Positions 1-64,000 of a stretch of DNA of 64,000 nt are shown here, piece by piece. Positions within the stretch are counted from its first letter, which is position 1. Each line of letters opens with the position of its first letter. The position numbers and the translations under genes are program-made. Source of the DNA: Synechococcus sp. BL107 (GTDB lineage Bacteria; Cyanobacteriota; Cyanobacteriia; PCC-6307; Cyanobiaceae); assembly GCF_000153805.1 (NCBI RefSeq), contig NZ_DS022298.1:318616-382615 (forward strand), given 5' to 3'. The notes beneath the pieces were generated by a model. It ran no database searches. It had not been told where the DNA came from and worked only from the letters and a program-made list of their open reading frames with translations.

Positions 1-665
1 GTCCAACTGCCATAGGCATCCGGCTGAAGACGGAACGGTCCACGGAACACCCCACGGTTCCAACGCAAGCCATCGGGGGCTGTGATCTGCAAAGGGCCCT
101 TGATCGGCTGCACACCCTCAGGGGTGTCCAGGGTCGGTTCAACCGTGGCATGAACACGACGCGTCCACTCCCGCACCGAGGTTCCGTCTGGAGCAATCGA
201 ACCCTGAGGAGCCCAAACCTCCCAATCGTTGGGATGGGCCACAGACGCCGTCACCCCTAGCGCTCGCCAGCGCTGGGCCAAGCGCTCCGCCGATTCGAAA
301 CTCGCAAACGGCCCAGCGATTCGTCGCGCCAACATCACCGGCTCTGGCAATGCCACCGATCGCCAGCGCACGGTGAAACTGGCAGCAGTCCAACTCCCAC
401 CAGCCCCATCTTCAAGCGTGAGCGGAGCGCCGGCACTCGAGAGCTGAAGCGGCATCGCCGCTGGATGGGAACCGAGATGGTCCTCAAGGGCCACCCAAAG
501 AACGGGCTCCGCCCGGGACAACTGCGGAGGGCGAGGAACCGGGCGATGGGTGGCCAGTGTCACAAGGGCCGGCACCTCATCGGATGCTGATGGGGCAGCC
601 AGCTCCCTCGCCCCACAGCCGCAGGCGAGGCCAAGAAGCATCGAGAACGACAACAGCCGAATCAT
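1..665 (-). CDS. SpoIID/LytB domain protein, putative lipoprotein (3' end cut by window edge)
   Basis: Reading leftward from ATG at 665, the frame stays open to base 1, so the C-terminal part lies outside the window. The first residues ([18 protein letters not shown]) look like a signal peptide ending in a lipobox-type Cys, so the product is probably exported and membrane-anchored. The rest, including the segments [20 protein letters not shown] and VRPW-like [11 protein letters not shown], resembles the N-terminal part of cyanobacterial SpoIID/LytB-like proteins, which are linked to peptidoglycan remodelling. It is divergent from rpmI with 57 bp between start codons. The family assignment is by resemblance; the conserved SpoIID core is mostly beyond the edge. 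Confidence 0.7.
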
Positions 666-722
666 CTACAAAAGGCGCACCGGGACGTATTGTTGTTGTT
701 TGTGCCCCGTTCGAGCAGAGCA

Positions 723-920
723 ATGCCCAAGCTGAAGACCCGCAAAGCTGCCGCCAAGCGGTTCAAAGCAACCGGCACTGGCAAGTTCCTTCGTCGTCGC
801 GCCTTCCGAAATCACCTGCTGGACCACAAAACTCCAAAGCAGAAACGACACCTCGGCACCAAGGCCGTTGTTGATCGCACCGACGTTGAGCGCGTCACAT
901 TGATGATGCCCTACGCCTGA
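723..920 (+). CDS. rpmI: 50S ribosomal protein L35
   Basis: This 65-residue basic protein begins [20 protein letters not shown], the standard L35 start, and contains the conserved [10 protein letters not shown] segment. It is a component of the large ribosomal subunit. An in-frame upstream start at 690 would add 11 residues not seen in L35 proteins, so ATG at 723 is chosen. rplT follows 53 bp downstream, the usual rpmI-rplT pairing; infC is not present upstream here. Confidence 0.97.
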
Positions 921-973
921 GCAGAGACGCTCGCGCCCACTGTTCGTTCCACCTGATCTAATCCTTTCCCTGT

Positions 974-1321
974 ATGGCCCGCGTTAAAAGAGGCAACGTC
1001 GCCCGTAAGCGCCGCAATAAAATCCTGAGGCTCGCCCGCGGCTTCCGCGGTGGCAACGGCACCCAGTTCCGCACCGCAAACCAGCGGGTGATGAAGGCGC
1101 TTTGCAATGCCTACCGCGATCGCCGTCGTCGCAAGCGCGACTTCCGTCGTTTGTGGATTGCACGCATCAATGCAGCAGCTCGCATGAACGGCGTGAGCTA
1201 CAGCCGCTTAATGGGTGGTTTGAAAAAAGCGGATGTCCGGATCAACCGCAAGATGCTGGCGCAGCTGGCCGTCGCAGATCCCACCAGTTTCACAACCGTG
1301 GTGACTGCAGCGAAGAGCTGA
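974..1321 (+). CDS. rplT: 50S ribosomal protein L20
   Basis: The 115-residue product has the typical L20 beginning [21 protein letters not shown] and the [15 protein letters not shown] segment. L20 binds 23S rRNA early in 50S assembly. It is the second gene of the rpmI-rplT pair and is followed 9 bp later by the GTG start of the Ycf37-like gene, suggesting co-transcription. Length and start are standard for the family. Confidence 0.98.
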
Positions 1322-1330
1322 TCTAAATCT

Positions 1331-1846
1331 GTGAATTTGCTGCCCCAGACCTATCTACTGGGCCTGGTCGGCCTGCTCACCGTTGTTGCGGTGATCGTTG
1401 GCCGACAGCTTCTTCGCGTTCGTCGTGATGAAGCGCGTTTCGTTCAACTTGAACAAGCTGGTACTGCAGCCTCACGGCAGTCTGCAGACCTCTATGAGCT
1501 GGGTTCGGTTCAATTACGAAAACGCCTGTACCCCCAAGCAGCTGCAACGCTCAAGCAGGCCTTAAAAAGACTGAGCGACGAGCCCAATGAAGCGCGGGCA
1601 TTGATTGAAAACGCCCTGGGCTTTGCCCTTGCCGCACAAAAGGATTACGACAACGCCATCAAGCATTACAAATTGGCTTTAAGAGCGAAAGATGATTATC
1701 CAGTTGCAATTAATAATCTTGCCTTTGCGCAAGAAAAACTTCTCAAATACGAAGAAGCAATTGCACTTTATAAGAAAACATTAGAGCTCGAGCCTAATAA
1801 TTCAACAGCCAAAAAAGGCATCAAAAAGCTCGAAAAGCGTTCTTAA
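1331..1846 (+). CDS. Membrane-anchored TPR protein, Ycf37/Pyg7-like
   Basis: The 171-residue protein starts at GTG 1331, 9 bp after rplT. One N-terminal membrane segment (about residues 7-26, LLGLVGLLTVVAVIVGRQLL) is followed by TPR-type helices from about residue 50 to 165 (for example YDNAIKHYKLALRAKDDYPV and YEEAIALYKKTLELEPNNS). A single anchor plus three TPRs and this length match Ycf37, a thylakoid protein known to help photosystem I assembly or stability. The assignment is by architecture and N-terminal resemblance; another TPR protein is possible. Codons become AT-richer in the last third. Confidence 0.65.
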   Translation: MNLLPQTYLLGLVGLLTVVAVIVGRQLLRVRRDEARFVQLEQAGTAASRQSADLYELGSVQLRKRLYPQAAATLKQALKRLSDEPNEARALIENALGFALAAQKDYDNAIKHYKLALRAKDDYPVAINNLAFAQEKLLKYEEAIALYKKTLELEPNNSTAKKGIKKLEKRS

Positions 1847-1867
1847 ATACCGTCTCATTAAACCGAC

Positions 1868-2413
1868 TTACCAAAGCGGTTGAATCGGCAATTCAGCCTG
1901 GCAAGCACTCGTTAGTGCCAAACGTCCTCCCAATCCAGAACTCGGATCAACGTCGTTGATCAAGCGTGGGGATTGCCAACCCGTTGGGCTAAAGCCCTGT
2001 AAGCCGAGAAACACCCCACCTGGCTCAACGCCTGCGATCAATTCATCACTCAAGGGGATCAAATCAAGTTGATCCGACTTGGCATGAAGATTGCCCTGAA
2101 CCGAAGTTGTCACAGTGCCCAAAGTCATGGTTCCCCGCAAATCAACGATCTGACCAATCGCGTTGAGATCGGACAACTCCAAGGCCACATCAACGGTTGG
2201 AGACCCATCAAACGGTTGGAACGTGCCACACCATTGACGCGGAAGAGTCGAAACAAGATCTGCGGCCCGAGCAACGGGATCAAAACTCTCCACTTGGTTC
2301 TGGTCCACTTGAACCGGGATCGCCAATTGGATCGGATCGAGAGGCAGCTGTGGATTGGTTTGAAACGGGACCTGACTGCCAACAGGTAGATCCATGGCAA
2401 GCAGGAGGGGCAT
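1868..2413 (-). CDS. Conserved-looking hypothetical protein
   Basis: I do not recognise a named domain in this protein of about 181 residues. It has an extended, proline- and leucine-rich N-terminal part (NPQLPLDPIQLAIPVQV), then a beta-rich region (WCGTFQPFDGSPTVDVALEL) and ends in LTSACQAELPIQPLW, a pattern like small extracytoplasmic proteins of picocyanobacteria. The start is uncertain: ATG at 2413 is used, TTG at 2422 and ATG at 2395 are alternatives, and no convincing signal peptide results from any of them. It converges on the Ycf37-like gene (21-bp gap) and diverges from thiG. Confidence 0.6.
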   Translation of the reverse strand: MPLLLAMDLPVGSQVPFQTNPQLPLDPIQLAIPVQVDQNQVESFDPVARAADLVSTLPRQWCGTFQPFDGSPTVDVALELSDLNAIGQIVDLRGTMTLGTVTTSVQGNLHAKSDQLDLIPLSDELIAGVEPGGVFLGLQGFSPTGWQSPRLINDVDPSSGLGGRLALTSACQAELPIQPLW

Positions 2414-2464
2414 GGAAGACAAGGGATGATGGAAGCACGGTAGGCCCTTTTGCTCAGACGCGTC

Positions 2465-3286
2465 ATGGTTTGCACCTCTAACGGATCCGACCCCTTAACC
2501 ATCGGCGGTCGACGATTTGGATGCCGCTTATTGACCGGGACAGGTAAATATCCATCCATCGACTGCATGCAAAGCAGCATTGAGCGTTCCGCTTGCGAAA
2601 TGGTGACCGTGGCCGTACGCCGGGTTCAAACAGGAGCCGCCGGGCATACAGGACTCATGGAAGCCATCGACTGGTCACGCATCTGGATGCTTCCCAACAC
2701 AGCGGGATGCACCAACGCCGAGGAAGCCATTCGCGTCGCGCGACTGGGGCGAGAACTCGCCAAATTGGCCGGCCAAGAGGACAACAACTTCATCAAGCTG
2801 GAGGTGATTCCAGACAGCCGACATCTCTTACCCGATCCGATTGGGACGCTTCACGCCGCAGAAGCACTGGTGAAAGAGGGATTCACAGTGCTGCCCTACA
2901 TCAATGCAGACCCTCTGCTCGCGAAACGCTTAGAAGACGTTGGTTGCGCCACAGTGATGCCTCTCGGATCCCCCATCGGGTCAGGACAAGGGCTCAACAA
3001 CGCCGCGAACATCGCCTTGATCATTGAAAACGCGACGGTTCCTGTCGTTGTTGATGCCGGCATCGGCGTCCCCAGCGAGGCCGCCCAAGCCATGGAAATG
3101 GGGGCCGATGCCGTCTTGGTCAACAGCGCAATTGCCCTGGCTGGTGACCCCCCATCCATGGCTGAAGCCATGGGCAAAGCGGTGATCGCTGGTCGCATGG
3201 CCTACAGCTCCGGTCGACTGCCTCGACGGGGCCAAGCCTCCGCAAGCTCTCCGACCACAGGGCTGATCTCAGGTAAAGACAAATGA
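2465..3286 (+). CDS. thiG: Thiazole synthase ThiG
   Basis: ThiG condenses 1-deoxy-D-xylulose 5-phosphate, dehydroglycine and the ThiS thiocarboxylate into the thiazole phosphate of thiamine, in the cytoplasm. The sequence has the family start [21 protein letters not shown], the [20 protein letters not shown] segment, [15 protein letters not shown], and the TIM-barrel end motifs [10 protein letters not shown] and [20 protein letters not shown]. The length of 273 residues is normal. ATG at 2465 is preferred over TTG at 2450. No TPP riboswitch was recognised upstream, where only 51 bp separate it from the divergent hypothetical gene. Confidence 0.96.
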
Positions 3287-3363
3287 AGGGAGATCAAGTC
3301 TGCGTTACAAACCATGGCGGTAAGCATTTGAACTCATAACGTCCGGGAAATCGCATCGGATCC

Positions 3364-3537
3364 ATGCAAGTCACCACGGAAGATGGCGGTCTTTTGAACG
3401 CCTTTGCCAAAGAGCCCCGCATGGAAGTGATGGATCAAAACGCCAGCAGAGACCGCAATCGCAGCTCCCTGATGATGCTCATCGGCGGGTCCATCCTGGT
3501 GATTGGGCTCATTGCAATCACGGTGGTCATCAGCTGA
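3364..3537 (+). CDS. Ssl1498-family light-harvesting-like mini protein
   Basis: This 57-residue ORF starts MQVTTEDGGLLNAFAKEPRM, matching the N-terminal pattern (TTEEGG-LNNFA-EP) of the cyanobacterial Ssl1498 family. A single hydrophobic helix (about residues 37-56, MMLIGGSILVIGLIAITVVI) follows a short charged linker (DQNASRDRNR). The family is named light-harvesting-like and is presumed thylakoid-associated; its function is not established. It lies alone between thiG (77 bp upstream) and sqdB (75 bp downstream). The small size, clean start and family-specific N-terminus support a real gene. Confidence 0.85.
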   Translation: MQVTTEDGGLLNAFAKEPRMEVMDQNASRDRNRSSLMMLIGGSILVIGLIAITVVIS

Positions 3538-3612
3538 CCAAACACGAGTAAAAAAATCCTTGTAGTAGCTTGCCCCCACTGAGCGTTTTGCTCGTTCCAG
3601 CAGGAGTTTGGG

Positions 3613-4809
3613 GTGAAGGTTCTCGTTCTCGGCGGTGACGGCTTCTGCGGCTGGCCCTGTGCTGTGAACTTGGCGGATCAAGGCCACGAGGTCTTGATCG
3701 TTGACAACCTCAGTCGTCGCAAGATCGACGTCGATCTTGAGGTTGACTCTTTAACGCCGATCACCAGCATCGGAGAGCGACTCCAAGCATGGGAAGAGAT
3801 CGGTGGCAAGCCGATGCGCTTCATCCACATGGACGTCGCCCACGAATATCAGCGCCTGCTCGATTTACTCCGGGATGAGAAACCAAACTCCGTTGTTCAT
3901 TTCGCAGAACAGCGGGCTGCGCCCTATTCGATGAAGAGCAGCGCCACCAAGCGCTACACCGTTGATAACAACGTCAATGGCACCCACAACCTTCTTGCCG
4001 CGATCGTTGAGTCGGGTCTCGATATTCACGTGGTGCACCTCGGCACCATGGGCGTCTATGGCTATGGATCCCATCGTGGGGCGACCATTCCAGAGGGTTA
4101 CTTAAAGGTGGAAGTGCCTCAGCCGGATGGCAGCCGGTTCGAAGAGGAAATCCTTCACCCAGCCAGCCCTGGCAGCGTCTATCACATGACCAAGACGCTG
4201 GATCAGCTGCTCTTCCTTTACTACAACAAAAACGACAAGGTTCGGATCACAGATCTGCACCAAGGCATTGTCTGGGGCACTAACACTGAGGCCACCGATC
4301 GAGATCCACGCCTAACCAACCGTTTCGACTATGACGGCGACTACGGAACGGTGCTGAACCGCTTCCTGATGCAAGCCGCCATCGGCTATCCCCTCACGGT
4401 GCATGGCACCGGTGGCCAAACCCGAGCCTTCATTCACATCCGAGACTCGGTGAAGTGCGTGCAGCTTGCACTCGACAACCCCCCTGAACAAGGCGAGCGC
4501 GTCAAGATCTTCAACCAGATGACCGAAAGTCACCAAGTGGGAGAACTCGCCAACAAAGTGGCTGCTCTTACCGGAGCCAAAGTGAACAACCTGCCCAATC
4601 CCCGTAATGAAGCGGTCGAAAACGATTTGATCGTGGACAACCGCTGCTTTATCGAACTCGGACTGAATCCCACCACCCTGGACGATGGACTTCTGAAAGA
4701 AGTTGTGGAGATTGCGACTCGATTCTCCGACCGCTGCGATCGCAACCGGATCCTTTGCACCTCCGCTTGGACCAAAGACCAAGCCAAGGCCATCGGCAAC
4801 GCCTCCTAA
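3613..4809 (+). CDS. sqdB: UDP-sulfoquinovose synthase SqdB
   Basis: SqdB converts UDP-glucose and sulfite to UDP-sulfoquinovose, the head-group donor of the sulfolipid SQDG in thylakoids. The 398-residue extended SDR has the NAD-binding motif GGDGFCGWP at residues 7-15, the segment HFAEQRAAPYSMK and the catalytic YHMTK (YxxxK). The start is GTG at 3613, preceded by CAGGAG about 7 bp upstream. It is followed 14 bp later by sqdX, so the two sulfolipid genes form an operon. Confidence 0.97.
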   Translation: MKVLVLGGDGFCGWPCAVNLADQGHEVLIVDNLSRRKIDVDLEVDSLTPITSIGERLQAWEEIGGKPMRFIHMDVAHEYQRLLDLLRDEKPNSVVHFAEQRAAPYSMKSSATKRYTVDNNVNGTHNLLAAIVESGLDIHVVHLGTMGVYGYGSHRGATIPEGYLKVEVPQPDGSRFEEEILHPASPGSVYHMTKTLDQLLFLYYNKNDKVRITDLHQGIVWGTNTEATDRDPRLTNRFDYDGDYGTVLNRFLMQAAIGYPLTVHGTGGQTRAFIHIRDSVKCVQLALDNPPEQGERVKIFNQMTESHQVGELANKVAALTGAKVNNLPNPRNEAVENDLIVDNRCFIELGLNPTTLDDGLLKEVVEIATRFSDRCDRNRILCTSAWTKDQAKAIGNAS

Positions 4810-4823
4810 ATCAGGCCTCTCCT

Positions 4824-5972
4824 TTGAAAATCGCCTTTTTCACCGAAACCTTCCTTCCCAAGGTCGATGGCATCGTCACCCGGCTCACCAAAACGGTGAA
4901 ACACCTGGTGGATGCCGGTGATGAGGTGGTGGTGTTTTGCCCTGAAGGTTGTCCAGATGAGTACATGGGTGCTCGCTTAATCGGCGTTCCGGCGATGCCC
5001 TTACCGCTCTACCCCGAGCTCAAGCTGGCCTTACCGCGGCCCGCCGTGTCGGACGCCATTGACTCGTTCCAACCGGACCTCATCCATGTGGTGAACCCTG
5101 CAGTGTTGGGGTTAGGCGGAATCTGGTTGGCCAAGACGAAAAATATTCCGTTGATCGCCAGCTATCACACCCATCTTCCGAAATATCTTGAGCACTACGG
5201 CATGGGCATGCTCGAGCCCTTGCTCTGGGAATTGCTCAAAGCGGCCCACAACCAGGCCCTGCTCAACCTGTGCACCTCGACGGCGATGGTGCAAGAACTC
5301 AGCGACAAAGGCATCCAACACACAGCGCTCTGGCAGCGTGGGGTCGATACGGAGCTCTTCCGTCCGGCCCTGAGAAGCCCAGCGATGCGGCAACGTCTGC
5401 TGGGAAGCCATGACGATCGTGGCGCTCTGCTGCTTTACGTCGGTCGACTGTCCGCAGAGAAGCAAATCGAACGCATTCGTCCGGTCCTAGAAGCTTTACC
5501 CGATACCCGCCTTGCCCTTGTAGGCGACGGGCCCCATCGCCAGCAACTAGAAAAGCACTTCGACGGCACAGCCACCACCTTTGTGGGTTATCTGGCAGGG
5601 GACGATCTTGCAGGGGCCTATGCCAGTGGCGATGCTTTTCTCTTCCCCTCCAGCACAGAAACCCTCGGATTGGTGCTGCTTGAGGCGATGGCGGCAGGAT
5701 GCCCCGTGGTCGGTGCCAACCGAGGTGGCATTCCTGACATCATCACGGACGGCATCAACGGTTGTCTGTACGAACCCGATGGTGACGACGGTGGTGCCGC
5801 GAGCTTGATTCAGGCCACACAACGGTTGCTGGGCAACGACTTAGAACGTCAGGCACTCCGCAGTGCTGCACGATCAGAAGCCGAACGCTGGGGCTGGGCT
5901 GGCGCCACTGAACAACTGCGGGGCTACTACCGCAACGTTCTAAGCCAAGGAACACTGGACGCTGCTGCCTGA
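4824..5972 (+). CDS. sqdX: Sulfoquinovosyltransferase SqdX (GT4 glycosyltransferase)
   Basis: SqdX transfers sulfoquinovose from UDP-sulfoquinovose to diacylglycerol, completing SQDG. The 382-residue GT4 protein has the N-terminal donor-side loop FFTETFLPKVDGIVTR, a central YVGRLSAEKQIERI and the C-terminal EX7E region SSTETLGLVLLEAMAAGCPV. The proposed start is TTG at 4824, which gives the usual MKIAFFTETF beginning; an earlier in-frame start at 4755 would overlap sqdB. This is the last gene before composition turns AT-richer. Confidence 0.95.
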   Translation: MKIAFFTETFLPKVDGIVTRLTKTVKHLVDAGDEVVVFCPEGCPDEYMGARLIGVPAMPLPLYPELKLALPRPAVSDAIDSFQPDLIHVVNPAVLGLGGIWLAKTKNIPLIASYHTHLPKYLEHYGMGMLEPLLWELLKAAHNQALLNLCTSTAMVQELSDKGIQHTALWQRGVDTELFRPALRSPAMRQRLLGSHDDRGALLLYVGRLSAEKQIERIRPVLEALPDTRLALVGDGPHRQQLEKHFDGTATTFVGYLAGDDLAGAYASGDAFLFPSSTETLGLVLLEAMAAGCPVVGANRGGIPDIITDGINGCLYEPDGDDGGAASLIQATQRLLGNDLERQALRSAARSEAERWGWAGATEQLRGYYRNVLSQGTLDAAA

Positions 5973-5986
5973 AGTGGGATAAGACT

Positions 5987-6142
5987 ATGAAATTCTTAAA
6001 CGAAATTAGGATGAACGGCATCTTCAATAAACGCTTGTGTAAAAACGAACCCAGTCCGCACCTAGCTTTGAAATACAAATATTCATGCCTATATCCATTA
6101 CCCACTGCTCAGATTATTTGTAAAAGGATGTTTAAACTGTGA
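5987..6142 (+). CDS. Possible 51-residue leader ORF before legB (doubtful)
   Basis: From ATG 5987 a frame remains open to TGA at 6140-6142, overlapping the GTG start of legB by 3-4 nt. The predicted peptide is Lys/Tyr/Leu-rich (MKFLNEIRMNGIFNKRL at its start) and resembles nothing I recognise. No clear Shine-Dalgarno precedes it. In AT-rich DNA an open run of this length can occur by chance, so this is recorded only as a candidate for a short leader peptide or a gene remnant. It occupies nearly all of the 166-bp space between sqdX and legB. Confidence 0.2.
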   Translation: MKFLNEIRMNGIFNKRLCKNEPSPHLALKYKYSCLYPLPTAQIICKRMFKL

Positions 6143-7134
6143 AAGCATTGGTTACTGGCGCTGACGGATTCATCGGATCGCATCTTGTTGAAAAATTATT
6201 ATCGTCTGGAAAAGATGTAAAAGCATTCTGTTTATACAACTCACTCGGAAGCTGGGGCTGGCTTGACAGCCTCCCCGAAACCTCAAAAGAAGCAATTGAA
6301 GTAATTCTTGGAGATATTCGTGATCCAATATGCGTGAGGGAAGCCATGCGCGGATGCGACCAGGTGTTTCACTTGGCGGCCTTAATTGCAATTCCTTACA
6401 GCTATGTAGCGCCGGCAAGTTACATTGACACTAATATTCATGGCACATTGAACGTGGTTCAAGCTGCAAGAGATCTTGGAGTGACTAACTTAGTTCACAC
6501 ATCTACTTCTGAAACTTATGGCACTGCACAATTTGTACCAATTACAGAAGATCATCCATTAGTGGGTCAGTCTCCATACGCAGCGAGCAAAATCGGTGCC
6601 GACCAGATCGCACTAAGTTACTGGCGCAGCTTTGAAACACCTGTCACAGTATTACGTCCATTCAATACATATGGGCCTCGTCAAAGTGCTCGTGCTGTAA
6701 TTCCAACCATCATTACCCAAATTGCAGCAGGACATCGAAAAATTAAGTTGGGAGCACTTTCACCAACACGTGATTTTAACCATGTCTCCGATACATGTGC
6801 TGCTTTCCAAGCTTTGGCAAATTGCAATTCTGCCTTAGGACAAATTGTAAATGCAGCAAGCAATTTTGAAATCTCTATTGGTGATACAGCCTCACTAATC
6901 GCGAAGGCAATGAATGTGGAGTTGGACATTATTACCGATGAAAATCGTTTGAGGCCTGAGGGCTCTGAAGTTAATCGCCTCTTTGGAGACAATAGTCTTT
7001 TACGACAGCTGACAAATTGGCAACCGCGATATGGTGGACTTGATGGTTTTGAACGGGGAATTACTGAAACAGCTGAATGGTTTAGCAATCCAGCCAACTT
7101 GGCTCTATATCGACCAAATAGTTACTCCATTTAA
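6139..7134 (+). CDS. legB: NAD-dependent NDP-HexNAc 4,6-dehydratase, LegB-like
   Basis: This 331-residue extended SDR carries the Rossmann motif TGADGFIGSH (residues 6-15), HLAALIAIPYSY, TSTSETYG and the active-site YAASK (YxxxK). It matches the LegB group, which in Campylobacter and Legionella removes water from a nucleotide-activated GlcNAc to give the 4-keto-6-deoxy sugar, the first committed step to legionaminic acid. The start is GTG 6139. It opens a five-gene run, with legC beginning 3 bp after its stop. Base composition is visibly AT-richer than in sqdX or mrdA, suggesting transfer. Nucleotide specificity (UDP or GDP) cannot be told from sequence. Confidence 0.85.
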   Translation: MKALVTGADGFIGSHLVEKLLSSGKDVKAFCLYNSLGSWGWLDSLPETSKEAIEVILGDIRDPICVREAMRGCDQVFHLAALIAIPYSYVAPASYIDTNIHGTLNVVQAARDLGVTNLVHTSTSETYGTAQFVPITEDHPLVGQSPYAASKIGADQIALSYWRSFETPVTVLRPFNTYGPRQSARAVIPTIITQIAAGHRKIKLGALSPTRDFNHVSDTCAAFQALANCNSALGQIVNAASNFEISIGDTASLIAKAMNVELDIITDENRLRPEGSEVNRLFGDNSLLRQLTNWQPRYGGLDGFERGITETAEWFSNPANLALYRPNSYSI

Positions 7135-7137
7135 TAA

Positions 7138-8352
7138 ATGAGCTTTGCTTCTATTCCGAAAAGTGAAGACATTCTTAGAGCAATTCATCATGTAGTTGGA
7201 CAGAGCGACCGAGGACATACGATTGGCCTACATGAACCAGATTTCAGCGGCACGCAAGCTTGGGCTTACGTAAAAGATTGTCTGGATACTGGCTGGGTAA
7301 GTACTGCAGGCATCTGGGTGAGTCGGTTTGAAAAAGAGCTTTGCACAGTCACTGGTGCAAAACATGCAATCGCAGTGAGTAATGGAACCGTTGCACTGCG
7401 ATTAGCTTTGCACGTAATTGGGGTCAAGCCAGGCGATGAAGTTGTCTTACCACCGCTGAGTTTTGTAGCAACAGCTAACGCGATAGCTCATCTAGGCGCA
7501 GTTCCACACTTCGTCGATGTGGAAAACTCTAGTTTGGGCCTGTCTCCAACTGCCTTAAATGCACAGCTAGAGAAGGTCACCGAACGAAAAGACGGAGTGC
7601 TGCTAAATCGTGAAACAGGAAGGCGCATCGTTGCTATTTTACCTGTACACGTCTTTGGCTTTCCTGCCCAAATTATTGAGCTGCGGAAGGTGGCTGATGC
7701 TTGGCAATTACCGTTGGTTGAAGATGCGGCAGAAGCCCTCGGAAGCTGGCGTGAGGACATTCACTGCGGCTTGTTTGGGGCGGTGGGAACCCTGAGTTTC
7801 AATGGGAATAAATTAATTACTACTGGCGGCGGCGGAGCTCTACTCACAAACAATGATGAAATAGCCAAAAATGCACGACATCTTTCAACTACTGCTAAGC
7901 AGCAGCACCCCTGGTCTTTTCATCACGATGCAGTGGGTTGGAATGACAGGATGCCCAACCTCAATGCGGCCTTAGGCGTCGCCCAAATCGAAGACCTAAA
8001 TCGTCGGCTTAAAATTAAACAAAAGCTAGCAAAAGAATACATACAAGCATTTTCCAAGCTAGATGGAATCGAAGTTTTGCCCGAACCTCCTGGCTGCAAA
8101 AGTAACTATTGGATGGTAACTCTGCGTTTCACCACTCCTGATCCAGGTGCAGCAAACGCCCAGCGTCTAAGACTTCTTGAAAAAGCACATGAGACCGGGC
8201 TTTTATTACGGCCAATCTGGTCTTCACTGAACGAACTCCCAATGTACACATCATGCCCAGCTGGTCCACTACTCGTTGCAGAAGACCAGGCTCCGAGGCT
8301 GATTAATATTCCCAGCAGCCCACAGCTGCACAATGAGTGGGGTAGGACATGA
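7138..8352 (+). CDS. legC: PLP-dependent sugar aminotransferase, LegC family
   Basis: The 404-residue protein is a DegT/DnrJ/EryC1-type aminotransferase. Visible features are VSNGTVALRLAL, the beta-strand segment PGDEVVLPPLSFVATANAI, VEDAAEALGS (PLP-phosphate and ring contacts) and SFNGNKLITTGGGG with the Schiff-base Lys. In the legionaminic pathway LegC aminates the 4-keto sugar made by LegB. The GC content is low as in legB. Its stop overlaps the ATG of legH (ATGA, 8349-8352), indicating translational coupling. The neighbouring NeuB/NeuC homologues make this assignment more likely than perosamine or viosamine synthesis. Confidence 0.85.
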   Translation: MSFASIPKSEDILRAIHHVVGQSDRGHTIGLHEPDFSGTQAWAYVKDCLDTGWVSTAGIWVSRFEKELCTVTGAKHAIAVSNGTVALRLALHVIGVKPGDEVVLPPLSFVATANAIAHLGAVPHFVDVENSSLGLSPTALNAQLEKVTERKDGVLLNRETGRRIVAILPVHVFGFPAQIIELRKVADAWQLPLVEDAAEALGSWREDIHCGLFGAVGTLSFNGNKLITTGGGGALLTNNDEIAKNARHLSTTAKQQHPWSFHHDAVGWNDRMPNLNAALGVAQIEDLNRRLKIKQKLAKEYIQAFSKLDGIEVLPEPPGCKSNYWMVTLRFTTPDPGAANAQRLRLLEKAHETGLLLRPIWSSLNELPMYTSCPAGPLLVAEDQAPRLINIPSSPQLHNEWGRT

Positions 8353-8948
8353 AGCCCATATTATTGATCGGTTGTGGTGGCCATGCCCGTTCACTAATTG
8401 ATCTAATCGAAACAACAGGTCAGTGGAACATTTTTGGTTTAGTTGGATTCCCTGAAGAAGTAGGAAATAATGTGTTGGGCTATCCAGTAGTTGGCTGCGA
8501 TAAGGATCTAATCACCCTACGCAATACATGTTCCTCCGCAGTACTGGCTCTAGGTCAAATGCCAAATCCTGAACCGCGAAAAAATCTCGCATCTAAGTTG
8601 GAGGCACTAGCTTTTCATACACCTATTTTGATTTCACCCCATGCGGTTGTCAGTCGGCATGCTCGAATTAATGTCGGCACAACAATCGGACATGGGGTTA
8701 TTGTGAATGCAGCAGTAGAAGTTGGTAAATACTGCATTCTCAACAGCTTTGCCTTACTAGAGCATGATGTACGTGTAGAGGATCACTGCCATATCAGTAC
8801 TGGAGCGTTGGTCAATGGAAATGTACGGATAGGAACCGAAAGCTTTGTTGGCAGTGGATCCATGATTCGTGAGGGAATAAACTTGCCTCCTCGATCAGTG
8901 ATTGGTGCAGGAAAACGTGTAATGGGATGGCCATTAAGAGATTCATGA
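8349..8948 (+). CDS. legH: Sugar O/N-acyltransferase of NeuD/PglD family, LegH-like
   Basis: The 199-residue protein has the NeuD-type N-terminal nucleotide-sugar fold (LLIGCGGHARSLIDLI, residues 4-19) and a C-terminal left-handed beta-helix of hexapeptide repeats (from about residue 95, for example IGHGVIVNAAVEVGKYCIL). Members acetylate amino sugars (PglD, LegH) or sialic acid hydroxyls (NeuD) using acetyl-CoA. Lying between a LegC aminotransferase and a NeuB/LegI synthase, N-acetylation of the 4-amino group is the most likely role. It overlaps legC by 4 nt upstream and legI by 4 nt downstream. Confidence 0.8.
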   Translation: MKPILLIGCGGHARSLIDLIETTGQWNIFGLVGFPEEVGNNVLGYPVVGCDKDLITLRNTCSSAVLALGQMPNPEPRKNLASKLEALAFHTPILISPHAVVSRHARINVGTTIGHGVIVNAAVEVGKYCILNSFALLEHDVRVEDHCHISTGALVNGNVRIGTESFVGSGSMIREGINLPPRSVIGAGKRVMGWPLRDS

Positions 8949-9955
8949 CTTCTTCAGACCAAGCTTTGATAATCGCTGAAGCGGGCGTGAATCACAATGG
9001 TGATCTTGAACTCGCCATACAGTTGATAGATGCTGCAGCCGATGCAGGTGCAGATGCAGTGAAATTTCAAACCTTTCAAGCTAACAAGCTAGCGACTTTC
9101 AATGCTGAACAAGCTTCTTATCAACAAAAAGCCTCTGCCACGAAAGAAAGTCAATTATCAATGCTGCAAAAGCTAGAACTCAATCCTGAGCAACATAAAC
9201 ACCTTATCGATCACTGTCTCAAGAGAAATATTGAGTTTCTCTCAACTGCTTTCGATTTGCATAGCATCAAAATACTTTCATCATTAAATATCAAAAGATG
9301 GAAGATACCTTCCGGAGAAATTACCAACTTGCCCTACCTCAGAGAAATTGGCGCTCAAGGCAAACCAATAATCCTTTCAACAGGCATGAGCACTCTGGGC
9401 GAAATCGAAGCAGCGCTTGAAGCACTAGAGAAAGCTGGGGTTCTACGAAATCAAATCACCGCTTTGCACTGCACGACTGAATACCCAGCTCCAATTGAAG
9501 AAGTCAACTTACGCGCCATGCAGAGCATCGCTATTGCATTTGGAATTGATGTGGGCTATTCCGACCACACTGAGGGCATCTCGGTGCCAATTGCTGCCAT
9601 AGCATTGGGTGCATCAGTGATCGAAAAGCACCTAACTCTTGATCGCAATTTACCCGGCCCAGATCATAGGGCCAGCCTGGAACCCGATGAGTTTGGGGCA
9701 ATGGTTGATGGCATTCGAAATATTGAGAAAGCCTTGGGGGATGGAATTAAACGACCTACTATTAGTGAGAAAGCAAATATCAAAGTTTCACGCAAGTCGC
9801 TAGTAGCTTCTCAAACTATTCGTTCTGGAGAAAAATTTACTGTAAACAATCTCACAAGTAAAAGGCCCGGCACCGGGATTTCTCCGATGCATTGGGACGA
9901 TTGGATAGGCCGACAAGCCACAAGAGACTACTCTGCTGACGATCTTATTACATGA
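8945..9955 (+). CDS. legI: N-acetylneuraminate/legionaminate synthase (NeuB/LegI)
   Basis: This 336-residue enzyme condenses phosphoenolpyruvate with a 6-carbon N-acyl sugar to make a nonulosonic acid. It has the NeuB start IIAEAGVNHNGDLELA, the catalytic barrel (KIPSGEITNLPYLREI, STGMSTLGEIEAAL, HCTTEYP, GYSDHTEGI, EKHLTLDRNLPGPDHRASLE) and a C-terminal SAF domain (about residues 280-336, RPGTGISP). ATG 8945 is preferred because it gives the same ATGA overlap as the other junctions; ATG 8927 would add six residues. Context with LegB/LegC suggests legionaminic acid, but sequence alone does not fix the substrate. Confidence 0.92.
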   Translation: MTSSDQALIIAEAGVNHNGDLELAIQLIDAAADAGADAVKFQTFQANKLATFNAEQASYQQKASATKESQLSMLQKLELNPEQHKHLIDHCLKRNIEFLSTAFDLHSIKILSSLNIKRWKIPSGEITNLPYLREIGAQGKPIILSTGMSTLGEIEAALEALEKAGVLRNQITALHCTTEYPAPIEEVNLRAMQSIAIAFGIDVGYSDHTEGISVPIAAIALGASVIEKHLTLDRNLPGPDHRASLEPDEFGAMVDGIRNIEKALGDGIKRPTISEKANIKVSRKSLVASQTIRSGEKFTVNNLTSKRPGTGISPMHWDDWIGRQATRDYSADDLIT

Positions 9956-11118
9956 ACATATCCCGTCGGAAAATATGCGTCGTTACAGGAGCCCGTGCTG
10001 AATATGGACTACTGCGCTGGGTAATGCAAGGGATCCAGAATTCTGCTCTGCTGGAACTGCAATTGATCGCAACTGGCATGCATGTTTCCCCGGAATTTGG
10101 ACTCACGACTCGCGAAATTGAAGCAGATGGTTTCAGAATTAATAGAAAAATAGAAATGCTGCTTAGCTCTGACACATCAGTAGGAATAACTAAATCAATG
10201 GGACTGGGAATGATTGGGTTTGCTGATGCACTTGCCGAACTAAAACCTGACCTAATGCTTGTTTTAGGAGATCGATACGAAATCTTTACTGCTGCAGCAT
10301 CGGCAATGATTGCCCGAATACCTATTGCCCATTGCCATGGAGGAGAATCTACGGAAGGAGCCATTGACGAATCGATAAGACATAGCATCACAAAAATGGC
10401 GCATCTACATTTTGTAGCAGCCGATGAGTACCGAAATAGAGTTATACAGCTCGGGGAGCAAGATGACAAAATCTTTCAAGTTGGCGGCTTGGGAATCGAT
10501 AACATCTTGAGACTCGATTTACTAACTAGACCACAGCTTGAGGAGTCTCTCAATTTTAAGTTAGCTCAGCGCAATTTATTAATCACATTCCATCCTGTGA
10601 CATTAGAAGAAAAAAACACCAGCGCCAACCAAATGAAAGAGCTATTAAGCGTATTAGCAGATTTAAATGATGTTGGTTTAATTTTTACGATGCCCAATGC
10701 TGACGAGGACGGACGGGCACTTTTTAAGCTAATTAGTACCTTCTGCTCTGAACACAATAATGCCCAAGCATATACATCACTAGGGCAGCTGCGTTATCTA
10801 TCTTGCATCAAGCATACTGATGGGGTGATTGGCAATTCTTCTAGCGGTCTACTCGAAGCTCCTAGCCTCAAAAAAGGCACAATTAATATCGGTGATCGGC
10901 AAAAAGGTCGCTTAAAATCATCTAGCGTAATCGACAGCACTCCAGACAGAAAGTCAATAAGCGAGTCCATTAACTATTTGTTTTCGCCAGATTTTCAAAA
11001 AAGACTTCATGACTGCAAAAATCCCTACGGGAATGGAGGCGCAAGCGAAGCCATTGTAAGACAACTAGAGACTCAAATACTTGACAATCTTCTCAAAAAA
11101 CAATTCAAAGATATTTGA
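9952..11118 (+). CDS. legG: Hydrolysing UDP-GlcNAc 2-epimerase family protein (NeuC/LegG)
   Basis: The 388-residue protein shows the NeuC signatures GARAEYGLLRWVMQ, VLGDRYEIF, HCHGGESTEGAIDESIRH and GNSSSGLLEAPSL. The family removes the nucleotide and inverts C2, giving the free 2-epimer that LegI/NeuB condenses with PEP. It overlaps legI by 4 nt (ATGA, 9952-9955) and is the last gene of the run. A CMP-nonulosonate synthetase (NeuA/LegF), normally present beside such genes, does not follow. Low GC continues to its end. Confidence 0.9.
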   Translation: MNISRRKICVVTGARAEYGLLRWVMQGIQNSALLELQLIATGMHVSPEFGLTTREIEADGFRINRKIEMLLSSDTSVGITKSMGLGMIGFADALAELKPDLMLVLGDRYEIFTAAASAMIARIPIAHCHGGESTEGAIDESIRHSITKMAHLHFVAADEYRNRVIQLGEQDDKIFQVGGLGIDNILRLDLLTRPQLEESLNFKLAQRNLLITFHPVTLEEKNTSANQMKELLSVLADLNDVGLIFTMPNADEDGRALFKLISTFCSEHNNAQAYTSLGQLRYLSCIKHTDGVIGNSSSGLLEAPSLKKGTINIGDRQKGRLKSSSVIDSTPDRKSISESINYLFSPDFQKRLHDCKNPYGNGGASEAIVRQLETQILDNLLKKQFKDI

Positions 11119-11426
11119 GCATAAGCGCTTAATACCTAGTTATTCAAGTCATTTAAAGCATGAAATTGCCAAGTTAAGCTTAGGCCAGTCCTATGGCTTC
11201 CATTGGGTCAATACTTCCGAGCATAGAAGACGTCTTAACCATGAATAAAATACGGCCAATTTTCAACACTCCCTTGTAAGCAACAGATAACTATATTGCC
11301 TGAGAATATTCTGATTAAGCCAAAATATTCATCTACATCGCAAATGATGATCTTGGTAGACAAGAAAAAAGGTTTGCCATACAAACTCTGTAGACAGAAG
11401 TACTTCCTAATCTAGAAACTTGAAAC
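11119..11426 (+). other. Gene-free AT-rich stretch at the end of the nonulosonic acid block
   Basis: No supportable gene is seen in these 308 bases between legG and the convergent mrdA. A 10-bp palindrome TAAGCGCTTA lies at 11122-11131, 4 bp after the legG stop, too short and without a T-run to be called a terminator. A 28-codon ORF starts at 11193 (MASIGSILPSIEDV) but has no recognisable family. I looked for remnants of a CMP-sugar synthetase or nucleotidyltransferase on both strands and saw none. The AT-rich composition ends near 11410, where mrdA begins. Confidence 0.5.
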
Positions 11427-13214
11427 TCAGCCTTTGCTGCGGGATTGTTCCCACGCCGCAAGCACTTTCTTCGCCATCGGCAATGCGTGCACGGAACCAC
11501 CTCCTGGGGTGTTCTGAGCGAAGGCCACAACAACAATTTTGCCCTCGGGATACGGGGCATAACAGCCAAACCAGGCATGGTCCGGGCCACCGGTACTGTC
11601 TTCGGCGGTACCCGTTTTTCCAGCCGCAGGGGGAATCCCGTCGCCATTCAACCCATAGCCCGTGCCGTCTTCCACCACCTTGCGCAGACCCTTTCTGATG
11701 GTCTCCAACGTGGACGGCTTGATCAGAACAGCACGCCTGTGCTGCGGCGCCATCCAATCGATCTCCCCCTTCGCTAAGTGGGGCGTCACCAACCAACCAC
11801 CATTGGCAAAAACGGCGTAGGCACGGGCCAACTGCAACGGCGTGATTTGCACCACCGACTGACCGATGGACGCACTGGCCATGTCTTCAGGGATCCAGGG
11901 GGTACTGCCGGGGTCGGCCCAGCCACGGCCGTTCTCAGCCCAATCTTCATCGCCAACGAGACCCACACTCTCTTCCCAGTCGATCTCGATCCCAGTTTTT
12001 TGCTGAAAACCCAGTTGATTCGCCGCCTGTTTTAGGGCCCGAGATCCCACTCCAACTCCCACTTGGTAGAAAAAGGTGTTGCTGGAAAAGCGCAAGGCGT
12101 CGGCATAGCCGATCTGACCAAAGCCAGCACCGTTGTGATCAGGAAAACAATGGCCTCCATAGGTGATGCAAGCCTTGGTTTGGAGTTTGGTTGTTGGAGG
12201 GAACTTTCCAGATTCCATACCAGCCATTGCCGTGACGGGCTTCCAGGTGCTGCCAGGGTCGTAGGGATTCATCGCCCGACTCAAAAGGGGCTTATTGGGA
12301 TTTAAAAAGAGAGCGTCGTACTCCTTTTGCGTTGTGATCAGCTTGGAGAAAAAGTTTGGATCAAAGCCAGGCTTACTCGCCAAAGCCAGCACGGCGCCCG
12401 TCTTGGCCTCAAGCGCCACGACGGCCCCTCCAGGCTTGTCCGCCAATGCCTGCTCTGCAGCGCGTTGCAGATCCAAATCCAAGGTGAGCGTGAGGTCTTG
12501 TCCCGACTCCGAAGGGCGATCGCCGAGGTTCCGCTGCACTTCACCCAGCGCATTCACCTCCAACATCTGACCGCCCCACTTGCCGCGCAAATGGGTCTCA
12601 TAGGCCGCTTCAACGCCGGTCCGACCAATGCGATCACGGATCTTGTAGCCCTTCTCCACCAAGGTGTCGTACTCAGACTCCGTAATCGGTTGGGTGTATC
12701 CCAAAGCATGGGCAGCGAGGCTGCCATGGGGATAAAAACGCAAAATGTCGACGTCCACTTGCGCCCCCCGCAAACCCAAGGCCTGCTCGCGGAAACGCAA
12801 GACCTGTTCTGGCTTTAGATCGAGCATCAACGTTGTGCGATAGCCATCCCGATCTGTCCCACGATCGCGTCGCTGGTCCAGCAGCAATGGGTCGAGATTC
12901 AATAGTGATGCGAGCCGATTGCGTAATTCAGGCCAATCGGCATCACTCACCAAGCGAGGCTCGAGATACAAGGAATAGGTGAGTTTGCTTGTGGCCAGTA
13001 CACGACCCTTGCGATCCAACAACCGTCCTCGAATCGGCGAGCGTGGAACAAGACGGATGCGGTTTTCATCGGCGAGTTCCTTAAAGCGTGGCCCCTCCAG
13101 CAACTGCATCCACACCAGCCGGCTGACCATGGCGGAGCAAAACACCAGCACCACCATCAACAGCACCAGGGGCTGTTGCCGTAATCCGGTCTGACGCTGC
13201 TGGGCAGAAGCCAT
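11427..13214 (-). CDS. mrdA: Penicillin-binding protein 2 (transpeptidase)
   Basis: PBP2 crosslinks peptidoglycan during cell elongation. The 595-residue protein has an N-terminal membrane anchor (about residues 15-38), a dimerisation region, and the three penicillin-binding motifs: GSTWK with Ser322 and Lys325, SSN at 377-379, and GKTGTAE near residue 537. Length and order fit MrdA rather than FtsI. ATG at 13214 lies 3 bp after the stop of the 123-residue gene upstream, so it is the distal member of a minus-strand cluster with two cyanobacterial hypotheticals. Confidence 0.95.
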   Translation of the reverse strand: MASAQQRQTGLRQQPLVLLMVVLVFCSAMVSRLVWMQLLEGPRFKELADENRIRLVPRSPIRGRLLDRKGRVLATSKLTYSLYLEPRLVSDADWPELRNRLASLLNLDPLLLDQRRDRGTDRDGYRTTLMLDLKPEQVLRFREQALGLRGAQVDVDILRFYPHGSLAAHALGYTQPITESEYDTLVEKGYKIRDRIGRTGVEAAYETHLRGKWGGQMLEVNALGEVQRNLGDRPSESGQDLTLTLDLDLQRAAEQALADKPGGAVVALEAKTGAVLALASKPGFDPNFFSKLITTQKEYDALFLNPNKPLLSRAMNPYDPGSTWKPVTAMAGMESGKFPPTTKLQTKACITYGGHCFPDHNGAGFGQIGYADALRFSSNTFFYQVGVGVGSRALKQAANQLGFQQKTGIEIDWEESVGLVGDEDWAENGRGWADPGSTPWIPEDMASASIGQSVVQITPLQLARAYAVFANGGWLVTPHLAKGEIDWMAPQHRRAVLIKPSTLETIRKGLRKVVEDGTGYGLNGDGIPPAAGKTGTAEDSTGGPDHAWFGCYAPYPEGKIVVVAFAQNTPGGGSVHALPMAKKVLAAWEQSRSKG

Positions 13215-13217
13215 CCC

Positions 13218-13589
13218 TCAATCTGCCGGAAGCAGCCGACGTAACGCATCCAAACGGTGCTCGATCCGTTGCAGCGCAAGATTCAAATCGTCGCGCTCAT
13301 CGGCGGCTGTATTGGGTTCTTCAACGGACACACTGACGGGCATCACTGGATTACCAAGCCCGGGACTGACTGAGTCCAATTGTTCACGGACATCGCGGGC
13401 CACAGGCTCACCCTCCTGGCGCAACTCAGCAATCGGATCAGATGATCCCCCCGTAAAGACCTCTGCAACACGACCAGGTCCTCCTTGACGCGCCCGTTCG
13501 AACATCGCCAAGCCGACGGGAAGAACGTCCTGCATGAGCGACAAACGCAGTTGATCCAAGGGATTGTCGGAAGCGGAATCAGCGGCCAT
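13218..13589 (-). CDS. Conserved cyanobacterial hypothetical protein, 123 residues
   Basis: No named family is recognised. The protein starts with a helical segment (NPLDQLRLSLMQDVLPVGLAM) and ends with a short heptad-like helix (DLNLALQRIEHRLDALRRLL, residues 101-120); the middle is Gly/Pro/acidic and probably flexible. No signal peptide or membrane span is seen. It sits 3 bp upstream of mrdA and 9 bp downstream of the next hypothetical gene, so all three are probably co-transcribed; a link to envelope or cell-shape control is only an inference from position. Confidence 0.75.
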   Translation of the reverse strand: MAADSASDNPLDQLRLSLMQDVLPVGLAMFERARQGGPGRVAEVFTGGSSDPIAELRQEGEPVARDVREQLDSVSPGLGNPVMPVSVSVEEPNTAADERDDLNLALQRIEHRLDALRRLLPAD

Positions 13590-13598
13590 CGGGCCCAG

Positions 13599-14210
13599 TC
13601 AACGAACTCCAGTCTGTCCTGAGGGCAGCGACAGTGTCGGACAAGCCGACTGCGCAGCTCCAAAGGACCAACCCGCCACTCCACACAACACCATGAGCAT
13701 GACAAGAGGCACCAACGCTTTTTGGGTGGTGTCCATCGCAATCCATTCACGCCATTCACGCCACACACGACTGCGCTCGAAGCGACGGTTCTCGCGGTTT
13801 TCGTCGCGCTGACGTCTCCGGATCGCTTTATCGACCCAACGCTCAAACGCCCGCTTTTTGGTGATGGTCATCTTGCGTTCCACCTCCAACATCTGACCGG
13901 ACCCCAATTCCGGATGGAAGGTACTGATCAGATCAAGGCTCTTGAGGAACATTTCCACTGCGCCGTCATAGACAGCAGTTTGGTGCTCATCCAAACCAGT
14001 CCAATCGAGCTCTGGGTAAAAACGGCTGCGATTAACTCGGGTTTGATCATCCGTGAGCTGACCGGGCTCCCGGAGCCAGCGGTCGGTATTGCTATCAAAC
14101 CGACGCCAATACAAAAAGGGGTTGAGATAGATCGTGCGACCACCGAGCTGAATGCTGTCCTGCTGCAGCCGCCGCTGCAATTGCAGATCCTGCTGTTGAG
14201 TCGCCGTCAC
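13599..14210 (-). CDS. Conserved hypothetical protein with C-terminal membrane helix
   Basis: The 203-residue protein begins at GTG 14210. The N-terminal 150 residues are polar, with TIYLNPFLYWRRFDSN and a highly basic stretch (KAIRRRQRDENRENRRFERS, about residues 128-147). A single membrane helix follows near residues 164-182 (ALVPLVMLMVLCGVAGWSF). This tail-anchored arrangement with a basic cytosolic region is seen directly; no family name can be given. It lies upstream of the 123-residue gene and mrdA in the same direction. Confidence 0.75.
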   Translation of the reverse strand: MTATQQQDLQLQRRLQQDSIQLGGRTIYLNPFLYWRRFDSNTDRWLREPGQLTDDQTRVNRSRFYPELDWTGLDEHQTAVYDGAVEMFLKSLDLISTFHPELGSGQMLEVERKMTITKKRAFERWVDKAIRRRQRDENRENRRFERSRVWREWREWIAMDTTQKALVPLVMLMVLCGVAGWSFGAAQSACPTLSLPSGQTGVR

Positions 14211-14268
14211 GAAGCCAAGGCCGGTGGCCCAAGGTATCGGTGATCGGCGATGGTCGCCAGCACCTCAC

Positions 14269-14946
14269 TCATGGGTTTTCGGTGGGCGCTGGACGAGCTC
14301 CAGAGTGGGGCAGTGCCGTTCCGCGAATGCGATAGCCGCGTCGACGTAAAAAACGGCAAAGCGCGGCTTGCTCTTGAGCGACCGTTATGTCGAACGCAAA
14401 AAAATTGTTGCGCCGAGCGAAATAACTGCGCAGATCAGCGTCATGCCGCTGCCAGGCTTCGTGCCAATGAAGACGCAGGTCGTCCATCGTGAGGCTTGAA
14501 TCCTCAAATGCCCGCTGCATTCGCTTTAGATAAGTGCGAGCATATTTACCGTTGCGGTGGTTCATTCGGGAATCAACCCAACGGTGCACATCACGCGTGT
14601 TGTAGATAAAACAAGACCCGGGATATTGCAGATCCAAAAGAGGAAAAAGTCGATAGGCATAAAACTCACCACAAAGCTCCATGTCTGTGTAACCACAGTA
14701 TTGGTCGACACCATCAAGAAGTGGACGTGAAAAAATAAAATTCGCCTGAATGCGCTTCGCTAAACGACCTTTGTCGTAGTGGATCGAGCTATATCCATTC
14801 TTATTGAGAAGCTTATTAAAGGATCGTGTTCCACATTTATTGTGGCCAATCAGAAAAATGCGTCGAGATTCATCAGCCTGAATTGAATTACTTTGCTGAC
14901 GCAAAGTTCGCCAAACATTTGAAGGCCAAGCCAAGGGGGACATCAT
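14269..14946 (-). CDS. Sulfotransferase-family protein coupled to guaA
   Basis: This protein of about 225 residues has a PAPS-binding P-loop-like segment [20 protein letters not shown] near its N-terminus and [19 protein letters not shown] in the middle, which resembles the 3'-phosphate-binding loop of sulfotransferases. Such enzymes move sulfate from PAPS to carbohydrates or other acceptors; the acceptor is unknown. The likely start, ATG 14946, overlaps the guaA stop (ATGA); GTG 14952 and ATG 14943 are alternatives. The region around 14560-14900 is AT-richer than guaA, hinting at later acquisition. There is no signal peptide. Confidence 0.75.
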
Positions 14947-16529
14947 TCCCACTCAATGGTGCCGGGGGGCTTGCTGGTGATGTCCATCACCACACGATTC
15001 ACCCCTTTCACCTCGTTGACGATTCGATTCGAAATCGTCTCCATCAGGTCGTAAGGGAGACGCGACCAATCTGCTGTCATGCCATCTTCACTGGACACAC
15101 AACGCAGCACGATCGGCCAGGCATAGGTGCGCTGGTCACCCATCACCCCGACAGAACGAACTGGCAATAAAACTGCGAAGGCCTGCCAAATCTCGTGATA
15201 CAAACCAGCATCACGAATCTCTTCACGAACAATCAGATCAGCATCACGGAGGCAGTTGAGCTTTTCATCCGTCACTTCTCCAAGGATGCGAATCGCCAAC
15301 CCAGGCCCAGGGAAGGGATGACGCCTCACAATCTCCTCTGGCAACCCCAAATTCCGACCCACTTTGCGCACTTCGTCTTTAAATAACTTGCGCAGTGGTT
15401 CGACTAACTTAAATCGCAAATCTTTTGGCAAGCCACCAACATTGTGGTGGCTTTTAATCTTCACCGCCACACGCTCACCCGTTTTGGGATCAACGTTGGT
15501 GCCCGCACTTTCAATCACATCCGGGTAGAGCGTGCCCTGAGCTAAATAATCAAATGGTCCGAGACGCTTGCTCTCCTCCTCAAAAACCCGAATAAACTCC
15601 GTGCCAATGATTTTGCGTTTATCTTCTGGATCAGTAATCCCCTTTAGTTTGTCTATAAACCGCTTACGCGCATTGATATATTCCACATTAATATTGAATT
15701 TTTGATCAAAAAATTCCATCAAAAATTCGGGCTCTCCTTTTCGCATAAAGCCCTGATCAATGAACATGCAAGTGAGCTGATCACCGATCGCTTTTTTCAA
15801 TAAAAAAGCCAGGGTTGAGGAATCAACACCTCCAGATAGAGCCAGCAAAACCCGTTTTTGTCCCACCTGTTCGCGCACTAAGGCCACCGCTTCATCAATG
15901 AAGGCATTGGTGGTCCAATCCTGTTCACAGGCACAAATGTGATTCACAAAATTGCGAATCAACGCCATCCCACAGGTGGAATGCACCACCTCTGGATGGA
16001 ATTGCACTCCATACAACTTGCGCTCAAGGTTCGCGACCGCGGCTTCAGGCGTATTCGCCGTATGGGCCAAACGAACGAAACCCTCCGGCAAGGCCTTCAC
16101 CGAGTCGCCATGGCTCATCCACATCGTTGAGCCACTCTCAACTTTGTTGAGAAGGTCGGTGGGATCATCCACCACCAGGGGAGCCTTGCCGTATTCCGCC
16201 TTACCGGTCGCCGCCTCAACAGCACCTCCGAGCTGCTGAACCATCAGCTGCATGCCGTAACACACCCCCAGCACCGGGATACCGAGATCCCAAATCGCAG
16301 GATCACAAACCGGGGCATGCTCCGCGTAGACCGAGCTGGGACCACCGCTCAGGATGATTCCCTTCGGCGCCATCCGACGCAGCTCATCGGCTGTTGTGCT
16401 GTATCCGATCACAACCGAAAACACTTCGGTTTCGCGAACACGACGGGCGATCAGTTCCGAATATTGAGAACCAAAATCGAGGATGACGATGGCCGGCTGA
16501 CGCTGACCGTCGGACGAGGGCTGGGACAT
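14943..16529 (-). CDS. guaA: GMP synthase (glutamine-hydrolysing)
   Basis: GuaA aminates XMP to GMP. The 528-residue protein has a class I glutamine amidotransferase domain ([15 protein letters not shown], nucleophile Cys90 in GVCYGMQLM, and [11 protein letters not shown] with the catalytic His/Glu), then the ATP pyrophosphatase PP-loop [14 protein letters not shown] and a dimerisation domain ending [11 protein letters not shown] 16529 ([20 protein letters not shown]) is preferred to the in-frame start at 16610, which would overlap cbiD. Its stop overlaps the start of the sulfotransferase gene. Confidence 0.97.
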
Positions 16530-16561
16530 CGATCCAAGAAGGTGTCGCGCTGCGACAAGCG

Positions 16562-17617
16562 TCAATCCATCAGCGTAAAGAAGCGCTCTCCCGCCACTGG
16601 TCCTCGCCAACGCAAATGGCGGCTGCGATCAAACAAAACGGCACCAATTCGCATCGACCAATTTCCATAGCGGGCCACATAAGCCTGACTCCGTTCCTCC
16701 ACGGCCAGGGCCAGCTTCTGCCACAACTGCTCTGCCACAACTGGATTGAGCGCCTCCAATTCGTTGAAGGCCTGATCCACCGATGGGGCCTGGCGAAGCA
16801 AACGCAACTGCTCGAGCGACAGTCCTGCGTCCAGGCCAAGAGCTGTGAGCACCTCCAAGCGTCCGTCAGCGAGGTGATGGTGTGTGTGAAAAATCCCACC
16901 AGCCAATTTGATTAATTTGCCGTGATAACCCAACAACAGCAGGTTTTGGACTCCTGCTTCTGCCGCTGCCACGAGAACCGGGCCAAGCCAATTCCCCACC
17001 TTCAGCAAGGGCGCCAATTGGGCTTGACGCGCCAGATCCAAACCATTTTCCCCAATCACCAACACGAGATCGCCCTGGAATTTTTGATCGCCCGTGAGCT
17101 GGGTCAAATCCAACAACACCTGCTTCAACTGATCTGGCGCTGCACTGCGCTGCACCTCCGCTTGGGTCCCAATTAAGGCCAGCCCATCCACCACCCCAAA
17201 TGCCGCATTGCTGGTTCGCAAAGCAAGCTCTCGACCCCTTGGAAGTACAACCTCAACGGTGAGGCCATGATCCAAAGGCAGGAGATTCCGCTCAAGAAGA
17301 TCGCGGGCATAAGCCGAAACACAAAGATCACCATCCGTTCCCTTCCTCCCGACACCGGCTCCCGCTAACAGCATGAGCCCCGCCTGCTTGTCAGGTCTCC
17401 AAGACACACGAACCCAAATTTCCAAATCACGGGTGAGGTCCAAACCTGGGCCCGGATCGCAACGGCTAATCGCCAGGGCCTGATCACCACCATCTAGCCG
17501 TGCCGCTGAAATCACAGGCACCAGAACGGGGTTGGTGCGGTCAGGCAAGCGGACCGACACCTGATTTGCGAAGGGTTGACCGAGCAGGGCATGCAGCGAT
17601 GCCTTCGCTGCTGCCAC
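16562..17617 (-). CDS. cbiD: Cobalt-precorrin-5B C1-methyltransferase CbiD
   Basis: CbiD methylates C1 of cobalt-precorrin-5B in the anaerobic branch of corrin synthesis. Family features include [42 protein letters not shown] and [30 protein letters not shown] (given here only in part as motif positions near residues 229-255). The first ATG/GTG/TTG in the open frame is GTG 17617, but the reading frame upstream encodes [13 protein letters not shown], which belongs to the conserved CbiD N-terminus. The true start is therefore probably further upstream (CTG at 17638 or a non-standard codon). The gene ends 32 bp before the guaA start. Confidence 0.93.
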
Positions 17618-17724
17618 GACCCAGACCGGCAGGGTCAGCCCTGAACTGACTGAATCTGGAGAGGCGGTGTCGATGACGGATGCGGTGCTCTTTTCTAGAG
17701 TCGCGGATCGGCATTCCCCACGCC

Positions 17725-18873
17725 ATGCAGGACAAGCTCACCTTGATGATTCCGGGACCAACCCCGGTTCCCGAAACGGTGCTGAAGGCGATGGGACGTC
17801 ATCCCATTGGTCACCGCAGCGGTGAGTTCCAAGCCATCGTGCGGCGCACGACTGAGCAATTGAAATGGCTGCACCAAACCAGCAGCGATGTGCTTGTGAT
17901 TACGGGCAGTGGCACGGCAGCCATGGAAGCCGGAATGATCAATACCCTCAGCCGTGGAGACAAAGTTCTTTGCGGAGACAACGGCAAGTTCGGAGAGCGT
18001 TGGGTGAAAGTGGCTCGCGCCTACGGACTTGAAGTGAACGTGGTGACAGCGGAATGGGGACAGCCGCTGGACCCCGAAGCCTTCCGTACTGCACTAGAGG
18101 CCGATACCGAAAAGCAAATCAAGGCCGTCGTCCTCACCCACTCGGAAACATCCACGGGCGTCATCAACGACCTTGAGACGATTGCTCGTTACGTCAAGGC
18201 TCACGGGACAGCCCTGACGATCGCAGATTGCGTCACAAGCCTTGGCGCGTCCAATGTGCCCATGGATGCTTGGGGGCTGGATGTGGTGGCCTCTGGTTCC
18301 CAGAAGGGATACATGCTTCCGCCGGGTCTCAGTTTTGTAGCGATGAGTGATCGCGCCTGGGCGGCTTACGCAACGTCAGACCTTCCCAAGTTTTACCTCG
18401 ATCTCGGCCCCTACCGAAAAACGGCTGCAAAAGACAGCAACCCATTCACGCCAGCGGTGAACCTTTACTTCGGGCTTGAAGCAGCGCTCGACATGATGCA
18501 AAAAGAAGGGCTTGAGGCAATTTTTGCGCGCCATGAGCGCCATCGTGCAGCGGCCCAAGCAGGCATGGAAGCGATCGGGCTACCTCTGTTTGCTGCCACG
18601 GGTCATGGCAGTCCTGCTATTACCGCCGTGGCTCCTGAGGGATTGGACGCAGAGCTTCTGCGCAAAACAGTGAAAGAGAAATTCGACATCCTTTTAGCCG
18701 GGGGGCAAGATCACCTCAAAGGCAAAGTGTTTCGCATCGGGCACTTGGGATATGTTTGCGATCGAGATGTATTGACGGCCGTGTCCGCCATTGAAGCCAC
18801 ATTGCATTCATTAGGACTGCACAAAGGCACGATGGGTGCAGGAGTTGCAGCGACATCTGCAGCGCTGGGCTGA
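17725..18873 (+). CDS. Alanine-glyoxylate/serine-pyruvate type aminotransferase (class V)
   Basis: The 382-residue PLP enzyme begins MQDKLTLMIPGPTPVPETVL and has HRSGEFQAIVRRTTEQL, ITGSGTAAMEAGMIN, THSETSTGVIN and VASGSQKGYMLPPGLSF with the PLP Lys. It belongs to the small class V aminotransferases that use glyoxylate or serine; in cyanobacteria such enzymes are linked to photorespiratory glycolate metabolism or serine breakdown. ATG 17725 fits the family; an earlier start at 17680 would add 15 unrelated residues. It diverges from cbiD, with their 5' ends less than about 100 bp apart. Confidence 0.92.
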   Translation: MQDKLTLMIPGPTPVPETVLKAMGRHPIGHRSGEFQAIVRRTTEQLKWLHQTSSDVLVITGSGTAAMEAGMINTLSRGDKVLCGDNGKFGERWVKVARAYGLEVNVVTAEWGQPLDPEAFRTALEADTEKQIKAVVLTHSETSTGVINDLETIARYVKAHGTALTIADCVTSLGASNVPMDAWGLDVVASGSQKGYMLPPGLSFVAMSDRAWAAYATSDLPKFYLDLGPYRKTAAKDSNPFTPAVNLYFGLEAALDMMQKEGLEAIFARHERHRAAAQAGMEAIGLPLFAATGHGSPAITAVAPEGLDAELLRKTVKEKFDILLAGGQDHLKGKVFRIGHLGYVCDRDVLTAVSAIEATLHSLGLHKGTMGAGVAATSAALG

Positions 18874-18910
18874 TCAAAAAGCCAATGGGTGAGTGCAATC
18901 TCGCCTATAT

Positions 18911-18982
18911 GCGGGTGTAATTCAGTGGTAGAATGTCAGCTTCCCAAGCTGGACGTCGCCGGTTCGAATCCGGTCACCCGCT
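18911..18982 (+). tRNA. tRNA-Gly (anticodon CCC)
   Basis: A full cloverleaf can be drawn over 72 nt. The acceptor arms GCGGGTG and CACCCGC pair over 7 bp with discriminator T at 18982. The D-loop is ATTCAGTGGTAGAAT, the anticodon arm TCAGC/GCTGG encloses loop TTCCCAA (anticodon CCC, reading GGG), and the T arm GCCGG-TTCGAAT-CCGGT is perfect. CCA is not encoded. It stands alone between the aminotransferase and a run of small genes. Confidence 0.96.
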
Positions 18983-19000
18983 TTGTAAATTGCCGAGATA

Positions 19001-19213
19001 TTAAGAGCGAGGTTTGATAATTTGCATCACCTGCGGGCCAACAGCTCCAGCACGACGCTCATGGCTCAGTGCTTTGAGAATAAACGAACCAGCATCTGAA
19101 GTTTGCCCTGCTTCCGCACATAGCCGAGCTCGCTCGAACAGGTCGCGAGCAGCTAATTCATGATCTTGACGCTTATCAGAAGCGCTCTCAGATCGCACCA
19201 GAGTGAGAGGCAA
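19001..19213 (-). CDS. Small conserved-looking hypothetical protein, 70 residues
   Basis: The product is soluble and helical (ELAARDLFERARLCAEAGQT, then SFILKALSHERRAGAVGPQV) and ends in a basic tail (IIKPRS). I recall similar short proteins in marine picocyanobacteria but cannot name a family. ATG 19213 is the only reasonable start. The helix-turn-helix spacing is somewhat TPR-like, too short to claim. It faces the tRNA-Gly gene tail to tail. Confidence 0.65.
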   Translation of the reverse strand: MPLTLVRSESASDKRQDHELAARDLFERARLCAEAGQTSDAGSFILKALSHERRAGAVGPQVMQIIKPRS

Positions 19214-19327
19214 AAGAAATTGATTTATATACTCGAATCATACTACCGGAGAGACAATTTAACGCCAACGTATTTTTGAAAGTATGTTCGAAATGATCAA
19301 CAGTAAAATTTTTCTAAGCAATATTCA

Positions 19328-19492
19328 CTAGGTACCAGGCTCTTCCGCATTGCCACCTAGATCCGCGATGCGGTCCTGCAAGACACGGCAGCGCGATTGG
19401 TCACCTTTGGCTTCGGCATGGGCCAAGGCGAATTCCAATTTCTCCAATTGGTGCCCCCCCTCAAGAAAACCCGACTTGGACCAGATGGTCAT
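19328..19492 (-). CDS. Small hypothetical protein, about 54 residues
   Basis: From ATG 19492 the product begins MTIWSKSGFLEGGHQLEKLE and continues with an Ala/Glu-rich helix (FALAHAEAKGDQSRCRVLQ) and ends GGNAEEPGT. The pattern looks like a short cyanobacterial protein with one helical hairpin, but no family is named. An in-frame ATG at 19558 would extend it to 76 residues with a less protein-like N-terminus; which start is used is not settled by a clear ribosome site. The 114 bp before the next gene (19214-19327) hold nothing recognisable. Confidence 0.6.
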   Translation of the reverse strand: MTIWSKSGFLEGGHQLEKLEFALAHAEAKGDQSRCRVLQDRIADLGGNAEEPGT

Positions 19493-19596
19493 TCCGTGCA
19501 AGGTCTGGGATGGCTTGAGCGAATTACAAGCATGGGAGGCGGGAATGGTGGACGCCATAGTTGCCTTTCTTTTTATTTTGGCACCCGCTGCTACCC

Positions 19597-19893
19597 CTAT
19601 GCGGCCTCGCAGTGCAGGTGCTCGTCGTTTTGATCGTGCGATGTCGCATCGAAACCGCTGAGATCAGTGCTCTCCAAGAGCTCTCGGGTTTCGCGCAACA
19701 GGGTTTCGATGCCATCCAATGTGGCCAATTCCTCGTCGGGCACATTGTTTCCATCCTTGAGCTGCTGGCGCAGTTGGAGCTCCATCACCTCCTGCCGCTG
19801 CTCAATCTTCACCAGGCGCTGGGATAAAGCCGTGATCGTTTGCGCCAAATCTTCAGCGGTACGGGTGATCCGGAAAGACACAGATGACGTCAT
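19597..19893 (-). CDS. Hypothetical coiled-coil protein, 98 residues
   Basis: The sequence is dominated by a predicted coiled coil (about residues 10-45, LAQTITALSQRLVKIEQRQE and onward) and a second helix (LATLDGIETLLRETRELLE), with a polar His/Asp-rich tail (HDQNDEHLHCEAA). No membrane segment is seen. ATG 19893 is chosen over TTG 19896. It is divergent from the AbrB-family gene, with 81 bp between starts. Function unknown. Confidence 0.65.
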   Translation of the reverse strand: MTSSVSFRITRTAEDLAQTITALSQRLVKIEQRQEVMELQLRQQLKDGNNVPDEELATLDGIETLLRETRELLESTDLSGFDATSHDQNDEHLHCEAA

Positions 19894-19974
19894 CAATCAA
19901 ACAATCACTGCACAAATGACAACACAAGAGCCGTGCTGCCTCAAGATCAAACTGATATGGCTGCATAAATCTCG

Positions 19975-20490
19975 ATGTCACCTCTGGCAACGCTGATGCT
20001 CTACTTGTTGGCCGGAACCAGTCTCGGGCTACTGGCTCTCCTGAGTGGAATTCCGGCAGCACCCCTCGCTGGTGCACTGCTTGGAGCCGGGATCGTGAGT
20101 ATGAGCGGTCAGTTGGATCAAGCGGCATGGCCAACAGGGACACGCACGATTCTCGAAATCGGGATCGGCACGGTGATTGGAACAGGATTGACCCGGGCCT
20201 CTCTCGAACAATTGCAGGTCCTTTGGAGACCGGCATTGCTGATCACGGTCACCCTTGTACTGACGGGCATCGTGATTGGCCTGTGGAGCAGTCGCTTGCT
20301 TGGGATCGACCCGGTTGTGGCCCTACTCGGGGCTGCACCGGGAGGGATTAGCGGCATGAGCTTAGTGGGGGCTGAATTCGGAGTCGGCGCAGCTGTCGCC
20401 GCCTTGCATGCGGTCCGCTTGATCACCGTTCTGCTGGTGCTTCCCCTGGTAGTGCGATTGGTTCTCCCCTCAAGCCTTGGACAACCCTGA
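19975..20490 (+). CDS. AbrB-family membrane protein (PF05145-like)
   Basis: The 171-residue protein is almost entirely hydrophobic, with about five membrane segments (for example LMLYLLAGTSLGLLALLSGI at residues 7-26 and PALLITVTLVLTGIVIGLW). The motif LLGAAPGGISGMSLVGAEFG is characteristic of the AbrB duplication domain family, whose members are small putative transporters of unclear substrate. A full-size AbrB protein has two copies; this has one, as in many cyanobacterial members. It starts at ATG 19975. Confidence 0.75.
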   Translation: MSPLATLMLYLLAGTSLGLLALLSGIPAAPLAGALLGAGIVSMSGQLDQAAWPTGTRTILEIGIGTVIGTGLTRASLEQLQVLWRPALLITVTLVLTGIVIGLWSSRLLGIDPVVALLGAAPGGISGMSLVGAEFGVGAAVAALHAVRLITVLLVLPLVVRLVLPSSLGQP

Positions 20491-20548
20491 CCAAGACTCG
20501 ACAGTGCGCTTGTAATCGATACGTTGGGTCCATCTGATTCCGAGACCC

Positions 20549-20962
20549 ATGCCCCGCTTCGGTCCTCAGCTAGCCCTCACCACCGTTGCTCTAATCGGTG
20601 CCCTCATTGGAGGCACCCAACCGGTCCAGGCGGGCAAATCATCAGATGAGAAAGGGGCCAAGATTTACTGCTTTATGCGCTCGAGTGGCAACGACCACAA
20701 CGTGAGTTGGAATGCGGCGTATGCCGTGATTAAGCGCCAAGGCGGACAACTTTTTAAAACGTCGCCGGAACACGCCTCTGTGATGATCACAGAAGCCGTG
20801 GTTCAAGACCCCGGAAATTTCCCCGATTGCGGCCGCTACCTCGGTGATCTGTTCGGAGGTTCCCCCAACAAAGCAGCCACAACAACATCCCTTGGAACAA
20901 GCACCACCGGCACAACCAATTCTGAGTCCAACAGCGTGGACGACGAGCGCTACAGCTATTAG
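20549..20962 (+). CDS. Secreted small protein, DUF6554-like
   Basis: The 137-residue product has an N-terminal signal peptide (LALTTVALIGALIGGTQPVQAG, cleavage near residue 29) and a conserved-looking core with two Cys (KIYCFMRSSGNDHNVSWNAA, then EAVVQDPGNFPDCGRYLGDL), which could form a disulfide outside the membrane. I associate this pattern with the picocyanobacterial DUF6554 family, by memory. The C-terminal 35 residues are Ser/Thr/Asn-rich and low in complexity. Its TAG stop overlaps the probable start of the following lipoprotein gene. Confidence 0.7.
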   Translation: MPRFGPQLALTTVALIGALIGGTQPVQAGKSSDEKGAKIYCFMRSSGNDHNVSWNAAYAVIKRQGGQLFKTSPEHASVMITEAVVQDPGNFPDCGRYLGDLFGGSPNKAATTTSLGTSTTGTTNSESNSVDDERYSY

Positions 20963-21347
20963 CCCCCCACGGGTCGCTGCACTCGCCCTATCGACTCTCC
21001 TCGTTTGTTTAACGGGATGTCAGTCCCAAAAAACACCGACCCAAAAGACAGGGCCTATCTCCACTGAGACAAGCTGCTTAAAGCAGTACCAAGTCTCTGA
21101 ACCCAATCGTGCGCTTCAGGCCTGCGATGACGCCATTGCTGCAAACCCTGATCAACCCGAGCTCCTGCGAGATCGGGCCTTCATCTACACCCTGAAGGGC
21201 CAGTATCAGAAAGCCTGTACGGATGTAGCCGCAGGCTTAAAGCTGATTCGTGAGTCAAAAGCTCCGGTTGACCCGATGCTGACCCATGAGTTGGACGTGC
21301 GTCAGGCCACCTGCAAACACGCTCGGACCATCGCCGGCAACGACTGA
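20958..21347 (+). CDS. Putative lipoprotein with TPR-like helices
   Basis: The frame contains a signal sequence with lipobox (RVAALALSTLLVCLTGCQS) and then a TPR-like region (QVSEPNRALQACDDAIAANP, ELLRDRAFIYTLKGQYQKAC). No ATG, GTG or TTG occurs just before the signal peptide; ATT at 20958, overlapping the stop of the upstream gene, would give a normal 20-residue signal, whereas TTG 20892 or ATG 20844 would give long atypical extensions inside the upstream gene. The start is therefore uncertain. The 3' end overlaps the convergent helicase gene by 46 bp. Function unknown. Confidence 0.65.
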   Translation: MSPPRVAALALSTLLVCLTGCQSQKTPTQKTGPISTETSCLKQYQVSEPNRALQACDDAIAANPDQPELLRDRAFIYTLKGQYQKACTDVAAGLKLIRESKAPVDPMLTHELDVRQATCKHARTIAGND

Positions 21348-22924
21348 CGCTCCAAGCTTTGACGACGGGGTCCCAGCAGCACTTCGATGCGTTCGGCCTT
21401 GCTCGCCAACAAACCATCCACCAACTGATCCGCGGGACCCAGTTGCAACCAATGGCACGTGAGCCCGTCACCCATCCCAAGGCGATGGCAGCGATCTTCG
21501 GCCTGCTCGAGATCACCAGGAGTCCAGGGCCTCTCCAAAAGCACAACATGTCGAGCACGATGCAGCGTGAAACCAAGGGATCCAGTGCCATACGTTGCCA
21601 ACAAGCAATTACTTTTTCCCTGCTGAAAACGATCCACCGATTGCTGACGTTCAAGAGGACGCTGTCTTCCGGTCATCAGCTCCCCACCAATCCGTTGATG
21701 CAACAACTGAAGCGGTGCAATAAACGCGCTGAACAGCACAACAGCGTGCCCCTGCTGATGCAGCTGGTACAACAACTGTTCGGCAGCAGACAGCTTGAAT
21801 TCCGCAGCGATTTGACGCATCGCCGTTAACACCGCCAACGGCTCAGCATCAGAACGCACCTCACCGAGTTGGGCCCGACGGCGGTAGTCCTCCACCACCA
21901 AGTCCACTCGATGGTCAAAGCCGATGGACGTGTCGTCTGGCAAGACAATTGGGTGAAGCTGACGCTGCTTTGGCGGGAGATCCACCACCTGTCGCTTGCG
22001 GCGATGAAGGATTAGTGGACGCGTTAATCGACGCAACTCCTCCAACTGACTCACGCCGGCGGCCTCCCAGCGCTTCCCCGCCTTGCCTTCCCGCCAGTGG
22101 CCCTGGCAATAGCGCTCCTCAAATATCCGCTGATCGCGGGCGATGGGGTGATCGATCGCCGCTAATAGAGGAAAAAGCTGCGATGGACGACCATTTTTCA
22201 TTGGTGTCCCGGTGAGCATCCAGATCGCCCGCAAACGCGGGTGCCGCGCCAAACGGAGCAAACCCGCCGTGCGTTGAGCTTTCATCGACTGGGCGTAATG
22301 GGCCTCATCAACAACAAGCAACGTGCCCGCAGCAGGCAGTGCATCGGGTAACCGCGCCCAACTCACCAATTGCAGCGAAAGGCCAACGGCATCCGCCTCT
22401 CGCCGCCAATGGGGGTGGAGTCCCACCGGAGCAACCACCAAAACACGCACCTCAGCGCAGCGCACCATCGCCCGCGCCGCCAACAGTGCGGTGAGGGTTT
22501 TTCCAAGGCCCATTTCATCGGCCAAAACCGCCCCACGACGCGCCAAGAGCCAGCGGGCACCAGAGCGTTGATGCAACAGCGGCGTGCGACCATCCGGGAG
22601 GTTCTGCTTCAAATCAGCCGCAGCCACAAGCTGCCGATGCTGAGGCAGCGGAGGAAGAGGCAGACGAGACCAAGCCAGCCATTCCTCTAAAGCGGCCGTG
22701 ACTGCGAAACGGCGACCAAACTGCTGCTGGAGAACCCCAGCCGCGGCCAGGGGGAATTCCCAACCACGCGCCGGCCCATTCCAACGGCCACGGGGGCGAA
22801 TCTGACGGAGTTGCGCTTGCGTGACCGCATCGAAGGGGCTCACCACCCGAATCAGACCAGCAGGCGACAGATCAAGACAGCATCGAGACGTGATCAATGT
22901 GGTGATCGACGCCTTCACAGACAA
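21302..22924 (-). CDS. SNF2-family helicase, SMARCAL1/HARP-like
   Basis: This 540-residue ATPase has helicase motif I DEMGLGKT, motif II DEAH (VVDEAHYAQS), motif III LTGTPMKNG, and a second RecA domain with VLFSAFIAPLQ and SLGFTLHRARHVVLLERPW then DLEQAEDRCHRLGM (motif V/VI). Before motif I a segment (RGRWNGPARGWEFPLAAAGV) resembles the HARP module that in SMARCAL1 drives fork remodelling and strand annealing. It is compact, with no chromatin-type extensions. GTG 22924 is the start used. It diverges from an HNH nuclease gene, and its end overlaps the lipoprotein gene. Confidence 0.9.
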   Translation of the reverse strand: MSVKASITTLITSRCCLDLSPAGLIRVVSPFDAVTQAQLRQIRPRGRWNGPARGWEFPLAAAGVLQQQFGRRFAVTAALEEWLAWSRLPLPPLPQHRQLVAAADLKQNLPDGRTPLLHQRSGARWLLARRGAVLADEMGLGKTLTALLAARAMVRCAEVRVLVVAPVGLHPHWRREADAVGLSLQLVSWARLPDALPAAGTLLVVDEAHYAQSMKAQRTAGLLRLARHPRLRAIWMLTGTPMKNGRPSQLFPLLAAIDHPIARDQRIFEERYCQGHWREGKAGKRWEAAGVSQLEELRRLTRPLILHRRKRQVVDLPPKQRQLHPIVLPDDTSIGFDHRVDLVVEDYRRRAQLGEVRSDAEPLAVLTAMRQIAAEFKLSAAEQLLYQLHQQGHAVVLFSAFIAPLQLLHQRIGGELMTGRQRPLERQQSVDRFQQGKSNCLLATYGTGSLGFTLHRARHVVLLERPWTPGDLEQAEDRCHRLGMGDGLTCHWLQLGPADQLVDGLLASKAERIEVLLGPRRQSLERQSLPAMVRACLQVA

Positions 22925-23045
22925 CCACCTTAATGACTTTGAGGACGACAGTGGTGATTGGCATCAATTTTTACATCAACGGGATCATATTTACGAAAAT
23001 GCAGCGCTCGACACATTGACGAGACTGGCAGTTCAGGCAAAATGA
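22890..23045 (+). CDS. Candidate small acidic ORF before the HNH gene
   Basis: From GTG 22890 a 51-residue product (MINVVIDAFTDNHLNDFEDD at its start) is acidic and ends NAALDTLTRLAVQAK. It ends 19 bp before the HNH start, and GAGAG lies between them. The residue composition looks more protein-like than most antisense frames, but the first 35 bp overlap the 5' end of the helicase gene on the other strand, and I know no family. It could instead be 5' untranslated sequence. Confidence 0.35.
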   Translation: MINVVIDAFTDNHLNDFEDDSGDWHQFLHQRDHIYENAALDTLTRLAVQAK

Positions 23046-23064
23046 ACTCAACCGAGAGATTCGG

Positions 23065-23475
23065 ATGCACAACAGAGATGCAGTCTTTCTAGATGAACTC
23101 TGTCCTAAATTGCGCGTTCGAAGATGGCGACAATCACTCCATACTCATACTGGTAAAAGTTGTATTTATTGCGGCAAACCTTCTGAATCAATTGATCATC
23201 TTGTTCCGCGGGCCAAAGGTGGGCTCAGCGTGACCGAAAACTGTGTGCCTGCTTGCCTCTCTTGCAACGGACAAAAATCAGATTCAGATGTTTTCGAGTG
23301 GTATCGGCAGCAGCGCTTCTACGACCCCCGTCGCGCAATGGCCATTCGCGCTTGGATCGACGGTGACATTCGCCTTGCCCTTCGCCTCCTGCAATGGGCT
23401 CAGCCCGATCAGACTCACGCACCAGAGATGAACGCACCGAAGACCGACCCATCCATTGGGTTTCAAGCTGCTTAA
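23065..23475 (+). CDS. HNH endonuclease
   Basis: The 136-residue protein has a clear HNH/ββα-Me core: CIYCGKPSESIDHLVPRAKG with the first Cys pair and the Asp-His of the active site, then ENCVPACLSCNGQKSD with the Asn and second Cys pair binding zinc. The C-terminal part (WYRQQRFYDPRRAMAIRAWI and LALRLLQWA) is common in cyanobacterial HNH proteins. ATG 23065 is preceded by GAGAG at a suitable distance. DNA nicking or cleavage is expected; its target is not known. It is divergent from the SNF2 helicase gene. Confidence 0.88.
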   Translation: MHNRDAVFLDELCPKLRVRRWRQSLHTHTGKSCIYCGKPSESIDHLVPRAKGGLSVTENCVPACLSCNGQKSDSDVFEWYRQQRFYDPRRAMAIRAWIDGDIRLALRLLQWAQPDQTHAPEMNAPKTDPSIGFQAA

Positions 23476-23479
23476 CGCA

Positions 23480-23647
23480 CTACCAAACCCGGCAAACATC
23501 AAAGGAATGGTGCCGCTGACAAATTGTGGCCTGGGCTCGAGGATCTTCAGGAGCCAACAGAAAGGCAACACCGAACACGAGTGCGGCGAAGATGGTTCGT
23601 GTGAGCACACCACCAATCTTTGAGGAACGCAGAGATGAGTCCGTCAT
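23480..23647 (-). CDS. Small exported or membrane-anchored protein, 55 residues
   Basis: The product starts MTDSSLRSSKIGGVLTRTIF, continues with a hydrophobic helix (FAALVFGVAFLLAPEDPRAQA) and ends ICQRHHSFDVCRVW. The hydrophobic segment followed by AQA looks like a signal peptide, leaving a short tail with two Cys. I recall similar endings in marine Synechococcus proteins. ATG 23647 is the only plausible start, and the stop lies 4 bp from the HNH stop, tail to tail. Function unknown. Confidence 0.6.
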   Translation of the reverse strand: MTDSSLRSSKIGGVLTRTIFAALVFGVAFLLAPEDPRAQATICQRHHSFDVCRVW

Positions 23648-23679
23648 GCGATCAAAACTAAACTAATACAGGTGTACTG

Positions 23680-24603
23680 ATGCTCTCAGCGCTTGTCAAG
23701 CGATGTCGTCCTCTACCAGCGCATGCACGACTACTGGTGCTTGGAGGTGGTTACAGCGGTCGTTGTATTGCACAACTCGCCCGACAGTTGGGCACACCAG
23801 TGCTGTGTACCCGTCGCGTTGCAGGACAACCCGATGCCGACCTGATCTTCGACAGCAGCAACAGCCGACGGCCTGATCCCAGCGCGCTTCAAGGCATCAC
23901 CCACCTACTCAGCACCATTCCTCCTCAACAACAGGGGGGCGATCCCGTGATCTCCACCCTGCTGCCACTGCTGAAGACGCTTCCACTGGAATGGGCGGGC
24001 TACCTCTCAACAACCGGCGTCTACGGCAATCGCAACGGCGGATGGGTGCAGGAAAACGATCCACCAGACCCGGGCTTAGATCGAAGTCGCCGTCGGCTGC
24101 AGTGCGAACAGGCTTGGTTGAACTCGGGCCTACCGGTACAAATTTTGCGGTTACCTGGGATCTATGGACCTGGACGCTCTGTGCTCGATTCCCTCAGGCA
24201 AGGCAAAGCACGGTTGATCAACAAACCTGGCCAAGTGTTTTGCCGCATTCACGTCGAAGACATTGCTGGCGCCTGTTGGCATTTGATCGATCACTCCAAC
24301 TCCACTCCAAACGATCGACCATCCATCGTGAACGTGGTGGATGACGAACCCACGGCACCCGCTGATCTCGTTCGCCACGGAGCATCTCTCCTCGGCTGCG
24401 CACTCCCCAAGGAAGAGCACTACGACGAGATTTGCAGCGAAATGAGTCCGATGGGACGATCCTTTTGGAGTGAGAACCGCCGCGTGAGCAACCACCTCCT
24501 CTGCCGTGATTTGAACTATTCGCTCCTCTATCCAACCTTTCGAGAGGGTTTGCAGGACTGCCTAGAACAAGACAGATTGCATTTCAGTTCTCCAGACCCC
24601 TAA
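23680..24603 (+). CDS. NAD(P)-dependent epimerase/dehydratase, atypical SDR (YeeZ-like)
   Basis: The 307-residue protein has a Rossmann motif (LLVLGGGYSGRCIAQLAR, about residues 18-35), YLSTTGVYGNRNGGWVQE, LRLPGIYGPGRSVLDSL and HVEDIAGACWHLI. The expected YxxxK is altered: the position after the YGNRNGG segment reads RRRLQCEQAWL, as in atypical SDRs such as YeeZ that lack the catalytic Tyr-Lys. A nucleotide-sugar or unknown reductase role is possible; no pathway neighbour points to a substrate. ATG 23680 diverges from the 55-residue gene by 32 bp. Confidence 0.8.
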   Translation: MLSALVKRCRPLPAHARLLVLGGGYSGRCIAQLARQLGTPVLCTRRVAGQPDADLIFDSSNSRRPDPSALQGITHLLSTIPPQQQGGDPVISTLLPLLKTLPLEWAGYLSTTGVYGNRNGGWVQENDPPDPGLDRSRRRLQCEQAWLNSGLPVQILRLPGIYGPGRSVLDSLRQGKARLINKPGQVFCRIHVEDIAGACWHLIDHSNSTPNDRPSIVNVVDDEPTAPADLVRHGASLLGCALPKEEHYDEICSEMSPMGRSFWSENRRVSNHLLCRDLNYSLLYPTFREGLQDCLEQDRLHFSSPDP

Positions 24604-24673
24604 GGCTCGCCAATCAACAACTGATTCAACCCCCACGAGCAACAACCCCAGCAGCAGAAAGCGCAGCACAGCC

Positions 24674-25690
24674 ATGGGTTTTCCTGATCTCATCAACCCT
24701 AAACAAACGATCGTGATCGCCCTTGGCGATCCCGCAGGCATTGGGATGGAAGTGGTGCTAAAGGCTCTTGGCTCGAATGCTTTACCTCACACCATCGAAC
24801 CCATCCTGGTGGGTTGTCGCAGCAGCTTGGATGCGGTCTATCAGCGGTTACGGAGCACTACATCAGCGCCCCTGGCTGATCCAGCGCAACTCACCATCGA
24901 TGATCAGCCGCTGCAAAAAGCTGTTCTATCCGGGGCCCCAAGCATCGAAGGAGGAGCCGCAGGTTTCCGCTGGCTCACCAGAGCGGTGACGCTGTTGCAG
25001 CACAGCCAGGCACGCGCCCTCGTAACAGCACCCATTGCCAAGCATCTCTGGCATGCGGCTGGGCATCGCTATCCAGGCCAAACAGAACGCTTGGCTGAAC
25101 TCGCTGGCAGTGACCACTCATCCATGCTGTTTACAGCGATGTCGCCCTACAGCACATGGCGGCTGAACACCTTGTTGGCCACCACCCATATCCCTCTCGG
25201 AGCGGTTGCTCGAACGCTCACGCCAGAGCTAGTCCGTCACAAGCTGAACGTGCTCTTGGACTTCTGTCGACGATTCAATCCGCATCCTCACCTTGTGGTC
25301 TCAGGACTCAATCCCCATGCGGGAGAAGCCGGACAATTGGGCACAGAGGAAATGACCTGGCTCACACCATTAATCGAAAGTTGGCGAGTCCAACATCCCG
25401 AGATACGTCTGGATGGCCCCCTTCCCCCAGATACGTGTTGGCTTAGCGCAGCACAAGCTTGGAATCAGCCAAATCAGTCAGGACCCGATGGGTTTCTTGC
25501 CCTGTATCACGACCAAGGGCTCATCCCGGTGAAGTTGATGGCCTTCGATGCTGCCGTGAACACCACCTTGGAATTGCCCTTTTTGAGAACATCACCCGAT
25601 CACGGCACGGGGTTTGACATCGCGACCAAGGGAATCGCACGACCGGACAGCATGATCGCCGCCATTCAGGCCGCTTGGGAGCTGAGCTGA
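24674..25690 (+). CDS. pdxA: 4-hydroxythreonine-4-phosphate dehydrogenase
   Basis: PdxA oxidises 4-phosphohydroxy-L-threonine in the deoxyxylulose-dependent route to pyridoxal phosphate. The 338-residue sequence has the N-terminal ALGDPAGIGMEVVLKAL, VTAPIAKHLWHAAGHRYPGQTE, the metal-ligand regions SGLNPHAGEAGQLG and YHDQGLIPVKLMAFD, and SPDHGTGFDIATKG. The start is ATG 24674. The stop is 2 bp from that of the convergent accB. Confidence 0.96.
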   Translation: MGFPDLINPKQTIVIALGDPAGIGMEVVLKALGSNALPHTIEPILVGCRSSLDAVYQRLRSTTSAPLADPAQLTIDDQPLQKAVLSGAPSIEGGAAGFRWLTRAVTLLQHSQARALVTAPIAKHLWHAAGHRYPGQTERLAELAGSDHSSMLFTAMSPYSTWRLNTLLATTHIPLGAVARTLTPELVRHKLNVLLDFCRRFNPHPHLVVSGLNPHAGEAGQLGTEEMTWLTPLIESWRVQHPEIRLDGPLPPDTCWLSAAQAWNQPNQSGPDGFLALYHDQGLIPVKLMAFDAAVNTTLELPFLRTSPDHGTGFDIATKGIARPDSMIAAIQAAWELS

Positions 25691-25692
25691 GC

Positions 25693-26169
25693 TCAGGCTG
25701 GTTTAACGCGCATCAGCACCTGGCCAAATTCCACAGGGGTACCGTTGTCTACCAAAATTTCAACCACTTCTCCGGCCACTTCGGATTCGAGCTCATTCAT
25801 CAACTTCATCGCCTCAAGAATGCAGACGGCCTGGCCGACGTTGATACGAGTGCCTACCTCCACAAAGGACGGTTCCCCTGGGGCAGGAGCTCGGTAAAAC
25901 GTACCCACCATTGGTGCTGTGATCTCAAGGAGATCACTTCGGGTCGATGTTGCAGCAGGCGGAGGCGGTGAGGCTGAGTCGAGCGGCTTCGCAGGAGCCG
26001 CAGCCGCCACAGGAGCCGGCATGACCGGAGCCATGACAGTCTGACCTGGAAGATTGCGGCGAATCTCGAGTCGGAAGTCGTCTCCTTCCAGCCGAAATTC
26101 CTGGATGTCGCTCTCACCCAGCGCTTCAAGCAAGCGGTGCAGTTGTTCGTGATCCAGCTGCATAGCCAT
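25693..26169 (-). CDS. accB: Acetyl-CoA carboxylase biotin carboxyl carrier protein
   Basis: AccB carries CO2 on biotin between the carboxylase and carboxyltransferase parts of acetyl-CoA carboxylase. The 158-residue protein has an N-terminal helix region (QLHRLLEALGESDIQEFRLE), a Pro/Ala linker (about residues 46-75), and a C-terminal biotinyl domain with the biotinylation motif EAMKLMNE. Its ATG overlaps the efp stop by one base (TGATG), the familiar efp-accB operon. Confidence 0.96.
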   Translation of the reverse strand: MAMQLDHEQLHRLLEALGESDIQEFRLEGDDFRLEIRRNLPGQTVMAPVMPAPVAAAAPAKPLDSASPPPPAATSTRSDLLEITAPMVGTFYRAPAPGEPSFVEVGTRINVGQAVCILEAMKLMNELESEVAGEVVEILVDNGTPVEFGQVLMRVKPA

Positions 26170-26729
26170 CAGTTTTCACGTCCTAGGTACGAGTCGTTGC
26201 GAGTGTCCACCTTGATCTTTTCGCCAATCGAAAGGAACAAAGGCACCATCACTTGCGCTCCGGTTTCCAGAATGGCGGGTTTTGTGCCACCTGTCGCGGT
26301 ATCGCCTTTCACTCCTGGATCTGTTTCCTTGATCTCCAGAACCACGGAATTGGGGAGCTCCACCTCAAGCGGAGTGTCGTTCCAAGAGACGACGTTGACT
26401 TCCATCCCTTCTTTGAGGTATTTGCGGCTATCCCCGATTTGAGCAGCGGTTAGCCGTGTTTCCTCATAGGACGACATGTCCATGAAGACATAGTCGTCAC
26501 CTTCCATGTAGGTGTGCTGAAGGGATGACTTCTCCAACAACGCCTGGGGAAGCATTTCGCCAGCACGAAATGTTTTCTCAACAACGCTTCCGTTCTTCAC
26601 CGACTTGAGCTTGGTGCGAACAAACGCAGACCCCTTGCCGGGCTTGACGTGAAGGAACTCGACCACGCGCCAAACGGCCCCATCGATCTCGATCGAAGTG
26701 CCAGTGCGGAAGTCGTTGCTGGAGATCAT
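26169..26729 (-). CDS. efp: Translation elongation factor P
   Basis: EF-P relieves ribosome stalling at proline stretches. The 186-residue protein starts [20 protein letters not shown] and has the domain I tip loop KPGKGSAF with Lys32 at the position that is modified in many bacteria. The end [22 protein letters not shown] is standard. An extended in-frame start at 26768 would intrude into the divergent cyclophilin gene, so ATG 26729 is used. It is the first gene of efp-accB. Confidence 0.97.
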
Positions 26730-26761
26730 TCCAACGGAACGGTTCCGGCGATCATACGGCT

Positions 26762-27871
26762 GTGCCAAAGTCGCGTCAGCACTGGGGTTCCCCCTTGACC
26801 CATCAGCGTTTCAAGGCCGTTCTGGTCGCCCTAATCAGCGTTGCGCTGTTCAACCTCGCAGCCCCTGCCTGGGCTGGGCTGCCTCAGGGCAATGCCGTCA
26901 AGGATCCAACGGCGATCCTTCGCGATGCGCTGCCCTTCGATCAAGACGACATTCGTCAACTGCAACATCGACTTGAACTCACCAGCGACGACCTACGTGC
27001 AAAACGCTGGAGTGCCCTGGGAAAGACGGTGTCGCGCAGTCAGGCCCTTCTCAAAACAAGACGCAACACGATTCTTGATGCTGTTCCAGAGCCACTCCGT
27101 GACCAAGCCACTGCGCTGCTGAGCGACGTGGATGCGGGATTGGAACAAATGGCTGCTCAGGTGAAGGCCGTCGACAAGCCAGCATTCATTGTTGATCGGC
27201 GCACCACGCTGACTCGCATTGGTGACGTAGAGCGCCTGCTCGTTCAGGACGGGTTCGAACGACCCATTCCCGCCGAATTCGATGCACTCCCCCGTTTACA
27301 GGGAAGGGCCGTTGTCAACATCAGCACCACCAAAGGGGACCTCACCACCGTTGTGGATGGTTACAACGCACCACTCACATCCGGTGCATTTATCGACCTT
27401 GCTCTGAAGGGCTTCTATGACGGCTTGCCCTTCAACAGAGCCGAGGATTTCTACGTTCTGCAAACCGGCGACCCGGTGGGTCCAGAGATCGGATACATCG
27501 ATCCATCAACGAAGCAGGAACGGCACGTACCTCTCGAAATTCGAGTTCCTGGAGAAGCCGACACCCTTTACAACGAAACGTTTGAAGACGTGGGCATGTT
27601 CAAAGCCACACCAACCCTCCCCTTTGCCACCCTGGGGACCCTGGGCTGGGCCCACTCAGCCAACGAACTCGACGACGGCTCCTCCCAATTCTTCATGTTT
27701 CTCTATGAGGCTGAGCTCACACCGGCCGGCCTCAACTTGGTTGATGGACGCAACACTGCCTTTGGCTACGTTGTTGATGGCTTTGATGTGCTCGAAGAAC
27801 TTGGTGTCGACGACGCAATCAAAACAGTGACCGTCGTCGATGGAGCCAATCAGCTCAAAGCCCACGCATGA
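26762..27871 (+). CDS. CYP38/TLP40-type cyclophilin (lumenal peptidyl-prolyl isomerase)
   Basis: The 369-residue protein has an N-terminal signal ([20 protein letters not shown], cleavage near residue 39), a helical N-terminal domain (about 40-170) and a C-terminal cyclophilin domain ([48 protein letters not shown]). This order matches plant CYP38 and spinach TLP40, lumenal proteins needed for photosystem II assembly. Isomerase activity may be weak, as key cyclophilin residues are altered in this family. GTG 26762 is used; TTG 26795 is an alternative that gives a tighter signal peptide. It overlaps thiL by 4 nt (ATGA). Confidence 0.85.
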
Positions 27872-28863
27872 AAGAGACCCTGGGCGAGCTTGGGGAGTCG
27901 GAGCTGTTGCGGCGGCTCTCTCTCTTTGCTCCTCCAGGCCAACTCAACGACGACAGTGCGGCTCTGGAGTCGGATCCTCGGCCCATTGTGGTGAATACCG
28001 ATGTGCTGGTGGACGGGATCCATTTCAGTGACGTCAGCACCAAACCGAGCGATGTGGGCTGGCGAGCGGTAGCTGCCAACCTCTCCGACCTCGCCGCCAG
28101 TGGGGCGATCAGCGTGGATGGGATCACCGTGGCTCTCGTTGCACCTGGTGACACCCCCTGGAGCTGGGTGGAAGGCGTTTACACAGGCCTCAGAGCAGCC
28201 CTCGATGCCTATGGAGGTGTGATTCTTGGTGGGGATTGCTCAAAAGGCAGCCAGCGCTTGCTGTCGATCACTGCACTCGGGCGTCTGGGGCCGCTTCGCT
28301 TGCAACGGGGTGAAGCAAGACCAGGGGACCTCCTGGTGACCAGTGGGCCCCATGGACTCAGTCGACTGGGGTTAGCGATCCTTCAGAACGACCAAGCACT
28401 CCATGGGATCGCCCTTTCCGACGCTTTGCGAACGGCAGCGATCAATCAGCATCAGAGACCCATCCCACGTCTCGCCGCCCTTCAGGACCTCCTGACCTGC
28501 AAACCAGAGTCATTGCCGTGGCGAGCTGGGGGAACCGATAGCAGCGATGGATTACTGGCAGCCATTCAAGGGCTATGCAGCAGCAGTGGGTGCGGTGCAG
28601 TCCTCGATGAACAGCTCTTACCGCGCTCCACCGACTGGCCAAGCGGAGAATTCTGGGATCGCTGGTGCCTCGCAGGCGGCGAAGATTTCGAACTCGTCTT
28701 GAGCTTGCCGCAAGCCTGGGCACAACGCTGGTTCGACCGTCAACCGCAGAGCCGCCAGATCGGTTGGATCACAGCTGAAAAGAACATGATCTGCTGGCAG
28801 CAGAGTCGCCAACGGATCGACATCGAAGGATTCGACCATTTCACGACAACGCCAACCCTTTAA
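27868..28863 (+). CDS. thiL: Thiamine-monophosphate kinase
   Basis: ThiL phosphorylates thiamine monophosphate to the active diphosphate cofactor. The 331-residue protein has NDDSAALES and VNTDVLVDGIHFSDV near the N-terminus, DLAASGAISVDGITVAL, GGDCSKGSQRLLSITALG and the C-terminal GGEDFELVLSL of the PurM/ThiL fold. It is translationally coupled to the cyclophilin gene by an ATGA overlap, a pairing with no obvious functional link. It ends 57 bp from the convergent gap2. Confidence 0.95.
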   Translation: MKETLGELGESELLRRLSLFAPPGQLNDDSAALESDPRPIVVNTDVLVDGIHFSDVSTKPSDVGWRAVAANLSDLAASGAISVDGITVALVAPGDTPWSWVEGVYTGLRAALDAYGGVILGGDCSKGSQRLLSITALGRLGPLRLQRGEARPGDLLVTSGPHGLSRLGLAILQNDQALHGIALSDALRTAAINQHQRPIPRLAALQDLLTCKPESLPWRAGGTDSSDGLLAAIQGLCSSSGCGAVLDEQLLPRSTDWPSGEFWDRWCLAGGEDFELVLSLPQAWAQRWFDRQPQSRQIGWITAEKNMICWQQSRQRIDIEGFDHFTTTPTL

Positions 28864-28872
28864 ACCATCAAA

Positions 28873-28898
28873 AAAACCCTCCCCGAAGGAAGGGTTGA
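28873..28898 (-). terminator. Rho-independent terminator of gap2
   Basis: Read on the minus strand, arm AACCCTTCC and arm GGGAGGGTT form a 9-bp stem with one G-U pair around a TTCG tetraloop, followed by a T-run (six or more T). It lies just beyond the gap2 stop. On the plus strand the stem has a C-A mismatch and no strong T-run, so it serves gap2 more than thiL. Confidence 0.85.
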
Positions 28899-28919
28899 TT
28901 GTGTGAACGAAACGCTGGA

Positions 28920-29945
28920 TTACTTCCAGTTTTTGGCGACCACTTCAGCCAAATCAACAACACGTTGGCTATAGCCCCACTCGTTGTCGTACCAAGCCAA
29001 GATTTTCACAGCCTTGTCGCCCATGGCGTAGGTGAGGTCGGCATCAAAAATGGTGGACTCGTTGGTACCGGCGTAGTCGGTAGAGACCAAGGGCAGATCG
29101 CTGTACTTGATGATCCCCTTCATCCCATTTTCGGCAGCCTCCTTCATCACGGCCTGCACTTGCTCAACAGTTGCTCCCTTTGATGTTCCAAAAGTGAGGT
29201 CAACGGCCGACACGTTTGGAGTGGGGACACGCATGGCAAAACCGGTGAGCTTGCCCTTCACTTCGGGATAAACCAGGGCCACAGCCTTGGCAGCACCAGT
29301 CGTGGTGGGAACCATATTCAAGGCAGCAGCCCGGGCACGACGAAGGTCGCGGTGGCTGTTGTCGAGAATTCGCTGGTCACCGGTGTAGCTGTGAATGGTG
29401 GTCATCAGACCCCACTCCATGCCGAAGTTTTGATCCAAAACTTTGACGATTGGCGCCAGGCAGTTGGTGGTGCAGCTGGCGTTGCTGAGGATGTTCCAAT
29501 CCTCGTGGCGGTACTGGTCGTCGTTGACGCCCACCACAAAGGTGCCGACACCAGCGCCCTTACCAGGTGCGGTGAGGATCACTTTTTTGGCACCAGCCTG
29601 GATGTGCATGCTGGCTTTTTCGTCGGTGTTGAAGACACCGGTGGATTCGATCACCAGATCAACGCCCCAATCCTTCCAAGGGCAATTGAGGGGATTGCGA
29701 TCGGCGAAGAATTTGATCTCTTTGCCGTTGATGATCATCGTGTCATCAGTGGTTTGGATGTCGACAGACGGATCCAAGCGCCCCAGAATGGAGTCGTAGG
29801 TGAGCAGGTGGGCACTGGTTTTGGGATCTGATGTGGAGTTCATCCCCACAATTTCCAAACCGGTATCTGCCCCTCGGCTGATCCAACCCCGCAAAACATT
29901 GCGACCAATCCGGCCGAATCCATTGATCGCAACGCGCAGGGTCAT
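28920..29945 (-). CDS. gap2: Glyceraldehyde-3-phosphate dehydrogenase (Gap2 type)
   Basis: Gap2 is the NAD(P)-using enzyme that serves the Calvin cycle in cyanobacteria. The 341-residue protein starts [20 protein letters not shown], contains the active-site [12 protein letters not shown] and ends [16 protein letters not shown]. The start ATG 29945 is standard; the longer open frame to 30068 runs through untranslated leader. The 160-bp region before it, shared with divergent murC, is rich in inverted repeats (separate entry). Confidence 0.97.
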
Positions 29946-30105
29946 AGAAAAAGCGGTAAAACCGCGTAATGGTTTTGGGCGCCGATCATACAGAAATTGA
30001 CGGAATTTCTTTGCCCAACTTTGAAATTTCTCGGTTAATCCGTCCCACCGACGGTGGGACAAGGTCAAAAAACTGACCTATCTTTCAGCCCTTCGTAGCC
30101 GTCCT
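29946..30105 (+). promoter_or_regulatory. gap2-murC divergent intergenic region with inverted repeats
   Basis: These 160 bp hold the promoters of gap2 (minus) and murC (plus). Four symmetric elements are visible: GCGGT-AAA-ACCGC at 29953-29965; AGAAATTGACGGAATTTCT at 29992-30010, with 7-bp arms; the palindrome GAAATTTC at 30023-30030; and GTCCCACC-GAC-GGTGGGAC at 30042-30060, with 8-bp arms. These could be operators or RNA hairpins; no known regulator motif was matched. Confidence 0.5.
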
Positions 30106-31512
30106 TTGCCACGCCTGCTCACGCCCCAAACACCTGTTCATTTCATCGGTGTGGGCGGTATAGGGATGTCGGCACTGGCAAAAATTTTGGTAGACCGCGG
30201 CCACCCCGTTAGCGGTTCAGACCCCCGCGACAACGCCACGGTTCAGCATCTTGAAAGTCGGGGCGTCACCGTTTTTAAAGAGCAAACCGCTGAAAGCATT
30301 CAATCGGTGCTCTCCACGAATCTTCAGCCACCGGTGGTGGTGATCAGCACAGCGATCCCCGACACCAACCCAGAGCTGCAAAACGCCCGTGCCCATCAAC
30401 TGGCGATCTGGCATCGATCGGATCTCCTCGCTGCCCTCATCGATCAACAAGCTTCGATTGCCGTGGCGGGGAGTCACGGAAAAACAACCACCAGCACGCT
30501 GATCACCACCCTGCTCATCGAAGCCGGTGAAGATCCCACCGCTGTGATTGGTGGGGTTGTTCCATGCCTTGGCAGCAACGGTCATTCCGGTCAGGGTCGT
30601 TTATTGGTAGCCGAAGCAGACGAATCCGACGGATCGCTCGTGAAGTTCAGCCCCAGCCTTGGGGTCATCACCAACCTGGAACTCGATCACACCGACCATT
30701 ACAAGGGCTTGGATGATTTGATCTCAACCTTGCAACGCTTTGGTCGGGGTTGCGAACGGTTGATCGCGAACTACGACGACCCAATCCTTCAGGAGCATTT
30801 TGAACCGACAGCCTGGTGGTCGAACCAGCAAAGCGAGAACATTGCCTTTGCAGCCTTGCCTCTGCAACTCGATGGCGATCGATGTACAGCACGGTTTTAT
30901 GAAAACGGCTCTGCAGTGGGTGACTTCACCTTGCCGATGGCTGGTCTCCACAATTTGAGCAATGCCACGGCTGCCTTAGCGGCTTGCCGGATGGAAGGAG
31001 TTCCGTTTGAAGCGCTGGTCAAAGGCCTGGCTCAACTCCAAGCTCCAGGCCGCCGCTTTGATCTAAGGGGCACCTGGGAAGGTCGGCACATCGTTGATGA
31101 CTATGCCCACCATCCCAGCGAAGTTCGCGCCACGTTGACAATGGCGCAACTGATGGTGAGCAGCGGGCGCAGTCCGCTTCCATCTTCACCACAACGGCTT
31201 GTGGCCGTGTTCCAACCGCACCGTTTCAGTCGCACCCAACAGTTCTTCGAAGCCTTTGCCGAAGCACTGCAGAACTGTGATGCACTGCTACTGGCTCCGG
31301 TTTATGCGGCCGGAGAACAAACAATTCCTGGCGTTTGCAGCAACGCCCTCGCCCAACGCATTCGATCGTTGCGACCAGACCTCGAAATCGCCGTTGCGGA
31401 CGATCTTGATCAGCTCACCGATCTGGTAAAGCAACGCAGCCGACCCGATGACCTTGTGCTCGCCATGGGGGCTGGCACCGTCAACAGCCTCTGGGGACGA
31501 CTGGCCGAATGA
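30106..31512 (+). CDS. murC: UDP-N-acetylmuramate-L-alanine ligase
   Basis: MurC adds L-Ala to UDP-MurNAc in peptidoglycan precursor synthesis. The 468-residue protein begins at TTG 30106 and has the N-terminal [18 protein letters not shown], the ATP loop [42 protein letters not shown] and the C-terminal [15 protein letters not shown]. Its stop overlaps the murB ATG by 4 nt, as in the common murC-murB arrangement of cyanobacteria. Confidence 0.96.
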
Positions 31513-32405
31513 CGCAGCTATCGCCCCGCCACGCCAATGCCAACTTGGCGGACTACACCACCTGGCGGGTCGGTGGACCGGCCGAATGGCTGGCGGAGCC
31601 GACAACGATTGCTGAAACCATGGCGTGGGTGGAATGGGCTCAACACAAAGGGGTTCCCTGCCAAGTGATTGGAGCCGGCTCCAACCTGCTCATTCACGAC
31701 GATGGATTGCCAGGACTCTGTCTTTGCTTACGCAAATTGCAAGATCACAGCATCGATGCCCAAAGCGGTGTTGTTGAAGCTCTGGCCGGTGAACCCATCC
31801 CTTCCCTCGCCAGACGAGCAGCCCGCGCCGGACTTCATGGACTGGAGTGGGCCGTTGGAATTCCAGGAACAGTCGGTGGTGCCGCTGTGATGAACGCGGG
31901 TGCTCAAGGAGGTTGCACGGCAGATTCTCTGATTTCAGTTCGGGTGATGCCCAAACAAGGTGGACAAAGCTTTGATCTGCATTGCGATGAACTGGATTTC
32001 GCCTACCGCCACAGCCGGCTGCAAGCGGACAATTTCGTGGTGCTGTCCGCACGTTTTCAACTCGAACCCGGCCATGACCCCAAGGAACTGAGTCGTATCA
32101 CGAAAGAAAATCTCAACCACCGAACAACCACTCAGCCCTATCAGCAACCCAGTTGCGGCAGCGTGTTTCGCAATCCCGAACCGCAAAAGGCGGGGAAACT
32201 GATCGAAAATTTGGGGCTCAAAGGAACCCGCGTTGGTGGTGCTGAAGTGTCCACCATGCATGCCAATTTCATCGTGAACATTGGCCATGCCCAGGCCAAC
32301 GACATCAATGCATTGATTCATTTGGTGCAAGACCGTGTTGAAGCCGAGCACGGGCTTCGCCTCCATCCAGAAGTCAAACGACTGGGATTTGCTGCCACCG
32401 CTTAA
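31509..32405 (+). CDS. murB: UDP-N-acetylenolpyruvoylglucosamine reductase
   Basis: MurB reduces the enolpyruvyl ether to the lactyl group of UDP-MurNAc using FAD and NADPH. The 298-residue sequence has [36 protein letters not shown] (FAD site), [20 protein letters not shown], and the active-site segment [20 protein letters not shown] with the Ser region of type II MurB. It overlaps murC by 4 nt; ybaB follows 24 bp later. Confidence 0.96.
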
Positions 32406-32429
32406 TCTGCCCGCTCATTCAGAATCTCA

Positions 32430-32771
32430 ATGGCAGGCTTCGGACTTCCCAATTTCGGTCAGCTCACCGAAGCCTTCCGCAAGGCGCAGCAGATCCAGCA
32501 AGACGCCCAAGCTCTTCAAGAAGAGTTGGATGGCATGGAGATCGAGGGTAAAAATGCTGATGGCCGCGCCAGCGTTTGGCTGTCTGGCAACCAACAACCT
32601 TTGCGCGTCCGTCTCGATCCAGCACTCGTTCAGGACGGTGCAGAGGCATGCGAAGCAGCGACGCTAGAAGCCCTTCAAGCAGCCTATGAACAATCCACAG
32701 CCACGATGAAAGGCCGCATGGAGGAACTCACAGGCGGCTTGAATCTCAACCTCCCCGGGATGGGCGGCTGA
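32430..32771 (+). CDS. YbaB/EbfC nucleoid-associated protein
   Basis: The 113-residue protein starts [20 protein letters not shown] and has the long helix [20 protein letters not shown] followed by a beta segment ([20 protein letters not shown]), matching the YbaB/EbfC family of small DNA-binding proteins. It probably binds DNA as a dimer. It is third in the murC-murB run, and its last 26 bp overlap the convergent rsgA gene. Confidence 0.9.
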
Positions 32772-33648
32772 GGCTGAGAACCTCCTCCAATGCCTTGGTA
32801 TAGAGCCCGTATCGCTCCCAAGTTTTGGACACTCCACAGCCTGGTTCACCGCGATGCAAGCAATCGCGGAACCGACAGGGCCACGGATCCAATTGACGTC
32901 TTAACTCTGGGAACAAAACCCCCAACTCATGGGGATCATCCGGCAACTCCGGTCGGTTGAAACCTGGCGTGTCAGCCACTCTTGCTTGGTCGCCAATCGG
33001 GAACAACTCAACGTGTCGCGTCGTGTGACGACCCCGCTGCAACCGTCCTGAAACCGCACCAACACGCAACGACAAATGCGGCAAAAGGTTGTTGAGCAAG
33101 CTGCTTTTTCCCACACCCGAAGGGCCACAAAGCACCGCAAGCGTTGTGCTCTGCAATTGCTCTTGCAACACCTCCATCCCAGAACCGGATTCGCTCGAGA
33201 GGGGAAGCGGGTCATAACCCCAACCGCGCAAGCGCTCGCAAAGCTGGGTTAACGCCTCTGCAGAGACAAGATCCACTTTTGTGAGAACCAGCTGCACATC
33301 CAAACCCGTGCGTTCAGCTGTGAGAAGAAACCGACTCGCCTGATCAAGATCAAAGGCCGGCTGCTCTACCGCCAGCGCCACCACGACCAACGACACATTG
33401 GCCACCGGTGGCCGCGTCAACCAGCTCTGGCGAGGGGAAACCTCAGCCACCACAGCTCTGGCCTGCTTGGCATCAATTGCGTCTACCCGAACCCGATCCC
33501 CGACATTGACCTCCGTCCCTCGGTGGGTCAGACGCGACCGACGGGTGCACAGCAATCGTGCTGGACATCCCTCCGGAGCAGCATCCAGCTCAACCTCGAG
33601 GTAGTTGGCTTGCAGCGCTACAACAATCCCTGTGCCGTCAGCCACCAC
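32746..33648 (-). CDS. rsgA: Ribosome small subunit-dependent GTPase RsgA
   Basis: RsgA checks late 30S maturation. The 300-residue protein has an N-terminal OB fold, then a circularly permuted GTPase: G4 LVLTKVDLV precedes G1 [15 protein letters not shown] and G3 [12 protein letters not shown]. The C-terminal zinc site is visible as [17 protein letters not shown] 33648 is the start, 11 nt inside tusA. It is the last gene of the grpE-dnaJ-tusA-rsgA chain and overlaps ybaB at its 3' end. Confidence 0.95.
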
Positions 33649-33868
33649 AGGTCACCTGCAGGTGCACCCAGGCTGGATCATCCCCAGACACAATCACCTG
33701 GTGTCCTGCGTCTCTCAAACCAGGAACCACCATCTCCTCAGGTTCACCGCGATCGAGATCAATATCGAGTTGATCCCCCGGATGCATGGTTTCCAGGGTG
33801 AGCTTGCAACGGACGAAGTTGACCGGACACGGAGTTCCCCTCAGATCAAGGGAACGAGAAGCGCTCAT
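33638..33868 (-). CDS. TusA/SirA-like sulfur-carrier family protein
   Basis: The 76-residue protein has the TusA beginning [20 protein letters not shown] with a conserved Cys, then [20 protein letters not shown] and a short C-terminal strand. The motif is CPVN instead of the classical CPxP, which is common in distant family members. Family proteins pass persulfide sulfur to tRNA thiolation or other acceptors; the partner here is not known. Its ATG overlaps the dnaJ stop (ATGA), and its end overlaps rsgA by 11 nt. Confidence 0.85.
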
Positions 33869-34995
33869 TTCTGACCAAACAAGCGGGCAAACAATCCACT
33901 GTTGTGATGGTGGTGTTGCTTGCCGCGGGCCGAGTGGTGACCCGCCAAACGCTCCAACAGTTCCCGCTCAGGATCGGAGATACGCTTCGGCAGCTCCACC
34001 GTGACCGTGATGCGCTGATCGCCGCGGGCCACAGGATTACCCAATCTTGGAATCCCCTTGTTGGCCAAAGTCAAGATGGTGCCGGGTTGTGTTCCCGCTG
34101 GAATCTCAAGCTCTTGCTTGCCTTCAACGGTTTCTACTTCAATCGTGTCGCCAAGGATTGCCTGGAGATAACTGACCTTCACTTCAGAGAGAAGGTTGAG
34201 CCCATCACGCCGCAAACGGGGATGCGACTTGACCGTTAGGAAAACGTAGAGATCTCCAGAAGGGCCTCCCCGGGGGCCGGCATTGCCTTCACCGGACACG
34301 CGCAAACGCGTGCCGGTATCCACCCCAGCGGGAATGTTGATGCGCAACTTTTTACGCACTTGGTGAACGCCCTGGCCACCACAAGCCCCACAGGGATCAG
34401 CGATGACTTGGCCAGTGCCCCCGCAATTGGGGCACTCCGCAACCTGGGTGAAGCTGCCAAACGGTGTGCGCGTGGCTCGCCTGACTTGCCCAGCACCACC
34501 GCACGTTCCGCACGTTGTGGGAGAACTGCCAGGTTTCGCACCGCTTCCACCGCAGGTGTCGCAGGTTTCCAAATGCGGAATCTTGATTTCCTGCTCTTGT
34601 CCAAAGACCGCCTGCTCAAAATCAATCGTGAGGTCGTAGCGGAGGTCATCCCCTTGCTGAGGTCCACGCCGTCGTGGCCGCCCACCCGAAGCGCCTGGAC
34701 CACCAAATCCCTGGAAAAATGTTTCGAATAGGTCGGAAAAACCGCCCATGTCGCCCATATCTGGGCCACCGGCTGCTCCCCCAACGCCAGCTTCTCCAAA
34801 CTGGTCGTATCGAGCCCGGGTCTGGGGGTCGTTCAACACCTCGTAAGCGCGACCGATTTCCTTGAACTTGTCTTCGGCTCCCGCTTCCTTATTGATGTCC
34901 GGGTGGTACTGACGAGCCATCTTCCGGTAGGCACGCTTGAGCGAATCGGCATCGGCATCCCGACTCACCCCAAGCAGGTCGTAAAAGTCGGCCAT
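33865..34995 (-). CDS. dnaJ: Chaperone DnaJ
   Basis: The 376-residue type I DnaJ has a J domain ([20 protein letters not shown], with HPD in [10 protein letters not shown]), a Gly-rich linker, the zinc domain with four CXXCXGXG repeats ([32 protein letters not shown]) and a C-terminal substrate domain. The tail is His-rich (KQHHHHNSG). It stimulates DnaK. ATG 34995 overlaps the grpE stop by one base; TTG 34998 is the less likely alternative. Confidence 0.96.
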
Positions 34996-35669
34996 CAAGC
35001 GTCACCCTCTTGGGGCTGTTCCGATGCTGCATCTGAGCTGCTTCCTGGCCCAGGGCCCATCGACACTTTCACCATGGCGTGGCGCAGAACCCTGCCATCA
35101 CGGTGATAACCCCGCTGAAGCTCCTCACAAACAATGTCTTCCGCATGCTCCTGATTTTCTTCCCGGAGCACCGCCTCGTGGAGGGTTGGATCAAACTCTT
35201 GACCCACAACTTCCATCCGCGCGACACCTTGCTGCTTCAGCACATCCACAAGCTGTTTGTAGAGGCCCTGATAACTGCGATGGAGGGCCTGCGCTTCTTC
35301 CCCCTCCGGATTGAGCTGCTGACGGGCCCGCTCAAAGTTGTCCACCACTGGAAGAATTTCAGTGAGGGTTGAGCAAACCAGCTGCTGACGCAAATCGTCT
35401 TGATCCCGCGCCTGCCGCTTTCGAAAATTGTCGAAATCCGCGGCAATGCGCATGTACTGCGATTGGACCGTTTCGTGTTCCTGCTTCAGGGAACTCAGTT
35501 CCTGCTCCAGTTGCTGCAAGCGATTGGCTGGATCGATCTCCGTATCCATCGTGGGAGTTTCCTCCACGACAGGATCGATCGGGGTGCCGGCATCGACGTC
35601 CGGAGTCGCGGGAACGACGTTGGGTTCGACGTTTTGATCCTGCGCTGAGGTGGAGGCGTCGCCGCTCAT
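34995..35669 (-). CDS. grpE: Nucleotide exchange factor GrpE
   Basis: GrpE releases ADP from DnaK. The 224-residue protein has an acidic, unordered N-terminus (about 1-50), a long coiled coil ([20 protein letters not shown]), the family core [20 protein letters not shown] and the C-terminal wing ([37 protein letters not shown]). It leads the grpE-dnaJ-tusA-rsgA operon. No CIRCE element (paired TTAGCACTC/GAGTGCTAA) was found upstream. Confidence 0.95.
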
Positions 35670-35758
35670 GCTGACCGCTCAGGGATTGCTGTTTAGACAT
35701 GTTGTAGGAAAAAGCTCTCCTCCCACAAGCTGCGGAAGCCCGCACCTCGTTCTGATCG

Positions 35759-35959
35759 ATGACCCTGACTCAGTCGAGTGCTGATGCCAACAAAGGAGCC
35801 CGACAGCGGTTTGAGCTGGAATTGCTGCTGCAGCGGGCGGTCCCAAATCCCGATCAAAAGAGAAAAAACTCTGTTAAATCAAAAACAACGTCATTCAATC
35901 TGCTGTGGCAATGGCCTGGCCTGCCAACCAACCGCCGCTCCAGCAGGCCTGAAAATTAA
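35759..35959 (+). CDS. Candidate small ORF, 66 residues (doubtful)
   Basis: In the space between grpE and the flavoprotein gene an ORF starts at ATG 35759 (MTLTQSSADANKGARQRFEL). Its first 35 residues look protein-like (FELELLLQRAVPNPDQ), but the last 20 residues overlap the 3' end of the flavoprotein gene antisense and have biased composition. It might be a truncated gene start or chance. Otherwise this 225-bp intergenic stretch (35670-35894) holds only the grpE upstream region and a weak AGAG/CTCT hairpin near 35862-35875. Confidence 0.25.
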   Translation: MTLTQSSADANKGARQRFELELLLQRAVPNPDQKRKNSVKSKTTSFNLLWQWPGLPTNRRSSRPEN

Positions 35960-37208
35960 ACCCCCCCGTGACTCCATCCACATCCAACAACTCCCCAGCG
36001 ATGTAAAGCCCAGGACAACGGCGGCTTTCCATCGTTGCCAGATTCAGCTCGCCAAGCGCCACTCCGCCAGCGGTTACAAACTCCTCGCCAAAGGGGCCAC
36101 GCCCCACGATCGGCAAACACTGCGCACAGAGAATCTCCACCAAGTTGCGCTGCGCTTTGGCGGAAAAGTCGGCCCAGCGGCCTTCCCCATCCACTCCAGC
36201 CAGCTTCAAAAATGCCTGCCAAAGCCGTCGAGGAAGGTGATCAAACGGCTTGGCGGCCGCCACGGTACGGCGCGCTTCCACCTGTCGCCACTGCTGCAAC
36301 CGTTGCTCCACCCCAGAACGCCCCAAGCCACCACTCCAATCCACCCGGAGTTCTCCCCGATAGCGACTCCCATGCAAGGCACGAGCAGCAAACGCTGATA
36401 ATCGAAGGGTGGCAGGACCACTCAGTCCGCGGTGGGTGATCAACACACGCCCGACCTGCCGAAAGCGCTGGTCGTTGAGCTTCAGCTCCAAGCCAACATC
36501 ATCCACTGCAATACCGCTACAAGCCGCCAAAGCTGACGCGTTCAGCGAGAGGCTGAACAACGACGGAACCGGTGGCACGAGCTGATGACCGAGGTGTTCG
36601 GCCATCTTGCGGCCGCTGGGATGGCCGCCAGTGGCCAACATCACCTTTTGAGCCAACAACGGCTGATCCAAGCCGCGGCCATCCACTAAAAAACCACCCT
36701 CTAACTGCGCTGATAAACGCTGCACCATCACCCGCGTTTGTACCTGCACACCCGCCGTCAGAGCTGCCTGCTTCAGGCACTGAATCACCGCCTCAGAACG
36801 ATTCTGTTCTGGAAACATCCGACCATCAGCCTCCTCAATGAGGACTAACCCTCGATCCGCAAACCAAGCAATGGCATCTCCTGCGGCAAAACGACTGAAC
36901 ATCCCTTTCAACGCTCTCTGACCGCGGGGGTAATGACCGATCATTTCCGCTGGATCCCAGCAGGCGTGGGTGACGTTGCAGCGACCACCACCACTGATTC
37001 GAACTTTGTTGAGAAGCTCTGGGGTGCTCTCTAGGACGAGCACGCGCTGGACTCCCTGCTCAGCAGCGGTGATGGCGGCCATAAATCCAGCCGCGCCACC
37101 ACCAATCACCACCAAATTCCAACAGTCCGCCGCTTCAGGTTGCGGGGCGGAAGACGAGGGCGACTCCGTTGTTGCAGTAACGCTTTCCAGTTGGTCGGGG
37201 TCCGTCAT
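35895..37208 (-). CDS. NAD(P)/FAD-dependent oxidoreductase, HI0933/YhiN family
   Basis: The protein of about 437 residues has the FAD-binding VVIGGGAAGFMAAITAAEQG, the family motif ISGGGRCNVTHACWDP, YPRGQRALKGMFSRF, and the C-terminal FVTAGGVALGELNLATMESR and DVDGVTGGFNFQACWSGG. The family's reaction is not established. ATG 37208 would overlap the upstream msrB by 74 bp and add about 30 Ser/Glu-rich residues before the FAD fold; TTG near 37117, just before VVIGGG, is an alternative that avoids the overlap. Confidence 0.88.
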   Translation of the reverse strand: MTDPDQLESVTATTESPSSSAPQPEAADCWNLVVIGGGAAGFMAAITAAEQGVQRVLVLESTPELLNKVRISGGGRCNVTHACWDPAEMIGHYPRGQRALKGMFSRFAAGDAIAWFADRGLVLIEEADGRMFPEQNRSEAVIQCLKQAALTAGVQVQTRVMVQRLSAQLEGGFLVDGRGLDQPLLAQKVMLATGGHPSGRKMAEHLGHQLVPPVPSLFSLSLNASALAACSGIAVDDVGLELKLNDQRFRQVGRVLITHRGLSGPATLRLSAFAARALHGSRYRGELRVDWSGGLGRSGVEQRLQQWRQVEARRTVAAAKPFDHLPRRLWQAFLKLAGVDGEGRWADFSAKAQRNLVEILCAQCLPIVGRGPFGEEFVTAGGVALGELNLATMESRRCPGLYIAGELLDVDGVTGGFNFQACWSGGWLAGQAIATAD

Positions 37209-37641
37209 TAAACACATGGCCCTGATGTCCACCGCAGCGCGAACAGTGATATTCCGTGCGCGGGACAATCAATTTGAAATCTACTTTCGTCTCAATCGCT
37301 TCGCTGAGTGGTTGCCAAAAACTTGGCCAACCCGTTCCGCTATCGAACTTTCCTTCCGATGAGAACAACGCCAAATCGCATCCAGCGCAGTGGTAGTTGC
37401 CACTGCGTTTTTCATCATTCAACGGGCTCGTAAACGGACGCTCAGTGCCCTCGTTACGGAGGACGTCAAAGGCTTGGGGGGATAGGCGCTCTCGCCAAAC
37501 TTCAGGGCTGAGATCCCACTGAGGATCATTGGCCTTCGAGGCCGCTAGAGCCGTTTTCGGCCGCCAAAAACCACCAAAAACACCAGCTAGTGCAGCAAAC
37601 ATCAATGAACGACGGGACAGAACAGCCGAACTGTTGGTCAT
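37135..37641 (-). CDS. msrB: Peptide-methionine (R)-S-oxide reductase with Tat-like signal
   Basis: MsrB reduces methionine-R-sulfoxide in proteins. The 168-residue protein has zinc CxxC pairs (YHCAGCDLALF and YHCSRCGGHQGHVF), FDSGTGWPSFW, and the catalytic-Cys motif RYCNNGVAL. The N-terminus SRRSLMFAALAGVFGGFWRP with a twin Arg before a hydrophobic stretch, then ALAAS, looks like a Tat signal, so the enzyme is probably exported to lumen or periplasm. ATG 37641 is used; ATG 37692 is possible. It diverges from dusA with 40 bp between starts. Confidence 0.92.
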   Translation of the reverse strand: MTNSSAVLSRRSLMFAALAGVFGGFWRPKTALAASKANDPQWDLSPEVWRERLSPQAFDVLRNEGTERPFTSPLNDEKRSGNYHCAGCDLALFSSEGKFDSGTGWPSFWQPLSEAIETKVDFKLIVPRTEYHCSRCGGHQGHVFNDGPRPTGKRYCNNGVALVFRPAT

Positions 37642-37681
37642 CAGTTCTGAACCAAGGAACTCAAGCGGTTCTAATGGATCC

Positions 37682-38686
37682 ATGACCGAGGTTGGAAGCC
37701 CAACAACCGTTGCTGCCCACACCTTCAGCGTGGCGCCCATGCTCGATTGCACGGATCGACACTTTCGCGTGCTGATGCGACAGATCAGCCGTCGAGCCCT
37801 TCTCTACACGGAGATGGTGGTAGCTCAAGCCCTGCATTACACCAACCGACGCGACCGGCTTCTGGATTTCGATCCCATCGAACACCCCATTGCTCTACAG
37901 GTGGGTGGCGATGACCCCAACCTTCTTGCCGATGCAGCCCGCCTCGCTTTGGACTGGGGCTACGACGAAATCAATCTGAATGTGGGGTGCCCAAGCCAAA
38001 GGGTGCAAGCCGGTAACTTCGGGGCTTGTTTAATGGCCGATCCCGATCTAGTGGCCCGCTGTGTTGAAGCGATGGGTAGAGCCAGTGGGCTACCCGTCAC
38101 GGTGAAACACAGGATCGGCATTGATGATCTCGACAACGACGAGTTGCTCACCGCTTTTGTTGATCGGGTAGCAGCAGCCGGTGCCCAACGGTTTTCTGTG
38201 CATGCACGCAAGGCGTGGTTAGAAGGTTTAGATCCAAAGCAAAACCGCACCATTCCACCGCTTCAGCACGACCGCGTTGTTGCACTCAAACAGCGGCGCC
38301 CAGATTTGTTGATTGAACTCAACGGCGGCCTTGAAACACCTGAGGATTGTTTGGTTGCCCTGCATGAATGCGATGGAGCGATGGTTGGTCGAGCCGCCTA
38401 TGCCCACCCTTTGCGATGGGCAGACATCGACCATTTGATCTATGGAGAACCGCCGCGCCAACTCCTGGCATCGGATGTAGTTGAAGGCTTAATGCCCCAT
38501 GCCGCGCTGCATTTGCAGCGAGGAGGTCGGCTTTGGGACCTCTGCCGACATCTGGTGCAACTCGTTGAAGGCGTTCCCGGCGCACGCCATTGGCGTCGCG
38601 AGCTCGGCGAACGATCCCAACGCAAAGGCGCCGATCTCAACATTCTGGAAGAGGCCGGGCGTCAACTGAAAGACGCCGGCCTCTAA
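37682..38686 (+). CDS. dusA: tRNA-dihydrouridine synthase (DusA type)
   Basis: DusA reduces uridines in the D-loop of tRNA using FMN and NADPH. The 334-residue protein has SVAPMLDCTDRHFRVLMRQI, ALQVGGDDPNLLADAARLAL, the active-site NVGCPSQRVQAGNFGACLM, VTVKHRIGIDD and VHARKAWLEGLDPKQNR, all typical of DusA. ATG 37682 is chosen over a longer frame overlapping msrB. It converges on rbp with a 21-bp gap. Confidence 0.93.
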   Translation: MTEVGSPTTVAAHTFSVAPMLDCTDRHFRVLMRQISRRALLYTEMVVAQALHYTNRRDRLLDFDPIEHPIALQVGGDDPNLLADAARLALDWGYDEINLNVGCPSQRVQAGNFGACLMADPDLVARCVEAMGRASGLPVTVKHRIGIDDLDNDELLTAFVDRVAAAGAQRFSVHARKAWLEGLDPKQNRTIPPLQHDRVVALKQRRPDLLIELNGGLETPEDCLVALHECDGAMVGRAAYAHPLRWADIDHLIYGEPPRQLLASDVVEGLMPHAALHLQRGGRLWDLCRHLVQLVEGVPGARHWRRELGERSQRKGADLNILEEAGRQLKDAGL

Positions 38687-38707
38687 GTCAAAGAGAGTGA
38701 AGGGCGA

Positions 38708-39307
38708 TTAGCCCTCGGCTCCGCCGTAACCAGAGAAATCATCACCACCAGCGGCACCAGTGCCGCCACCAGAAGAGCGACGACGACGAATGCGGCCTTC
38801 GTCATAGGCATTGCCGCCTTGAGGAGCAGCACTGTCGCGGGCGCCATAGCTGCGATCTTCCCAGCCACGGGCACCGGAAGGTCGATCACCACCGCCACCA
38901 CCGCCACCGCCGTAGCCGCCACCACCGCCACCGCCGTAGCCGCCACCACCACCGCCGCCGTAACCGCCACCACCGCCGCCGCCGTAACCGCCACCACCGC
39001 CGCCGCCGTAACCGCCACCACCGCCGCCGTAGCCGCCACCACCGCCACCACGACGTGGGGCGCTTCCGCGCGGCTCAGCCTTATTGATACGAAGCGGGCG
39101 GCCCATGAGTTCAGCGCCCTGGAGACCTTCGATGGCAGCTTCTTCGGCTGCATCGTCGGACATTTCGACAAAAGCAAATCCGCGCTTTCGGCCGGTATCC
39201 CGCTCGAGGGGAAGGGCACAATTCACGACTTCACCGAACTGAGCAAACAGCTCAGTCACGTCCTCCTGCTCAGCGCGGAAGGGAAGGTTGCCAACAAAAA
39301 TGCTCAC
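38708..39307 (-). CDS. rbp: Glycine-rich RNA-binding protein with one RRM
   Basis: The 199-residue protein starts at GTG 39307 (MSIFVGNLPFRAEQEDVTEL). The RRM spans about residues 1-78, with RNP2 IFVGNL and RNP1 RGFAFVEM. A long Gly-Tyr tract follows (about residues 85-141), then a basic RIRRRRSSGG segment and a Gly-rich tail. Cyanobacterial Rbp proteins bind RNA and are often cold-regulated; here the tail is unusually long. The 126-bp upstream region (39308-39433) may contain a long leader. ORFs on the opposite strand through the repeat are artefacts. Confidence 0.92.
   Translation of the reverse strand: MSIFVGNLPFRAEQEDVTELFAQFGEVVNCALPLERDTGRKRGFAFVEMSDDAAEEAAIEGLQGAELMGRPLRINKAEPRGSAPRRGGGGGGYGGGGGGYGGGGGGGYGGGGGGGYGGGGGGGYGGGGGGGYGGGGGGGGDRPSGARGWEDRSYGARDSAAPQGGNAYDEGRIRRRRSSGGGTGAAGGDDFSGYGGAEG
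38889..39054. repeat. Tandem GGC/TAC-rich repeat inside rbp
   Basis: About 24-nt units encoding GGGGGGGY (some 21 nt, GGGGGGY) are repeated around six times in a row; on the plus strand the unit reads as CCGCCACCACCGCCGCCGTA with small changes (TAA or TAG ending). The copies are nearly identical at DNA level, so copy number is likely to vary between strains by slippage or recombination. Confidence 0.85.
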
Positions 39308-39433
39308 GTTCTGCGTGGACCGGGTACGAAAAAATGGACCAAAGGGGCCTGGAACATTGCCATCGGGCCATAACTCCGAAACGAAGTGATGTTCCACTGG
39401 CTTCTTAAGCGTAGACCCGGCTGCGCAAAGGAG

Positions 39434-40864
39434 TCATCCCACAGGTTGCGTTCCGTTCAAATGCTGCAACCAGCGGCCTAATTGTTCATCCACCCGGTCA
39501 AATCCTGTTCCACCTTCACTACGGCGAGCGGCTACAACTGCCTGCGGGGCAAGCGCATCGTGCAAATCAGCCTCAAATGCTGGATGCAACTCCTGCCATG
39601 CCGAAAGGCTTAAATCTCTTAGCAAACAACCTTCATCAAGGCATCGGCGAACAACAGCACCAACAAGCTGATACGCCTCCCGGAAGGGAACTCCCTTAGC
39701 AACGAGGTAATCAGCCACATCGGTGGCATTAGAGAAATCTTGTTCCACGGCCGTGTTCAAACGTTCAGTACGGAACTCAAGACCTTCTTCAAACAGAATC
39801 GCCATGGCCTCAATGCAATCGCGAGTGGTGCGAAACGCATCGAAGAGAGCCTCTTTATCTTCTTGGAAATCTTTGTTGTAAGCCAACGGAAGACCCTTGA
39901 TCATGGTGAGAAGCCCCTGTAAGTGGCCGAACACCCGTCCGCATTTGCCACGCACCAATTCGGGCACATCAGGGTTTTTTTTCTGCGGCATCAAACTGCT
40001 ACCGGTCGCACAACGATCGCTGAGGCGAACGAATCTGAACTCCTCTGATGCCCAAGCAATCACCTCCTCAGCTAAACGGCTGAGATGGGCCATCACCAGG
40101 GAAGCCGCCGCGGAAAATTCCACACAAAAATCACGGTCACTTACCGCATCAAGGCTGTTGGCATAGATCGCATCAAATCCCAAAGCCTTCGCCGTCTGCT
40201 GACGATTGATGGGTACCGGAGTGCCAGCCAGCGCCGCTGCGCCAAGGGGGCAAATATTCACCCGGCTACGCACATCTTGAAGACGCAAGCGATCCCGCTC
40301 CAACATCTCGACATAAGCGAGAAGGTGATGTGCCAAACAAAGCGGCTGAGCCCTTTGAAGGTGGGTGTAACCCGGAATCATCGTGCGGCGATGCAAATCC
40401 GCCTGCGACACAAGAGCCCGTTGCAAGCGTTGAAGATCGCCCTCCAATTCGTCCAAGCGGCGGCGCAACCACAACCGCAAATCCGTTCCCACTTGATCAT
40501 TGCGACTGCGGCCGGTGTGCAATTTCTTGCCAACAGGTCCCAACAACGCAATCAAACGCCGCTCAACAGCGAAATGAACGTCTTCATCAGCGAGTCCAGG
40601 CTGAAACGTTCCCGCATGGGCCTCGCTCCGAATCGTCTCTAACCCCTGCACCAACTGCTCTGCTTCCTCAATGCTGATCACCCCGCAGGAACCAAGCATC
40701 CGTGCGTGGGCAATCGACCCGTCCAAATCCTCTTGAAGCAACGTGAGATCAAACCCAATCGAAGCGTTGAACACTTCAATAAAGGGATGCAAGCCTTGCT
40801 CGAAGCGATCACTCCAAGTGCCGTCGGCGCCGCCTGTCACCCCACCAGCCATCGATTTATTCAT
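39434..40864 (-). CDS. argH: Argininosuccinate lyase
   Basis: ArgH splits argininosuccinate into arginine and fumarate. The 476-residue protein has [43 protein letters not shown] and the fumarase/aspartase signature [15 protein letters not shown] 40864 ([12 protein letters not shown]) is chosen because GAGGG lies 5 nt before it; ATG 40852 is an in-frame alternative. It is the last gene of a minus-strand run from the DUF502 gene, 37 bp after the phosphatase gene. Confidence 0.96.
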
Positions 40865-40901
40865 CAATACCCTCAGCTTGTCAGGCGGAAGGTTGCTCGC
40901 C

Positions 40902-42311
40902 CTAAGGCAATGGAACAACCATGTTGGGCAGTGTGACCGCCTCGGGCACTTTCAACACGACCATGGAAGCGTCATCTTCGAGCTGTCGGTTCGCCCCCAC
41001 AAATCGATCGAGACGTTCGAATAAGGTGTCGAGAATTCCCTGGGACCCTTGTCCACTCCGGCAAGCACTCTCCAAGGCACGAATCAAGCGAGCTTCATCA
41101 AAGCGATCTCCCGTTAATCCAGGCGCTTCGGTGACACCATCGGTGTAATACAGAAGAACATCACCCGGATCCAGCCGCACTTCACCAATCCCATAATCCG
41201 CCTCAGGCTGTAATCCAATCAGCAAACCAGCAGCATCCAACCGGCTGATACTTCTTTGCTCTGAGCGCCACAGCAAAGGGGGGTTGTGGGCTGCATTGGC
41301 ATATCGCAAACGACGGGTTCGCGGATCGAAATCGGAATAAAACAACGTCACGAATCGGTGGGACTGGGCGAGATCCTCTTGGGCGAGTTGATTGAGGTCA
41401 TGAAGGATGCGATCGGGTGGTAATCCACTGAGAACTTCAGCGCGGAGCATCCCGCGCAACATGGTCATCAGAAGACCAGCTGGAACACCCTTTCCCATCA
41501 CATCGCCCATGACCAATGCCCAGCGACCACGTTCCCGTCGCCGACCAATGAGTTCAGGACGTGTGGGAATGAAGTCGTAGTAGTCACCACCTACTTGAAA
41601 CGCTGGACGGCATCGAGCGGCAAGCTCCACACCCTCAATCACGGGACAGTGGTCGGGCAGCAATTGAGCCTGAATTTCTGCCCCAATGCTCAGCTGACGA
41701 TCAACCCGTTCATGGCGACGGGCATCCTGCAGCATCAAATCATTTTCAATCGCCACACCCGCCAAATCGGCCACCAATTGGGCATGACGGCGATGCACCT
41801 CGGTCCAAACCAATTCGGACGAGGGATCAAACACATACAACCGACCGCGACATCTCCCACGAACCACGACGGAAGTCGCAAACAATCCCGCCTTCGGAAG
41901 ACAGCGTTGAACCAATCGATCCAAGGCCAACACCTGGGCCTCATCGCTGCCAAAACCAGCCGATTCCCCCGGCTGGAAGCCTGCCAAGCGGCGAAACAGA
42001 TCCTGGGACTGCTCAACCGGAACCGCCTGAAGTTGATCGCGCCACAAACGACCATCTGATTGAAAGGGAACGATGAGCGCACCATCGACTCCCACGAGTC
42101 GAGACACCACAACCGGCACCAGCTCTAAAAAGCGATGCAGATTGGTAAAGCTGCGAAGGGCAAAAGCCAGCGACACCAGAAGATCCTGGTTACGTCGCTG
42201 TTCGTTGCTCAAGCTGTCGAACAGTTGACGCAAGGAGGCCATCGCCTGTGGCGAGGGAGCCACAGCCCGCTGGGCTGGGCCGGGATGACGACGGGGTGGC
42301 TTGCTGCTCAA
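40902..42311 (-). CDS. GAF-domain SpoIIE/PP2C-type serine phosphatase (RsbU-like)
   Basis: The 469-residue protein has a GAF-like region (about residues 55-200, including [20 protein letters not shown]) followed by a linker helix ([15 protein letters not shown]) and a SpoIIE/PP2C domain (about 230-460) with the metal-binding motifs [33 protein letters not shown] and [11 protein letters not shown]. Such proteins dephosphorylate anti-sigma antagonists in partner-switching systems. The signal sensed is unknown, and no partner kinase or antagonist is nearby. It lies between ftsY and argH on the same strand. Confidence 0.9.
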
Positions 42312-42348
42312 CGCTGCGACCCCTTAAGACGCGCAACGTAGCAACGGT

Positions 42349-43941
42349 TCATCGTCCGGCCAGTAAGGCCTCAACGAATTCAAAACTGTTGAACGGCCGG
42401 AGATCACGGATCCCCTCCCCAGCACCAATGAAACGGATGGGCAAGCCCGCTTCCGACGACACCGCCAAAGCGACACCACCTCGAGCCGTGCCATCGAGTT
42501 TGGTCACAACAACTCCCGTCAAGCCGGCTGCTTTCGCAAAAGCCATCGCTTGGCGCAAGCCGTTCTGACCTTGGCTGGCATCAAGCACCAACAACGACTC
42601 AACATTCGCCTCTGGGGCGAGACGATCAATGATTTTCCGAACCTTCTGCAGTTCTTCCATCAAGTTGTGCTTGGTCTGCAATCGCCCTGCCGTATCCACC
42701 AACAGCAGGTCGGTGTCACGGGACCGAGCAGCACCAATGGCATCGAACACCACCGCCGCTGGATCTGCATTGCTGCTGGGATTGGAAACCACCGCAACAT
42801 CGCTGCGTTCACCCCAAACCTCAACCTGTTGAACAGCTGCTGCCCGAAAGGTGTCTGCAGCTGCGATGAGGGCTGAATAACCACTCCGCACAGCAAGATT
42901 TGCCAATTTCCCGAGCGTTGTGGTTTTGCCCACACCGTTCACTCCCACCATCAACCAAATGTTGAGACGACCACGCTCGGGCGCAAGAAGTGGAACGCCA
43001 CTGGCCTTGATCGGAGCATCCAGCAAACCGCGCAACTGATCCTTGAGAAAACGAATTCCCTCAACGGGATCCACAACGTCTTCATTCATCCGCTGTCGCA
43101 ACGCTTCCAACACCTGATCGGTGGCCTGAACACCGGCATCGGCACGCAGCAGAAGGGTCTCAAGTTCGTCCAGCACCTCTGGCGTGAGGGGATCATCGCC
43201 AAGGTTTTCCAATAGGCCGGTGACAAAGCCTTGCCGTGTCTTCTCCAGACCACGACGGAGCCGTCCAAGCCAGTCGATTTCCTCAAGCGAAATCTGATCA
43301 GCACGTCGACCCTGCGCTGCCAAAACCTCAGCAGACCAGGTGAAGTCGTCATCAAAGTCACCAAGGGTCGGCTCCACAGCGTCTGCCGTTGGAACCGGTG
43401 GCGTACTGGGGGTCGGTTCAGGCGTCGCTACCGGCGCCACCTCGAGTGCACGAACCTCCTGCTCTTGTTGCCGCTGTTGACGTTGCGCTGCAGCCTGTTC
43501 AAGCAAGGACCCGCCAACAGTTGGTGCTGGCGTGGGCTGAGGAGTTTGTTCTGGACTGACCTCTGGCGTTAGCGGAACGGGTGCATTCGGTGCCGTTGCA
43601 GACTCTGGCTCTAGGGCCGAAGTTGGTTCTGGGGTGGGTTCCGGCTCTGGCTCAGGAGTTGTCGAAACCGGCGTTGTTGGTTCCGTTGCAGCAGCTTGTT
43701 GCTGTGCCTTCAAGCGTGCGTAAGCCTCACGGGCCCAAACCAACGCTTCGTCTTCTTCTTGCACTTCATCGTCTTGGTCTTCACCGTTTTGATCATCAGC
43801 GGCTTGAAGCGCTGATGGATCTGGCTCAGGATTCAGCTGAGCAGCATCTTCAGGCGGTTGTTGTTCAACGGCTGGTGAATCTGGCGTTGAAGGGGGTTCC
43901 CCAGGAGATGAGGCCTCGCGCTCGAACCAATTGAAAACCAT
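42349..43941 (-). CDS. ftsY: Signal recognition particle receptor FtsY
   Basis: FtsY receives SRP-bound ribosomes at the membrane. The 530-residue protein has a long N-terminal region (about residues 10-190) rich in Pro, Glu, Thr and Ala, then the NG domain with GVNGVGKTTTLGKLANLA, DTFRAAAVQQVEVW, DTAGRLQTKHNLMEEL and TKLDGTARGGVALAV. The acidic A region is longer than in many relatives. ATG 43941 overlaps the nusB stop by one base. Confidence 0.96.
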   Translation of the reverse strand: MVFNWFEREASSPGEPPSTPDSPAVEQQPPEDAAQLNPEPDPSALQAADDQNGEDQDDEVQEEDEALVWAREAYARLKAQQQAAATEPTTPVSTTPEPEPEPTPEPTSALEPESATAPNAPVPLTPEVSPEQTPQPTPAPTVGGSLLEQAAAQRQQRQQEQEVRALEVAPVATPEPTPSTPPVPTADAVEPTLGDFDDDFTWSAEVLAAQGRRADQISLEEIDWLGRLRRGLEKTRQGFVTGLLENLGDDPLTPEVLDELETLLLRADAGVQATDQVLEALRQRMNEDVVDPVEGIRFLKDQLRGLLDAPIKASGVPLLAPERGRLNIWLMVGVNGVGKTTTLGKLANLAVRSGYSALIAAADTFRAAAVQQVEVWGERSDVAVVSNPSSNADPAAVVFDAIGAARSRDTDLLLVDTAGRLQTKHNLMEELQKVRKIIDRLAPEANVESLLVLDASQGQNGLRQAMAFAKAAGLTGVVVTKLDGTARGGVALAVSSEAGLPIRFIGAGEGIRDLRPFNSFEFVEALLAGR

Positions 43942-44576
43942 CAGTCCGCTGCAGTGGATTGAGCATCGTGGAAGCGACGCAACACACCATTAATCATCCG
44001 ACGACCCTGTTCATCGCTGTATCGATTCGCCAATTCAACGGCTTCATTGAACGCGACAGGAGCAGGTGTTCCCATGGTTTGCAGGTCAACAACAACCAAG
44101 CGAAGAATGTCGCGATCAATACGAGGTAGTCGTGCCAGCCGCCAACCTTCCATTACTTGATCCAATCTCGCGTCGATGCTCTCGCGCTGTCGGATCACTT
44201 GAGCGATACGTTCCATCGCAGCAGAACGAATTTGTTCTTGATCCGCCAATAGCAGAAGCCTTGGGAGTTCAAGCGTGGCCGAAAGGCCGTTTAAAACCTG
44301 TTCAGCGGTGCCTAATGATGAACGCAGATGATCACGGACAACATCCAGGGTGGAAGCCTGACCCTGTTGAAGTTCACTATCGAGAAGACGTTGCTGAGCT
44401 TGATCCAGTTCCGTCGCGGATGAATCGAGGGCTTCCCGCCAATGTTGGGTGAGACTTTCAAGGGCTTTATCAAGCAGGGACTCGATCCCTAAATCAGCTG
44501 TCGAAGACTTGTTCTGTTCCGACACTTGACCGAGCACCAGCAAGGCCAACTCGCGGGAAAGAGATCGTGAGGCCAT
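43941..44576 (-). CDS. nusB: Transcription antitermination factor NusB
   Basis: NusB binds BoxA RNA with NusE/S10 and supports antitermination of rRNA operons. The 211-residue protein has the N-terminal ELALLVLGQVSEQ and the C-terminal RIDRDILRLVVVDLQTMGTP and FNEAVELANRYSDEQGRRMI signatures; the middle (about residues 35-110) is an insertion typical of cyanobacterial NusB, making it longer than the E. coli protein. It lies 3 bp after the DUF502 gene and overlaps ftsY by one base. Confidence 0.94.
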   Translation of the reverse strand: MASRSLSRELALLVLGQVSEQNKSSTADLGIESLLDKALESLTQHWREALDSSATELDQAQQRLLDSELQQGQASTLDVVRDHLRSSLGTAEQVLNGLSATLELPRLLLLADQEQIRSAAMERIAQVIRQRESIDARLDQVMEGWRLARLPRIDRDILRLVVVDLQTMGTPAPVAFNEAVELANRYSDEQGRRMINGVLRRFHDAQSTAAD

Positions 44577-44579
44577 GTT

Positions 44580-45314
44580 TTAGCTGGAGGGTGATGCGGA
44601 GGCCCGCAACTGAGCTATGAGGCTGGAGAAGCTGCGATTCACTGGGGCTTCTTGCTCATCTGGGTTCACGATGCCAGCGGAAATGATCGTGCGGAATGCT
44701 TCCTCCACTGAAATATTCAGTTCCCGTACTGAACCCTCCGGCACAAGCGTGTACCAGCCGGTGGTGGGGTTTGGTGCCGTGGGGATAAACACACTTAAGA
44801 GTGGTGTTTCCAGATCGGATTGGAGTGAAGGACCCACCTCGCCGGTGACAAAGCCAACGCTAAACAAACCTTCCCTTGGATATTCGACCAGAACGACTCG
44901 GCGGAAGCGAGCCGAATTGCCACCCAAAACAGTTTCAAGTAGCTGCTTGAGAGTTTTGTAAACGGAGCCAGCAAGGGGAATCCGGCTCAGTGTTCCCTCT
45001 CCGAATTCGAGCAGCCATCGACCCACGATGTTGCGGGCCATCAGGCCAATCAGAAGGATCCCCATCAGGGGAACCGTGAGCCCGAGGGCCAGATTGATCA
45101 GATCCTGAAGAAGCGGATTCAGGGTGATAAAGGGATTGAACTGCTTCGGTATCGACGTCAGGAACGCCAGCACAAACCGGCTGACAATCGTAGATAGCCA
45201 AATTGTGGTTGCCAGTGGAATCACCACCAGCAACCCTGCAATCAGGTCATTTTTGAGATCTTGCTGAAGCCTTTCGCTCAGCGGTAGATCAGGTCTGGGA
45301 TTGGACTGAACCAA
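44580..45314 (-). CDS. DUF502 family membrane protein
   Basis: The 244-residue protein has two hydrophobic regions (about residues 24-52, LIAGLLVVIPLATTIWLSTI; and 70-94, LINLALGLTVPLMGILLIGL) and the family segments FGEGTLSRIPLAGSVYKTLK and VFIPTAPNPTTGWYTLVPEG. DUF502 proteins are widespread in cyanobacteria and plants; their role is not settled. TTG 45314 is the start used, since no better start is available in the frame. It leads the DUF502-nusB-ftsY run. Confidence 0.92.
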   Translation of the reverse strand: MVQSNPRPDLPLSERLQQDLKNDLIAGLLVVIPLATTIWLSTIVSRFVLAFLTSIPKQFNPFITLNPLLQDLINLALGLTVPLMGILLIGLMARNIVGRWLLEFGEGTLSRIPLAGSVYKTLKQLLETVLGGNSARFRRVVLVEYPREGLFSVGFVTGEVGPSLQSDLETPLLSVFIPTAPNPTTGWYTLVPEGSVRELNISVEEAFRTIISAGIVNPDEQEAPVNRSFSSLIAQLRASASPSS

Positions 45315-45360
45315 AGCCTCTGCGCCCAGAGTCGGGGAGTGCTTCCAACCTAACCAGCAA

Positions 45361-46008
45361 TCAGATCACTGCAGTGAGTGCAAGCAGAACAAAAGCAACA
45401 GCGAGAACAACAGCGTTGGCCGTACCGCCAATCAATCGTTGCCGAGATTCGCGGGTCTGCTGCGACTCCACCCGTTTGAGCTGCGTTTCCATTTGAGTGA
45501 TCTGCTCATCAATCATCGTTTCCGCCGCACGCTGCTTGTCCTCCTTGGTGGCATCAGCAGCCAGCTGTCCCGCTTGGGCCAACTGTTCGCCCAAGGAAGC
45601 CACCTGCTCAGGATCGTCGCGAAACGCACGGGCCTCCTTTATCGCAGCGCGTCCCTGCTCGAGATTCTGAGTCTTCGAGAGATCACCAGCCCCACTGCTT
45701 AAAGACATTGGTACGGCCACCACCATGCCAATCGCTAAAAGAGCCGAAAGCGCACAAATCACCACCCGCAATGGCGTGACCTGCTGTTGCGGGTTTTCAA
45801 GCCGTGATCCAATCAAACAGGTCAACAGACCGATAAAACCCAATGGGGCCAGCGCCACCAAAGGTCCAGTAATAGGAGGAGGAGTCGCCTCCGCTGACCA
45901 GTCGGATCCCACCAAGACCGCGGCCATCTGCAGGACGAGAACGAGAACCATCGTGAGGCCCAGCCAACGAAGCAGGGATGCCAAGCGTCCCGTTTCGGTT
46001 CCCGTCAC
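45361..46008 (-). CDS. HpsJ-like membrane protein with coiled coil
   Basis: The 215-residue protein has an N-terminal hydrophobic helix (about 16-34), two more (about 47-67 and 80-103), a helical soluble part rich in Glu, Gln and Ala (KEARAFRDDPEQVASLGEQL and MIDEQITQMETQLKRVESQQ), and a last membrane helix (192-214). The four-helix arrangement with a central coiled coil resembles HpsJ-type cyanobacterial proteins; the name rests on architecture only. It diverges from queG, with 36 bp between the chosen starts. Confidence 0.6.
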   Translation of the reverse strand: MTGTETGRLASLLRWLGLTMVLVLVLQMAAVLVGSDWSAEATPPPITGPLVALAPLGFIGLLTCLIGSRLENPQQQVTPLRVVICALSALLAIGMVVAVPMSLSSGAGDLSKTQNLEQGRAAIKEARAFRDDPEQVASLGEQLAQAGQLAADATKEDKQRAAETMIDEQITQMETQLKRVESQQTRESRQRLIGGTANAVVLAVAFVLLALTAVI

Positions 46009-46044
46009 GTGAAGATAAAAAAACAGGTCCTCACCATACGGTCG

Positions 46045-47010
46045 ATGTCAGGGCAGCACCCAGATCAACTCAGACCCTTGAGCCAAGCTTTGAAACAGCG
46101 GGCTAGGGAAGAAGGATTTGATCCGGTTGGAATCGCGCGTCTGCCTGGCAGTCCCCGACTACAGCTGCGAACGGAAGCCTTGCAACGTTGGCTCGATCAC
46201 GGGTACCAGGCCGATATGGCTTGGATGGCAGCGCCACGCCGACGCGATGCTTCTCAACTTTTAGAGGGGGCACAAAGCCTCTTGGCCGTGGGATTGAACT
46301 ACTACGTTTCTGCTGAATCAGCCCCAGGATCCCTCAAGGTGGCGCGCTATGGCTGGGGTCGCGATTACCACCGGGTTGTCGAGCAACGTCTACGACGCGT
46401 TGGGCGTTGGTTAACCGAACAACAGCCCAACTGCCAATGGCGCGTCTGTGTCGACGCATCGCCCCTATTGGACAAGGCATGGGCGGAAGAAGCTGGACTG
46501 GGTTGGATCGGAAAACACAGCAATGTGATCCATCCCCATCGGGGCTCATGGATGGTGATTGGCCACCTCCTGACAACGGAAGCACTCCAGGCGGATGCTC
46601 CAGCGGCAAGTCTTTGTGGTCGATGTGTCGCTTGCATCGAAGCCTGCCCCACAGATGCCATCCGCGAACCGTTTGTCGTGGACGCCCAGCGATGCCTGGC
46701 GTTTCACACCATCGAAAACCGAGATCCCGATCTTCCGGATGCCATCAAAACGTCTCTGGGCCCATGGATCGCAGGTTGTGATATTTGCCAAGACGTTTGT
46801 CCCTGGAACCATCGGGATCTACCGAGCAGTCAAGATCCAGACATGCAACCTCGACCATGGCTTCTCAATGTGAATGCCAAAGACCTTCAGGACTGGGACG
46901 ATGCCACCTGGGATCAACAGTTGCGGGGGTCGGCTTTACGACGAATCAAACCGTGGATGTGGCGTAGAAATGCTGCTGCAGCACAACCGGAACTGCCTCC
47001 TAACCTCTAA
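46045..47010 (+). CDS. queG: Epoxyqueuosine reductase
   Basis: QueG reduces epoxyqueuosine to queuosine in tRNA using a cobalamin cofactor and two 4Fe-4S clusters. The 321-residue protein has DPVGIARLPGSPRLQ near the start, DASPLLDKAWAEEAGLGWIG, and both cluster motifs: CGRCVACIEACPTDAI and CDICQDVCPWN. ATG 46045 is used; GTG 46009 would overlap the divergent gene's start. The cobalamin need fits with cbiD elsewhere in the window. Confidence 0.94.
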   Translation: MSGQHPDQLRPLSQALKQRAREEGFDPVGIARLPGSPRLQLRTEALQRWLDHGYQADMAWMAAPRRRDASQLLEGAQSLLAVGLNYYVSAESAPGSLKVARYGWGRDYHRVVEQRLRRVGRWLTEQQPNCQWRVCVDASPLLDKAWAEEAGLGWIGKHSNVIHPHRGSWMVIGHLLTTEALQADAPAASLCGRCVACIEACPTDAIREPFVVDAQRCLAFHTIENRDPDLPDAIKTSLGPWIAGCDICQDVCPWNHRDLPSSQDPDMQPRPWLLNVNAKDLQDWDDATWDQQLRGSALRRIKPWMWRRNAAAAQPELPPNL

Positions 47011-47029
47011 TTAACAAAAACCACTGGAC

Positions 47030-47911
47030 GTGCTTCGAGGAATCAAATTCAAACGAAGCCTGACCGCGGCACTGATCAGCATCAGCAGCTTTGGCCTGAT
47101 CGCTCCAGCCCAAGCCTTGGTTCCTTACGTCTACCTGCCAACTGAGGTGGAACTCTCCGGATCCTCCCTAGGAATCGGACGAACCGCAGCTCAACTCCTG
47201 CAAATGGGCCAACCCAAGGAGGCCGCACAGCTCGCCGCTTTAGCTGTTCGCCTCAATCCCAACGACGAACGCTTATGGACCGTTCTTGCTGAAGCACAAC
47301 TTCGTAGCCACCAACTGGACGACGCCAGTCAATCTCTTGCGAAAGCCAAAAAAATCAATCCCAACAATGCTGGGCTCTGGTTTGCAGAGGCAGCGATTGC
47401 ACTGCGAGCGCAACAACCAGAAGAAGCAATTCCACTCATTCAACGCGGATTGCAAATCGACGCAAACAATGCCGCTGCGTATTTCGATCTCGGGAATGCG
47501 CGGATCATGCAAAACAAGTTTGCTATCGCTCTGCAATCCTTCGAAAAAGCAACTGAAATCAAGCCGGAATTTTGGGAAGCTCTCAATAATCAAGCCCTTG
47601 TTCTGTTTGAACTGGGGGAACATGACGAAGCCATTCGACGATGGCGACGGGTACTCAAGCTGGAGCAGAACGCGGAACCAATGCTGGCTTTAGCTGCAGC
47701 GTTACACCAAAAGGGCGACGAGAATGAAGCTCTATCGCTGGCCAAAGAAGCCTTATCCAAAAATCCCAATTACGTTTTGCCGATGCATCAAAAAGAGCAG
47801 CTCTGGGGTTCCCATGTGAGACAAGCCACAGCAAACTTGTTGCGTGAAGCAGCACTTGCCAGCAGCGTTGAACGGGCCCAGGCCAATGCCACCTGGAAAA
47901 AACGTCAGTGA
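47030..47911 (+). CDS. Secreted TPR-repeat protein
   Basis: The 293-residue protein, from GTG 47030, has a signal peptide (SLTAALISISSFGLIAPAQA, cleavage near residue 29) and about six TPR units between residues 50 and 250 (for example LWTVLAEAQLRSHQLDDASQ and AAYFDLGNARIMQNKFAIAL). It presumably acts in periplasm or thylakoid lumen as a binding scaffold. It is 19 bp after queG and 45 bp before gyrA; this position next to gyrA is conserved in marine picocyanobacteria by general knowledge. No specific partner is known. Confidence 0.85.
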   Translation: MLRGIKFKRSLTAALISISSFGLIAPAQALVPYVYLPTEVELSGSSLGIGRTAAQLLQMGQPKEAAQLAALAVRLNPNDERLWTVLAEAQLRSHQLDDASQSLAKAKKINPNNAGLWFAEAAIALRAQQPEEAIPLIQRGLQIDANNAAAYFDLGNARIMQNKFAIALQSFEKATEIKPEFWEALNNQALVLFELGEHDEAIRRWRRVLKLEQNAEPMLALAAALHQKGDENEALSLAKEALSKNPNYVLPMHQKEQLWGSHVRQATANLLREAALASSVERAQANATWKKRQ

Positions 47912-47956
47912 ACGTCTGTAGGCTGAGCTACTTCTGCCCCAATATCGGCGGACAGG

Positions 47957-50419
47957 ATGGCTGAGGAGCGCGTTCAACCGATCGCCCTGCATCAAGAGAT
48001 GCAGCGCTCCTACCTGGAATACGCGATGAGTGTGATCGTGGGTCGGGCCTTGCCCGATGCCCGCGACGGTCTCAAGCCGGTGCAGCGTCGAATCCTGTAT
48101 GCGATGCAAGAACTGGGGTTAACCCCAGATCGGCCCTACAGAAAATGCGCCCGTGTTGTTGGTGATGTTCTCGGGAAATACCACCCCCACGGAGATCAGG
48201 CGGTCTACGACGCACTCGTCCGACTGGTTCAAACCTTTGCTAGCCGACATCCTCTCTTGGATGGGCATGGCAATTTCGGATCGGTTGATGATGATCCGCC
48301 AGCCGCGATGCGTTACACCGAAACGCGTCTAGCCCCGATTGCCCATCAAGCTCTTCTTGAGGAAATCGGTGATGACACCGTCGACTTTGCGTCGAACTTT
48401 GATGGGTCGCAACAAGAACCAACGGTTCTCCCCGCGCAACTCCCATTCCTTCTCCTCAATGGTTGTTCTGGCATCGCCGTCGGCATGGCCACGAGCATTC
48501 CACCTCACAATTTGGGTGAGGTTGTAGATGGTCTCATTGCTCTAATTCGACAACCAAGCCTGAGCGATGAGCGTCTTTTAGAACTCATTCCCGGCCCTGA
48601 TTTTCCAACCGGTGGGGAAGTTTTACTCAGTTCGGGCCTCCAAGACACCTACCTCCAGGGCCGCGGCAGTATTCCCATGCGCGGCGTAGCGCACACAGAA
48701 GAGGTGCAACTCGGAAAAGGACGGCACAAACGAAACGCCGTTGTTGTCACCGAACTGCCCTATCAACTCAGCAAAGCGGGCTGGATCGAAAAATTAGCTG
48801 AATCGGTGAACGATGGAAAAATTGGCGGTATCGCTGACATCCGTGATGAAAGCGATCGGGATGGCATGCGGGTGGTGGTGGAACTGCGCCGCGATGCAGA
48901 ACCGGACAAGGTGCTCAAGGACCTCCAACGGCGAACGGCATTGCAGAGCAATTTCGGTGCCATCCTGCTCGCCCTTGTCAACGGTCAGCCCCAGCAACTC
49001 TCACTACGGCAACTCCTCCAAACCTTTCTCGACTACAGGGAACTCACCCTGATTCGGCGCACAAGCCACGCCCTGCGCAAAACAGAAGACCGCCTGGAAG
49101 TGGTTGAGGGCCTAATCACAGCTCTGAACAACCTTCAAGCCGTGATCGCGATGATCCAAGAAGCGAAAGACGCCGCCTCCGCTCGCGCCAGCTTGATGGT
49201 GCGACTGGACCTCAACGAACGCCAAGCTGATGCCGTGTTGGCGATGCCGCTCCGGCGATTAACAGGACTTGAGCAGGAAAGCTTGCGCCAAGAAGTCGAC
49301 AACCTCCGGGAGGAACGAGAGCGATTGAAATTGCTACTCGAAAACCGAGATCAGTTGCTCGACGCCATGGTTGGGGAACTGAAGACACTGAAAAAACGCT
49401 TCTCGACTCCGCGCCGCACTCGGCTGGTAGAAGGCGGCGATGCCTTAATTGCAGAACGAGCGGCAAGTCAACGACCCAACACGGAGCTGCTCCGCCAGCA
49501 AGCCCTAGCGGCCCTCCCCGGTGATGGTCGACTGTTGATCCAAGCAGACGGGCAAGTGAAGATCGTGACCCCTCAAGTGCTGGGACGTCTTCATTTTGGT
49601 GATCCCTGTCCGCTGAGTGATGCCCCTTCACCAGCGCAGGTGATCCTTCCAATCGAACCGCCGCCGCGACTTCTCGCCATCAGTGCCAATGGTCGTGTTG
49701 CCCTGGTGCGTTGGGAATTTGCTGGACAACAACCTGGTGTCTTGGAACGATTCCTTCCCAGCGGGTTGGAAGGTGAACCGATCGTGGCGCTCGCCCCCCT
49801 ACCAATGCAAGAAAGCAGTGACCTCAGCCTGGGCTTGCTGAGTAGCGATGGACGCTTCAAACGACTGCCACTTGCAGAAGTCTTGGACTTATCCGGACGC
49901 GCCACCAGCGTTGTGAAGCTGAAAGACGGCGTGCAACTCAAAGCGGCTGTGATTTGCCGCGAACACCACGATTTGATCTTGGTGAGCGACATCGGTCGAA
50001 TGCTGCGTCTTCCGATCAATGAAGACGTGCTTCCGCTAATGGGACGACTTGCCCAAGGTCCGATGACCATGCGGTTGCTGCCTGGGGAGCAGCTCATCGG
50101 TGCCCTCTGTCCATTGGAACCAACTGTGGTGTTGGTGAGCGGACAAGGTCAGTTCGCACGCATCGATCTCAGCTCCATCCGTTCATCACAACGGGGTGAT
50201 CTCGGTTCAATGGCCATCCAGATCACAAGCGATACCGATCGAATCACAGGCATGACCGAAGCGAATGGCCTGATCGGCATCGTGTCAACGGAACAACGTC
50301 ATGGTCGGATTGATCCCACCACCCTTGAAATCACCAATCCAGGTGACGCGTTTTCTAATCAAATCGAACTCCACCAAGGTGAAGCAATCACTGTTTTAGT
50401 TCCTCAAATCAGCGGTTAG
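47957..50419 (+). CDS. gyrA: DNA gyrase subunit A (type IIA topoisomerase A subunit)
   Basis: The 820-residue protein has the breakage-reunion domain with [20 protein letters not shown], the [18 protein letters not shown] segment and catalytic Tyr120 in [12 protein letters not shown], then a coiled coil with [14 protein letters not shown] and a C-terminal pinwheel (about residues 500-815). The canonical GyrA box (QRRGGKG) was not found; the nearest is SSQRGDLGS. Cyanobacteria carry two such paralogues, so a ParC-like function cannot be excluded. Its 3' end overlaps convergent purF by 11 bp. Confidence 0.9.
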
Positions 50420-51911
50420 TCGATCCAGACGGTTCGAGGGTCAACTTGCTCGACAACAATTCCTGATCCATCGGAATGGGATAGTTCCGATCGAAACAAG
50501 CGCTGCAGAAATTTCCTGACTCTGCCTTTGCTGCTTCGACCATGCCCTCTTTACTGAGGTATGCCAAAGAATCCACTTTAAGGTGGTTCTTGATCTCCTC
50601 CAAAGTAAGGCGAGAAGCAATTAATTGATCCTGGGTATCAGTATCAATCCCGTAAAAACATGGATGGGTCACCGGAGGTGAACTGATCCGCATATGCACC
50701 TCGGTTGCCCCTGCATCACGCAACGCAACGACGAGTTTTCCGCTGGTGGTTCCCCGCACGATCGAATCATCAATCACGATAATTCGCTTTCCAGAGAGCA
50801 CATCGGGTAGGGGATTGAGCTTGACCCGGATACCTGCTTCACGCATCGCTTGTGTTGGCTGAATAAAGGTACGTCCCACATACCGGTTCTTAATCAGGCC
50901 GTCGGCGTAAGGAATTCCGCTCTCCTGAGAAAAGCCAATTGCAGCAGGGATTCCAGAATCAGGAACGCCAATTACTAAATCAGCGTCCACAGCAGATTCT
51001 TTCGCAAGCGTGCGACCAATACGTTGCCGATAGCTATACAACGATTCACCAAAGAAACGACTATCCGGGCGCGCAAAATAGATCATTTCAAACACACAAA
51101 GCCGATTCGGTTCATCACTCCAACGCTTCCGAAATGGCTCAGCTGAACCCAATTCAAAGTGCACTAATTCACCGGGCTGAACATCATCTACATATCGGGC
51201 TCCAATGATCTCCAACCCACAGGTTTCACTGCTCACCACCCAATGGCCAAGGCCTTGCTCTCCAAGAAACCCAAACACCAAAGGGCGAATGCCATAGCCA
51301 TCACGGATCGCAAAGAGGCCGGCGGGGGTGCCGATCACCAAGCTGAATGCCCCCTGACAAAGCTTGAGCGCTGCTTCGATGCCTGAACGCCAATCAAGAC
51401 CCCCATTAACGGCTTGTTGCACCGCAAAGGCGATCAGTTCTGAATCAGTTGTGGACGTGAATTCTGTTTTTCCGTCATCCACCAGCACGCGCAACTCTTT
51501 GGCATTCACCAAATTGCCGTTATGGGCAAGAGCAAAAGCGCCTAGACGGGTCATTAACACCACCGGCTGGGCATTGCAAACACGACTACTGCCCGTCGTC
51601 GAATAGCGGTTGTGGCCAATCGACAAATCGCCAGACATCAGAGCCAGTACGTCCTGATCAAACACCTGGCTCACCAGACCCATATCTTTGTGCAGAAGCA
51701 CTTTGTCCTGGTTAAACACAGCGATACCAGCAGATTCCTGGCCGCGGTGCTGCAGGGCGTAAAGACCGAAATACGCCAAATTGGCAACCGGTTGCTCTGC
51801 CGCCAAAACAGCAAAGACTCCACACGCTTCTTCCATCCGATCGGGACGCTCAGCCACGAGCTGCTGCTGCTGCACAGGGCGCCTGTTCAGAAATCCATCA
51901 GAAGTCTGCAT
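50409..51911 (-). CDS. purF: Amidophosphoribosyltransferase
   Basis: PurF catalyses the first committed step of purine synthesis. The 500-residue protein has a propeptide of about 29 residues before nucleophile Cys30 in [10 protein letters not shown], the glutaminase motif [11 protein letters not shown], the PRPP-binding [16 protein letters not shown], and Cys residues (PCFYGID, FCSACF) that fit the Fe-S-containing B. subtilis type. ATG 51911 overlaps the purL stop by one base; GTG 51914 is in frame. purL-purF are thus coupled. Confidence 0.97.
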
Positions 51912-54211
51912 CACGCCAGGCGACGGGGCAGAGCATCGGCGTACACCTGCTGCAACTGATCAACGGATAAATCAATGGTGCTGTCGGCTCCAAAGGACAG
52001 CTGGAACCGACCATGGGAGGCGACAGTTCCCAGAACCGTCGCTGAAACGTCCGAGCTGGACGTCAACATCGTTTGCCAACGCGTCAGCTGATCTGCTTTC
52101 ACCGACACCACAACACGGGCGCCCCCTTCGGCAAACAACAAGCGAGCAGGACTGGTGGTTCCTGCTGACAGGGTGATCTCAACACCAAAACCTGATGCAA
52201 TGGAGCACTCCGCAAGCGCCACAGCCAACCCGCCATCGCTGCTGTCGTGGGCTGAAGCAATCACCCCATCTGCAATGGCCTGACGAACCAACCCCTGCAC
52301 CCGTCGCTCCAAATCAAAATCGATCCGAGGTGGCCGGCCGGTGATGGTTCCCAGAGTGAATTGCTGAAAACTGCTTCCCGCCAATCCAATCCGATCATCC
52401 CGATCAGCGTCCGGTTTTACACCGAGTAAAACCACCGCATCTCCCGGATGACACCAACCGAGTCCAGTCACCTTGTTGATGTCCTCCACCACGCCCACCA
52501 TCCCAATTACCGGCGTGGGATGAATCGGCTGCAGAGAGCCGTCGTCGCGGCGAGTTTCGTTGTACAGCGAGACGTTCCCACCCGTCACGGGAGTCTGAAA
52601 AGCCTTGCAGGCCTCAGATATCCCTCGACAGGCCATGGCCAGTTGCCAAAACCCCTTCGGAGTTTCAGGCGAAGGAAAATTGAGATTGTCGGTAATCGCG
52701 AGGGGCTCAGAACCCACACAGCTCAAATTGCGGGCAGCCTCAGCCACAGCCGCCATGGCACCCCGTTCGGGATCAAGTGCCACCCAGCGATTGGGGCAAT
52801 CAACCGTGGCAGCCACACCACGCGGTGTGGTCTTCAAGGAACCATCGCCTTGCTGAGGGCGAAGCCGAATCACAGCGGCATCGGCAGCTCCAGATGACAC
52901 CACGGTATTGGCTAACACTTGCTGGTCGTATTGGCGATGAACCCAACGCTTGCTGGCAATGGTGGGATCGTCTAGCAGTCCCAACAAAGCGGCTGCAGGA
53001 TCCTCTAGAGCGGGCAACTGGTCTTCCGTCCAACGCCAGTGCTCTTGAAGATCCACTGGCGGCTCTGAAAGCAAAGCGTGCTTCTCAATGGGTGTGTCGT
53101 CGGCCAGAGCCGTAGCAGGCACCTCAGCGGCCACCTCTCCGTGATGGAGAACACGAACGATGGGCTCTTCCAACACCCGTCCCACGACAGCCGCCTGCAA
53201 ACCCCAGCGACGGAACCTCTGCATCAACGGTTCTTCCCGACCAGCTTTCACCACAAACAACATCCGTTCCTGCGATTCGGACAACAGGAATTCGTAAGCG
53301 GTCATGCCTGATTCGCGGGCAGGTACCCGATCGAGATCCAGTTCAACCCCCAAGCCACCCTTGGCAGCCATCTCAGAGCAACTACACGTCAACCCTGCTG
53401 CACCCATATCTTGGGCAGCCACCACATCACCACTGTCGAAAGCTTCTAAACAAGCCTCAATCAAACCCTTCTCTAAAAAAGGATCACCCACCTGAACGGC
53501 CGGTCGATCATCAAGCGAATCAGCACTTAATTCAGCGCTAGCAAAACTGGCACCACCCATGCCATCGCGCCCTGTGGTGCTACCCACATACACCACGGGA
53601 TTTCCCACACCAATGGCACCTGACTTGACGATGTCTTCGGTTTCCATCAAACCCAAGGCCATGGCATTCACCAACGGGTTCCCCGAATAGGAGGGATCAA
53701 AGGCCACTTCCCCCCCCACGGTGGGAACGCCTACGCAATTGCCGTAATGGGCAATGCCCGCCACCACCCCTTCCATCAAGCCAACGTTGGCGATGTCGTC
53801 CAATGGCCCAAAGCGCAAGGCGTTCAGCAACGCAATCGGTCTGGCACCCATCGTGAAAATATCGCGCAAAATTCCGCCAACCCCAGTCGCCGCACCCTGA
53901 AATGGCTCTACCGCAGACGGGTGGTTGTGGCTTTCGATTTTGAAAGCAAGTCGATGACCGTCTCCAAGATCAACAACGCCTGCGTTCTCCCCCGGACCCA
54001 CCAAGATGCGCGGCCCCTCGGTGGGGAAACCGCTGAGCAATGGGCGTGAATTCCGATAACAGCAGTGCTCAGACCACATCACTCCAAACATCCCCAACTC
54101 GGCTCGATTGGGCTCCCGACCCAGTCGGCGGCAAATTTCATCCCAGTCCGTGGACTTCAAGCCCTCTTGCTTCAGGGCAGCGGAGACGTCATACGAAGAG
54201 GAAGACACCAC
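51911..54211 (-). CDS. purL: Phosphoribosylformylglycinamidine synthase subunit PurL
   Basis: PurL converts FGAR to FGAM with ammonia supplied by PurQ. The 766-residue protein has [75 protein letters not shown] and the second half [20 protein letters not shown]. The long open frame back to 54502 has no conserved sequence; GTG 54211 (or 54208) is preferred, with AAGGAG 11 nt upstream. It follows the PRC-barrel gene by 40 bp. Confidence 0.95.
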
Positions 54212-54251
54212 AGACCGCAAAACTCCTTTCCCCAGTGTTGCCGACCGACCG

Positions 54252-55001
54252 TCACACCCAGGGATCTTCATCGCGGTTAACACGACGTGGAGGCGACGAC
54301 TCAGGCCAAGAGTCGTCATCCCAAACTTCGTTAACCGGAGGCGCTTCATCCAAGTCATTGGAATCGATTGGTTGGTCAGATTCAGGCGCCTCCCAAGGAG
54401 GTTCATCCAGCCAACCCTCGAGGCGATCACCGGCACGATCACCCATATCTCGCAATTGCTCTCGCCAACGCTGAGTCCGCTGCAAGAGGTCTTGACGGAC
54501 ACTGGCGCGCATCAACGGAAGGTCATCCAAACTGCGTAGAGCCGTCTTCACCTGACCTGGGCGTTGGTCTGTGATTCGATCTGGGACCAATTGCCAACGA
54601 GAACTTCCAGGAAGCCGAGGGTCACTGCGAGAGACCAAGTAATGAACAATCGTTCCTGTAGATGGGTCGAACGCAAGATCAGCCAAGAAACCCATTCGCT
54701 CTCCCTCTCGATCGACCAAATCTGCATTCATCAGAGTTGGCAAACGATCCAACGTGGCTTGATCTGAAACCGCGGGCTCACCCCGCACAAACACCTGTTG
54801 ATCCGACATTCCACAACACTGATCCAATCGCCAAACATCCCTGGACATGCGCAAAGCAGAGGGTCGACTCACCCACCCCAACAAGCGATGCACGGGCGGA
54901 TGCATCCATGCCATCAGGCCAGGACCGTGGTCCAAACCAAGCTCACAACGAACCGTGTGATTCAGCAAATCGCTGAGCAACAGCGGATTGGGTAAGACCA
55001 C
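54252..55001 (-). CDS. PRC-barrel domain protein
   Basis: The 249-residue protein starts at GTG 55001, one base after the dnaN stop. A PRC-barrel-like region covers about residues 85-145 ([40 protein letters not shown]). Before it is a Trp/Leu-rich N-terminal part, and after it a helix and an acidic Pro-rich tail ([20 protein letters not shown]). PRC-barrels bind RNA or proteins; in cyanobacteria this gene stably accompanies dnaN, but its role is unknown. Confidence 0.85.
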
Positions 55002-55002
55002 C

Positions 55003-56160
55003 TCAGGAACGGATCTGAACCGGCATCACGAGATAAGTAAACGCTTCTGCATCGCCTTCCGGCTTCAGAACAGCAGGCGTCGTTGGTGCATTGCAATGGA
55101 GAACAACTCGCTCGGAGCCCATCGCCTTTAACCCATCCAGCAGGTAGCGCACGTTGAAGGCGATTTGAATGGCATCACCGGTCAAGCTGGCAGCAAGAGA
55201 CTCAGATCCGCTTCCCACATCTTGCGCATCAGCACTGATTTGTACGACACCTTCGTCAGGCTGACTGGTGAATTTCACCACGTTGTTGTGCTGGTCGGCC
55301 AAGACAGCAATGCGTTCAAGAGCAGCGATTAAACCGCGACGATCTAACGCCAAGGTGCGATTAAACCCATCGGGGATGAGCTGGCCGTAATTGGGATACG
55401 TGCCCTCCAACGTGCGACTGGTCACCATTTGATCTGCGGCGAGGAACACCACCTGGCCCCGATCACAAAACAAGCTCACCGGATCTTCGGAACGCCATCC
55501 GGCCATCAACCGCTCCACTTCCCGCAATGATCGGGCCGGCAAGGTCACTGCAAAACCTTCAGAGGCATCGTCGCTGGCGGATGCGGCATCTTGCAAAGCG
55601 TCATCAACCTGAAGCACCGCAAGGCGATGACCATCTGTTGCCGCGGCCTCGAGCGCCTTGGCGTTGAAGCGCAAATGCACCCCTGTGAGCAGCTGTTTTG
55701 CTTCGTCGGCACTGCTAGCAAACAGGGTTCCCTTCAACGCTTGAACCAAACCAGCGGGTTGAAGTTTCAAGGTCATCCCGCTTTCCACCATGGGCAACTC
55801 GGGGTAGTCGTCTGCAGGAAGACCCCGCATTTGGTAGCTGCCACTGAGGCTGGTGAGCTGGACCTGTTCACCGGACTCCTCTGTTGCGAGGGTGATCGGT
55901 GAGTCGCTGGCCAAACGTGAAACGATCTCGCCCAATAAACGCGCTGGAAGTGTGATCGCTCCGCTGGTCTCAACACTGGCGGCAAGAGACGTCTGAATTC
56001 CCAAATTCAAATCAAAACCAGTCAGGCTCAGCCGGTTTGTTCCTGCGTCAGCAGTTAGCAACACGTTGGCGAGTACTGGATGCGTTGGTCGCGTTGCGAC
56101 GGCTCGACTGACCAGCTGAAGGGCTGCATTCAGTTCCGATTGGGAGCAGACCACTTTCAT
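55003..56160 (-). CDS. dnaN: DNA polymerase III beta subunit (sliding clamp)
   Basis: DnaN is the ring-shaped clamp that tethers DNA polymerase III to DNA. The 385-residue protein starts MKVVCSQSELNAALQLVSRA and shows three repeated clamp folds, with LPARLLGEIVSRL, TDGHRLAVLQVDD, VTLPARSLREVERLM and the final AFTYLVMPVQIR that lines the binding pocket. It transcribes away from the candidate origin region immediately upstream. By general knowledge, gene numbering in marine Synechococcus genomes usually begins at dnaN. Confidence 0.97.
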   Translation of the reverse strand: MKVVCSQSELNAALQLVSRAVATRPTHPVLANVLLTADAGTNRLSLTGFDLNLGIQTSLAASVETSGAITLPARLLGEIVSRLASDSPITLATEESGEQVQLTSLSGSYQMRGLPADDYPELPMVESGMTLKLQPAGLVQALKGTLFASSADEAKQLLTGVHLRFNAKALEAAATDGHRLAVLQVDDALQDAASASDDASEGFAVTLPARSLREVERLMAGWRSEDPVSLFCDRGQVVFLAADQMVTSRTLEGTYPNYGQLIPDGFNRTLALDRRGLIAALERIAVLADQHNNVVKFTSQPDEGVVQISADAQDVGSGSESLAASLTGDAIQIAFNVRYLLDGLKAMGSERVVLHCNAPTTPAVLKPEGDAEAFTYLVMPVQIRS

Positions 56161-56600
56161 CGTGCTGCGAGCTCGAATGCGCTGGGGGAGTGACCCAAGT
56201 TTTCACAGCGATGCTCGAAGCGCAATGGGCATGTTTTGTTCATCCCTTTTCGGCTGTTGTTCTTTAAAGGATTTAAAAAAGAAATTAACAACAGTCGTAG
56301 TAGGGCCTGGGGAATTGGGGAAAACAGCTTGTTTTTCAGACAGACACTCATTCCTTTGACGTCATTTCCTTGGGATAAAAAATTCCCAATTGTGGGGAAA
56401 ATTGACTTTTTCCACTTCTTCACAGGGGGTGGAGGGTTGGCGGTGTGTCGAGCGTTCGGGTTCGATCGTGATTTCCACAGTCTGTTAGGTGGGTTTTTAT
56501 GTGTTTTCCGCAGCCGCTTTGTGCGTTGTCTTTGTGAAAAGCCACAAAAAAGCCCCTGTTCAGGGGGGCTGTTGTTGATGCGGTGTTGAGGCGTTGAGGG
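56161..56600. other. Candidate chromosomal origin (oriC): gene-free region with DnaA-box-like 9-mers
   Basis: These 440 bp between dnaN and thrC contain no supportable gene. Five 9-mers match the DnaA box TTTTCCACA at 8 of 9 bases: 56316-56324 and 56393-56401 (both TGGGGAAAA, reverse), 56408-56416 (TTTTCCACT), 56471-56479 (ATTTCCACA) and 56504-56512 (TTTTCCGCA). A weaker one is GTTTTCACA at 56199-56207. An AT-rich inverted repeat (CTGTTGTT at 56254-56261, AACAACAG at 56287-56294) frames a TTTAAA-rich stretch that could unwind. In Synechococcus elongatus the origin is known to lie beside dnaN. The dnaN promoter must also be here. Confidence 0.6.
56545..56570 (-). terminator. Rho-independent terminator of thrC
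   Basis: On the minus strand, downstream of the thrC stop, CCCCT and AGGGG pair around a GAAC loop, extended by AGC/GCT with bulged C residues, and are followed by TTTTTT (plus-strand A-run at 56545-56551). The position fits termination of thrC before the candidate origin. Confidence 0.75.
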
Positions 56601-57659
56601 CTAGAAGCCCATCACTTTGGCCACCGTTTCGAGATCTGGATTGAGATCGGTATGGAAGGCGGCGTCGTTGTTGTTGATGGCGCAATCAGGGTCTTTCAGG
56701 CCATTACCTGTAAGGACGCATACCACCGTTGCGCCAGTAGGGACTTCGTCTTTGCGCTTGAGCAGGCCGGCCACAGACGCCGCACTGGCCGGTTCGCAGA
56801 AGATTCCTTCTTCACCCCCTAACAGCTTGTAGGCATCGATGATTTCCTCATCCGTGACGTCTAGAAAGGCTCCATCACTGGCTTCACGCACTGCCATCGC
56901 TTTGGCGCGATTGACGGGGTTACCAATCCGAATGGCAGTGGCGATCGTGTTGGGGTCACTCACGGTGGTGTCGTAAACAAGGGGCGCTGACCCACTGGCC
57001 TGGAAGCCCATCATTCGAGGCAATCTGCGGCTGTGACCCGCCTGGTGGTACTCCTGGAAGCCCATCCAGTAGGCAGTGATGTTGCCGGCATTGCCCATCG
57101 GAATGCAGAGCCAGTCTGGGGCCTCCCCGAGAGCATCAACAATTTCGAAAGCAGCGGTTTTTTGTCCCTGGAGTCGGTAAGGGTTCACCGAGTTCACAAG
57201 GGTCACTGGGAACCGATCTGCTGCTTCACGGACAATGTCGAGGGCACGATCAAAATTGCCTCGGATGGCGAGCACTTCGGCTCCGTACACCAGGGCCTGT
57301 GCCAGCTTTCCTTGGGCGACGTACCCATCAGGAATCAACACGAAGGCCCTCATCCCGCCCCTGCGGGCATAGGCAGCCGCCGCGGCACTGGTGTTGCCTG
57401 TACTGGCGCAAATGACCGCCTCACAGCCAGCTTCTTTGGCTTTGCTGATGGCCATCGTCATTCCGCGATCTTTGAATGATCCGGTGGGGTTCAGGCCGTC
57501 GTACTTCACGAAGACCTTCACGCCCTTCCCGATTCGCTCAGCAATGCTGGGAACAGGAATTAAGGGCGTTGCCCCTTCATGCAGCGTGATGACTGGTGTT
57601 TTCGCGCTAACGGGTAGCCAGTCTCTGTAGGCCTCGATCAAACCAGGCCAGTCCTGCAT
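56601..57659 (-). CDS. thrC: Threonine synthase
   Basis: ThrC converts O-phosphohomoserine to threonine with PLP. The 352-residue protein starts MQDWPGLIEAYRDWLPVSAK and has the Lys motif DGLNPTGSFKDRGMTMAISK, ASTGNTSAAAAAYARRGG, LVNSVNPYRLQGQKTAAFEI and PMGNAGNITAYWMGF. ATG 57659 is preferred; TTG 57710 or GTG 57707 would add 16-17 residues with basic character. It is followed by a terminator. Confidence 0.95.
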   Translation of the reverse strand: MQDWPGLIEAYRDWLPVSAKTPVITLHEGATPLIPVPSIAERIGKGVKVFVKYDGLNPTGSFKDRGMTMAISKAKEAGCEAVICASTGNTSAAAAAYARRGGMRAFVLIPDGYVAQGKLAQALVYGAEVLAIRGNFDRALDIVREAADRFPVTLVNSVNPYRLQGQKTAAFEIVDALGEAPDWLCIPMGNAGNITAYWMGFQEYHQAGHSRRLPRMMGFQASGSAPLVYDTTVSDPNTIATAIRIGNPVNRAKAMAVREASDGAFLDVTDEEIIDAYKLLGGEEGIFCEPASAASVAGLLKRKDEVPTGATVVCVLTGNGLKDPDCAINNNDAAFHTDLNPDLETVAKVMGF

Positions 57660-57758
57660 CACAGGATTGGCTGTGAAACGCCGACGAAGGTTCTGGAACA
57701 AGGACACCAATGGTTGGACAGGTGACTCGAAATCTACGAGGCGCTCGTCATCACGGTG

Positions 57759-58340
57759 TTATGAGTTGGGATCTTTCAGTCCGTCGAGCGGTGAATCAGC
57801 AAAGAATTTCACCAAGCTGGCAATGGATTCTGTTTTTTCAATCACCGCAAACAGCGCAGGAAGATTGACCGCCATTACTTGATTTGGATAGGCCTTGAGG
57901 AATCCAACAGCGGTTAGGCCATCCGCTTGATGAAGGCCATTGATGATGCCTGCACGAATGGCCGGGACACTCACCTCCGCTTGTGGGGTGTAAATCGGAT
58001 AAATGATCCGAGCGACACGGCGAATGATGGCTTCACCGATGCGTGTATTGATTAAACGGCTCGTGAGAATGAGGGGGATCGACAACTCTTGATTGAGTAA
58101 CTTCGAAATCTCCTCCGGATCCTGTTTGGAGAATTCGAGGAGATTGCCCAGCAGTCCGATGGCTTCGCCCGTATCGGCCAAATGTTCGAACTCTTTCACA
58201 GGGATCGAACGACGAAACCCACCACTCACAAGAGCAACGTCCGTTGCCGCAAGGCTCGGTGTTCCAACGCTAAATAGGCTGAGGCTCAGCCCAGTTGACC
58301 ATGCGAGCAATCTGCGTCGCAGTGTTTGGGTTGAGGACAT
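57759..58340 (-). CDS. DUF1400 (alpha/beta-hydrolase-associated) exported protein
   Basis: The 193-residue protein has a signal peptide (RLLAWSTGLSLSLFSVGTPSLA, cleavage near residue 31) and a domain like DUF1400 (SIPVKEFEHLADTGEAIGLL, ELSIPLILTSRLINTRIGEA, FLKAYPNQVMAVNL), which in larger cyanobacterial proteins precedes an alpha/beta hydrolase. Here only the DUF1400 part is present, so no catalysis can be predicted. It lies 24 bp after the ABC1 kinase gene, transcribed in the same direction. Confidence 0.85.
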   Translation of the reverse strand: MSSTQTLRRRLLAWSTGLSLSLFSVGTPSLAATDVALVSGGFRRSIPVKEFEHLADTGEAIGLLGNLLEFSKQDPEEISKLLNQELSIPLILTSRLINTRIGEAIIRRVARIIYPIYTPQAEVSVPAIRAGIINGLHQADGLTAVGFLKAYPNQVMAVNLPALFAVIEKTESIASLVKFFADSPLDGLKDPNS

Positions 58341-58364
58341 CCGGTTTTAGGAATTCCTTGGAAC

Positions 58365-60227
58365 TTAGGTGGCTACTCCTGCCGCGACGCGGACCAAGCG
58401 GACAACTCCCCGTTCGGCCAAACCTTGGGCGACTTGGAAACCCATCCGTCGTGCATCGGGTTCTTTGAACACCCTTGGCATGCGCTTAAGCACGAGATCG
58501 GGTGTAAATCCCGGTAAAGATTGCAAGACGGCAATGAGTTCACGAACCGGTTCTATTTGCATGAATGGGTCAAGTGACCCTCCATGGTTCATCGATGTCA
58601 TCCCAGCAGGTTGAAGCCCCCGTGGTAGTCGACGTCCAAGTCGTTGCATGGTCGACCAGCCCAACGCATCGAGGCGATCCACGGTTGCTTCGACTAGTTG
58701 ATTGCGTAGTAATCCAGCCTTTGGGGAAAAGAGGAAATCAAGCAGCTGGTCCAGCAATGTGTCGAGGTCGAGTTGAGCCTGACTAGCAGCACTGGACACC
58801 AAATTTTCAAGCCGGCTCCAACGGAATGCATCGCCGTCGAAGAGCATTTCTTTGAGACTTTGACGTAGCTGTGGATCCGGATCTTCCATGAGCCGTCGTG
58901 CGAAGTAGGGGTAGGCGGCGCCTAGAATTTTGAACTCGGGATCGACACTCAGAGCAATTCCTTCAAGGGTTACTAGTGAGCGGATGATCAGGGCGTAATA
59001 GGGAGGAACTCTGAACGGAAATTTGTACATCACACCAGACATATCGTCCGTAACCGCTTTGAAGTCCATGCGGTTCACTCCAGCTTGCAGAGCCTGACTA
59101 AAGACTTTTTCGAAAGCAGGAACAATTGGCTCCAGATTGACATCTTCTGCTAAAAATCCAAGGGTGACAAAGTCTTTCGAAAGGCGACCGAAGTTCCTGT
59201 TAACTAAGTGAACAACAGCTTGAATTAAACCTGTGCGTGATTCTCGACTAACCTCACTCATCATCCCGAAATCGAGATAGCAAAGCCTTCCATCTTCCAT
59301 CGCAAGAAGATTGCCTGGATGGGGATCTGCATGAAAAAATCCATGTTCTAAAAGTTGCTGAAGGCTGCAATTCACGCCTACTTCCACCATGTCGTCTGGA
59401 TCGATTCCCATCTCACGAACCCCTTCTAGGTTGGTGAGTTTGACGCCATCGATCCACTCCATCGTTAAGACACGACGACTGGTGGCTTCGTGATAAATGG
59501 CGGGGACGGCAATACGAGGATTGTGTTGATGTAATATCCCAAATTTTTCGGCATTATCTGCTTCATTGATATAATCCATTTCTTCAAACACGCGTTTGCC
59601 GAGCTCATCGATCAAGGCAACAAGATCGCTACGGATTAGGCCGATATTTGTGTTAAGCCATGAAGCAATATTTCTGACGATATAAAGATCAAGCGTGATC
59701 TGTTCTCGGAGCCCAGGACGTTGAACTTTGACCGCTACTTTTTGACCATTTTTCAGGATCCCCTTATGAACTTGGCCAAGGGATGCTGCTGAAATTGGAT
59801 CACGATCCAATTGCTTATAAAAATTCTCTACTGGGCCGCCTAGGTCTTCTTCGATGCAAGCCATGGCCAGTTCACTGTCGAAGCCCGGCAGTTGATCTTG
59901 GAGTTGGGCGAGCTCTTCCAACAGAAGAGGAGGAACGATGTCTGGTCGGGTTGATAAGGCTTGGCCGGCCTTGATGAAGGCTGGGCCCAGGTCTACCAAC
60001 AGTTCGGCACATTCCTTGGCACGTGATCTTGCCCGCGTTTCATCCTTCAGCAGCTGGAACAGCCAGTCGAAGGCCACACCAAACAGCAGGAGGCCAATCG
60101 GAACCAGTGTTTGCCAAAGCCGCCTGATGAGCCGTTGAGGGTGACCTGCGTAGATCCGCGTAATGGCGGCAGGGTCGTACTCGAGCAGACCAGCTGCTTC
60201 GATGAAATCCCCAAGTTCCTCCGCCAT
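58365..60227 (-). CDS. ABC1/UbiB-family atypical kinase
   Basis: The 620-residue protein has the family's KxGQ segment FIKAGQALSTRPDIVPPLLL, the altered Ala-rich loop SAASLGQVHKGIL, the Lys in VAVKVQRPGL, FFHADPHPGNLLAMEDG (catalytic loop) and DFGMMSEV. Two hydrophobic stretches are present, one near residues 40-60 (LVPIGLLLFGVAFDWLFQLL). Plastid and cyanobacterial ABC1K proteins act in prenylquinone metabolism and membrane lipid regulation; the exact target is not known. It is divergent from recN with 67 bp between starts. Confidence 0.93.
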   Translation of the reverse strand: MAEELGDFIEAAGLLEYDPAAITRIYAGHPQRLIRRLWQTLVPIGLLLFGVAFDWLFQLLKDETRARSRAKECAELLVDLGPAFIKAGQALSTRPDIVPPLLLEELAQLQDQLPGFDSELAMACIEEDLGGPVENFYKQLDRDPISAASLGQVHKGILKNGQKVAVKVQRPGLREQITLDLYIVRNIASWLNTNIGLIRSDLVALIDELGKRVFEEMDYINEADNAEKFGILHQHNPRIAVPAIYHEATSRRVLTMEWIDGVKLTNLEGVREMGIDPDDMVEVGVNCSLQQLLEHGFFHADPHPGNLLAMEDGRLCYLDFGMMSEVSRESRTGLIQAVVHLVNRNFGRLSKDFVTLGFLAEDVNLEPIVPAFEKVFSQALQAGVNRMDFKAVTDDMSGVMYKFPFRVPPYYALIIRSLVTLEGIALSVDPEFKILGAAYPYFARRLMEDPDPQLRQSLKEMLFDGDAFRWSRLENLVSSAASQAQLDLDTLLDQLLDFLFSPKAGLLRNQLVEATVDRLDALGWSTMQRLGRRLPRGLQPAGMTSMNHGGSLDPFMQIEPVRELIAVLQSLPGFTPDLVLKRMPRVFKEPDARRMGFQVAQGLAERGVVRLVRVAAGVAT

Positions 60228-60294
60228 TGTTTTGGGCGTGTAATGACCCCCTTCTAAACGAACTGCATCGCCGCTACGTTCGAATTCACCACCG

Positions 60295-61989
60295 GTGCTG
60301 GTTGTGCTGACCGGTCTTCAACTCAACAACATCGCCTTGATCGACAGCCTGGAGCTGGATTTTTGCGATGGTTTCACAGTGCTGACGGGTGAAACCGGAG
60401 CCGGAAAATCCATTCTTTTGGATGCCCTTGATGCGGTCTTAGGTGGGGCCCAGGGCGCGAATGGCCTTCGATTGCTCCGTAGTGGCTGTGACCGTGCCCA
60501 GATTGAGGCCAGCTTTAATCCGTCCAACCAAGTTCGGCAGTGGCTTTTGGAAGCGGATTTTGACTGCGACGAGGAGGAGTTGCTTTTAAGTCGTGAATGG
60601 AAGCGTCAGGATGAGACCCGATTTTCCAGCCGTTCTCGTCTCAATGGAATTTCCGTCAATCGCCAGCAGCTGATGGAGTTGCGGCCACTTTTGATTGATC
60701 TCACGGTTCAAGGACAAACGCAGCAGCTCTCCCGTCCTGGTCAGCAGAGACGTTGGCTGGACCAACTGGGCGGTGCAGCCCTCGCAGACCGACTGGAATC
60801 GACAAAGACGACCTGGAACCGGTGGAAGGCCGCGGCCATTGCTTTGAACACCTCTGAGCAGGAACGAGAGCGATTGGAGCAAGAGCGGTTGGAACAAGAG
60901 GACCTGTTGGATCTTCTTGAGAAAGCTGATCTTGATGACCCCTCTGAGGACGGTCTGCTCGAGCAGGAACAGGACCGTTTGGTGCATGGCGTGAGGCTGC
61001 AGGAGGGGTTGGGTTTGCTCTTTGGTCGTCTGCGGGAGGGAGCAGAACAAGCACCTTCCTTGCAGGAGCACTTTGCAGTGGCCATCCAGGAGTTGCAGGC
61101 GATGAGCCAATTGGATGGTTCGGTGCAGCCGCTGCGCGATCAGGCCTTGGACCTCGAGGCAGGTATCAACGACTTACTGCAATCTCTCGACGACTACAGC
61201 TGCACTTTGGATAGCAATCCTGAACGACTCGGCTCGATTCAAGAGCGACTTGCCGACTTGAAACGCTTGCAACGACGCCATGGTCTTGATTTGGCGGCTC
61301 TGATTGAACGACGTGATCACTTGCGCCACATCCTGGAGGACGGCGGCGCTGAAGCCGACCTTGATCGGCTGCGTTTGGCTGAAGAGTTAGCTCGGGCTGA
61401 CCGGGATGAGGCCAATGCCCTGTTGCATGGTTCCCGTCTCAAGGCGGCCGATTCACTTCAGGCGTCGTTGCTTGAGTTACTGCCCCCAATGGGGTTAGCC
61501 AATGTTCGTTTTCAGGTGGAACTATCGGAATCAGAGCCAGCGGATCATGGTGCAGATGCCATCCGTTTTCTTTTTTCTGCCAATCCAGGACAGCCGCTAG
61601 CTCCTCTGCAAGACGTTGCATCGGGCGGTGAGATGTCGCGTTTCCTGCTGGCTTTGAAGACCACGCTTGCCACCGTTGATGGATCAAGCACCTTGCTTTT
61701 TGATGAAATTGATGCCGGTGTTAGCGGTCGGGTCAGCGGCGCGATGGCGGAGTTGCTTCACGTCTTGGCTCAGCACCGTCAGGTGTTTTGCGTCACCCAT
61801 CAGCCGTTAGTGGCAGCCGTTGCGGATCACCACTTCCGGGTGTCTAAACACGTCGATGCTGGGATCACGCATTCGCGAGTGTCCCAACTGCGGGACACCC
61901 AACAGCGTCGCCAGGAACTAGCGGATTTGGCTGGTGGTGACCAGGCAGAGGCCTATGCAGCCAGTTTGCTGGCCCAGCGGTCAGCGTGA
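60295..61989 (+). CDS. recN: DNA repair protein RecN
   Basis: RecN is an SMC-like ATPase recruited to double-strand breaks. The 564-residue protein has an N-terminal ATP site (VLTGETGAGKSILLDALDAV), a long coiled coil from about residue 180 to 380 (TSEQERERLEQERLEQEDLL), and the C-terminal signature SGGEMSRFLLALKTTL and Walker B TLLFDEIDAGVSGRVSGAMA. GTG 60295 is used; GTG 60304 (MLTGLQLNNIALIDS) is an equally possible start. uvrA follows 45 bp downstream, a repair gene pair. Confidence 0.95.
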   Translation: MLVVLTGLQLNNIALIDSLELDFCDGFTVLTGETGAGKSILLDALDAVLGGAQGANGLRLLRSGCDRAQIEASFNPSNQVRQWLLEADFDCDEEELLLSREWKRQDETRFSSRSRLNGISVNRQQLMELRPLLIDLTVQGQTQQLSRPGQQRRWLDQLGGAALADRLESTKTTWNRWKAAAIALNTSEQERERLEQERLEQEDLLDLLEKADLDDPSEDGLLEQEQDRLVHGVRLQEGLGLLFGRLREGAEQAPSLQEHFAVAIQELQAMSQLDGSVQPLRDQALDLEAGINDLLQSLDDYSCTLDSNPERLGSIQERLADLKRLQRRHGLDLAALIERRDHLRHILEDGGAEADLDRLRLAEELARADRDEANALLHGSRLKAADSLQASLLELLPPMGLANVRFQVELSESEPADHGADAIRFLFSANPGQPLAPLQDVASGGEMSRFLLALKTTLATVDGSSTLLFDEIDAGVSGRVSGAMAELLHVLAQHRQVFCVTHQPLVAAVADHHFRVSKHVDAGITHSRVSQLRDTQQRRQELADLAGGDQAEAYAASLLAQRSA

Positions 61990-62034
61990 GTCTCGTCGTT
62001 CTCCTTAAGATCTTGTGATTTCGATTAGGGCGTC

Positions 62035-64000
62035 ATGGGGCGAGCTGATGCCAACAATTCAATCCAGCCCGCATCTTCAGAGCTCTCTCGCAGCACTCAA
62101 GACAATGTGATTCGAGTGCGTGGTGCTCGTCAGCACAACCTCAAAAACGTCGACATCACCATCCCTCGCAATGAGTTGGTGGTCTTTACGGGTGTGAGTG
62201 GCAGTGGTAAGAGCTCTCTCGCTTTCGACACAATTTTTGCTGAGGGTCAACGCCGTTACGTCGAGAGTTTGTCGGCCTACGCAAGGCAGTTCCTCGGTCA
62301 GGTTGATAAGCCGGATGTGGATGCCATCGAGGGCCTCTCGCCAGCGATTTCGATCGACCAGAAATCCACGAGTCACAATCCTCGATCCACCGTTGGCACC
62401 GTTACCGAGATTCAGGACTATCTCCGCCTCTTGTTCGGTCGAGCTGGTGAACCGTATTGCCCCCAATGTGGTCGGTCGATCCGTCCTCAAAGCATCGACG
62501 AGATGGTCGATCAAATTTTGTTGTTGCCAGAGGGAACTCGATATCAACTTCTAGCTCCAGTTGTTCGCGGAAAAAAAGGAACTCACGCGAAACTCATTAG
62601 TGGTTTGGCTGCTGAAGGATTTGCTCGGGTGCGCATCAATGCTGAGGTGCGTGAGTTGGGAGACAATATTGAGCTCGATAAAAATCACACCCACAACGTT
62701 GAAGTTGTGGTTGATCGTTTGGTTGCACGTGAAGGGATTCAAGAGCGGCTAACTGATTCTCTTCGTACCGCACTCAAGCGTGGCGATGGATTGGCGTTGG
62801 TGGAGGTTGTTCCTAAGAAAGACGAAGAACTGCCTGAAGGAGTAGAGCGAGAGCGTCTTTATTCTGAAAATTTTGCCTGCCCAGTTCATGGGGCAGTTAT
62901 GGAAGAACTCTCACCAAGATTGTTTTCTTTCAATAGTCCTTACGGTGCATGTGAGGCCTGTCACGGGATTGGTCATCTAAGAAAATTCACTGCAGACCGG
63001 GTTATTCCTGATCCGAGTCAACCTGTGTATGCAGCCGTTGCACCTTGGGCAGAAAAAGACAACAGTTATTACTTTTCTCTGCTTTATTCAGTAGGGGAGG
63101 CATTTGGATTTGAAATAAAAACCCCATGGAACGAGCTGACTGATGAGCAGCGAGATGTGTTGCTCAATGGCAGTCGTGAACCGATTTTGATTCAGGCTGA
63201 CAGTCGCTATCGCAAAGGAAAAGCTGGTTATACGCGCCCCTTTGAAGGCATTTTGCCGATTTTGGAACGGCAACTACGAGATGTGAGCGGTGAAGCCCAG
63301 CGTCAGAAATTAGAAAAATATCTCGAACTTGTTCCTTGTCAGGCCTGTGGTGGTCAGCGGCTACGTCCTGAGGCTTTGGCTGTCAAGGTTGGGCCGTTTC
63401 GAATTCCAGAGCTCACCTCTGTGAGTGTTGGAGAAACATTGGAAAGAATTGAGCAGTTGATGGGTGTAGGCACCCATGAAGGTGCTGAGCCACTCTTAAA
63501 TCCACGTCAGATCCAAATTGGCGATTTGGTTCTTCGAGAAATTCGACTTCGACTTCGCTTCCTTCTCGATGTTGGTTTGGATTACCTCAGCCTTGATCGT
63601 CCGGCGATGACGCTCTCCGGCGGTGAAGCTCAGAGGATCCGTTTAGCCACTCAGATTGGTGCTGGTCTTACGGGGGTTCTTTATGTGCTCGATGAGCCCA
63701 GTATTGGCCTACATCAGCGGGATAACGATCGTTTGCTGAATACGCTTCGACGTTTACGGGATCTTGGAAACACACTCGTTGTTGTTGAACACGACGAGGA
63801 AACAATTCGTGCTGCCGACCATGTCGTTGATATTGGACCTGGTGCGGGAGTTCATGGGGGTCACATTGTTGCGGAGGGCTCTTTCGATGATTTACTCAAC
63901 AGCAAAGAATCGCTGACGGGGGCTTACCTCAGTGGACGTCGATCAATACCCACTCCTGCAGAACGGCGTGAGGAAGGAACCAGACGACTGCAGCTGATTG
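62035..64000 (+). CDS. uvrA: Excinuclease ABC subunit A (3' end cut by window edge)
   Basis: UvrA finds DNA damage in nucleotide excision repair. The 655 residues inside the window start MGRADANNSIQPASSE and contain NBD1 Walker A (VFTGVSGSGKSSLAFDTIFA), the Q-loop region SAYARQFLGQVDKPDVDAIE, the UvrB-binding and insertion domains, zinc-site Cys residues (ACPVHGAVME, GACEACHGIG) and the first ABC signature LSGGEAQRIRLATQIG with Walker B VLDEPSIGLHQRDN. The second ATPase half lies beyond base 64000. ATG 62035 follows recN by 45 bp. Confidence 0.96.
   Translation, partial: MGRADANNSIQPASSELSRSTQDNVIRVRGARQHNLKNVDITIPRNELVVFTGVSGSGKSSLAFDTIFAEGQRRYVESLSAYARQFLGQVDKPDVDAIEGLSPAISIDQKSTSHNPRSTVGTVTEIQDYLRLLFGRAGEPYCPQCGRSIRPQSIDEMVDQILLLPEGTRYQLLAPVVRGKKGTHAKLISGLAAEGFARVRINAEVRELGDNIELDKNHTHNVEVVVDRLVAREGIQERLTDSLRTALKRGDGLALVEVVPKKDEELPEGVERERLYSENFACPVHGAVMEELSPRLFSFNSPYGACEACHGIGHLRKFTADRVIPDPSQPVYAAVAPWAEKDNSYYFSLLYSVGEAFGFEIKTPWNELTDEQRDVLLNGSREPILIQADSRYRKGKAGYTRPFEGILPILERQLRDVSGEAQRQKLEKYLELVPCQACGGQRLRPEALAVKVGPFRIPELTSVSVGETLERIEQLMGVGTHEGAEPLLNPRQIQIGDLVLREIRLRLRFLLDVGLDYLSLDRPAMTLSGGEAQRIRLATQIGAGLTGVLYVLDEPSIGLHQRDNDRLLNTLRRLRDLGNTLVVVEHDEETIRAADHVVDIGPGAGVHGGHIVAEGSFDDLLNSKESLTGAYLSGRRSIPTPAERREEGTRRLQLI

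Follow-up and report, generated by a model that had tools for sequence, protein, structure and literature searches.

Most of what is known about sugars resembling sialic acid comes from pathogens, and a run of five AT-rich genes for such a sugar between two housekeeping genes of Synechococcus sp. BL107 raises the question of what such a block makes, whether it can do so alone, and where it came from. The surroundings of the block are given below in coordinates of the window, i.e., the whole 64-kb (64,000-base) stretch that was analysed; gene functions are those predicted from family and domain models.

4833..5972, plus strand: sqdX, left flank, glycosyltransferase family 4 (Pfam Glyco_transf_4 / Glyco_trans_1_4), stopping right where the insert begins
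5973-11426: insert of 5454 bases, GC 0.44, with no such block in most relatives (from composition and site comparison)
5973..6138: AT-rich lead of 166 bases, 5' of legB
6139..7134, plus strand: legB, NAD-dependent nucleotide-sugar 4,6-dehydratase (TIGR04180 LegB, 520.5 bits, cut-off 475)
7138..8352, plus strand: legC, PLP-dependent aminotransferase (TIGR04181 LegC family, 513.8 bits, cut-off 420)
8349..8948, plus strand: legH, NeuD/PglD-type hexapeptide N-acetyltransferase (TIGR03570, NeuD/PglB/VioB family, 169.4 bits, cut-off 160.8; PglD_N and Hexapep)
8927..9955, plus strand: legI, nonulosonic acid synthase of the NeuB family (TIGR03569, 504.4 bits, cut-off 399.65; NeuB and SAF)
9952..11118, plus strand: legG, hydrolysing nucleotide-sugar 2-epimerase of the NeuC family (TIGR03568, 476.9 bits, cut-off 235.9)
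11119..11426: AT-rich tail of 308 bases, with no recognised gene and no Rfam family
11427..13214, minus strand: mrdA, right flank, penicillin-binding protein 2 (TIGR03423, 533.8 bits, cut-off 455), convergent with sqdX

The first-pass annotation had described an AT-rich block with sharp edges near 5975 and 11410, and base composition bears this out. GC is 0.440 in 5973-11426 against 0.558 in the remainder of the window, and of all 5454-base stretches in the 64 kb the one with the lowest GC begins at 5951. In steps of 100 bases, the drop at the left edge is from 0.62 (5920) to 0.40 (6000), and the recovery at the right edge is from 0.40 (11400) to 0.56 (11460). The block also departs from the genome at large (rest-of-genome mean 0.541, range 0.467-0.588 in nine 10-kb samples), and third-codon-position GC is 0.33-0.41 across the five genes versus 0.65 in each flanking gene. 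On the codon-usage index 2-4 of 105 background ORFs rank even lower than each insert gene, so these genes are atypical without being the only such ones in the genome.

Comparison of the site among same-genus genomes, 28 of 33 being usable and five not, agrees with the description of the block as inserted. In 26 of the 28, sqdX and mrdA stand tail to tail, overlapping or at most 42 bases apart; the remaining two have gaps of 318 (G008) and 936 bases (G009), neither sharing significant sequence with the block, which is absent from the site in all 28. The left flank is 96% identical to its copy in the relative G006; its name, sqdX, is that of the first-pass annotation, no model among the 25 NCBIfam models shown passing its cut-off for 4833..5972. 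Among the compared loci, blastn matches the lead and the tail to their own copies only. Repeats flanking the insert amount to short, chance-like matches, and the TGAA common to both edges in comparison with the empty site is too short to call. The lead presumably houses the promoter; no consensus promoter was found in it, promoter and terminator patterns are fewer than in shuffled sequence, and an RNA family search of the block returned none. The insert does not resemble a tRNA-targeted integrative island: the only tRNA of the window (18911-18982) lies 7.5 kb downstream, the upstream scan covering the window's first 6 kb, and none of the five genes filling the insert is an integrase.

The five ORFs (6139-11118) are intact, all on the plus strand and all over their family cut-offs, in the order dehydratase, aminotransferase, acyltransferase, NeuB, NeuC that had been read from the sequence. 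The models passed by LegI and LegG (NeuB and NeuC) are named for N-acetylneuraminate or sialic acid, and the substrate of LegH is a predicted one. LegB is 81% identical to its counterpart in G334 and 80% to that of Prochlorococcus sp. AG-412-I05. The best solved relative of LegG is GDP/UDP-N,N'-diacetylbacillosamine 2-epimerase (5xvs/5zlr, 341.6 bits), compared with 162.7 bits for the bifunctional epimerase/kinase 4zht and at most 54 for the other epimerases listed. A pseudaminic acid pathway is not indicated, as PseB, PseC and PseI score 63.5, 198.3 and 301.1 bits against cut-offs of 407.75, 423.5 and 340.25. Although both the NeuB and NeuC models pass, an N-acetylneuraminic acid pathway relying on these two is not indicated either, with LegB and LegC present and LegG closest to a diacetylbacillosamine epimerase. 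The earlier reading of the block as a compact nonulosonic acid cassette thus stands as to type, the set being of legionaminic type, but not as to completeness: family and domain scans found neither PtmE nor a CMP-sugar synthetase in the block. Candidates for both occur in a second island, likewise of foreign appearance, in which ptmE lies 114 kb from legB.

G000:C1:210262-231777: island 2, 21.5 kb, GC 0.35, between tktA and thiC

Island 2 carries candidates for PtmE, PtmA, PtmF and LegF, together with an adjacent WbpG-HisH-HisF amidination trio. The PtmE candidate has the expected domain make-up (Pfam CBS and NTP_transferase over cut-off), reaches no NCBIfam cut-off, has a predicted substrate, and is 60-61% identical to a gene near legB in G334 and G258. 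The PtmA candidate belongs to the short-chain reductase superfamily (132 bits with the PtmA model, cut-off 350) and the PtmF candidate is a GFO/IDH/MocA oxidoreductase. The LegF candidate is a CTP_transf_3 protein whose best NCBIfam match is PseF (108, cut-off 206) and whose best solved relative is CMP-NeuAc synthetase (E 3e-25). Its frame contains the CMP-synthetase motif CARGGSKGVPGKN, with no ATG, GTG or TTG ahead of it; therefore, either a rare start is used or the gene is damaged. The trio, scoring 346.3 with WbuX (cut-off 203.2), 211.2 with HisH (105.4) and, below its cut-off, 222.2 with WbuZ (299.7), is predicted to add an acetamidino group.

Across the family the two halves travel together. 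LegB was found in 27 and PtmE in 26 of 400 genomes (an even draw from the larger family group, this genome counted in both and the two samples matched by genome handles); all 26 are among the 27, and at the thresholds used none of the 373 genomes lacking LegB has PtmE. The hypergeometric value for this overlap, 6e-40, is inflated by linkage and relatedness, legB and ptmE being at most 7.8 kb apart in 24 of the 26 genomes having both. The two exceptions are this genome and G162, where the genes lie on different contigs; co-occurrence is largely a result of linkage, and a clear separation of the two genes is seen in this genome alone. Single runs occur on a Rhodobacteraceae contig (L051: legB-C-H-I-G-ptmE-wbpG-hisH-hisF-ptmF-legF-ptmA) and in the relative G225 (L124, same family: ptmE-ptmF-legF-ptmA-legB-C-H-I-G-x-x-wbpG-hisH-hisF). 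The G225 cluster has legB-C-H-I-G in the same order as the block, at 60-80% identity, as well as wbpG (73%), hisH (56%) and hisF (64%); unlike the block, it is an unbroken run, some 13 kb long, headed by ptmE, ptmF, legF and ptmA, and sqdX and mrdA are absent from the stretch examined.

Taken together, these findings make it probable that the block encodes the middle steps of a pathway to CMP-legionaminic acid of the GDP-linked kind, that island 2 supplies the first and last steps, and that the block was transferred from another picocyanobacterium. PtmF, PtmA and PtmE would provide the GDP-sugar precursor; LegB would dehydrate GDP-GlcNAc, LegC aminate and LegH acetylate the resulting sugar, LegG remove the nucleotide and epimerise C2, and LegI condense the product with phosphoenolpyruvate before activation to the CMP-sugar by LegF. 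The WbpG-HisH-HisF trio may place an acetamidino group on the sugar, which would end up on a surface polysaccharide or protein. Judging from gene content, the likely product is a legionaminic acid that is activated with CMP, may bear an acetamidino group and would serve a surface glycan.

The closest described model is the GDP-linked pathway of Campylobacter jejuni (Leg/Ptm enzymes; Schoenhofen 2009, as cited in PMC4481668), presented there as two segments joined by GlmU. As in C. jejuni, LegB, LegC, LegH, LegI and LegG are present, here in the block, and the genome has candidates for PtmE, PtmA, PtmF and LegF; unlike in the C. jejuni system as outlined there, the host is a cyanobacterium, the genes form two islands and an amidotransferase trio accompanies the second half (PMC4481668). 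The same source places PtmA, LegF, PtmF, PtmE, LegH, LegI, LegG, LegC and LegB of Plesiomonas shigelloides in one cluster between two flagellar regions, in contrast to the two islands described here (PMC4481668). GlmU is encoded at L011:7775-9124 (765 bits, cut-off 602) and, being a housekeeping gene, is weak evidence for the pathway. Among the open-access papers listed, none appeared from its title and the start of its abstract to treat this pathway in cyanobacteria, which does not show that such work is unpublished.

The proposal that the block was gained by horizontal transfer is supported, because 26 of the 28 same-genus sites hold at most 42 bases and because the LegB gene tree, read by its topology, places the window's copy with other genera. 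That tree includes a distant paralogue (G162c6) on a very long branch. The trees cover LegB and, as quick searches, PtmE, LegF and LegI; matches covering less than 70% of the query were dropped (e.g., the fragmented LegC in G258 and LegG in G172), and L063, being the same contig as G172, was excluded. The nearest relatives differ by module (G334/G258 for PtmE, G167 for LegF, G225 for WbpG-HisH-HisF, G225/G258/G172 for LegI), and these comparisons indicate mosaic modules whose nearest source found lies among other picocyanobacteria. Since the nearest relatives found belong to this group (LegB 80-81%), the immediate source probably lay within the family and was not a distant donor. The five genes would have entered between the convergent housekeeping genes, damaging neither, most likely from another picocyanobacterium. 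A viral vehicle was also considered and rejected, evidence being lacking; scans of viral contigs with LegB and LegI, able to pick up close relatives only, gave no confirmed carrier, a PtmE scan gave one match (37%), and three records of a phage collection match LegI at 31-34%.

Three other accounts of the block deserve consideration. LegB could take UDP-GlcNAc, making PtmE needless, with island 2 serving a different sugar and the product activated elsewhere: at G000:C1:2181.7 kb a CTP_transf_3 gene (best match PseF 116, cut-off 206) lies near a second, fused NeuB (CBS-NeuB-SAF-AP_endonuc_2), and its protein might replace LegF of island 2. Of the other 33 same-genus genomes, 23 have NeuB matches in frames of at least 760 aa, and many have CTP_transf_3-like matches. 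These genomes carry the long NeuB without LegB, however, and the synthetase near the fused NeuB therefore probably has its own partner; the distribution of PtmE, present at the thresholds used in 26 of the 27 LegB genomes and none of the other 373, likewise makes such independence unlikely. That the block is an unused or decaying remnant, a transferred half-pathway stranded from its partners, is unlikelier still. Its operon is incomplete alone, the island 2 LegF lacks an ordinary start codon, and pieces of LegI and LegG in Prochlorococcus AG-412-I05 (G172) and of LegC in G258 suggest that decay may occur in the family; yet all five frames are intact, and dN is at most 0.35 in 23 of 32 comparisons of block genes with seven relatives. 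By the counting method dS is undefined (saturated) in all but two comparisons, which precludes a dN/dS value; low dN with saturated dS points to long purifying selection, though not necessarily in this genome. Purely vertical history, with loss from all relatives, is highly improbable. A well supported branch (100/99) of the LegB tree has 26 picocyanobacterial rows on one side, suggesting a gene long held in the family, but the window copy sits beside other genera, codon usage is atypical, sqdX and mrdA overlap even in a genome from another family (G045), and no LegI relative above 40% identity was found in the 33 other same-genus genomes, bar a 35-residue contig-edge piece (63%) in G025, a draft genome that may thus possess LegI.

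Within the preferred reading of a pathway split between the block and island 2, a further question is how the split arose. It is possible, and we suggest it tentatively, that acetamidino-legionaminic acid is made by two half-pathways on islands acquired independently of each other, both of them lying where convergent genes meet, at junctions empty or nearly empty in most relatives examined; any time order of the gains would be conjectural. Fission of one cassette within the lineage seems rather unlikely: both halves combined do resemble one G225- or L051-like cluster, but they differ in GC (0.44 in the block, 0.35 in island 2) and their modules have different nearest relatives. This contrast is not decisive, because composition also varies within the single G225 cluster.

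The pathway is patchy in the picocyanobacterial family, a Prochlorococcus included, and combines modules of different kinship. Like picocyanobacterial genomic islands, whose recent gains may, as the authors suggest, serve biotic interactions, the block consists of strain-variable gained genes, although unlike them it is a small single insert between normally overlapping convergent genes (PMC7522525). If the two-island reading is true, the surface sugar would be a two-key trait, gained or lost when either island is swapped. Were the halves to cooperate, strain-level gain and loss of a charged surface sugar would become testable, offering a handle on phage adsorption, grazing and the turnover of surface islands.

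The five genes between sqdX and mrdA (legB-legC-legH-legI-legG, 6139-11118) form an AT-rich block with sharp borders, as the first-pass annotation had proposed. GC content is 0.440 in 5973-11426 versus 0.558 in the rest of the window, and a search for the window's most AT-rich segment of equal length puts its start at 5951. Within the resolution of the GC profile, the edges fall where sqdX and mrdA have their stop codons. Third-position GC is 0.329, 0.411, 0.332, 0.389 and 0.366 in the five genes but 0.649 and 0.645 in their two neighbors. The genome, a single contig of 2,285,034 bases in which the window occupies 318616-382615, has a mean background GC of 0.541 (range 0.467-0.588, nine 10-kb samples outside the window). 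When ORFs are scored by how closely they follow the genome's own codon use, each block gene outscores only 2-4 of 105 background ORFs, which sets the block apart from the background; the ORFs scoring lower still indicate that other atypical genes are present. A small sulfotransferase-like gene at 14269-14952 (Sulfotransfer_4), adjoining a gene that we take from its translation to be guaA, also has a lower third-position GC, 0.45.

The assignment to a legionaminic/sialic-acid class is upheld by family models: matches to LegB, LegC, NeuD-type acetyltransferase, NeuB and NeuC all exceed the curated cut-offs, with concordant Pfam results, and PseB, PseC and PseI models all stay below theirs for the block proteins. 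LegG, the NeuC-type protein, scores 341.6 bits against the solved GDP/UDP-N,N'-diacetylbacillosamine 2-epimerases 5xvs and 5zlr, 162.7 bits against the bifunctional epimerase/kinase 4zht, and at most 54 against the remaining listed epimerases. Because the diacetylbacillosamine 2-epimerase is its best match, the gene set fits a legionaminic rather than a neuraminic type, although the NeuB and NeuC models themselves carry sialic-acid names. The block encodes no integrase and no transferase for attaching the sugar.

Gain by transfer is borne out at the insertion site. The convergent sqdX and mrdA could be read at both ends in 28 of the 33 other genomes of the genus (unusable: G004, G011, G014, G018, G025), and in 26 of these the site is near-empty, with a spacing of -57 to +42 bases. 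The two genes overlap in G006, the closest relative by mrdA (97%), and by 46 bases in G045, from a different family. Tail-to-tail genes that overlap or nearly touch in relatives identify the block as a clean insertion that spoiled neither neighbor. The nearest tRNA in the window lies 7.5 kb downstream of the block, the upstream scan covering 6 kb. Two genomes carry other inserts at this junction, of 318 bases (G008, L085) and 936 bases (G009, L074), neither of which resembles the block significantly; the site may thus accept inserts repeatedly. G025, a draft genome of the genus, is a possible second carrier: a 35-residue piece at the edge of one of its contigs (G025:C109:3-107) is 63% identical to LegI.

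The picture of a compact cassette is incomplete, since the block encodes neither a precursor-activating enzyme nor a CMP-sugar synthetase. CTP_transf_3 has four matches in the genome: KdsB (191 bits, cut-off 155), GlmU, one gene near a fused NeuB, and one at 217 kb, in an AT-rich island (GC 0.348) that fills the 21.5 kb from transketolase to thiC (210262-231777 of the contig). Candidates for the absent steps sit in this second island, which contains, in order:

gene 1, CBS-nucleotidyl transferase (PtmE type)
gene 2, methyltransferase
gene 3, short-chain reductase (PtmA type)
gene 4, WbuX/WbpG amidotransferase
gene 5, HisH
gene 6, HisF/WbuZ
gene 7, GFO/IDH/MocA oxidoreductase (PtmF type)
gene 8, CTP_transf_3 protein (LegF type), L010:7224-7946
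then more genes of surface-glycan kind

Here the PtmA, LegF and WbuZ matches fall short of curated cut-offs, and PtmE reaches none. Against the PseF model (cut-off 206), LegF scores 108 bits and its rival, the CTP_transf_3 protein close to the fused NeuB, 116, both below. The LegF frame holds the CMP-synthetase motif CARGGSKGVPGKN without a preceding ATG, GTG or TTG, implying either a rare start codon or damage.

Several lines of evidence tie the block to the second island. A Rhodobacteraceae contig (L051) carries, in a single run, legB-C-H-I-G-ptmE-wbpG-hisH-hisF-ptmF-legF-ptmA, so that all five block genes, their order unchanged, are joined to seven gene kinds of the island. In G225 a single run opens with ptmE-ptmF-legF-ptmA-legB-C-H-I-G and, after genes for a formyltransferase and a PIG-L deacetylase, closes with wbpG-hisH-hisF; G167 is similarly arranged. 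Among 400 family genomes, this one included, 27 have LegB (E up to 1e-80) and 26 have PtmE (E up to 1e-50), every one of the 26 being a LegB genome; the LegB genome without a PtmE match, G142, is 59% complete. The hypergeometric value of 6e-40 is inflated by linkage and relatedness. The legB and ptmE starts lie at most 7.8 kb apart in 24 of the 26, the exceptions being G162 (separate contigs) and BL107 (114 kb). Around the cassette in the 26 other LegB genomes, neither sqdX nor mrdA turned up (about 10 kb per side where the contig allowed). Joint runs, co-occurrence and proximity make it likely that block and island belong together, the cassette supplying one portion of a pathway and the second island the rest. 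In Campylobacter, as outlined in PMC4481668, GlmU links one segment for the GDP-sugar to another for the CMP-nonulosonate; the BL107 split follows the same border, LegF excepted. The enzymes are of a known kind, and what appears to be new is their split arrangement in a picocyanobacterium; in open-access literature, judged by title and abstract, no paper on legionaminic or nonulosonic acid in cyanobacteria was found.

Origin was approached through gene trees. For LegB, 26 picocyanobacterial rows, the window's included, share one side of a branch (100/99), the outsiders being G174 and the distant paralogue G162c6; the window's copy falls in an eight-row set (97/94) whose seven other members, G167, G334, G258, G172 (taken to be Prochlorococcus sp. 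AG-412-I05), G145, G225 and G269, belong to other genera. The nearest source found is therefore inside the family. In quick tree searches with SH-aLRT support alone, LegI groups with G225, G258 and G172 (96), the island's PtmE with G334 and G258 (83), and its LegF with G167 (96); for WbpG, HisH and HisF the closest match is in G225 (72, 56 and 63%). Judged from these sequences, the modules differ in their nearest relatives, much like the PtmE and NeuA module differences described for Aliivibrio clusters in PMC7371886. The LegG set (eight rows, 98/95) includes Rhodobacteraceae and Halieaceae, so LegG may have crossed phyla. LegI and LegG of G172 (L123:13070-15209) and LegC of G258 (L122:10843-12032) match in pieces, reflecting broken genes or assembly errors.

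Match coordinates in 21 genomes of the genus give a transketolase-thiC gap of 133-257 bases in 11, about 2.0 kb in G005, and islands of 18.8 kb (G007) and 30.1 kb (G010), against 21.5 kb in BL107; in the remaining seven of the 21, one gene is missing at threshold or the two are on separate contigs. The G010 island has NeuB (32%) and WbpG (34%) of other kinds, and that of G007 matches neither. Islands with surface-sugar genes thus seem to arise at this junction repeatedly. Near the second island of BL107, at 186000-200000 of the contig, GC is again low (0.34-0.44), and two very long ORFs (1036 and 1114 aa) are found there. The fused NeuB, a 762-aa CBS-NeuB-SAF-AP_endonuc_2 protein at 2186055-2188343 (L008:56-2344), is preceded, a few kb upstream, by genes for a CTP_transf_3 protein and for two putative glycosyltransferases of the DUF6716 family. 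It scores below both NeuB and PseI cut-offs, and NeuB matches in frames of at least 760 aa occur in 23 of the 33 other genomes of the genus; the locus resembles a second pathway of nonulosonic type that is widespread in the genus.

From gene content, intact block frames, sites and kinship, all directly observed, we infer a route in which PtmF, PtmA and PtmE, with the GlmU found in the genome, would supply GDP-GlcNAc, LegB-LegC-LegH would form the diacetamido sugar, and LegG and LegI the nine-carbon acid. Candidate LegF would activate this acid with CMP, WbpG-HisH-HisF could possibly amidinate it, and a putative transferase outside the block would attach it to the surface. A role in biotic interactions has been suggested in PMC7522525 for recently gained picocyanobacterial genes; by analogy, it is plausible that this sugar plays a part in encounters with phages or grazers.
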